From positions 1-34,009 of the forward strand of contig JAJQGP010000016.1 of the NCBI GenBank assembly GCA_021200475.1: a stretch of DNA of 34,009 nucleotides. Direction: 5' to 3'. The number at the start of each line of letters is the position of its first letter. Positions within the stretch are counted from its first letter, which is position 1. The position numbers were made by a program, and so were the translations under genes. This document shows, in pieces, positions 1 to 34,009 of the stretch. The notes beneath the pieces were generated by a model, which was not told the origin of the DNA, searched no databases, and saw only the letters and a list, made by a program, of their open reading frames with translations. Source of the stretch: Lachnospiraceae bacterium. GTDB taxonomy: Bacteria > Bacillota > Clostridia > Lachnospirales > Lachnospiraceae.

Positions 1-2024
1 GGACCCTGCTGCATGCGCTTCTGGTTATCATGAATGCCGTCGGCAGTGTGGTGTTTGATAATTTACCGCTTTTGTTTGCAATTGGCGTCGCGATTGGCAT
101 GGGAAAGAAGGAAAAGGAGGTGGCGGCGCTTTCGGCAGTGATTGCTTATTTTGTCATGAATTCGGCGATTCGGGCGATGCTGGAGATCAACGGGAAGCTT
201 GTGGATGGTGAGATTGCAGAGTCAGTGCTGGAGGGAACCGTTACGGCATCCTGCGGCATCTATACGCTGCAGATGGGTGTCTTTGGCGGGATTCTGGTCG
301 GGCTTGGTGTGGCTGCGCTGCACAACCGGTTTTTCCGGATTCAGCTGCCGACTGCCCTTTCTTTTTTCGGCGGAACCAGGTTCGTGCCGATTTTCTCGAC
401 CGAGGTTTACATGTTTGTCGTGATTTTGCTGTACTTTGTCTGGCCGGTCGTGCAGACTGGCATTTACAGTCTCGGCGGTCTGGTAACGCGGTCCGGTTAT
501 ATTGGCACGTTGATTTTTGGCCTGGTGAAGCGGGCATTGATTCCGTTCGGACTGCACCACGTGTTCTATATGCCATTCTGGCAGACGGCACTGGGTGGCA
601 CGATGGAAGTCGCCGGACGGATCGTGGAAGGCGGGCAGAATATTTTCTTTGCGCAGCTGGCGGATTCCGCGCAGATTGCGCATTTCAGCGCGGATGCGAC
701 ACGGTATTTTTCCGGGGAATTTATCTTTATGATTTTCGGACTTCCGGGAGCGGCGCTGGCCATGTATCACTGCGCGAAGCCGGAAAAGAAAAAACAGGCG
801 GGCGGCCTTTTGCTTTCCGCGGCGCTTACCTGTATGGCGACCGACATCACGGAGCCGCTGGAGTTTTCCTTTCTTTTTGTGGCTCCGGCGCTGTTCGCGG
901 TGCAGGTGGTGCTTGCAGGCAGCTGCTATATGGTTGCGCATATGCTGAACATCGCGATTGGCCTGACCTTTTCCGGCGGCTTTCTGGATTTTTTTCTCTT
1001 TGGTATTTTACAGGGGAACGCGAAAACCAGCTGGGTGCTGGTGATTCCTGTCGGAGTGATTTACTTTTTCCTATATTATTTTCTGTTTCGTTTTCTGATC
1101 CGGAAATTTGATTTCAGAACTCCTGGTCGTGAGGACGATGAAGCGGATGTGAGGCTTTATACAAAAGCGGATGTAAACGCGAAAAATGCAGGAGCTGCAG
1201 CTGTTAAAAGCGCAGCGCCTGGCGGGAAAAGAGGGAATGATGCAAATCCTGGTATGGGGGTTGGCGATAGAAGCATATATCGCGCAGGGCAGAATTGTGA
1301 GGATGAAAACGATTCGCTCAGTGCTGCAATTACGCGAGGCCTTGGGGGAAAAAGGAATATCGAGGACGTGGATTGCTGTGCGACGAGACTGCGCTGTACA
1401 GTAGCAGATTCGTCAATCGTCCGTGAAGACCTGCTGCGGTCAACGGGAGCTTCCGGCGTGATTCGCAGGGGAAAGGGGGTACAGATCATCTATGGGCCGA
1501 AGGTGACAGTGATTAAGTCTGATTTGGAAGCTTATCTGGAGACGGTTTTGGAGGATACGGAGGAGAAGCTGCTAATCATTCACAGCCCCATGACCGGCAT
1601 TGCTGCACCGCTTTTTACCTGCCCGGATCCCGCATTTGCGGAGGGGATGATGGGAGAGGGAGCGGTTGTGACACCTGCCGATCCGCTTGTGCGGGCGCCG
1701 GAGGACGGGGAGATTGATTTTGTATTTGACACGAAGCATGCCATCGGGTTTCTCACAGATTCCGGGATCAGTATTCTGATTCATATCGGAATCGATACGG
1801 TAGAATTAAACGGAGAGGGCTTTGAAGTGCTGGTTTCCCCGCGGGAGAAGGTGCGGAAGGGTACGCCGCTTCTGAAGCTTGACCTGGAGTATCTGCAGGA
1901 ACACGCCACCTCTGTGGTTTCACCGGTTTTGTTTGCGGAGCTTCCTGAAAATCAGATGGTAAGGCTTTTGAAGGAAGGAGAAGTGCAGGCCGGAGAAGAA
2001 CTGTTCCGGATAGAAGAGAAATAG
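1..2024 (+). CDS. PTS glucose/maltose-family permease, EIICBA fusion (5' end outside window)
   Basis: Phosphotransferase permease that takes up and phosphorylates a hexose-type sugar at the membrane. The frame is open to the left edge (residues TLLHALLVI precede the first ATG at 30), so the N-terminal membrane segments are missing. Numbering from that ATG, residues 1-370 form the hydrophobic EIIC domain with the loop GLHHVFYMPFWQ. Residues 430-505 are EIIB, with phospho-acceptor Cys450 in VDCCATRLR. Residues 520-660 are EIIA of the Glc type, with His570 (TKHAIGF) and phospho-acceptor His585 (LIHIGIDT), the usual 15 residues apart. All three phosphotransfer sites are intact. The EIIC-EIIB linker (about 375-425) is Ala/Gly/Asn-rich. 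The domain assignment is firm. The sugar cannot be told from sequence; the EIIC segment resembles the glucose/maltose subgroup more than the GlcNAc one. No terminator is visible after the stop. Confidence 0.9.
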   Translation, partial: TLLHALLVIMNAVGSVVFDNLPLLFAIGVAIGMGKKEKEVAALSAVIAYFVMNSAIRAMLEINGKLVDGEIAESVLEGTVTASCGIYTLQMGVFGGILVGLGVAALHNRFFRIQLPTALSFFGGTRFVPIFSTEVYMFVVILLYFVWPVVQTGIYSLGGLVTRSGYIGTLIFGLVKRALIPFGLHHVFYMPFWQTALGGTMEVAGRIVEGGQNIFFAQLADSAQIAHFSADATRYFSGEFIFMIFGLPGAALAMYHCAKPEKKKQAGGLLLSAALTCMATDITEPLEFSFLFVAPALFAVQVVLAGSCYMVAHMLNIAIGLTFSGGFLDFFLFGILQGNAKTSWVLVIPVGVIYFFLYYFLFRFLIRKFDFRTPGREDDEADVRLYTKADVNAKNAGAAAVKSAAPGGKRGNDANPGMGVGDRSIYRAGQNCEDENDSLSAAITRGLGGKRNIEDVDCCATRLRCTVADSSIVREDLLRSTGASGVIRRGKGVQIIYGPKVTVIKSDLEAYLETVLEDTEEKLLIIHSPMTGIAAPLFTCPDPAFAEGMMGEGAVVTPADPLVRAPEDGEIDFVFDTKHAIGFLTDSGISILIHIGIDTVELNGEGFEVLVSPREKVRKGTPLLKLDLEYLQEHATSVVSPVLFAELPENQMVRLLKEGEVQAGEELFRIEEK

Positions 2025-2088
2025 AATGCAGAATGCGGCAGAACACAAAAGAGTACAGACAGAAGCGCAGAATGCCCGGATTTTATCC

Positions 2089-2117
2089 TTGCATGAGCGC
2101 AAAGCTTGTGATAGACT
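2089..2117 (+). promoter_or_regulatory. candidate sigma-A promoter for argH
   Basis: TTGCAT (2089-2094), a 17-base spacer, then TAGACT (2112-2117). It would give an argH leader of about 210 bases that contains the inserted palindromic element at 2159-2267. Match quality is moderate. Confidence 0.4.
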
Positions 2118-2150
2118 TTGGAAGATAAAAAATATCGGCAGGCGATATCG

Positions 2151-2275
2151 CAGAATTGGTAACAGTTCAGAACAGCATCGCAGGCGTCGCTGGACGTCCA
2201 GTGGACGTCCGCTTAGCGACGACCGAAGCGGAGCGTAGACCTGCGGCCTGCTGTTCTGAATAGTTACCAGAATTG
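2151..2275. mobile_element. MITE-like palindromic element (copy A) with 8-base target duplication
   Basis: The element runs from GTAAC at 2159 to GTTAC at 2267. Its 20-base ends (GGTAACAGTTCAGAACAGCA and the complement of the right end) match at 18 positions. It is flanked exactly by CAGAATTG at 2151-2158 and 2268-2275, a target-site duplication. Inside are an imperfect stem CGTCGCT/AGCGACG and the palindrome CTGGACGTCCAG. The right half (2221-2267) is almost identical to copy B at 18824-18871. It has no coding capacity, so mobilisation in trans would be required. It lies between the PTS gene and argH. Confidence 0.8.
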
Positions 2276-2336
2276 TATGAAAATACGCAGAGTGGGTGCG
2301 GGCGGTTCGGACGGCCGGGACACAGGAGGATTTACG

Positions 2337-3719
2337 ATGGCGCAGTTATGGGGCGGGCGTTTTACGAAGGCAACCGATCAGATGGTATATGATTTCAATG
2401 CTTCAATTTCTTTTGACAGGCGATTGTACCGGCAGGACATCGAGGGAAGTCTGGCGCATGTGAAAATGCTCGCGAAGCAGGGAATTCTTACAGAAAAGGA
2501 GCGGGATGAGATCATCGGGGGACTTGAGGGAATCCTTGCGGATGTGGAGAGCGGTGCGCTGGCTATCACACCGGAGTATGAGGATATCCACAGCTTCGTG
2601 GAGGCGAACCTCACAGAGCGTATCGGCGACGCCGGGAAAAAGCTGCACACCGGACGCAGCCGCAATGATCAGGTAGCGCTGGATATGCGGATGTATGTCC
2701 GCGACGCGGTGAAGGAGACCGATCGGCTTGTAAAGGAGCTTTTGAAGGTGCTCTATCGTATCATGGAGGAAAATCTGGATACCTTTATGCCTGGCTTTAC
2801 CCACTTGCAGAAAGCGCAGCCGGTGACGTTGGCTCATCACATGGGAGCTTATTTTGAGATGTTTATGCGCGACCGCTCACGGCTGGCTGACATTTATAAA
2901 AGGATGAATTACTGTCCGCTCGGCGCGGGCGCCCTGGCGGGTACGACCTATCCGCTGGATCGCGATTACACGGCAGAGCTGCTTGGCTTTGCTGGCCCGA
3001 CGAGGAACAGTATGGATTCGGTGTCCGACCGCGATTATGTGATTGAATACCTGAGTGCGCTCTCGACCATCATGATGCATCTGAGCCGCTTTTCAGAGGA
3101 AATCATCATCTGGAATTCCAATGAATATCGTTTCGTGGAGATTGACGACGCCTACAGCACCGGCAGCAGCATTATGCCGCAGAAAAAGAACCCGGACATT
3201 GCGGAGCTGGTGCGCGGCAAGACCGGACGGGTGTATGCCTCTCTGATGGGGATTCTGACGACGATGAAGGGCATTCCTCTGGCTTATAATAAGGACATGC
3301 AGGAGGACAAGGAAGGCACCTTCGACGCGATCGATACGGTGAATGCCTGCCTGCCTCTTTTTACCGGTATGCTTGACACGATGAAGTTTCATAAAGATGT
3401 GATGGAGGCTTCCGCGAAAAATGGGTTTACGAACGCGACAGACGTCGCTGATTATCTGGTCAGCCATGGCGTACCGTTCCGTGACGCGCATGGGATTTCC
3501 GGCCGCCTGGTGCTGCGCTGCATTGCGGAAAACAAAGCGCTCGATGATCTGAGCCTTGCGGAATTCCGCGAGGAGAGCGAGGCCTTTGAGGAAGATATTT
3601 ACGAGGCGATCAGTATGAAGACCTGCGTGAAAAAGCGGCTGACAAAAGGGGCGCCCGGCGAAGCGGCGATGCGGGAGGCACTCGAGCGGTATAAAGAATA
3701 TCTGGAGTCGGATCATTGA
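2337..3719 (+). CDS. argH: argininosuccinate lyase
   Basis: Splits argininosuccinate into arginine and fumarate, the last step of arginine synthesis, in the cytosol. The 460-residue length is normal for the family. The family signature GSSIMPQKKNPD begins at residue 276; this is the flexible loop carrying the catalytic serine. The N-terminal segment LWGGRFTKATDQMV and the motif HTGRSRNDQVALDMR are also typical. The start is set at ATG 2337 because CACAGGAGGA lies 7-8 bases upstream and family members begin with M-x-x-LWGGRF. The frame is open further upstream to 2277, but that stretch is a leader. There are no arg neighbours here (argG is absent), so the gene seems to be transcribed alone, possibly from the promoter at 2089. 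Confidence 0.97.
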   Translation: MAQLWGGRFTKATDQMVYDFNASISFDRRLYRQDIEGSLAHVKMLAKQGILTEKERDEIIGGLEGILADVESGALAITPEYEDIHSFVEANLTERIGDAGKKLHTGRSRNDQVALDMRMYVRDAVKETDRLVKELLKVLYRIMEENLDTFMPGFTHLQKAQPVTLAHHMGAYFEMFMRDRSRLADIYKRMNYCPLGAGALAGTTYPLDRDYTAELLGFAGPTRNSMDSVSDRDYVIEYLSALSTIMMHLSRFSEEIIIWNSNEYRFVEIDDAYSTGSSIMPQKKNPDIAELVRGKTGRVYASLMGILTTMKGIPLAYNKDMQEDKEGTFDAIDTVNACLPLFTGMLDTMKFHKDVMEASAKNGFTNATDVADYLVSHGVPFRDAHGISGRLVLRCIAENKALDDLSLAEFREESEAFEEDIYEAISMKTCVKKRLTKGAPGEAAMREALERYKEYLESDH

Positions 3720-3757
3720 GAACGTTTTCCTGACAAGAAAAGGATTATGAGAAAGCC

Positions 3758-3821
3758 GATGACTCCGTGCTTCGCACTAATGTCATCGTGGACAAAAGGA
3801 GGGCGGGCATCGCTGCCCGCC
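3758..3821. other. two adjacent hairpins downstream of argH
   Basis: Hairpin 1 (3758-3787) pairs GATGAC with GTCATC around an inner GTGC/GCAC stem. Hairpin 2 (3802-3821) is GGCGGGCA-TCGC-TGCCCGCC, eight perfect pairs. No T-run follows on either strand, so these are not canonical terminators, though they could stabilise the argH 3' end. The rest of the 513-base gap between argH and asd holds the asd promoter, its leader hairpins and repeat copy C. Short frames in the gap have no ribosome site and look non-coding. Confidence 0.45.
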
Positions 3822-3994
3822 AGAGAAAAATGTATGAAAAACAAATGTTGGTATGATGTCCTTCATTTGTTTCAATCAGTACTATACGCGCGAAATGTGT
3901 TTAGAATATGTTCAGATTATGGAAGATATGTGAAAAATACCTGTATTTCGAAAATAAAAAATCGAGAGATCGCGCGGAAAAAACTTTTTTTGTC

Positions 3995-4023
3995 TTGACA
4001 GAGCGGCAAAACGAGTGTATCTT
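3995..4023 (+). promoter_or_regulatory. sigma-A promoter for asd
   Basis: TTGACA (3995-4000), a 17-base spacer, TATCTT (4018-4023). Predicted transcription start is near 4030, giving a leader of about 200 bases before the asd start. Confidence 0.65.
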
Positions 4024-4030
4024 GTAAAGA

Positions 4031-4098
4031 CAAATGTTTGCCGTGTAAGGACAAAACATTTGGAACAGGCAAAGTACCGCGCCTGTTCTGCCGCGGCA
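4031..4098 (+). promoter_or_regulatory. structured 5' leader of asd
   Basis: Immediately after the predicted transcription start come CAAATGTTT/AAACATTTG (4031-4039 with 4054-4062), then GAACAGGC/GCCTGTTC (4063-4070 with 4081-4088), then the 10-base palindrome TGCCGCGGCA (4089-4098). Three back-to-back hairpins fit an RNA leader. I do not recognise a lysine riboswitch or T-box core, and no terminator T-run follows. Confidence 0.4.
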
Positions 4099-4112
4099 AA
4101 ACACAGGAAAAG

Positions 4113-4171
4113 GTAGCTGTTCAGAACAGCAGGCCGTTGGTCTGCGCTTTACTTTGGCTCTGAATGGATAC
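4113..4171. repeat. GTAAC-family palindromic repeat, copy C (diverged, reverse orientation)
   Basis: Aligns over its whole length with the reverse complement of copy B: GTAGCTGTTCAGAACAGCAG at the left, then a diverged core, then GGCTCTGAA near the right end. The terminal GTAAC is degraded to GTAGC and the right end is ragged. No target duplication is visible, so this looks like an old copy. It lies in the asd leader. Confidence 0.6.
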
Positions 4172-4232
4172 AAAATACTACGGGATATTTTGGACGCGGC
4201 CCGACAACATGAATATGAGGAGACAGGAAAAA

Positions 4233-5318
4233 ATGAGTCAGAAACTGAGAGTTGGCATTCTGGGAGCAACCGGGATGGTAGGGCAGAGATTTATCTCTCT
4301 GCTGGAGAATCATCCGTGGTTTGAGGTAGTGACGGTAGCGGCAAGTCCGCGCAGCGCCGGCAAGACATACGAAGAGGCAGTCGGCGGCAGATGGAAGATG
4401 ACGACTCCGATGCCGGAGGCGGTGAAAAAGCTGGTTGTCATGAATGTCAATGAGGTAGAAGCGGTCGCGGCGAGCGTGGATTTTGTGTTTTCCGCGGTCG
4501 ACATGTCGAAGGATGAGATTCGTGCGATCGAGGAGGAGTACGCAAAGACAGAGACACCGGTCGTATCCAATAACAGCGCTCATCGCTGGACCCCGGATGT
4601 CCCGATGGTTGTGCCGGAGATCAACCCGGAGCATTTTGAAGTCATCGCGTCTCAGAAAAAGCGTCTGGGGACGACCCGCGGCTTCATTGCGGTAAAGCCG
4701 AACTGCTCCATCCAGAGCTATGCCCCGGCTCTGAGCGCGTGGCGGGAATATGAGCCGCATGAGGTCGTTGTGACTACATACCAGGCGATTTCCGGAGCCG
4801 GCAAGACCTTCAAAGACTGGCCGGAGATGGTGGAAAATGTGATTCCGTACATCGGCGGCGAAGAGGAGAAGAGCGAGAAAGAGCCGCTCCGTCTCTGGGG
4901 TGTGGTTGAAGACGGCGTGATCAAACCGGCTACAGAGCCGAAGATTACCTGCCAGTGCATTCGTGTGCCGGTGCTGAATGGTCATACGGCGGCGGTATTT
5001 GTGAAGTTCCGCAAAAAGCCCACGAAAGAGCAGCTCATCGAGCAGCTGGTGAACTTTTCAGGACTTCCGCAGAAGCTGGAGCTTCCGAGCGCACCGAAGC
5101 ATTTCATTCAGTACATGGAGGAGGACAATCGTCCGCAGGTGGTTCTTGACGTTGATTATGAGAAGGGGATGGGCGTTTCCATCGGGCGTCTCCGTGAGGA
5201 TACGATTTACGATTATAAATTTGTCGGACTTTCCCACAATACTGTGCGCGGCGCGGCCGGCGGGGCGGTGCTCTGTGCGGAGACATTGAAGGCGCTTGGG
5301 TATATTGCGGCAAAATAA
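4233..5318 (+). CDS. asd: aspartate-semialdehyde dehydrogenase
   Basis: Reduces aspartyl-phosphate to aspartate semialdehyde with NADPH, the branch point to lysine/diaminopimelate, threonine and methionine; cytosolic. The 361 residues begin with the nucleotide-binding loop GATGMVGQRF (about 10-19). The active-site cysteine is Cys158 in VKPNCSIQS. The C-terminal part contains VSIGRLREDT and the substrate-binding helix SHNTVRGAAGGAVL. Overall it resembles the archaeal/fungal-type Asd more than the E. coli type. ATG 4233 is preferred over the open frame from 4164 because GAGGAGACAGG lies just upstream and MSQKLRVGILG is the natural N-terminus. It stands alone, with its own promoter (3995) and terminator (5379). 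Confidence 0.95.
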   Translation: MSQKLRVGILGATGMVGQRFISLLENHPWFEVVTVAASPRSAGKTYEEAVGGRWKMTTPMPEAVKKLVVMNVNEVEAVAASVDFVFSAVDMSKDEIRAIEEEYAKTETPVVSNNSAHRWTPDVPMVVPEINPEHFEVIASQKKRLGTTRGFIAVKPNCSIQSYAPALSAWREYEPHEVVVTTYQAISGAGKTFKDWPEMVENVIPYIGGEEEKSEKEPLRLWGVVEDGVIKPATEPKITCQCIRVPVLNGHTAAVFVKFRKKPTKEQLIEQLVNFSGLPQKLELPSAPKHFIQYMEEDNRPQVVLDVDYEKGMGVSIGRLREDTIYDYKFVGLSHNTVRGAAGGAVLCAETLKALGYIAAK

Positions 5319-5378
5319 AGCCTGGCTGAACCGCAACAAAAATTTTATTGCAAAAAAGGAAAAGAAAAATTATAATGA

Positions 5379-5415
5379 AGCTGTCGTGAGATTTCGATTT
5401 CACGACAGCTTTTTG
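5379..5415 (+). terminator. intrinsic terminator of asd
   Basis: AGCTGTCGTG (5379-5388) pairs perfectly with CACGACAGCT (5401-5410), followed by TTTTGTCTGTTTTT. Confidence 0.85.
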
Positions 5416-5456
5416 TCTGTTTTTCGAAGTACTGGAATATATGAGGGGGGATTTTC

Positions 5457-7688
5457 ATGGCAAAATCGCTGTTTATTGCAGAAAAACCAAGCGTGGCGCA
5501 GGAGTTTGCGAAGGCCCTGCATGAAGACATGCGGCGCGGCGACGGCTATCAGGAGTCGGATTCCTACGTGGTGACCTGGTGCGTCGGGCACCTGGTGACC
5601 ATGAGTTATCCGGAGGCCTATGACCCCAAATACAAAAGATGGAGCCTGGATACCCTGCCCTTTATCCCGGATCAGTTTTTATATGAGGTGATTCCTTCTG
5701 TGAAGAAGCAGTTCACGATTGTGAGCCATCTGCTGAATCGGAAGGATGTAGATACGATCTATGTCTGCACCGATTCCGGGCGGGAGGGAGAGTATATTTA
5801 CCGCCTGGTGGAGCAGGAGGCAAAGGTGCATGGCAAAAAGCGCCGCCGTGTCTGGATTGATTCTCAGACGGAGGAAGAGATTCACCGCGGGATCGAGCAG
5901 GCGAAAGACCTTTCTGCGTACGATAATCTGGCGTCAGCCGCTTACCTGCGCGCGAAGGAAGACTATCTGATGGGGATTAATTTTTCCCGCCTGCTGACCT
6001 TGAAATATGGGAGTGCGATCTCCAGCTACCTCGGAAGAAATCATGCAGTCGTTTCCGTTGGGCGTGTGATGACGTGTGTCCTGGGGATGGTAGTTCGACG
6101 TGAGCGCGAGATTCGGCAGTTTGTGAAGACACCGTTTTACCGTGTCGTGCAGTCAGTGGAGCTTCCGGGCGGGGCACAGTCATCCCTGGAAGGAGAATTT
6201 CGTGCGGTAGAGGGTTCCGACTGGTATCTTTCTCCAAAGCTTTACAGGGAAAACGGTTTTTTAAAGCGTGAAGACGCCGCGGCGCTGATTGCTTCTTTAA
6301 TGCCGGGGAGTATACCGAATGCGGGGACGGCTGGCGGAAGACAGAGTCTGACAGATACCGGTGTGCTTGCAGCCACTGCAGGCGAAACAGCCCGTATTGA
6401 TTCAATTGAGAAGAAGAAAGAAAAGAAAAATCCGCCTTTGCTCTATAACCTGGCAGAGCTTCAGAACGAATGCTCCCGCATGTTCAAAATCAGCCCCGAT
6501 GAGACGCTGCGGATCGTGCAGGAGCTGTACGAAAAAAAGCTTGTGACTTATCCAAGAACCGACGCCCGTGTTCTTTCGACTGCGGTAGCGAAGGAGATAC
6601 ATAAAAATATTGGCGGCCTGAAAAGATTTGCGCCTGCTGCGGATTTTGCGGAAGAAATTTTGTCCTCCGGTTCCTATAAGGGAATCGCGAAGACGAGATA
6701 TGTCAATGATAAGCAGATCACCGACCACTATGCGATCATCCCGACCGGACAGGGACTTAACGCGCTCGGTTCGCTCAAGGGTCATGCTTACGGTGTATAT
6801 GCGGCCATCGTGCGGCGGTTTTTAAGCATTTTTTATCCGGCGGCAGAATTTCAGAAGATTACCATGGTGACCGCGATGGGAAAAGAGAAGTTCTTCTTTT
6901 CCTTTAAAGTGCTGCTGTCAGAAGGATATTTCAAGGTAGCGGGCAACCCGAACGACCGGCGAAAGAAAAGCCAGAGTCAGAACCAGAATCAGGCGCAGGG
7001 CATGTCAGGAAGCAGCGGCGGTGCAAACACGGATGCGGTGCCGGAAGCGGAAAACGGTGCGGGCGGTAATGAGACAGACGGTGCGGAGGCGGAGTTTGGC
7101 GCAGACCTGCTGGAAGCGCTGAAAGGCTTGCGCAGGGGCATGCAGCTTCCGGTGCGTTCTCTGGGCATCCGGGAGGGAGAAACGTCCCCGCCCAAGCGTT
7201 ACAATTCCGGTTCGATGATCCTTGCTATGGAGAATGCGGGGCAGCTGATCGAGGATGAAGAGCTTCGCGCCCAGATCAAGGGCAGCGGAATCGGTACGAG
7301 TGCGACACGTGCGGAGATTCTCAAGAAGCTTGTATCCAATGAATATCTGGCACTGAATAAAAAGACGCAGATCCTGACGCCGACCCTGCAGGGGGAGATG
7401 GTTCACGATGTTGTTTACTGTTCGATCCGCTCCCTGCTGAATCCGGAGCTGACCGCGAGCTGGGAGAAAGGGCTTACCTACGTTGCGGAAGGCTCGATTA
7501 CGAGCGACGAGTACATGGAAAAGCTGGAGAATTTTATCCGTTCACGGACAGACGGAGTCATGTCCCTGCGGAACCAGACTGCGCTGCGGCCCATGTTTGA
7601 TGAAGCGGCGAAATATTATAAGAATGGGAGAGTGGCGGATGGAAATTCTGATAATAAAAAGAAAACACGAAAGATATCAAAGCAGTAG
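5457..7688 (+). CDS. topB: DNA topoisomerase III (type IA)
   Basis: Type IA topoisomerase that passes single strands and resolves replication or recombination intermediates. The 743 residues start with the TOPRIM strand LFIAEKPSVAQEFAKAL. The metal-binding segment is TDSGREGEYIYRLV (about 101-114). The catalytic tyrosine is Tyr365 in TYPRTDARVL, and the late motif GIGTSATRAEILKKL is present. A low-complexity Gln/Asn/Ser/Gly insert at about 500-545 interrupts the catalytic core region and differs in composition from the rest. No C-terminal zinc ribbon is visible; the protein ends in a Lys-rich tail. The start follows GAGGGGGG. An AT-rich island with a new promoter begins straight after the stop. 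The family call is firm; the absence of conjugation genes argues for a chromosomal housekeeping copy. Confidence 0.94.
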   Translation: MAKSLFIAEKPSVAQEFAKALHEDMRRGDGYQESDSYVVTWCVGHLVTMSYPEAYDPKYKRWSLDTLPFIPDQFLYEVIPSVKKQFTIVSHLLNRKDVDTIYVCTDSGREGEYIYRLVEQEAKVHGKKRRRVWIDSQTEEEIHRGIEQAKDLSAYDNLASAAYLRAKEDYLMGINFSRLLTLKYGSAISSYLGRNHAVVSVGRVMTCVLGMVVRREREIRQFVKTPFYRVVQSVELPGGAQSSLEGEFRAVEGSDWYLSPKLYRENGFLKREDAAALIASLMPGSIPNAGTAGGRQSLTDTGVLAATAGETARIDSIEKKKEKKNPPLLYNLAELQNECSRMFKISPDETLRIVQELYEKKLVTYPRTDARVLSTAVAKEIHKNIGGLKRFAPAADFAEEILSSGSYKGIAKTRYVNDKQITDHYAIIPTGQGLNALGSLKGHAYGVYAAIVRRFLSIFYPAAEFQKITMVTAMGKEKFFFSFKVLLSEGYFKVAGNPNDRRKKSQSQNQNQAQGMSGSSGGANTDAVPEAENGAGGNETDGAEAEFGADLLEALKGLRRGMQLPVRSLGIREGETSPPKRYNSGSMILAMENAGQLIEDEELRAQIKGSGIGTSATRAEILKKLVSNEYLALNKKTQILTPTLQGEMVHDVVYCSIRSLLNPELTASWEKGLTYVAEGSITSDEYMEKLENFIRSRTDGVMSLRNQTALRPMFDEAAKYYKNGRVADGNSDNKKKTRKISKQ

Positions 7689-7714
7689 TTTCTGTATATA
7701 TAAAGAATCAGGGG

Positions 7715-7743
7715 TTGAAATAGAAAGAAATATGTGCTAATAA
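7715..7743 (+). promoter_or_regulatory. promoter of the ATPase/nuclease-like island
   Basis: TTGAAA (7715-7720), a 17-base spacer, TAATAA (7738-7743). The leader to the ATPase start is about 60 bases. This gives the island transcription independent of topB. Confidence 0.5.
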
Positions 7744-7811
7744 ATGAGAGAAAGATATAGATTATATCATGGCAGGTTATTAGGAGAAGGATAAATTGAT
7801 TGGAGAATCTT

Positions 7812-9176
7812 ATGAATTGGTGGACATTACATGTAGAAGAATTCGGTAAGATAAAGGCGGCAGATGTTACAATAGCGCCGCTTACGATGTTTATTGGAGA
7901 CAATAATAGTGGAAAGAGCTATATGACGACATTAATATATGGGCTTCTGAATTTGTCTTTGGATCAATATGAAATGAATGAAACATCGGAAACGTATGCT
8001 GCATGTGAGCAGGTTTTAGAGAAAATCCAGAGAAAACCACAGAATTCTGACAGATATGTGTATTCTTTTTCAAAAACAGATATCAAGTGCTTCGAAATGC
8101 TCTTAAATGAAATTTTAAAGATAAATCAATTAAAATTTATCAAGGAGCTATTTAATAAAAATGTTTCTTTAAAATGCATAAATGTAGAATTTTCAGAGGA
8201 AACAATTTATCAATTAAATGTGAACTTTGCGGGAACAGATGAAAGAAAAAAAGTTCAGATTCAGGTATGGCAGGAAAAAGATTCTTTAAAACCGTTTACC
8301 TTTACCGCCAGTCATACAGCAACGGTGAACAATGGTTTATCTTTCGTTTCCAGGCGAAGTATGATTCAATTTATTTTGGAGACTTTGCTGAGAAATGGAC
8401 ATTGTGGGACAGAATTTAATTCTGCTGTTTATCTGCCTATTAGCAGGACAGGTTTTCTCCTGACATATAAAACACTAATTGGGAGCGCAATAGAAGATAA
8501 GTTTAACTTGAAAACGAGTGGTAAAAATCTTCTGACAAGACCGAACAGTGATTTTCTAAAAGGCTTGAGCAGCATTCAGGTAGAAGAGGAATGGGATGGC
8601 TATTCAGATTGTATAGAGTTTATAGAAAATAAGATTTTATGTGGAAGTATAGAAGTATCTCAGCTTCCTTCACATGATATTTTTTACCATCCGGCTGGAA
8701 GTGATGCGCAGTTACCAATGTTTGTCAGCTCAGGTGTTGTTACAGAAATGACACCATTATTGTTGTATTTGCGTTATATCGTATTTGATTCGCTGATGAT
8801 TGAAGAGCCAGAGATTTGTCTGCATCCTGAATTGCAGTGGAGAATGATGCAGCTGCTGATACGTATACAAAACAAAGGAGTGCCGGTTTTTGCTACTACT
8901 CACAGCGACTTTATGCTGCAGCATATGAATAACATGATAAAAGTAAATGAAATGCAGCATAAAGATATTTTTTTGGAGAAAAACGATTATCTGGAGTCGG
9001 ATTTACTGGAACGAAAGAATACGGCAGTATATCAGTTTGATGTAGATTCGAAGAGTGGTCAGAGCGTTGTGACGAGACTGAAGTGCGGAGATTACGGATA
9101 TGAACTTCAGACATTTTATGAAACTCTCAAAAAAATGAACCAACAGATTGATGAAATAGAAAGAACGGAGGAGTAG
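7812..9176 (+). CDS. OLD/AAA-type ATPase without TOPRIM domain, putative defence component
   Basis: SMC/ABC-like ATPase. Walker A is GDNNSGKS (residues 29-36), preceded by the usual first strand (LHVEEFGKI). An ABC-signature-like segment SSGVVTEMTPLLLYL precedes Walker B LMIEEPEICLHPE (acidic pair 331-332), and the switch histidine is in ATTHSDFML. The middle (about 60-250) is a poorly conserved helical insert containing LPISRTGFLLTYK. There is no C-terminal TOPRIM nuclease, so it is not a complete OLD protein. ATG 7812 is preferred because GGAG sits 6 bases upstream; an in-frame TTG at 7800 is the alternative. It is clearly AT-richer than topB or parE and uses A/T-ending codons, which suggests horizontal transfer. 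The next gene follows within 20 bases. Such ATPases usually partner a nuclease in anti-phage or plasmid-restriction modules; that role is inferred. Confidence 0.8.
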   Translation: MNWWTLHVEEFGKIKAADVTIAPLTMFIGDNNSGKSYMTTLIYGLLNLSLDQYEMNETSETYAACEQVLEKIQRKPQNSDRYVYSFSKTDIKCFEMLLNEILKINQLKFIKELFNKNVSLKCINVEFSEETIYQLNVNFAGTDERKKVQIQVWQEKDSLKPFTFTASHTATVNNGLSFVSRRSMIQFILETLLRNGHCGTEFNSAVYLPISRTGFLLTYKTLIGSAIEDKFNLKTSGKNLLTRPNSDFLKGLSSIQVEEEWDGYSDCIEFIENKILCGSIEVSQLPSHDIFYHPAGSDAQLPMFVSSGVVTEMTPLLLYLRYIVFDSLMIEEPEICLHPELQWRMMQLLIRIQNKGVPVFATTHSDFMLQHMNNMIKVNEMQHKDIFLEKNDYLESDLLERKNTAVYQFDVDSKSGQSVVTRLKCGDYGYELQTFYETLKKMNQQIDEIERTEE

Positions 9177-9193
9177 TTTGATTCCTGCATTGG

Positions 9194-9793
9194 TTGAAAA
9201 AAAGATTAGGTGAACTCGATAAAAACCTGGTAGAGTATTCGGATGACAGTCTACATCTGATTGAAGACAGTACGGAAGGTAAGGCAGATCTTGAATTAAA
9301 ATTACAGATGCCATGTATTCTTTTCAAACATCTGGAGGACAAAAAACTCCAATACTTCCTGATAGAAAAATGCGCAGATTTTGTGGTTCTTGAATACAAA
9401 AATGATGACTGGTTCGTTCATATTTTTGAAATGAAACGAACCATTCGTCCAAAAAGCTGGGAAACGATCAAAGAACAATTTGCCGGAGCGATTTTGAATG
9501 CACTGGCATTGACAGGAATATTCAGTATAGGTTTACATCTTTCTAATGTAATGGTTTATTCTTGCTATCGGAATGATAAGATTGATGACTCGACAAATCC
9601 AGCGAAACAGAGACTGCGAATGACTGATGTGACAGAACGTTCTTCAGAAACACAGATGTCAGCATCGGATACGGATTGGAATGAAGAGTTTTTATTAATA
9701 CCATTGAGCCAGGATACAGTAAGATGCCATCACCAAAAAATAAAACTTGATGTGGAGACTGGTAAGGGGAATTTCACACTTTCAGCAAACTGA
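9194..9793 (+). CDS. small protein with PD-(D/E)XK-like motif, putative nuclease partner of the ATPase
   Basis: I do not recognise a named family. In the 199 residues, Asp62 ends a predicted beta strand (CADFVVLEYK) and Glu79-Met-Lys81 ends the next one (WFVHIFEMKRT). The spacing D-x16-E-x-K is that of restriction-endonuclease-fold active sites. A helix with Trp and Gln (SWETIKEQFAGAIL) follows, as expected after the ExK strand. The frame is closed upstream by TGA at 9179, leaving TTG 9194 (or CTG 9185) as the only starts, although the GGAGGAG ribosome site at 9167-9173 is better placed for a TTG at 9178 in another frame. A run of seven A at 9197-9203 could join the two by a one-base slip. 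Composition is AT-rich like the ATPase. Nuclease activity is inferred from motif and context. Confidence 0.65.
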   Translation: MKKRLGELDKNLVEYSDDSLHLIEDSTEGKADLELKLQMPCILFKHLEDKKLQYFLIEKCADFVVLEYKNDDWFVHIFEMKRTIRPKSWETIKEQFAGAILNALALTGIFSIGLHLSNVMVYSCYRNDKIDDSTNPAKQRLRMTDVTERSSETQMSASDTDWNEEFLLIPLSQDTVRCHHQKIKLDVETGKGNFTLSAN

Positions 9794-9829
9794 AACTATT
9801 TTAAAAGTATATTTTGGAGGAAAAATGAT

Positions 9830-10498
9830 ATGGAAGCATGTAAAATAAAAAATCTGTACAATTTAAATGAAACAATCGCAAAGTCCCTTTTTGACGGCGC
9901 AGAGTATCCCTGGGAGGTTCTGCCAAAGATCCGTTCGTTTATTATGGAGCTGGGGGCAACCCTGCCGGAGGAGGAATACGAAAAACGCGGCGAGAACGTC
10001 TGGATTGCAAAATCTGCAACGGTAGCGCCAACAGCTTACATTCATGGTTCTGCGATCATCGGAAAAAACGCGGAGATTCGCCACTGTGCGTTCATTCGCG
10101 GCAGTGCGATCGTGGGAGAGGGCGCGGTCGTAGGAAATTCGACAGAGCTGAAAAATGTGGTTCTGTTCAATAAAGTACAGGTGCCGCACTATAATTATGT
10201 AGGCGATTCGATTCTGGGATACAAGGCGCATATGGGTGCAGGCTCTATTACCTCGAATGTGAAGTCGGACAAGAAGCTGGTCGTGGTGAAGGACGGCACA
10301 GAACGCATTGAGACTGGTCTGAAAAAATTTGGCGCGATGCTCGGAGATGAGGTGGAGGTGGGCTGCGGTTCGGTCCTGAATCCGGGAACCGTGATTGGTC
10401 CGCATTCCAATATATATCCGCTTTCCTCGGTTCGGGAAGTGGTGCCGGCGAATTCGATTTATAAGAAGCGGGGCGAGATAGCGGAGAAACAGTATTAG
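9830..10498 (+). CDS. left-handed beta-helix (hexapeptide) acyl/nucleotidyl-sugar transferase-like protein
   Basis: Cytosolic protein of 222 residues with a short helical N-terminus (1-55) and tandem hexapeptide repeats from about residue 60 (VAPTAYIHGSAIIGKNAEI, FIRGSAIVGEGAVVGNS, VLNPGTVIGPHSNIYP). These are diagnostic of the LbH transferase fold seen in GlmU C-domains, LpxA/LpxD and sugar acetyltransferases. No N-terminal nucleotidyltransferase domain is present, so it is not full-length GlmU. ATG 9830 follows TTGGAGGAAAAATGAT. GC content returns here to that of the housekeeping genes, marking the right border of the AT-rich island. It lies 17 bases before the parE-like gene and is probably co-transcribed with it. 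Substrate unknown. Confidence 0.85.
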   Translation: MEACKIKNLYNLNETIAKSLFDGAEYPWEVLPKIRSFIMELGATLPEEEYEKRGENVWIAKSATVAPTAYIHGSAIIGKNAEIRHCAFIRGSAIVGEGAVVGNSTELKNVVLFNKVQVPHYNYVGDSILGYKAHMGAGSITSNVKSDKKLVVVKDGTERIETGLKKFGAMLGDEVEVGCGSVLNPGTVIGPHSNIYPLSSVREVVPANSIYKKRGEIAEKQY

Positions 10499-10515
10499 AA
10501 GAGGAGTAACAGAAA

Positions 10516-12447
10516 ATGGCAAAAAAAAATACCGGAGAGGTCTATGATGCGAGCAGTATTTCCGTCCTGGAGGGGCTGGAGGCGGTTCGCAAGCGTCCCG
10601 GCATGTACATCGGCAGTGTCTCGCGCAAGGGGCTGAATCATCTGATTTACGAGATTGTGGACAACTCCGTGGATGAGCATCTGGCAGGATATTGCAGTCA
10701 GATTGAAGTCAGCCTGGAAAAGGACGGTACGGCCGTCGTGCAGGATAATGGACGGGGAATTCCGGTCGGCATGCATGAAAAAGGAATGTCCGCGGAGCGC
10801 CTGGTTTTCACGACGCTGCACGCGGGCGGCAAGTTTGATAATACGGCCTATAAGACGAGCGGAGGACTTCATGGGGTGGGTTCTTCTGTGGTCAATGCGC
10901 TCTCAACCTGGCTCGATGTGCAGGTCATGCGGGACGGAAAGATTCATCATGACCGTTATGAGCGGGGGGTGCCGGTGATTGAGCTGGAAAATGGACTGCT
11001 GCCGGTGATTGGGAAGACAAAGGAGACTGGAACACGGATTCAGTTTCTTCCGGATCCGGAAATTTTTGAAAAAACGCGGTTCTCTGCGACGGAGCTGAAA
11101 AGCCGTCTGCATGAGACGGCATACCTGAATCCGGAGCTGAAGATTCACTTTCAGGACCGGCGCGGGGAAGAGCCGGAGGAGATTCTTTATTACGAACCGG
11201 AGGGTATCACGGGGTTCGTGCGCGAGATGAACCAGGAATCCGAGCCGGTCTGTGAGCCGGTATACTTCAAAGGCGAATCGGAGGGCATTCAGGTCGAGGC
11301 GGCATTCCAGTATGTGAATGAATTCCACGAGAATGTACTGGGCTTTTGCAACAACATCTACAATGCGGAGGGCGGTGCACACCTGACCGGCTTTAAGGCG
11401 ACCTTTACCACAGTCATGAACACCTACGCGCGGCAGATCGGCGTACTGAAAGAAAAGGACCCGAATTTTACCGGAGCGGATATTCGCAATGGTATGACTG
11501 CGGTGGTTTCGATCAAGCATCCGGACCCGCGCTTTGAGGGGCAGACAAAGACAAAGCTGGACAATCAGGATGCCGCCCGCGCAGTCGGAAAGGTAGCCGG
11601 TGATGAGATTGTACGCTATTTTGATAAGCACCTGGATGCGCTGAAAAACATCCTTGGCTGCGCAGAAAAGGCGGCGAAGATCCGTAAAACGGAGGAACGC
11701 GCGAAGACGAATCTTCTGACGAAGCAGAAGTATTCGTTTGACAGCAACGGCAAGCTCGCGAACTGTGAGAGCCGGGACGCCAACATCTGTGAGATCTTTA
11801 TTGTAGAGGGAGATTCTGCCGGCGGTTCCGCGAAGACGGCCCGCGACCGCAATTTCCAGACAATCCTGCCAATCCGCGGGAAAATTCTGAATGTCGAAAA
11901 AGCCAGCATCGATAAGGTCCTCGCGAATGCAGAGATTAAGACCATGATCAATGCCTTTGGCTGCGGCTTTTCGGAGGGCTATGGAAATGATTTTGATATT
12001 TCAAAGCTGCGCTATGATAAAATCGTTATCATGACCGATGCCGATGTGGACGGCGCACACATCAGCACGCTGCTGCTGACCCTGTTTTACCGTTTCATGC
12101 CGGAGCTGATCTATGAAGGGCATGTTTATATCGCCATGCCGCCGCTCTATAAGGTCATTCCTTCCAAAGGAAAAGAGCAGTATCTTTACGATGACAAGGC
12201 ATTGGAAAAATACCGCAAAACCCACAAAGCGCCGTTTACCCTGCAGCGTTATAAGGGTCTCGGGGAGATGGATGCGGAGCAGCTCTGGGAGACGACGCTG
12301 AACCCGGAAACCCGTGTCATGCAGCGCGTGGAGATCGAGGACGCGCGCTTTGCGTCCAGCGTTACCGCGATGCTGATGGGCACAGAGGTGCCGCCGCGCA
12401 AGGAATTTATCTATGAGCACGCGCAGGATGCGCTGCTGGATGTATAA
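10516..12447 (+). CDS. parE: type IIA DNA topoisomerase ATPase subunit (ParE/GyrB-like)
   Basis: ATPase/TOPRIM subunit of a type II topoisomerase, which relaxes or decatenates DNA with its partner encoded downstream. The 643 residues carry the GHKL ATPase (EAVRKRPGMYIGS, EIVDNSVDEHLAG, DNGRGIPVGMH, TSGGLHGVGSSVVNALS). The TOPRIM motif EGDSAGGSAK has Glu431; metal acidic residues lie in MTDADVDGAHI; the C-terminal motif is QRYKGLGEMDAEQLWETT. There is no long insert of the proteobacterial GyrB type. Conserved stretches match both GyrB and ParE of Firmicutes. I favour ParE because the partner lacks a GyrA box and because recF/dnaA are absent, but a gyrase label is possible. Start: ATG 10516 after GAGGAGTAACAGAAA. 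Confidence 0.9.
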   Translation: MAKKNTGEVYDASSISVLEGLEAVRKRPGMYIGSVSRKGLNHLIYEIVDNSVDEHLAGYCSQIEVSLEKDGTAVVQDNGRGIPVGMHEKGMSAERLVFTTLHAGGKFDNTAYKTSGGLHGVGSSVVNALSTWLDVQVMRDGKIHHDRYERGVPVIELENGLLPVIGKTKETGTRIQFLPDPEIFEKTRFSATELKSRLHETAYLNPELKIHFQDRRGEEPEEILYYEPEGITGFVREMNQESEPVCEPVYFKGESEGIQVEAAFQYVNEFHENVLGFCNNIYNAEGGAHLTGFKATFTTVMNTYARQIGVLKEKDPNFTGADIRNGMTAVVSIKHPDPRFEGQTKTKLDNQDAARAVGKVAGDEIVRYFDKHLDALKNILGCAEKAAKIRKTEERAKTNLLTKQKYSFDSNGKLANCESRDANICEIFIVEGDSAGGSAKTARDRNFQTILPIRGKILNVEKASIDKVLANAEIKTMINAFGCGFSEGYGNDFDISKLRYDKIVIMTDADVDGAHISTLLLTLFYRFMPELIYEGHVYIAMPPLYKVIPSKGKEQYLYDDKALEKYRKTHKAPFTLQRYKGLGEMDAEQLWETTLNPETRVMQRVEIEDARFASSVTAMLMGTEVPPRKEFIYEHAQDALLDV

Positions 12448-12462
12448 TCATGAATTGAATTA

Positions 12463-12639
12463 TAGCAACCAGGCCGCAGACCGCCTGCTTTGCAGGCTAT
12501 ATGCCGCTTACGCGTCATATGTCTGTGGCTGAATGGGGATGCCCTCCTCCTTTGGAGAAGTGCATCTCCATTCAAAAATAGAAATCCAGCCCGTTGCGGA
12601 TGAATCCGCACGGTCTTCCTTTCTATTTTGTGGTTGCTA
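12463..12639. other. compact four-stem (cloverleaf) palindromic element upstream of parC-like gene
   Basis: Outer stem TAGCAACCA/TGGTTGCTA (12463-12471 with 12631-12639) closes three consecutive arms. Arm 1 is CCGCAGAC/GTCTGTGG (12474-12481 with 12521-12528), enclosing hairpins GCCTGC/GCAGGC and ATATG/CATAT. Arm 2 is a 13-base stem, TGAATGGGGATGC with GCATCTCCATTCA (12530-12542 with 12562-12574), with one G-T pair. Arm 3 is AAAATAGAAA/TTTCTATTTT (12575-12584 with 12620-12629), enclosing GCGGAT/ATCCGC. Arms are separated by 0-2 bases. The parC ribosome site follows 5 bases later. No flanking duplication was found. It may be a structured leader RNA, a cruciform-forming DNA or a REP-like repeat. 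Confidence 0.75.
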
Positions 12640-12656
12640 CGGCCAAGGAGGAGGAC

Positions 12657-14903
12657 ATGGGAGAACAGATCATCGGGGCAGAATACTCCGAGATTATGCA
12701 GAAATCATACATCGATTACGCGATGAGCGTAATCATCGCCCGCGCGCTGCCGGATGTGCGGGACGGCTTAAAACCGGTACAGCGCCGCACCCTTTACGAT
12801 ATGTATGAACTGGGCATCCGCTATGACCGCCCATATCGGAAGTGTGCGCGTATTGTCGGTGATACGATGGGTAAGTATCACCCGCACGGAGACAGTTCGA
12901 TTTATGATGCGCTGGTCGTGATGGCACAGGATTTTAAAAAGGGACTGGCTCTGGTCGACGGACACGGCAATTTTGGTTCGATTGAAGGCGACGGCGCAGC
13001 CGCCATGCGTTATACGGAGGCGCGGCTTCAGAAGATTACCCAGGTGGCGTTCCTGGCAGACCTGGATAAGGATGTGGTCGACTTTGGCCCGAACTTTGAT
13101 GAGACGGAGAAGGAACCGGTGGTACTCCCGGTGCGGATTCCGAATCTGCTTGTAAACGGCGCGGATGGCATTGCGGTCGGTATGGTGACGAGCATTCCGA
13201 CGCACAATCTGTCAGAGGTGATTGATGCAGTCAAGGCGCTGATCAAAAACAATAAGCTGACCAATGCGGACCTGATGAAATACATCAAGGGTCCGGATTT
13301 TCCGACTGGCGGTATTATCGTCAATCAGGATGAGCTTTTGCAGATTTATGAGACCGGACAGGGGAAAATTCGTCTGCGCGGCCGTGTGGAGGTGGAGCAG
13401 GTCAAGGGCGGGAGAGAGCGCCTGGTGATCACCGAGATACCGTATACGATGATCGGCGCGAATATCGGCAAATTTTTAAATGAGGTCGCTGCGCTTGTAG
13501 AGACTCGGAAGACGAACGACATCATCGATATTTCCAACCAGTCCGCCAAAGGCGGGATTCGCATTGTGCTGGAGCTGCGCCGCGGCGCGGATGTGGAGAA
13601 GCTGAAAAATCTGCTTTACAAAAAGACCAGACTGCAGGATACGTTTGGCGTTAATATGCTGGCGGTTGCGGACGGCCGTCCGGAAACGCTCAGCCTGCGG
13701 AAAATTCTGGATTACAATATTGATTTTCAGTTTGAGCTGACGACCCGGAAATACAAAAATCTGCTTGACAAGGAAGAAAAAAAGAGTGAGATTCAGGAAG
13801 GACTGATCCGCGCCTGCGATATCATTGACCTGATCATCGAGATCCTGCGGGGAAGCCGCAGCCGGGAACAGGTGAAGGAATGTCTCGTGCATGGTGTCAC
13901 GGAGGGCATCCGTTTTAAGACCGAAAAATCGCGTAAAATGGCGGCAAAGCTAAATTTCACGGAGCCGCAGGCAAATGCGATTCTGGACATGCGGCTGTAT
14001 AAGCTGATCGGTCTGGAGATCGAGGTGCTGATGCAGGAGCACGAGCAGACGCAGAAGAACATTGCTTCTTATAAAGATATTCTGAACAATTACGATTCGA
14101 TGGCAAAGGTGATTATCAAAGAACTGGATGCTTTGAAAAAAGAATTTGGCCGTCCAAGGCGAACCGCGATTGAAAATGCGGAGGAGATTGTGCTGGAGGA
14201 GACAAAGATCGAGGAACTGCCGGTGGTATTTCTGATGGACCGCTTTGGCTATGTGCGTGCAATTGAAGAGAGTGTTTATGAACATAACCGGGAAGCTGCG
14301 GACGCGGAGAGCAAGTATGTACTTCACTGCCTGAATACCGACCGCATCTGTATCTTTACAGACAGCGGTAAGGTGCATTTGCTGAAAATGCAGGATGTGC
14401 CGTTTGGCAAATTTCGGGCGAAGGGGACGCCGGTCGACAATCTGTGCAATTACAACAGCAGCGAGGAAAACTTTATCGGCGTCTTTTCGATGAATGACAT
14501 CCGGGAGACCGTGCTTACATTTGTGACAAAACAGGCGATGGTGAAGCAGGTGGAAGGAACTGAATTTGATGTGTCAAAGCGTACAACTGCCGCGACAAAA
14601 CTGCAGGAAGGCGATCAGCTGCTTACGGTATATGCTGCATCTGAAAACGCGCATGTGGTGCTGGCTTCGGAAAACGGGTTCTTTCTGCGATTTCCGGTAT
14701 CGGAAATCCCGACTAAGAAAAAGACCGCTGTCGGTGTGCGCGGGATGAAGCTTGCCGAGGGCGACACCGTTGCGGAAGTGTACTGGATCGAAAAGGGTGC
14801 GGAGAAAGAGAGAAAAGAAGTGCCGTATAAGGACAGGATGGTCAGCCTGACAAAGCTGCGTGTCGCATCGAGAGATACGAAGGGAACACGCACCCGGTTG
14901 TGA
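12657..14903 (+). CDS. parC: type IIA DNA topoisomerase cleavage subunit (ParC/GyrA-like, no GyrA box)
   Basis: DNA-cleaving subunit partnering the ATPase subunit encoded just upstream. The 748 residues include DYAMSVIIARALPDVRDGLKP, the quinolone-region helix HPHGDSSIYDALV and catalytic Tyr119 in AAMRYTEARL. A long coiled-coil tower (about 440-500) and a C-terminal beta-pinwheel (about 515-735) follow. The pinwheel lacks the GyrA box QRRGGKG; the corresponding blade reads FGKFRAKGTPVDN. This predicts a topoisomerase IV-like relaxing/decatenating enzyme rather than a negatively supercoiling gyrase, although the active-site region is as GyrA-like as ParC-like. ATG 12657 follows AAGGAGGAGGAC directly and family members start M-x-E-x-I; the in-frame ATG at 12594 lies inside the palindromic element. 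The C-terminus is convergent with the GGDEF gene, only 4 bases apart. Confidence 0.9.
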   Translation: MGEQIIGAEYSEIMQKSYIDYAMSVIIARALPDVRDGLKPVQRRTLYDMYELGIRYDRPYRKCARIVGDTMGKYHPHGDSSIYDALVVMAQDFKKGLALVDGHGNFGSIEGDGAAAMRYTEARLQKITQVAFLADLDKDVVDFGPNFDETEKEPVVLPVRIPNLLVNGADGIAVGMVTSIPTHNLSEVIDAVKALIKNNKLTNADLMKYIKGPDFPTGGIIVNQDELLQIYETGQGKIRLRGRVEVEQVKGGRERLVITEIPYTMIGANIGKFLNEVAALVETRKTNDIIDISNQSAKGGIRIVLELRRGADVEKLKNLLYKKTRLQDTFGVNMLAVADGRPETLSLRKILDYNIDFQFELTTRKYKNLLDKEEKKSEIQEGLIRACDIIDLIIEILRGSRSREQVKECLVHGVTEGIRFKTEKSRKMAAKLNFTEPQANAILDMRLYKLIGLEIEVLMQEHEQTQKNIASYKDILNNYDSMAKVIIKELDALKKEFGRPRRTAIENAEEIVLEETKIEELPVVFLMDRFGYVRAIEESVYEHNREAADAESKYVLHCLNTDRICIFTDSGKVHLLKMQDVPFGKFRAKGTPVDNLCNYNSSEENFIGVFSMNDIRETVLTFVTKQAMVKQVEGTEFDVSKRTTAATKLQEGDQLLTVYAASENAHVVLASENGFFLRFPVSEIPTKKKTAVGVRGMKLAEGDTVAEVYWIEKGAEKERKEVPYKDRMVSLTKLRVASRDTKGTRTRL

Positions 14904-14907
14904 GCGG

Positions 14908-16023
14908 TTAACGGCGGTCGTCATTTTTGTCTTTGCGTTTGCTTTTCTGCGCGTACAGAGCCTTATCTGCCGCCTGAATCAGTTCATTGGCGGTCTGGCC
15001 AGACTGATATACGGTCAGACCATAGCTCGCAGCCGCAGTATGGCGGGTACGGCCCGGTTCCAGGATTTTGGATGATTCTCTGTAGATTCGTCTGCAGATG
15101 ATCCCGGCTTCTTCCAGAGAAACGCCGGTAAACAGGATACAGAATTCGTCGCCTCCATAGCGGAAAACCAGGTGCTGTGCACATTCATTTCGGAGTATGC
15201 AGCCGAACTGCTTCAGGTAATCATCGCCGATCAGATGACCAAGCGTATCATTGACTTCCTTAAAATGATCAATATCCAGCATAGCACAGACAAGGCCTGC
15301 ATCGTTTTCGCTCAGGTGCGCCAGCACCTCATCGAGAGCGGTGCGGTTGTAAAGAGAAGTCAGCTGGTCGATGATCATGCCCTGACGATACTGGACACGC
15401 TCAATCTCCTTTTTGATTGCCGCGTGATTTTTTTCCTGTTCAAAATAGATCAGAGCCATGCAGGAGATGTAAAAGCCGACCAGAATCAGGATGGAGAGGG
15501 CAAAATTCACCGAATTGTACCCATAATCTGCCAGCAGATATTTGTCGGAGTCCCAGACAATTACGACGTCGCCGACGACCCTGGCAATGAGGACACAGAT
15601 GGCCGTCACTGTAGTCAGCAGGTAATTCCCATACAGGCAGGAGAACATCAGCGGGATCGCGAACAGAAAGTAGAGGGAGGGGAAGATGCTGTGTATGGTA
15701 AACAATACAAAGCACATCGCTACCAGTCCGAGAGATACAACATAAGTCTGCAGAGTCAGTCTTTTCGGATACGTTTTTCGAGTCAGCAAAATCACCAGAA
15801 GAATCAGAAGATTGAGTCCGGTGGGGATGATCAGGTATCGTATCATGTAGGTTGGAAGAGTGGTGCCCACCATATCGAGCCGATCCAGAACAAAAAATAT
15901 GATCAGCTCCAATAAAAAGGAGGCGATCGTCAGGCCGATGCTGATGGTGGTATGGATGTTCAGCCAGTGTTTGCTGACCTTCTCATATTCAAATTCGATT
16001 GTTCGTATATATGAATTTACCAT
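14908..16023 (-). CDS. membrane-bound GGDEF diguanylate cyclase
   Basis: Makes the second messenger cyclic di-GMP from two GTP. The 371 residues have about six membrane helices between residues 28 and 200 (a 6-TM input domain without recognisable ligand motif), then a GGDEF domain from about 215. It contains LDIDHFKEVNDTLGHLIGD, the intact active site RYGGDEF (GGDEF at 290-294) and the closing helix ADKALYAQKSKRKDKN. The allosteric I-site RxxD five residues before GGDEF is replaced by CAQH, so feedback inhibition by c-di-GMP is not expected. ATG 16023 follows GAGGGG. The stop lies 4 bases from the parC-like stop, tail to tail, with no hairpin between. No EAL phosphodiesterase is present in the window. 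Confidence 0.93.
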   Translation of the reverse strand: MVNSYIRTIEFEYEKVSKHWLNIHTTISIGLTIASFLLELIIFFVLDRLDMVGTTLPTYMIRYLIIPTGLNLLILLVILLTRKTYPKRLTLQTYVVSLGLVAMCFVLFTIHSIFPSLYFLFAIPLMFSCLYGNYLLTTVTAICVLIARVVGDVVIVWDSDKYLLADYGYNSVNFALSILILVGFYISCMALIYFEQEKNHAAIKKEIERVQYRQGMIIDQLTSLYNRTALDEVLAHLSENDAGLVCAMLDIDHFKEVNDTLGHLIGDDYLKQFGCILRNECAQHLVFRYGGDEFCILFTGVSLEEAGIICRRIYRESSKILEPGRTRHTAAASYGLTVYQSGQTANELIQAADKALYAQKSKRKDKNDDRR

Positions 16024-16123
16024 AAAAACCCCTCATATGCAGTTTTATAGATTATAAAAACGATGTCTGACAGCTCGCTGCAGACACAAATCTCTTCTTC
16101 ATTAAGCCGTATTCGTACCGTAA

Positions 16124-16152
16124 AGTCTAGCATTTTTTATTGTTCAATACAA
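16124..16152 (-). promoter_or_regulatory. candidate promoter for the GGDEF gene
   Basis: On the minus strand TTGTAT (16152-16147), a 17-base spacer, TAGACT (16129-16124). A hairpin GTCTG...CAGAC (about 16063-16083) lies in the resulting leader. A TATAAT nearer the gene (16056-16051) lacks a fitting -35 box. Confidence 0.3.
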
Positions 16153-16220
16153 GAGTGAATTTGCGGAAATTTGTTGGAAAACAGCAAAAAAAATAAGGAA
16201 TTACGGTTCATGAAAAAATG

Positions 16221-16249
16221 TTGTGGAATGAAAGCAAAGGTGATAGAAT
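16221..16249 (+). promoter_or_regulatory. candidate promoter for the hydratase gene
   Basis: TTGTGG (16221-16226), a 17-base spacer, TAGAAT (16244-16249). This leaves a leader of about 150 bases. The 382-base gap between the divergent GGDEF and hydratase genes holds only these two promoters, a small hairpin and the leaders. Confidence 0.45.
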
Positions 16250-16405
16250 GTGGCTTGTCGGATCCTTTCTCCGAAGGAAACAGGTCTGAACGTTTCCAGA
16301 GGGGAATCATTATCTGGCAGAACGGGGATCCGGACTGAGAACCGGTCGGCGCAGACAGATTTTGCTGGCGGGCGCAACCACCACAGAGAAGAAAGGCGGG
16401 AGATT

Positions 16406-18802
16406 ATGATTCAATTATTCGAAAATGGAGCATGGCTGATCCACGGCACCGAGATCGTGGCGGAAGAGGACAGGGAGAAGGTTCAGGCTGTCTGTGGAAA
16501 GCAGCCGGACAAAGAGGAAGACCGGAAGGGCACTATTGCCTATTCGATTCTGAAAGCGCACAATACTTCGGACGATATGTCGCATCTGAAGATTCGTTTT
16601 GACGCGATGACTTCTCATGATATCACATTTGTCGGCATTATCCAGACCGCAAAAGCCTCCGGCATGGAAAAATTTCCGATTCCATATGTTCTGACGAACT
16701 GTCATAATTCTCTGTGCGCAGTCGGAGGCACGATTAATGAGGATGATCATGTGTTCGGCCTCTCTGCGGCGAAAAAATACGGCGGAATCTATGTACCGCC
16801 TCATCTTGCAGTCATTCACCAGTATATGCGCGAGACGATGGCCGGCTGCGGGAAAATGATTCTTGGCTCTGATTCACACACACGTTACGGTGCGATCGGC
16901 ACGATGGCAGTCGGTGAGGGCGGCGGCGAGCTGGTAAAACAGCTGCTGCGCGATACCTATGATGTTGCTTATCCGGGCGTGGTAGCGATTTATCTTGACG
17001 GACAGCCGAATCCAGGCGTTGGTCCTCAGGATATTGCGCTGGCGATTATTGGAGCGGTATTTAAAAATGGATATGTAAAGAATAAAGTGATGGAGTTTGT
17101 AGGCCCTGGAGTTGCGTCCATGACAACCGATTACCGCAATGGCATTGACGTCATGACAACGGAGACGACCTGTCTTTCCTCGATCTGGAGGACTGATGAA
17201 GATACAAGAGCCTATCTGACACAGCATGGACGCGGGGAGGAATACCGCGAGCTGAATCCGGCGGATGTTGCGTATTACGATGGCCTGGTTTATGTGGATT
17301 TAAGCACCGTTAAGCCGATGATCGCGCTTCCATTCCATCCGAGCAATGCGTACGAGATCGACGAGTTCCTTGCAAATCCGGGAGACATCCTGCGTGAGGT
17401 GGAGAAGAGTGCGGCAGCGCTTACAGAGAATACAACCGTGGATTTCCACCTGACGGATAAGGTTGTGGATGGAAAGGTTCATGTGGAGCAGGGCATTATC
17501 GCGGGCTGCGCAGGCGGCGGCTACTCGAATCTGATGCAGGCTGCGCAGATTCTGAAGGGCAGAAGCATTGGAAATGGCGCGTTTACGCTGGCGGTTTACC
17601 CGTCTTCTCAGCCGGTATTTATGGACCTGGTGCAGAAGGGGGCGATTTCAACGCTGATGGCTGCAGGCTCGACGGTTAAGACCGCATTTTGCGGACCATG
17701 CTTTGGCGCAGGCGATACCCCGGCGAACAATTGCCTGAGCATTCGCCATGCTACCCGGAATTTCCCAAACCGTGAAGGTTCTAAGCCGGGTGTGGGTCAG
17801 CTTTCCGCTGTTGCTCTGATGGATGCGCGTTCGATTGCGGCGACGGCTGCAAACGGCGGTGTGCTTACTTCGGCGGAGCAGTTCGCGGAAGAGCTGTACG
17901 AAGAAGGACGTCTGGCGGCCCAGAACGGAAAAACAGGGGTTCTGCCGGAGTACCATTATGACGACAGTGCTTACCGCGTACGGGTATACCAGGGATTCCA
18001 GAAGGCAGAGCCGGATGCAGAGCTTGTCTATGGCCCGAATATCAAGGACTGGCCGGAGATGGAAGCGCTGTCAGACCATATTCTGCTGCGCGTATGTTCT
18101 AAGATTATGGATAAGGTGACGACGACGGATGAGCTGATTCCTTCCGGCGAGACGTCCTCCTACCGCTCGAATCCGCTCGGCCTGGCGGAGTTTGCTCTCT
18201 CCCGGCGCGATCCGGCGTATGTGGGAAAGGCAAAGGAAACAGACCGGCTTGAACGGACACGCCTTACAGCAAATATGGAGGAGGCGATGGCTCTGGATGC
18301 TTCTCTTGCGGCGACGATTGCGCAGGTTCAGTCAGTGAATCCGGATGTGGATCCGGCCGACATCGAGATCGGCAGCGTGATTTACTGTGTGAAACCGGGG
18401 GATGGTTCCGCACGGGAGCAGGCGGCGAGCTGCCAGAGAGTGCTTGGCGGACTTGCGAATATCTGCAGTGAATACGCTACAAAGCGTTACCGTTCCAACG
18501 TGATGAACTGGGGGATGCTGCCGTTCCAGATGAAAGAGGAGCCGTGCTTTGAGGTCGGCGATTACATCTATGTGCCGGATGTAAAAGCGGCTCTTGATGG
18601 AGACCGCAAGGATATTAAGGCATATGTGATCCGTCAGGAAGAGATTTCCGGGGAAGCTTCCGCGAAGACCTGTGGAGAAAAGACCGGGAGTGTAAATGAG
18701 ATTTCTCTCTACATCACAGATATGACAGAAAATGAGATCGAGATCGTCAAAGCAGGCTGTCTGATCAATTTTAATCGGAATCGTATGAAAGCAAACGACT
18801 AA
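16406..18802 (+). CDS. aconitase-superfamily hydratase ([4Fe-4S])
   Basis: Aconitase-fold hydro-lyase of 798 residues. The three iron-sulphur ligands are visible: Cys368 ([11 protein letters not shown]) and Cys429/Cys432 (FCGPCFGAG). The substrate-site segment [13 protein letters not shown] follows, and the C-terminal swivel part carries [13 protein letters not shown] and [13 protein letters not shown]. Spacing and domain order fit the superfamily, but the first ligand context differs from the SCTNS of true aconitases and IPM isomerases. It resembles the uncharacterised hydratase branch (E. coli YbhJ-like), so the substrate is unknown. Start ATG 16406 follows AGAAAGGCGGGAG; the frame is open upstream to 16250, but that is leader. 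No citrate synthase or isocitrate dehydrogenase is adjacent. Transcription may stop at the repeat at 18814-18871. Confidence 0.85.
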
Positions 18803-18806
18803 AAAT

Positions 18807-18877
18807 CGTTTTTGTAACAGTTCAGACCGAAGCGAAGCGTAGACCTGCGGTCTGCTGTTCTGAATAGTTACGTTTTT
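18807..18877. repeat. GTAAC-family palindromic repeat, copy B, followed by T-run
   Basis: GTAACAGTTCAGA (18814-18826) pairs with TCTGAATAGTTAC (18859-18871) around an inner GACC/GGTC stem. It is flanked by CGTTTTT at 18807-18813, repeated at 18871-18877 (the C shared with the element end), a probable 6-7 base target duplication. The core is nearly identical to the right half of copy A; copy B looks like an internally deleted form. The downstream GTTTTTT makes it resemble an intrinsic terminator for the hydratase gene. Confidence 0.7.
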
Positions 18878-18904
18878 TATAAATTACAGAGAGGAAACAG
18901 GAAC

Positions 18905-20686
18905 ATGCAGGGAAGAACACATAATTGCGGAGAATTAAGACTGAGTGATGCCGGCGCACAGGTGAAGCTGGTCGGCTGGTTTGAGAATCTCCGTAAGGTA
19001 AGTAAAAATTTGGGATTTCTGATTTTGAGAGATTTTTACGGGACTACGCAGGTAGTGGTGGAAACGGAAGAAATCATGGAGCAGCTTTCGGCTCTGAATT
19101 ATGAGTCGACGATTTCAGTGGAAGGCACTGTCCGTGAGCGCAGCAGCAAAAATGAGAAGCTTCCGACCGGTGAAATTGAAGTAGTTCCGGCGAAAATAGA
19201 ACTGCTTGGCAGATGCCAGTACAATGAGCTGCCGTTTCAGATCAATCATTCCAAAGAGGCAGATGAGAACCTCCGCCTGAAATACCGCTATCTGGATCTG
19301 CGAAATCCGGCGGTGAAGGAAAAGATTGTGCTCAGAAGCAAAATTGTGGCTGATCTGCGCGCCAGTATGATCGCGCATGATTTTATGGAAATTACGACGC
19401 CGATTCTGACCTGCTCTTCCCCGGAGGGCGCGCGGGATTATCTGGTGCCGTCCAGAAATCATCCGGGCAAGTTTTACGCACTGCCGCAGGCTCCGCAGCA
19501 GTTCAAACAGCTTTTGATGGCATCCGGCTTTGACCGCTATTTCCAGATCGCGCCGTGCTTCCGTGACGAGGATGCGCGTGCGGATCGCTCTCCGGGAGAA
19601 TTCTATCAGCTGGATATGGAGATGGCGTTTGCGGACCAGGAGGATGTATTTGCGGTACTGGAAGATGTGCTGCCGCCGATTTTTTCCCGCTACGGCATTT
19701 ACCAGAAGGCATCCAGACCGCCATTCAAACGGATCGCGTATCTGGATGCCATGGAGCGGTATGGCACGGATAAGCCGGATTTAAGAATTCATCTGGAAGT
19801 ACAGGACGCGACGGAGGTACTTGCGGACTGTGGCTTTGGACCGTTTGCCGGACAGATTGTAAAGGCAGTTGTGGCTTCCGATTTCACTGGCACCAGAAAG
19901 GTGATTGACAAGCTGTGTGCAGATGCGGAGGTACAAAGCGGACAGAAGGCGTACTGGTTCCGTCTTGACGAGCAGGGCGAGCTGGTCGGCGGCATCTCGA
20001 AATTTGTAAAAGAGCGGAAGGATGAGGTGGCAAAGGCACTCGGATTGAAGCCTGGTGATTTTGTGGCACTGGCCGCGGGCAGCCGCGGAGCCGCCCAGAA
20101 GGGTGCCGGTGTTCTGCTGAAGCTGATTGGAACTCGCTTTGAGGGTTATATGGATAAGGAAAGCTATGAATTCTGCTGGATTGTCGACTTTCCAATGTAC
20201 GAGATTGGCGAAGAATCCGGCGCACTGGAATTCTGCCATAATCCGTTTTCCATGCCGCAGGGCGGCTTAAAAGCACTGGAGGAAGCGGCAGAGAATCAGG
20301 AGAAGGCACTTGAAATTCTGGCGTACCAGTATGACCTGGTCTGCAATGGTGTGGAGCTGTCCTCTGGTGCGGTTCGGAATCACGACCCGGAGATCATGAT
20401 CAAGGCATTCAATATTGTCGGACTTGGCGAAGAAGATGTAAAAGCGAAATTCCCGGCCATGTATCACGCATTTTGCTATGGAGCTCCGCCACATGCGGGG
20501 ATTGCTCCGGGCGTAGACCGTATGGTAATGCTGATTGCCGGTGAAGAGAGTATCCGGGAGATTATTCCATTCCCGATGAATAAGAACGCGCAGGATGTGA
20601 TGATGGGCGCTCCGGCAGAGGTAGAAGAGAAGCAGCTGCGGGATGTGCACATCCGGATCGTGAAGGAGGAAAAGGAAGCGAAGTAG
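18905..20686 (+). CDS. aspS: aspartyl-tRNA synthetase
   Basis: Class II synthetase charging tRNA-Asp. The 593 residues have an N-terminal OB anticodon-binding fold (1-105, VKLVGWFENLRKVSKNLGFLILRD). The catalytic core has motif 2 (FRDEDARADRSPGEFYQLD) and motif 3 (GIAPGVDRMVMLIAGEESIREI). The bacterial-type GAD insertion lies between (about 280-410). The long bacterial form ending in the PFPMNKNAQDVMMGAP segment is complete. ATG 18905 follows GAGAGGAAACAGGAAC. The leader of about 30 bases after repeat B has no T-box. A terminator follows at 20747. Confidence 0.97.
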   Translation: MQGRTHNCGELRLSDAGAQVKLVGWFENLRKVSKNLGFLILRDFYGTTQVVVETEEIMEQLSALNYESTISVEGTVRERSSKNEKLPTGEIEVVPAKIELLGRCQYNELPFQINHSKEADENLRLKYRYLDLRNPAVKEKIVLRSKIVADLRASMIAHDFMEITTPILTCSSPEGARDYLVPSRNHPGKFYALPQAPQQFKQLLMASGFDRYFQIAPCFRDEDARADRSPGEFYQLDMEMAFADQEDVFAVLEDVLPPIFSRYGIYQKASRPPFKRIAYLDAMERYGTDKPDLRIHLEVQDATEVLADCGFGPFAGQIVKAVVASDFTGTRKVIDKLCADAEVQSGQKAYWFRLDEQGELVGGISKFVKERKDEVAKALGLKPGDFVALAAGSRGAAQKGAGVLLKLIGTRFEGYMDKESYEFCWIVDFPMYEIGEESGALEFCHNPFSMPQGGLKALEEAAENQEKALEILAYQYDLVCNGVELSSGAVRNHDPEIMIKAFNIVGLGEEDVKAKFPAMYHAFCYGAPPHAGIAPGVDRMVMLIAGEESIREIIPFPMNKNAQDVMMGAPAEVEEKQLRDVHIRIVKEEKEAK

Positions 20687-20746
20687 AGAGCAGACCGTTG
20701 CCAGCGCACGTAAGGAAAAGAGTCACTAAAATCACGTATCACAAAG

Positions 20747-20781
20747 ATACCCGGAAAGGAGCTTGTCTCCATTCCGGGTAT
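20747..20781. terminator. hairpin between the convergent aspS and OmpA-like genes
   Basis: ATACCCGGAA (20747-20756) pairs with TTCCGGGTAT (20772-20781), with an inner GGAG/CTCC stem. The following T content is modest on the plus strand. Being symmetrical, it may serve both convergent genes. Confidence 0.6.
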
Positions 20782-20823
20782 TATAATTCATTTATTCTAC
20801 CTGAATGATATCCTCATCACGGC

Positions 20824-21010
20824 TGGCTTCATTACTGTTCACACCCCGACCACGCACTTGCTGCGTGGTCAGGGGCGAAAACGTAGAGACAGCAAGCATC
20901 TGGCCCATCGCGAAGCGATTTTAGTTGGCCAGATGCCGTTATAGGTCACACCTGTAGATATTTAAATAACGTAAATCTGGTTAGGGTGTGACCTGTAACG
21001 TGGCTTCATT
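20824..21010. mobile_element. small palindromic insertion element with 10-base target duplication
   Basis: TGGCTTCATT occurs at 20824-20833 and again at 21001-21010. The intervening 167 bases have inverted ends (TTACTGTTCACACCC at the left, GGGTGTGACCTGTAAC at the right). Inside are hairpin CCCCGACCACGCA/TGCGTGGTCAGGGG (20844-20875) and hairpin GCATCTGGCC/GGCCAGATGC (20896-20936) with an inner ATCGC/GCGAT. It has no coding capacity. Its right end encodes the last six residues and stop of the OmpA-like protein, and the old reading frame continues on the far side of the element. Ends share TAC-x-GTTCA with the GTAAC family; common origin is possible but not shown. Confidence 0.8.
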
Positions 21011-22102
21011 TCCGGCAACGTCTTCCCCGGAACTGCCATTTTCTGAGGCATCCGTTTCCTCCGCAGCAGAGGCCGCATCGGTTTCTTCCGTCTCTGTGGC
21101 TGCGGCTGATTCATCCAGAATTTCCTTTAACTCATTGATCATATCCTCGTCCTTGAGGCTGAATTTGATCTCAACCCGGCGGGAGGCGTCTGCGTCAATC
21201 GAGCCGTCCTCGGCGTAGACCGGATCCGCCCAGGAGTGTCCGTTGACGGAGAGCTTTTCTTCCAGCTTTTCCAGATCGGAGGAGGAGATGGTGCCCAGCT
21301 CGAGCAGATAGGCGGCTACCGCGAAAGCTCTCGATTGGGAAAGCTGAAGGTTCGAATAATAGGTGCCGGTCGTATCCGTATATCCATCAATCCGGATTTC
21401 TGCGAGGTAGTCATAATATTCATCTGACATCAGCACAGAACAGTAGATAGGAAGAATCTGCCCGAGCAATGTCTGCCCTTCTTCTGTCAGCGTGTATTCA
21501 TTAAAACCGAACAGGACGCTCGAATCCAGGACAATGGAGCCATCGGATTCATCAATTGTGACAATCAGGTCCTGCGCATCAAATTCTTCCTTCAGGGCAG
21601 CGATCAGATCGGCCTTGACACCGATAATCTGTTCAATTTTCAGCTGCTGTTCTTCCAGGGCGGCCTGTTGGGAAGAAACGAGAGCGCTTTGCGCATCGAG
21701 TTCGGCCTGCTGGGAGGCAACCAGTGCCTGCTGTTCCTCCAGCTCGGCCTCCTGCTGGGCAAGCAGTGCGCTCTGCGCATCGAGACTTTCCTGCTGAGAA
21801 GCGACGAGCGCACTCTGTTCGTCGAGATCGGTCTGCTGCGATGCCAGGAGCGCAGCCTGTTCATCCAGCTCAGATTCCTGTTCATTTAACAATGCCTGCT
21901 GCTCCTCTAACTGAGATTGCAGCAGACTGGTGGTTTCCGCGTGAGCGGACTCTTCCGCGAGACGTTCCTGATAATTCTTTTGCGCCTGCATGAAAGAGAT
22001 GCACATAACCAGCACAAAGAGCAGTAAAAGTCCGGCCATCATGTCGGAATAGGAACGCCAGACGTTATGCCCCTCATAATTTTTTTTCCGTTTTCCCCGC
22101 AT
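20981..22102 (-). CDS. MotB/ZorB-like membrane protein with coiled-coil stalk and OmpA domain
   Basis: Predicted peptidoglycan-anchoring partner of a proton-driven motor. The 373 residues start with a short basic cytoplasmic end and one membrane helix, preceded by WRSYSDMMAGLLLLFVLVM; Asp20 is at the position of the proton-carrying Asp of MotB. Residues 45-165 are a Gln/Glu/Ala-rich coiled coil built of 14-residue repeats (ALLASQQTDLDEQS, ALVASQQESLDAQS and similar). Residues 185-320 are an OmpA-like domain (IDGYTDTTG, LSQSRAFAVAAYL, DASRRVEIKF). The Asp/Glu-rich tail ends in TLQVTP, encoded by an inserted element; the ancestral tail is readable beyond it. It starts 6 bases after the channel gene with AGAGGTGA as ribosome site, so the pair is one operon. 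No flagellar genes or ZorC/D/E are near. Confidence 0.88.
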   Translation of the reverse strand: MRGKRKKNYEGHNVWRSYSDMMAGLLLLFVLVMCISFMQAQKNYQERLAEESAHAETTSLLQSQLEEQQALLNEQESELDEQAALLASQQTDLDEQSALVASQQESLDAQSALLAQQEAELEEQQALVASQQAELDAQSALVSSQQAALEEQQLKIEQIIGVKADLIAALKEEFDAQDLIVTIDESDGSIVLDSSVLFGFNEYTLTEEGQTLLGQILPIYCSVLMSDEYYDYLAEIRIDGYTDTTGTYYSNLQLSQSRAFAVAAYLLELGTISSSDLEKLEEKLSVNGHSWADPVYAEDGSIDADASRRVEIKFSLKDEDMINELKEILDESAAATETEETDAASAAEETDASENGSSGEDVAGNEATLQVTP

Positions 22103-22108
22103 GCCTTA

Positions 22109-23563
22109 TCACCTCTTATTTTTCCGGCGGAACAGGACGGGCTCGGCGGTCTGCTTTTCAAGCTGGTTCAGCTTCTTCATGATCTCCTGCAAAAGCTGCT
22201 CCGACTCTTCCGGATTTCCGGACAGATCCTGTGAGAGCGCCTGCTGTTTGCTGATTTCCTTCAACTGTTCGGACAGGTCGGCGATATCCCTGCGAATCTC
22301 CAGATTGGACTGTACAGGTCCCATTTTGGAGATTTCATCAGAATATTCCTGAAGCCGGACACTGTTCTCCTCCCAGACATCGGAGTATTTTTCAATCGAC
22401 TGATACATGAAACGAATGTATTCCTGGTAAGTGGCTTTCTGCTCCTCATTGATGCGGAATGCTTCCTGCTGCGCCTGCGTCAGCTTCGAGAGAGTCTGCT
22501 CATTGTACTGCTCGGATTTTTCCAGATGATCCTGCAGATCCGTGAAGGTCTGCTGCAGACGTGCCATGGAGCGGTCCATGAAGTCCATATAGCTTGCCTG
22601 TGTTTTTTCCAGCTGCTGTGCGGACTGACCGATCCGGCGGAAGGAGTCATCCAGATCCGCATGGATATCGTTGATAATCGTTCCACAGATCTGTGCAACG
22701 GATTCTTCCTGTGTCCGTGTAAAGCCTTCTACGATCTGATTGATCGCGTCTGTCATCTGTCCGAAAGCCGGAGTGATAGACAATTCAAAGCTCTTTGTCA
22801 TCTGCTCCACAAAGATCTGCGTCAGGTCATTTGTGAGATCCTCCTGACTCTTTTTCTGCTCCAGGAGACGCGCGGCAGAATCGACCTCATGGCTGGGACG
22901 TACATACAGATAAAACGTATCTGTGAAAAGATCGAGGTTATTTTCCATCTCCGCCAGCTCACTGCGCAGATTAAAGGAAAACGGAAGCGAAAGAGCAAGT
23001 CCGTAGATCGATGTGACAAAAGCCACTTTAATACCGTCAATCAGCGGCGAAACAGAATCGGCCATCTGCTCGTAGCCGGATGGGTCAAAGCTGCGCAGGC
23101 CAAGCACCAGTCCGATAAAGGTACCGAGAATGCCAAGACTTGCAAGAATATCCGGAATTAACTCCAGGATAGAACGATGTACGCAGGTCTCAATCACGTC
23201 TTCATTGATAAAATCACGGATATCACAGGAACCGTCCGGGTGCTTTTTCTCCAGGTCGCGATATTCTGAGTAACATTTATCCAGAAACTCGTTTCCAAAG
23301 AAACCTTCCGGCAGACGCATCTCCTCTTCCGGCGCCAAAGTGCGAATCGTCTCAGCCCCGTGCTTCAGACCTTTGCTGATATTCATGAGACGGAGCAGCC
23401 CGGTAAAAAACGAGGCCAGGATCGCGAGGAGCATCACCGCAAGAAATCCCAGATTGATCGCCAAGGAAGTAACCTCTACATCACGGCTGATATAGGTAAT
23501 AAAAACGCAGATACCGACAGCGAGAGCAGCTGTCAAGACTGAAATGAATCTTCTGGCATACAA
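22109..23563 (-). CDS. MotA/TolQ/ExbB/ZorA-like proton-channel protein with long coiled-coil tail
   Basis: Predicted stator/channel subunit working with the OmpA-like protein. Two membrane helices lie near the N-terminus (about 5-60). The family core is ILGTFIGLVLGLRSF followed by SPLIDGIKVAFVTSIYGLALSLPF. Then comes a cytoplasmic tail of more than 250 residues, rich in Gln and Glu and predicted helical. A tail of this kind is known from ZorA of Zorya defence systems and is absent from MotA. I chose TTG 23563 because AAGGGGGG lies 7 bases upstream and a TATACT -10-like box (23609-23604) would leave no leader for the in-frame ATG at 23593. If that box is not the promoter, the ATG, or an earlier start up to 23635, is possible. 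Function unknown; it may be a defence, envelope or uptake motor. Confidence 0.87.
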   Translation of the reverse strand: MYARRFISVLTAALAVGICVFITYISRDVEVTSLAINLGFLAVMLLAILASFFTGLLRLMNISKGLKHGAETIRTLAPEEEMRLPEGFFGNEFLDKCYSEYRDLEKKHPDGSCDIRDFINEDVIETCVHRSILELIPDILASLGILGTFIGLVLGLRSFDPSGYEQMADSVSPLIDGIKVAFVTSIYGLALSLPFSFNLRSELAEMENNLDLFTDTFYLYVRPSHEVDSAARLLEQKKSQEDLTNDLTQIFVEQMTKSFELSITPAFGQMTDAINQIVEGFTRTQEESVAQICGTIINDIHADLDDSFRRIGQSAQQLEKTQASYMDFMDRSMARLQQTFTDLQDHLEKSEQYNEQTLSKLTQAQQEAFRINEEQKATYQEYIRFMYQSIEKYSDVWEENSVRLQEYSDEISKMGPVQSNLEIRRDIADLSEQLKEISKQQALSQDLSGNPEESEQLLQEIMKKLNQLEKQTAEPVLFRRKNKR

Positions 23564-23693
23564 AAGAACTTCCCCCCTTAAAATTGATAACATTAGTACC
23601 TTCAGTATAAGAAAAAAAGTCGAAAAGTAAAGCAAAGTCCGACAACCTTAAGAAAAAAATACAAAATTAAGGCGGCGGCGCGCAGGCAATCAC

Positions 23694-23722
23694 TTGCATA
23701 TGCGGAAATTGCCGTGTATAAT
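23694..23722 (+). promoter_or_regulatory. sigma-A promoter for the ACT-domain gene
   Basis: TTGCAT (23694-23699), a 17-base spacer, and a perfect TATAAT (23717-23722). Confidence 0.65.
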
Positions 23723-23807
23723 ATGCGCACAGGCGCAAACGAAATATTGACAGCTGAAGCTATCTGCGCCACTTATATATTTACAGATGAGAAAAGGGGA
23801 AGATTGG

Positions 23808-24230
23808 ATGATCAGACAGATTGTAGCGTTTGTGGAAAACAAAAAAGGTGTCATATGGCAGATGACGACGGTTTTGCGGGAGAATCATATTCGCGTCTGC
23901 GGTTTTTCTACGGTTGATTCGCCGGAGTTTGGGATTGTTCGCATGATTGTGAATCAGCCGGATGCGGCGCTTGCGGAATTGACGAAGGCAGGATTTGTCG
24001 TAAAGGAGTGTGAAGTGATTGCCATCGCTATGGAGGCACAGGAGGTGCAGCGCGATATGGAGGCGATTTTACAGGCGGTACAGGATGGAAATGTCAATAT
24101 CAATTATTTCTATTCTTCCTTCGGGAGCAGCGGAGAACAGCCGATTCTGATTCTGAACGCGGAGGAAATGGATGAGACGGAAGAGATGCTTTGCAGTCAT
24201 GGCTTTTCCTGCCTTACGTCGTGCGGTTGA
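23808..24230 (+). CDS. tandem ACT-domain protein
   Basis: Small cytosolic protein of 140 residues with two ACT-type folds. The first is IRQIVAFVENKKGVIWQMTTVLRENHIRVCGFST (1-65); the second begins at about residue 80 (VNINYFYSSFGSSGEQPILIL). ACT domains bind amino acids or other small ligands and usually regulate enzymes. Stand-alone tandem forms like this are common in clostridia and poorly understood. ATG 23808 is preferred over 23787 because AAGGGGAAG lies 6-10 bases before it and ACT proteins start with a short M-x-x-QI strand. It precedes the envelope lipoprotein gene by 41 bases and probably forms an operon with it. Confidence 0.85.
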   Translation: MIRQIVAFVENKKGVIWQMTTVLRENHIRVCGFSTVDSPEFGIVRMIVNQPDAALAELTKAGFVVKECEVIAIAMEAQEVQRDMEAILQAVQDGNVNINYFYSSFGSSGEQPILILNAEEMDETEEMLCSHGFSCLTSCG

Positions 24231-24271
24231 AACTGGTTCAGGGGATATGGAGAGATAAAGGGGAACAGGCA

Positions 24272-25585
24272 ATGTCGGGAAGAAGACGATTGATACAGGT
24301 GATTCTGCTCGCCGGGGTTACGGTACTGGGAGCGGGCGGATGCTCCAGAAGCGTGATTAATTATCAGATCGCAGAGAGTATTGGCACGGTGGGAGAATAT
24401 GAAAACAACTCGCCGGTCGAGACTCCGAAAATGCAGGCGGAGCGTGAAGAGGAGGAAGCAGAGGAGACACTTGAGGCGGAACGGGTAGAGATACTGGAAG
24501 AGGCTGAGGCTCTTGCGGAAGGCTACTGGTATGAGGAAGCGATCGCGCTGCTTGAGGGAACCGAGTCGCTCGAAGGGGACGAGCGGGCCGAAGAAGCGAT
24601 TACTCAATATCAGGAAAAGCTGGATGCACTGGTAGCATATGAAGGAGAAGTGCTCCATCTCAATTTTCCAAATCTGATTGTGGATACCGATCTGGCTTTT
24701 GACGGGGACTCTTATGCGGAGACCTACCGTCAGAATCTGATCACGATCAGTGAATTTGAGGGGATTTTGGAGCAGCTCTATACGAATGGATATGTTCTGA
24801 TTGATATTCACGATCTGGCGGAAGAGTCAGACGATGGATTTGGGGATATTACGCTGACTGCGGCGACTCTGATGCTGCCGGAGGATCGGAAGCCTCTGGT
24901 TCTTTCCGTGGAGAACCTGAACTACGCAAGTGTGCGCAGTGGGGATGGAGTGGCTACCAGACTGGTACTCGATTCGGATGGGGAAGTGGCGGCTGTGTAT
25001 ACGGATGCGGATGGTGTGACCCGGACAGGGACATATGATGTCGTTCCTCTGCTGGAGCATTTTATAGAGTCGCATCCGGATTTTTCCTATCAGGGCGCGC
25101 GCGGCATTATCGGTCTGTCCGGAAAATATGGCGCGTTTGGATACGATGTGGAGGAGGATTCTGACGCAGCGTGGGAGAGCAATGCCGATACCGTATCGCA
25201 GATTGCCGCAAAGCTGAAGGAGGATGGGTGGACCTTTGCTTCGCAGGGCTACAGCTATTCTTATATGAGCGATATGACCTATGAGGAGCTGACAGAAGAT
25301 ATTACACAGTGGCAGGAGACCATTGGAAGTCTGATTGGAGACTGTGATACGCTGATTTATCCGTATGGCTCTGAGGTGACATACACATCGGATGAGTCGG
25401 TTTTCCTGACTGGAGAGGGATATCTCTATCTGGTCGGGCTGTGGGCATCGGATGATTATCTTTCGGTGAGCCAGACCTATCTGCGGCAGACCCGCCGCTC
25501 CATCACAGGCTATATTCTGGAGAATTACCCGAGTTATTTCTCCTCCATATTCAGCGCGACGCAGATACTGGACGATGCCAGATGA
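24272..25585 (+). CDS. NodB/polysaccharide-deacetylase-like lipoprotein, metal site apparently lost
   Basis: Exported protein of 437 residues. A basic N-terminus and hydrophobic stretch end in a lipobox-like GAGGC (Cys about 27), giving a probable lipoprotein. Residues 55-130 are a Glu/Ala-rich helical region. The rest resembles the deacetylase-like proteins of Lachnospiraceae (ARGIIGLSGKYGAFGYD, DGWTFAS, DTLIYPYGSEV). The zinc ligands usual in this fold appear replaced: the Asp-Asp of the first motif corresponds to Glu-Asn in LSVENLNYA, and the two His of the second (normally ASHxxxH) to ASQGYSY. It is therefore probably a catalytically dead carbohydrate-binding relative. The alignment is from memory. 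ATG 24272 follows AAAGGGGAACAGGC; the open frame from 24191 overlaps the ACT gene and is not used. Confidence 0.75.
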   Translation: MSGRRRLIQVILLAGVTVLGAGGCSRSVINYQIAESIGTVGEYENNSPVETPKMQAEREEEEAEETLEAERVEILEEAEALAEGYWYEEAIALLEGTESLEGDERAEEAITQYQEKLDALVAYEGEVLHLNFPNLIVDTDLAFDGDSYAETYRQNLITISEFEGILEQLYTNGYVLIDIHDLAEESDDGFGDITLTAATLMLPEDRKPLVLSVENLNYASVRSGDGVATRLVLDSDGEVAAVYTDADGVTRTGTYDVVPLLEHFIESHPDFSYQGARGIIGLSGKYGAFGYDVEEDSDAAWESNADTVSQIAAKLKEDGWTFASQGYSYSYMSDMTYEELTEDITQWQETIGSLIGDCDTLIYPYGSEVTYTSDESVFLTGEGYLYLVGLWASDDYLSVSQTYLRQTRRSITGYILENYPSYFSSIFSATQILDDAR

Positions 25586-25636
25586 GAAAAAAAGGAAAGC
25601 AAAAACGAAACAAAAAGTTAAAAAAATGTGTTTCCC

Positions 25637-25665
25637 CTTGCTATTTTAAGATCAGGGTGGTATGA
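25637..25665 (+). promoter_or_regulatory. promoter of the SH3 lipoprotein gene
   Basis: TTGCTA (25637-25642), a 17-base spacer, TATGAT (25660-25665). Confidence 0.55.
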
Positions 25666-25727
25666 TAAAAACACTGTTTTCACATCTTAGAGGAAGAGTA
25701 TAAATAAGGTAACGGAGGGATTGTTTT

Positions 25728-26516
25728 ATGATGAACAAGAGCAAAAAATGGCTCCTGGCACTTTTGGTGTGCTGCTCGATGTCGCTTGGAGTGACAGGCT
25801 GTGACCAGCTGAAGAAGGAAACCGTCGAGACCGAAAGCGAGACTGAGACGGAGACCGAGACAGAGACGGAAACTGAGACCGAGACGGAAAGCGAGACGGA
25901 GACCGAAACAGAGACAGAGACGGAGACCGAGACAGAGACGGAGCCGCAGACTTATACAACGGATACGACCGTTGAGGAGGAGACAGCGTCTCTGGTAGAG
26001 TATGACACGATACACGTGATGTATGCGCTGGATGATCTGAATGTGCGGTCACAGCCAGGGACAGACGGGGAGATTTTCACCAGTTTTGCGAGCGGCGACC
26101 AGATCAGTGTGGTAGGTGCTACGACAAACTGGTACATGGTATCAGTGGACGACTATGAGTCGAATGGCTATGTGTATAAGGAATTTGTAGGTACATCAAC
26201 GGATACCGCGTCTGAGACGGATGCCTCGACGGACGGTACGGATACGACCGCGTCTGAGACGGATGCTTCGACGACCACTACGGATACTTCTGCGATTGAT
26301 CTTGAGTATGGGGTAGAGACTTATGCAGAGGAGTTCACGATTCGTGCAACGGCCGGCGCGAATATGCGTTCCGAACCTTCTCAGGATGGCGAGATTATCG
26401 GTACCATTGCTTCTGATACGGAGGTTACGGCGATTGGCTATACAGACCGCTGGTATAAGATCAGCTATAATGGTACAGTTGGCTATGTAAATAAAAATCT
26501 TTTCAGCACAGACTGA
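25728..26516 (+). CDS. SH3-domain lipoprotein with Thr/Glu repeat spacer
   Basis: Exported protein of 262 residues. The signal sequence ends in a lipobox VTGC (Cys about 25), so it is predicted to be anchored to the outer face of the membrane. Residues 34-72 are an almost pure Glu-Thr dipeptide repeat, a flexible charged wall-spanning spacer. Two bacterial SH3 domains follow: about 92-150 (DLNVRSQPGTDGEIFTSF, WYMVS, GYVYKEF) and about 200-260 (ANMRSEPSQDGEIIGTI, WYKISYNGTVGYVNKNLF). They are joined by a Ser/Thr/Asp linker carrying a duplicated TASETDAST unit. SH3b domains typically bind peptidoglycan. No enzymatic domain is present. ATG 25728 follows ACGGAGGGA; MMN allows a second ATG at 25731. 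It has its own promoter and a terminator at 26564. Confidence 0.88.
   Translation: MMNKSKKWLLALLVCCSMSLGVTGCDQLKKETVETESETETETETETETETETESETETETETETETETETEPQTYTTDTTVEEETASLVEYDTIHVMYALDDLNVRSQPGTDGEIFTSFASGDQISVVGATTNWYMVSVDDYESNGYVYKEFVGTSTDTASETDASTDGTDTTASETDASTTTTDTSAIDLEYGVETYAEEFTIRATAGANMRSEPSQDGEIIGTIASDTEVTAIGYTDRWYKISYNGTVGYVNKNLFSTD
25827..25943 (+). repeat. GAG-ACN hexanucleotide repeat coding for Glu-Thr
   Basis: About twenty tandem units of GAG/GAA plus ACN (two units carry AGC, Ser) in frame within the SH3 lipoprotein gene. The third positions vary, which limits replication slippage but leaves copy number likely to differ between strains. Confidence 0.85.
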
Positions 26517-26563
26517 GGGTAAGAATATCCGACCGGTTCGGATAATCAGAGATAATTCAAACG

Positions 26564-26590
26564 ATCCCGCCTTGGGTTTCCAGGCGGGAT
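26564..26590 (+). terminator. intrinsic terminator of the SH3 lipoprotein gene
   Basis: ATCCCGCC (26564-26571) pairs with GGCGGGAT (26583-26590), extended inside by TTGG/CCA, and is followed by ATTCTTCTTTT. Confidence 0.75.
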
Positions 26591-26637
26591 ATTCTTCTTT
26601 TATCCGCTCTGCCCGTTCACTGAAAAAACACACCTCG

Positions 26638-26666
26638 TTCACAGCCGATTCTTATTACTGTATTAA
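26638..26666 (+). promoter_or_regulatory. candidate promoter of the serine hydrolase gene
   Basis: TTCACA (26638-26643), a 17-base spacer, TATTAA (26661-26666). Repeat copy D lies in the leader. Confidence 0.35.
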
Positions 26667-26694
26667 TCTGTGGCGTATGATTTACTTTCATAAA

Positions 26695-26748
26695 ACGTAA
26701 CGATTCAGAACAGCAGGCTGCAGCTGAGAAGGCATGGAACAGTTACGT
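26695..26748. repeat. GTAAC-family palindromic repeat, copy D
   Basis: ACGTAAC (26695-26701) and GTTACGT (26742-26748) form the ends. The left part, GTAACGATTCAGAACAGCAG, matches the ends of copies A-C. The interior and right arm are diverged. No clear flanking duplication. Confidence 0.6.
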
Positions 26749-26776
26749 CAATTGTACATAGAAAGAGGACATATGT

Positions 26777-27841
26777 ATGAGTGAAGAATGGCACAGACTG
26801 AATCGGCAGCTCGAGAGAGAGCGGAGAGTCCGGAGGATGCAGATTCGCATCGGGATTCTTGTGATCGCGATCGTACTGTTTTCTGCGGGAATCGGACTGT
26901 TGATTCACCGGCTGCAGAATTACGATGGGGGTCTCTCGGAAGTGCTTCTGACAGAGACAGAAGGGAATACGGATTCTGTGATGGATTCTGCATCCGGGAC
27001 GGATGGGGCAGAAACGGAAAGTGAGACTGAGACAACGGCGGCAGACACTTTGTCGTTTGATTATGAGGAGCTTTCCGATCTGATTGAGGCGAAAATAGGG
27101 GCTGATTCTGTATCCGGTACCTGGAGTGTTTATGTGAAGGACCTGAATGCAGACGAATCCATTTCAATTAATAATGAGAGTATGTATGCTGCCAGCCTGA
27201 TTAAGCTTTTTGTGATGATGTCCTGCTATGAAAATATGGATGATATTATCTCGAATTACTGTACGATCAATCATACGGATGAGACCACGGCCGCTTCTGT
27301 AATCGAGGACCGGCTGTATACGATGATTGTATTTTCACGGAATGAGTCTTATAATGAATTGGTCCATCTTCACAGCAGCAGCGGAAGCTTTACGACGGGA
27401 TGCCGCTTTGTCAATTCTTATATCGCAGAGAATGCCTTTGCGGATACCGGCGTTTATACGACACTGCATCCCTCCGATTCGAGCTATGAGACGACGGGAG
27501 AGGGTACGAATCATACGACGGTGGAAGACTGCGGGGCACTTCTTGAGGCGATTTATAATGGGGAATGTGTTTCTTTTGCGGATTCTATGGACATGCTCGA
27601 TTTGCTTTTGCAGCAGGATGTTACCACGAAGATTCCCGCGGGGGTGCCGGATGGGATCGAGGTTGCAAACAAGACGGGCGACACGGATGATGAGTCGCAT
27701 GACGTAGCGATTGTCTTTGGTGAGGAGACCGATTATATTCTCTGTGTGATGTCGACAGGTGTGGAGGAAATGGGAGTCGGCAATGCCGAGACACTGATTC
27801 AGGAGATATCGGCACTCGTATATGAATTCCTGAATCCATGA
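26777..27841 (+). CDS. membrane-anchored serine hydrolase of class A beta-lactamase fold
   Basis: The 354 residues have a basic cytoplasmic end and one membrane helix (about 24-43). A Glu/Thr/Ser-rich spacer (60-90) contains a short ESETETT run like that of the upstream lipoprotein. The hydrolase domain is extracytoplasmic. Three active-site motifs are visible: Ser140-x-x-Lys143 (AASLIKLF), Ser187-Arg-Asn189 (SxN) and Lys299-Thr-Gly (NKTGD). These fit class A beta-lactamases and related penicillin-recognising peptidases. The Glu166-containing omega loop cannot be placed with confidence, so a wall-related role is as likely as antibiotic hydrolysis. ATG 26777 lies 8 bases after GAGG. Neighbours upstream are also envelope proteins. 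No terminator is visible before the protease gene. Confidence 0.85.
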   Translation: MSEEWHRLNRQLERERRVRRMQIRIGILVIAIVLFSAGIGLLIHRLQNYDGGLSEVLLTETEGNTDSVMDSASGTDGAETESETETTAADTLSFDYEELSDLIEAKIGADSVSGTWSVYVKDLNADESISINNESMYAASLIKLFVMMSCYENMDDIISNYCTINHTDETTAASVIEDRLYTMIVFSRNESYNELVHLHSSSGSFTTGCRFVNSYIAENAFADTGVYTTLHPSDSSYETTGEGTNHTTVEDCGALLEAIYNGECVSFADSMDMLDLLLQQDVTTKIPAGVPDGIEVANKTGDTDDESHDVAIVFGEETDYILCVMSTGVEEMGVGNAETLIQEISALVYEFLNP

Positions 27842-27960
27842 CGGTTTCACCGGCCAATGATCCGTAACCTTTTGATACAGTCTGCCGATCTTTTGTGAAA
27901 GGGAACGAAAAAAAGAGTCTGTCATAAGATAGATTAAGACTGGGCGGGGAGGCACACCGC

Positions 27961-30373
<2,413 letters not shown>

Positions 30374-30410
30374 AAGCGCAGCAGGTGCGTGGCCGGGTTG
30401 TGAGCATAAC

Positions 30411-30437
30411 CAGTTCCCGCCACTGAGGCGGGAACTG
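30411..30437 (+). terminator. hairpin terminator of glpK
   Basis: CAGTTCCCGCC (30411-30421) pairs perfectly with GGCGGGAACTG (30427-30437), followed by the weakly T-rich TATCAATTTTGC. Confidence 0.75.
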
Positions 30438-30461
30438 TATCAATTTTGCTTTGTGCAGCTA

Positions 30462-30490
30462 TTGACAAGAGGGATGGATTTTTCTATAAT
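30462..30490 (+). promoter_or_regulatory. consensus sigma-A promoter of trpS
   Basis: TTGACA (30462-30467), a 17-base spacer, TATAAT (30485-30490): a perfect match, implying strong constitutive expression. The leader is only about 40 bases, too short for a T-box. Confidence 0.88.
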
Positions 30491-30534
30491 CAATCGTACG
30501 GGTCATAAAATCAAACCGAAGGAGAATAGAAAAT

Positions 30535-31542
30535 ATGAGCAGTGAAGACATGAAAAAACGCATTTTATCTGGAATTCAGCCATCGGGTTCCTTCACACTG
30601 GGAAACTATATTGGCGCAATTCGTAATTGGGCAGCTTTGCAGGATCAATTTGACTGCTTATATATGGTCGCAGATTTGCACGCACTTACCGTACGCCAGG
30701 TTCCGGCTCAGCTGAGAGCACATACCTGTGAGGCAGTTTCCATGCTGCTCGCAGCGGGGATTGATCCGAAACAAAGCATCCTGTTTGTGCAAAGTCACGT
30801 ACCGGCGCACACGCAGCTGAACTGGATTCTGTGCTGCAACTGCCAGTTTGGCGAACTGAGCAGAATGACGCAGTTTAAGGATAAAAGCCTGAGCCATCCG
30901 GACAATGTCAATGGCGGCCTCTTTACATATCCGGCGCTTATGGCAGCAGATATACTGGTATACAATGCGGACCTGGTTCCAGTGGGGCAGGATCAGACCC
31001 AGCATCTGGAACTGGCACGGACCGTCGCAAACAGATTTAATAATTTATACAGTCCTACCTTTCATCTGCCGGAGGGATACATCACCAAAGAAGGCGCTAA
31101 AATTATGTCCCTGGCCGACCCTTCTAAAAAAATGAGCAAGAGCGACCCGAATGTCAATAGTTTTGTCTTGATGAATGACGACAAGGATACGATCATCCGC
31201 AAGTTCAAGAGGGCCGTCACCGACTCAGAGGGAACGGTACGCTATGATGTGGAAAATAAAGCAGGCATATCCAATCTCATGAGCATTTACCATGTTTTTA
31301 CCGGCAAGGACATGTCGGAAATAGAGAATGAATTTTCCGGCAGGGGATACGCTGATTTTAAAGCTGCTGTAGGTGAAGTGGTTTCGGATGCACTCGCACC
31401 GATCCAAGGAGAATATACAAAATATATGAATGATAAGGCCTACCTGAACGAGGTGCTGAAGGATGGAGCAGAGAAGGCTTCACGGATCGCCGATCGTATG
31501 GTTTCAAAGGTTTATAAAAAAGTCGGACTTTATCAGATGTAA
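30535..31542 (+). CDS. trpS: tryptophanyl-tRNA synthetase
   Basis: Class I synthetase charging tRNA-Trp. The 335 residues contain the HIGH-like motif PSGSFTLGNYIGA at about residue 16, the tryptophan/adenylate segment VPVGQDQTQHLEL and the KMSKS loop KKMSKSDPN. Length and order are those of normal bacterial TrpRS. ATG 30535 follows AAGGAG by 10 bases. It is monocistronic, between a consensus promoter and a terminator. There are no trp biosynthetic genes nearby. Confidence 0.97.
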   Translation: MSSEDMKKRILSGIQPSGSFTLGNYIGAIRNWAALQDQFDCLYMVADLHALTVRQVPAQLRAHTCEAVSMLLAAGIDPKQSILFVQSHVPAHTQLNWILCCNCQFGELSRMTQFKDKSLSHPDNVNGGLFTYPALMAADILVYNADLVPVGQDQTQHLELARTVANRFNNLYSPTFHLPEGYITKEGAKIMSLADPSKKMSKSDPNVNSFVLMNDDKDTIIRKFKRAVTDSEGTVRYDVENKAGISNLMSIYHVFTGKDMSEIENEFSGRGYADFKAAVGEVVSDALAPIQGEYTKYMNDKAYLNEVLKDGAEKASRIADRMVSKVYKKVGLYQM

Positions 31543-31556
31543 TGGGTGAACAGCGG

Positions 31557-31584
31557 AGGCCGTCTCTTCGGAGGCGGCTTTTTC
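31557..31584 (+). terminator. intrinsic terminator of trpS
   Basis: GCCGTCTC (31559-31566) pairs with the GGAGGCGGC arm (31570-31578) with one G-T pair, followed by TTTTTCT. Confidence 0.8.
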
Positions 31585-31649
31585 TATTTGAAAAGGGTTG
31601 TGATCAGTAACTATGCTCCGGGTTATCTGTAGAAAAAATACAGAAAATA

Positions 31650-31678
31650 TTGATATTTTTTACGGTATGAAATATAAT
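31650..31678 (+). promoter_or_regulatory. promoter of the second ATPase island
   Basis: TTGATA (31650-31655), a 17-base spacer, TATAAT (31673-31678). A strong match immediately upstream of the AT-rich gene pair. Confidence 0.7.
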
Positions 31679-31714
31679 ACAAATATCAAAGTCATGCAGG
31701 AGGACGAGATCATT

Positions 31715-32821
31715 ATGTTAAAAAAGTTTAGCGTAGAAAATTTCAAAGGATTTCGTGAGAAGATTACTTTTGATCTTGGAATGCCGAGTAATTATGGTTT
31801 TATACCTGAGGTTATACAGAATGGTTGTGTTACGAAGGGAATTATCTACGGAAAAAATAGCAGCGGAAAGTCCAATCTTGGAGTCGCAATCTTTGATATT
31901 ATCACACATTTGACGGATAAAAATAAACTTCCGCAAGGGCTTGGTTTTTATTTGAATCTGGATGGGAGAAAGTCATTTGCAGAATTTGAATATATATTTG
32001 TATTTGATAATCACGAGGTTGTATATAAATACAAGAAAACAGATGTTAATGTTCTTCTCTATGAGAGTCTGTCCATTGATGGTAAAGAACTGATTTATTA
32101 TGACTTTTCTACAAATGAAGGATTTACGCTGCTTGCTGGTTCGGATACCCTTAATGCATCTATTAAGAATGAAAGCCCAATTTCAAGAGTAAAGTATGTA
32201 AATAGCAATTCTATTTTGGAAGAGAATGTTGAAAACAATATTTTCAAAAAATTTATTGATTTTATTGAACGTATGCTATTATTTTATTCCCTTGATACCA
32301 AAGGATATGAAGGCTTTATGACTGGTACCGAAAGCATAGCAGAAGGAATCATAAACAGTGGAAAAACAAAAGAATTTGAAACGTTTCTAAAACAAAATGA
32401 TATTTACTACAATTTATTTGACCAGGATGTGGATGGCAAAAAAGCACTGTATTGTAAGTTTAAAAATCAGAATGTTGATTTCTTCAAGGTTGCTTCTACC
32501 GGAACCAGGTCGCTGGCTCTGTTTTATTATTGGTATATTAAAATGCGGGAAGCATCATTTGTATTCATAGATGAATTTGACGCATTTTATCATTTTGAAT
32601 TATCCAGGGATGTAGAAAGATGCCTGATAGAGATTCCGGAAGTTCAGATTTTCACAACTACGCACAATACTGATCTTATGAGCAATGATCTTCTTAGACC
32701 AGATTGCTACTTTGAGATAAAGGATAATAAAATAAAAGCGTTTTCTCAGAAGACGGAAAAGAAATTGAGACAAGCTCACAATTTGCAAAAAATGTATAAG
32801 GCAGGTGCGTTCAGTGGCTGA
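31715..32821 (+). CDS. AAA (OLD/RloA-like) ATPase, putative defence component
   Basis: Cytosolic ATPase of 368 residues. It starts FSVENFKGFREKITFDL, the entry strand of this ATPase class. Walker A is GKNSSGKS (46-53), a signature-like STGTRSLALFYYW lies at about 260-272, Walker B is VFIDEFDAFYHFE (Asp286-Glu287) and the switch histidine is in TTTHNTDLM. The region between is less conserved. ATG 31715 follows CAGGAGGACGAG; the frame is open from 31613, but the promoter at 31650-31678 lies inside that stretch, so the upstream start is excluded. AT-rich and different in codon use from trpS, suggesting transfer. The next gene overlaps by 17 bases. ATPases of this type usually pair with a TOPRIM or HNH effector in anti-phage modules; this role is inferred. 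Confidence 0.82.
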   Translation: MLKKFSVENFKGFREKITFDLGMPSNYGFIPEVIQNGCVTKGIIYGKNSSGKSNLGVAIFDIITHLTDKNKLPQGLGFYLNLDGRKSFAEFEYIFVFDNHEVVYKYKKTDVNVLLYESLSIDGKELIYYDFSTNEGFTLLAGSDTLNASIKNESPISRVKYVNSNSILEENVENNIFKKFIDFIERMLLFYSLDTKGYEGFMTGTESIAEGIINSGKTKEFETFLKQNDIYYNLFDQDVDGKKALYCKFKNQNVDFFKVASTGTRSLALFYYWYIKMREASFVFIDEFDAFYHFELSRDVERCLIEIPEVQIFTTTHNTDLMSNDLLRPDCYFEIKDNKIKAFSQKTEKKLRQAHNLQKMYKAGAFSG

Positions 32822-33149
32822 AAAAAACTGTAAAGTCTGTATAGTTGAAGGCGAAGTCAGAGAACCAGTCATCATCAATAATATTATCCGGATATTCTTT
32901 GCTCATGATAACGTAAAGATTATTACACTTCCAGCAGGACAAAATATTTATATGCTTTGGAAGAAGCTAAAAGCGGATGATACTCCGCAAAAAATTCTTG
33001 AACTGGAGAACATGGAAATAGCAATCGGGAGAGTTTTTATCTTGAGTGCATTCCCGGAATTTTTATTAGACTATTTTGGAAAAAAGTTGTGGATTACTGC
33101 TGTGAAACGTTCCTCAAATGAACTTCAGCATTATGGGTGTAGATCGTAA
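32805..33149 (+). CDS. short TOPRIM-like partner of the ATPase, probably truncated or internally deleted
   Basis: Starts at GTG 32805 (or GTG 32814, with AGGTG 6 bases before it), overlapping the end of the ATPase gene, which indicates translational coupling. The 114 residues open with KVCIVEGEVREPVIINNI, which resembles the first strand and catalytic Glu of TOPRIM/RloB-like effectors. The later TOPRIM acidic motif (DxD) is not visible, and known effectors of this type are much longer. The C-terminal part (ILSAFPEFLLDYFGKKLW) could be the tail of the same protein brought close by an internal deletion. From 33118 another frame looks more protein-like than the end of this one, suggesting frameshift decay. 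No family is firmly recognised. Confidence 0.45.
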   Translation: MRSVAEKNCKVCIVEGEVREPVIINNIIRIFFAHDNVKIITLPAGQNIYMLWKKLKADDTPQKILELENMEIAIGRVFILSAFPEFLLDYFGKKLWITAVKRSSNELQHYGCRS

Positions 33150-33392
33150 TGCCTGGGGTGCAAGGTATATTGTGCTTTATGAACACGGAGAAAAAACAGG
33201 AAAAGAATGAGTGAGAAGATAATGAAATACGACCTGCGCCCGGAGTTTCAAAAATACAGATGGATTCATCTGCCGACACAGCGATGGATGCTAAAAACAG
33301 CAAATGCACTGATGCCTGTAATACAGCGTGGCAGGAAACAGGTGGACAAAAGGATTCGATTTCTCAGAGGAGTTTTTCGGGACGACAGTTGA
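33118..33392 (+). pseudogene. remnants of two overlapping genes
   Basis: A 30-codon frame from ATG 33118 to TGA 33210 reads MNFSIMGVDRNAWGARYIV and looks like the end of a folded protein. It overlaps by ATGA (33207-33210) with a second frame, 33207-33392, reading KYDLRPEFQKYRWIHLP and so on, 61 residues. Such an ATGA junction is typical of intact operons, so these are probably the stump of one gene and the truncated start of another. I do not recognise either. Bases 33393-33544 hold a further frame with no ribosome site and nothing I can identify. Confidence 0.3.
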
Positions 33393-33544
33393 TATCCATA
33401 TTCATTTTGTATTATCTGCTTTACAATGAAAAACGTCGCTTGACGGGAAAATTTGGCCCCGGAATATCCTTTAGTAAGACATTAAGAGAGCTTCGCCCGA
33501 AAGTGGCCGGTTTTACAGGCATTTCTGTTTTGCGAACTTTATTT

Positions 33545-33682
33545 TGACCACGAATCTGACCACTGACGGCGTTTAAGTATTTCCGTATCCGGACCACCGT
33601 CAAAGGCGGCGAAAGCCGCGAACTGCCTGCCTTCTGCGCACAAAAAAAGTGGTCAGATTCTGACCACGAATCTGACCACTGA
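33545..33682. repeat. cluster of direct and inverted GACCAC repeats
   Basis: An identical 22-base unit beginning TGACCACGAATCTG lies at 33545-33566 and 33661-33682. The second copy abuts an inverted copy, forming the 19-base palindrome GTGGTCAGATTCTGACCAC (33649-33667). GACCAC or its complement occurs six times in about 135 bases. A GCGGC-GAAA-GCCGC hairpin (33606-33619) lies between. It could be an operator cluster, iterons or the ends of a mobile element; it lies at the edge of the eroded island. Confidence 0.75.
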
Positions 33683-33771
33683 TGGAAAAAAGTATATTTA
33701 CTTTTACATGCATATGCAATAAATTATTTTGTGGTAAAAACGTAAAAAACAGGTAAGTTCCGCTACATATC

Positions 33772-33800
33772 TTGACAGCAGGAACGTTGTGATGTAAAAT
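33772..33800 (+). promoter_or_regulatory. strong promoter for a gene beyond the right edge
   Basis: TTGACA (33772-33777), a 17-base spacer, TAAAAT (33795-33800). Confidence 0.75.
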
Positions 33801-33806
33801 TCATGC

Positions 33807-34009
33807 GAGTTACAAGTTGAAACCATTTATTTCAGCAGGAAAAAGGGACTCCTTTAATGTCTTACTTAAGGATATCGCTTCCTGGTACAAATTCCAGTTA
33901 CTGGCCGCATGTCGCTCCGCCGCAGCTGCCGGTAAAGGATGTCATGTGTTTTTCAGCCTGCCCGAAACGGACAGGATGGCGAAGCTATGCGTTTTTTCGG
34001 AGGTGAGGA
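33807..34009 (+). promoter_or_regulatory. leader of a downstream gene outside the window
   Basis: About 200 bases from the predicted transcription start to a ribosome site GGAGGTGAGGA at the very end. It contains the hairpin CCTGCCCG-AAA-CGGACAGG (about 33955-33975). It also contains a 49-codon frame (33857-34006) whose stop TGA lies within the ribosome site, which could be a leader peptide. No riboswitch class is recognised. Confidence 0.4.

Follow-up and report, generated by a model that had tools for sequence, protein, structure and literature searches.

The question raised by the window (the whole stretch of 34,009 nucleotides that was analysed) is what kind of system is formed by the AT-rich pair of genes lying between topB and a hexapeptide gene, and whether it is new. 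An earlier note had read the pair as an OLD-type ATPase with a small PD-(D/E)XK-like partner, expressed from its own promoter, which matches no system that could be named and may be an undescribed defence module inserted between housekeeping genes. Our analysis suggests that the pair is probably a two-gene phage-defence system made of an OLD-ABC ATPase and a PD-(D/E)XK nuclease, representing a Lachnospiraceae-family subtype of the PD-T4-4/WonAB kind. The genes and their motifs are the following:

7812..9176, plus strand: OLD-type ABC ATPase of 454 aa (P0001), ATG start at 7812 (the mechanical ORF begins at TTG 7800)
7896..7919, plus strand: Walker A motif GDNNSGKS, ATPase residues 29-36, with G29, N31 and K35 invariant in 19 aligned sequences
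8790..8807, plus strand: Walker B motif, ATPase residues 327-332, with E332 invariant in the 19 sequences
8901..8903, plus strand: H-loop (switch) histidine H364 of the ATPase, invariant in the 19 sequences
9194..9793, plus strand: ORF of the small PD-(D/E)XK-like nuclease (P0002), 199 codons read from TTG 9194
9377..9436, plus strand: catalytic-type motif of the partner, D62 (9377-9379), E79 (9428-9430), any residue, K81 (9434-9436), invariant in 10 aligned sequences

For the first gene, ATG 7812 is the best start. Its product was matched by the PADLOC models of PD-T4-4_A (PDLC04033, E 8.1e-43, residues 6-449; PDLC04032, 8.3e-31), with the candidate PDC-M47A close behind (4.9e-35) and with weaker matches to AriA (6.8e-20), Old and GajA, while Pfam gave AAA_15 (1.1e-17) and AAA_21 (1.6e-8). 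The assignment to the OLD/SMC-like ABC ATPases is thus borne out, and the Walker A, Walker B and switch histidine described as intact are indeed so, the residues listed above being invariant. R212 and the C-terminal residues G429 and F435 are likewise invariant in the 19 aligned sequences, the window's among them. The AlphaFold2 model of the ATPase (mean pLDDT 77.9) has among its best Foldseek/PDB neighbours the ATPases of retron-Eco8 and retron-Eco7/Ec78, Septu PtuA, Rad50, cohesin SMC1A and Gabija GajA; the 50 matches listed had E-values from 1.2e-10 to 7.0e-8, with TM-scores by query length of only 0.29-0.38.

The partner, present in one copy in the window's genome, gave no match to the Pfam, PADLOC, NCBIfam or PHROGs models, and none to the PD-T4-4_B and PDC-M47B models even at E <= 10. 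The D62-x16-E79-x-K81 motif that had been pointed out in it is nevertheless fully conserved in the 10 aligned sequences, of which the window's is one, and the probability that all three residues would fall by chance among the 6 invariant columns of 199 is 1.5e-5. In the AlphaFold2 model (mean pLDDT 79.6), D62 stands before a strand (63-69), E79 and K81 lie inside the next strand (72-84), and a helix (88-109) and a further strand (114-128) follow, so that the predicted core has the order of a restriction fold and the structure prediction gave no reason to reject it. Fold searches with this model gave weak scores, the weak matches including NucC, HamA and a NucS/EndoMS-type enzyme. Comparison of the partner family with the PD-T4-4_B family by hhalign gave a probability of 94.7% (E 5.9e-8), and one of the 10 aligned partner members, not the window's, was matched directly by PD-T4-4_B (PDLC04037, E 1.2e-4). 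At the level of sequence profiles the partner therefore appears to be a remote relative of PD-T4-4_B. It is the invariant motif, the predicted topology and this profile link that argue for a small PD-(D/E)XK-like protein with a putative restriction fold.

The coupling of the two genes was followed in a sample of 299 family genomes, that of the window among them, in which ATPase loci above 170 bits were counted as strong. All eight strong loci (in seven genomes, and counting the window's own) have this type of partner directly downstream; the adjacency is thus conserved, and an ATPase lacking the partner, which would have spoken against the pairing, was not found among the strong loci of these relatives. 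The partner search in the same genomes gave nine matches in eight genomes, with the ATPase directly upstream in eight of the nine. The ninth match (L010) lies inside an unrelated ORF, which we take to be WhiA-like; as a false hit it does not enter the figures for adjacency. ATPase matches of any strength occurred in 76 of the 299 genomes and were mostly short, falling near the Walker B/H-loop of other OLD-type or ABC proteins. G029 gave a second ATPase match of 134.8 bits, covering residues 1-232 and located where another contig ends; we interpreted the two matches as halves of a single gene divided by the contig break and left the second uncounted. In a tree of 19 ATPase sequences the nine accompanied by this partner type form one side of a branch with support of 100/99.

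Five weaker but longer ATPase relatives in the family (L019, L020, L021, L022 and L085; 53-110 bits with phmmer) are each followed by a small reading frame, which in L022 extends across two overlapping frames where the contig ends. By eye, a D...(D/E)-x-K pattern can be made out in these downstream frames, which are of other types, so the type of partner varies between ATPase groups. Six more distant ATPase relatives (five from plasmids and one from a Vibrio phage) each precede a gene of 184-210 codons matching PD-T4-4_B or PDC-M47B; these six come from 37 records matching the ATPase (34 plasmids and 3 phages), the matches on Enterococcus plasmids being left out. One genome of the family (G278) contains three different pairs of an OLD-ATPase and a small partner (L005, L011 and L085). 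Another (G159) has a Septu PtuA-like ATPase (L092 17482-18669, E 3.9e-91) some 6.5 kb downstream of the pair and, on the opposite side, a presumably primase-like ORF as well as an ORF with a P-loop.

The composition of the window's pair is, as had been noticed, sharply unlike that of its neighbours, with a GC content of 0.358 (ATPase) and 0.373 (partner) against 0.529 for topB and 0.499 for the hexapeptide gene, and a GC3 of 0.352 and 0.335 against 0.610 and 0.565. The two ORFs were confirmed as a tight pair, separated by 17 bases. In all 20 genomes inspected of the 47 in the genus, the junction between topB and the hexapeptide gene had no ATPase or partner match, the gap measuring -22 to 446 bases from the end of the matched part of topB; the proposal of an insertion between housekeeping genes is therefore sustained. 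Comparison with the closest empty-site genome (G858), whose topB is 98% identical to the window's over 728 residues, delimits the following segment:

7642..9816, no strand assigned: segment without counterpart in G858 (L059), where blastn homology stops after 7641 and starts again at 9817

By these limits the cassette measures about 2.2 kb and has taken the place of the last part of topB as well, and the segment appears to be an insertion or a replacement that includes the last topB codons. No integrase was recognised within 7642-9816.

A partner match is present in 4 of the 47 genomes of the genus, namely that of the window, G878, G874 and G854. In G878 (L002) and G874 (L003) the pair also sits between topB and the hexapeptide gene (4616-6612 in each); in L002 an extra ORF of 372 aa separates topB from the ATPase. 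The identity of these two loci to the window is about 60% for the ATPase and about 65% for the partner, while topB is 76-92% identical by segment. Since the same junction is used in three genomes of one genus, although the pair diverges more than topB, it is possible that this junction is a fixed exchange site for defence genes. The pair of G854 (L084) is distant (partner 26% identical) and located elsewhere, flanked (7-597 and 3177-5829) by what we take to be genes of an AbiEi-like regulator and of sortase/surface proteins, and the junction of that genome is empty. Near the contig end the window contains a second AT-rich ATPase module (31613-33149), the ATPase of which corresponds to PADLOC PDC-M12A (E 7e-144). 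The ORF that follows matches PDC-M12B (7.4e-21) and has 114 aa against a profile of 251 positions, so this second gene looks shortened or broken.

PD-T4-4 (Vassallo et al. 2022) shares with the pair the gene order, the ATPase family and a second gene of about 200 aa of PD-(D/E)XK type, and a further report places it in an integrative-element-like locus (PMC9519451). The window's partner differs in escaping the PD-T4-4_B and PDC-M47B models, and the ATPases form a separate group. Under the PADLOC definition of PD-T4-4 the ATPase model is matched and the second-gene model is not; as P0002 has no PD-T4-4_B match, the pair is not filed as PD-T4-4.

The closest mechanistic parallel found is WonAB of Vibrio cholerae WASA-1, composed of an OLD-ABC ATPase and a PD-(D/E)XK variant. 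Its action depends on both genes and on the ATPase and nuclease residues; infection is aborted, and translation is inhibited while genomic DNA stays intact (PMC12137116). WonA requires K34, R182, E300 and H333 (PMC12137116), to which K35, R212, E332 and H364 of the window's ATPase correspond, an equivalence read from motifs and spacing and not from an alignment to WonA. The spacings from R to E (120 in the window and 118 in WonA) and from E to H (32 and 33) are close, whereas that from K to R differs (177 and 148). Anaerovibrio lipolyticus is a Firmicute. The pair modelled by the WonAB authors comes from this species; according to the same paper, WonAB homologues come mainly from Gram-negative bacteria, whereas the window's pair is found in a Lachnospiraceae-type genome (PMC12137116). 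Operons of "OLD-ABC ATPase + Novel REase" (Krishnan et al. 2020, as cited in PMC12137116) are of like composition, a likeness that we draw from their description only. A further paper reports OLD-ABCs with alternative nucleases (HNH, PD-(D/E)XK REase, PIN) from 594 taxa of BREX and related systems (PMC12839542).

Septu, Gabija, PARIS and retron-Eco8/Ec78 have ATPases of the same superfamily as the window's. The effectors of Septu, Gabija, PARIS and the retrons are HNH or TOPRIM nucleases or helicases. One paper likewise gives these effectors, with no separate PD-(D/E)XK protein of about 200 aa (PMC12839542). The pair differs from PARIS, whose partner AriB is a TOPRIM protein, in that its partner has no PADLOC or Pfam match and its ATPase resembles AriA at only 6.8e-20. 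It differs from Gabija, an ATPase-TOPRIM fusion with the helicase GajB, in that the 454-aa ATPase has no TOPRIM match and the next gene no helicase match, and from Septu, whose partner PtuB is an HNH protein, in that the partner has no PtuB match and carries the E79-x-K81 motif instead.

The general design, in which an OLD-ABC ATPase is directly followed by a small protein predicted to be PD-(D/E)XK-like, is the one seen in the window, and the published systems of OLD-ABC with nuclease make this design a known one. The claim that the pair matches nothing described has therefore to be given up: the ATPase matches PD-T4-4_A, the partner appears by profile to be a remote relative of PD-T4-4_B, and operons of OLD-ABC with PD-(D/E)XK nuclease are in print in two papers (PMC12137116, PMC12839542). 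An undescribed design was accordingly rejected, given the PD-T4-4_A match, the PD-T4-4_B profile link and the published pairs (PD-T4-4, WonAB). Among open-licence PMC papers, searched without a special term naming it, no paper on this Lachnospiraceae subclade was found. The pair is of a known type, with a partner family missed by the models searched.

The reading as a defence system draws on the ATPase family and motifs, the coupling of the genes, the nuclease-type motif, the predicted core, the homology to PD-T4-4_B and the AT-rich chromosomal insertion, and also on the second candidate-defence ATPase (PDC-M12A) in the window. By analogy, its action is best read as like that of WonAB. The ATPase would form an ATP-dependent dimer sensing an infection signal and would bind the small nuclease through its C-terminal extension, the nuclease being gated by ATP binding and hydrolysis; once triggered, the nuclease would cut nucleic acid and halt the infected cell or the phage. 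For WonB, rRNA or tRNA is the suspected target (PMC12137116). The dimer, the complex, the trigger, the substrate and the defence function are what we infer for the pair.

The expression signals of the window's copy depart from the earlier description. No plus-strand promoter-like site and no terminator-like site was found between topB and the ATPase gene, and the promoter-like sites in 7500-9950 on both strands (6) were no more numerous than in shuffled sequences (8.1 expected), leaving the pair's own promoter unsupported. The start of the partner gene is also out of the ordinary:

9167..9180, plus strand: Shine-Dalgarno sequence GGAGG (9167-9171) with TTG 9178, at the position of the relatives' start; the frame stops at TGA 9211-9213

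The GGAGG sits six bases ahead of TTG 9178, which aligns with the partner ATG of L002 and L003. TTG 9194 has no well-placed Shine-Dalgarno sequence; the GGAGG that is there indicates TTG 9178, which lies in a different frame. From 9182 onward the nuclease frame stays open, with no internal stop in the core from 9194, and it meets that of TTG 9178 around a run of seven A. In L002, L003, L004 and L005 the region is in frame, with an in-frame ATG at the partner start. Since the likely start is out of frame with the ORF, the window's copy may be impaired. A classical minus-one frameshift at the run of A was considered and rejected: the resulting frame stops after one more codon and so could not join the two frames. 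The frame break may be an artefact of assembly or a sign of decay; it may also reflect coupled initiation at TTG 9194, or regulation.

These observations bear on a first alternative, that the system is of the known kind but that the window's copy is decaying or silent, its disrupted nuclease start yielding little or no nuclease. The stop at 9211-9213, where four relatives are in frame, and the shortened second gene of the other AT-rich module in the contig speak for it; yet no stop interrupts the nuclease core from 9194 on, coupled initiation at TTG 9194 would suffice to produce it, and the 3.2-Mb draft of 180 contigs may contain a small error of assembly, so that we consider decay possible but rather unlikely. 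Much further from expectation, and in our opinion a long shot, is the idea that the pair stands as a Lachnospiraceae subtype apart, with a distinct nuclease family, carried as a cassette of just the two genes at a constant site between topB and the hexapeptide gene and probably exchanged by recombination in these flanking housekeeping genes, and that the frame break at the run of A at the nuclease start would be no decay at all and would allow a dangerous effector to be switched off and on again. A stronger contender, at somewhat under even chances, concerns the target: the nuclease would attack phage or host DNA, by direct restriction or chromosome degradation, and not RNA or translation. PD-(D/E)XK folds mostly cut DNA, and NucC, HamA and the NucS/EndoMS-type enzyme are among the weak structural matches of the partner. 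The nearest mechanistically studied system found, WonAB, on the other hand, leaves genomic DNA intact and stops translation (PMC12137116).

Two further explanations would remove the pair from defence or change the part played by the ATPase. A toxin-antitoxin pair, with the ATPase doing no more than keep the nuclease silent, is suggested by the tight operon and by the label of Pfam AAA_21, "putative AbiEii toxin, Type IV TA system", but appears improbable next to WonAB, whose nuclease is toxic only with active WonA and whose authors regard simple sequestration as ruled out (PMC12137116). Still less credible is a housekeeping or cell-cycle role; an archaeal OLD-family protein, Cran1, does have an essential cell-cycle role (PMC12796447), and the pair does have topB on one side and a housekeeping gene on the other, a position shared by three genomes. 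Against such a role, partner matches are sparse in the genus as in the family (4/47 and 8/299 genomes, one of the 8 false), the pair is AT-rich, and more distant relatives are found on plasmids and in a phage, a pattern that fits an accessory gene.

Taken as a phage-defence system of the PD-T4-4/WonAB kind, the pair has consequences for how such loci are detected and studied. A tool demanding both PADLOC models would overlook it, and the common insertion junction lends itself to comparing genomes that carry the pair with genomes that lack it. To the systems composed of an OLD-ATPase and a nuclease it adds a lineage from the family Lachnospiraceae and a nuclease family missed by the defence models searched.
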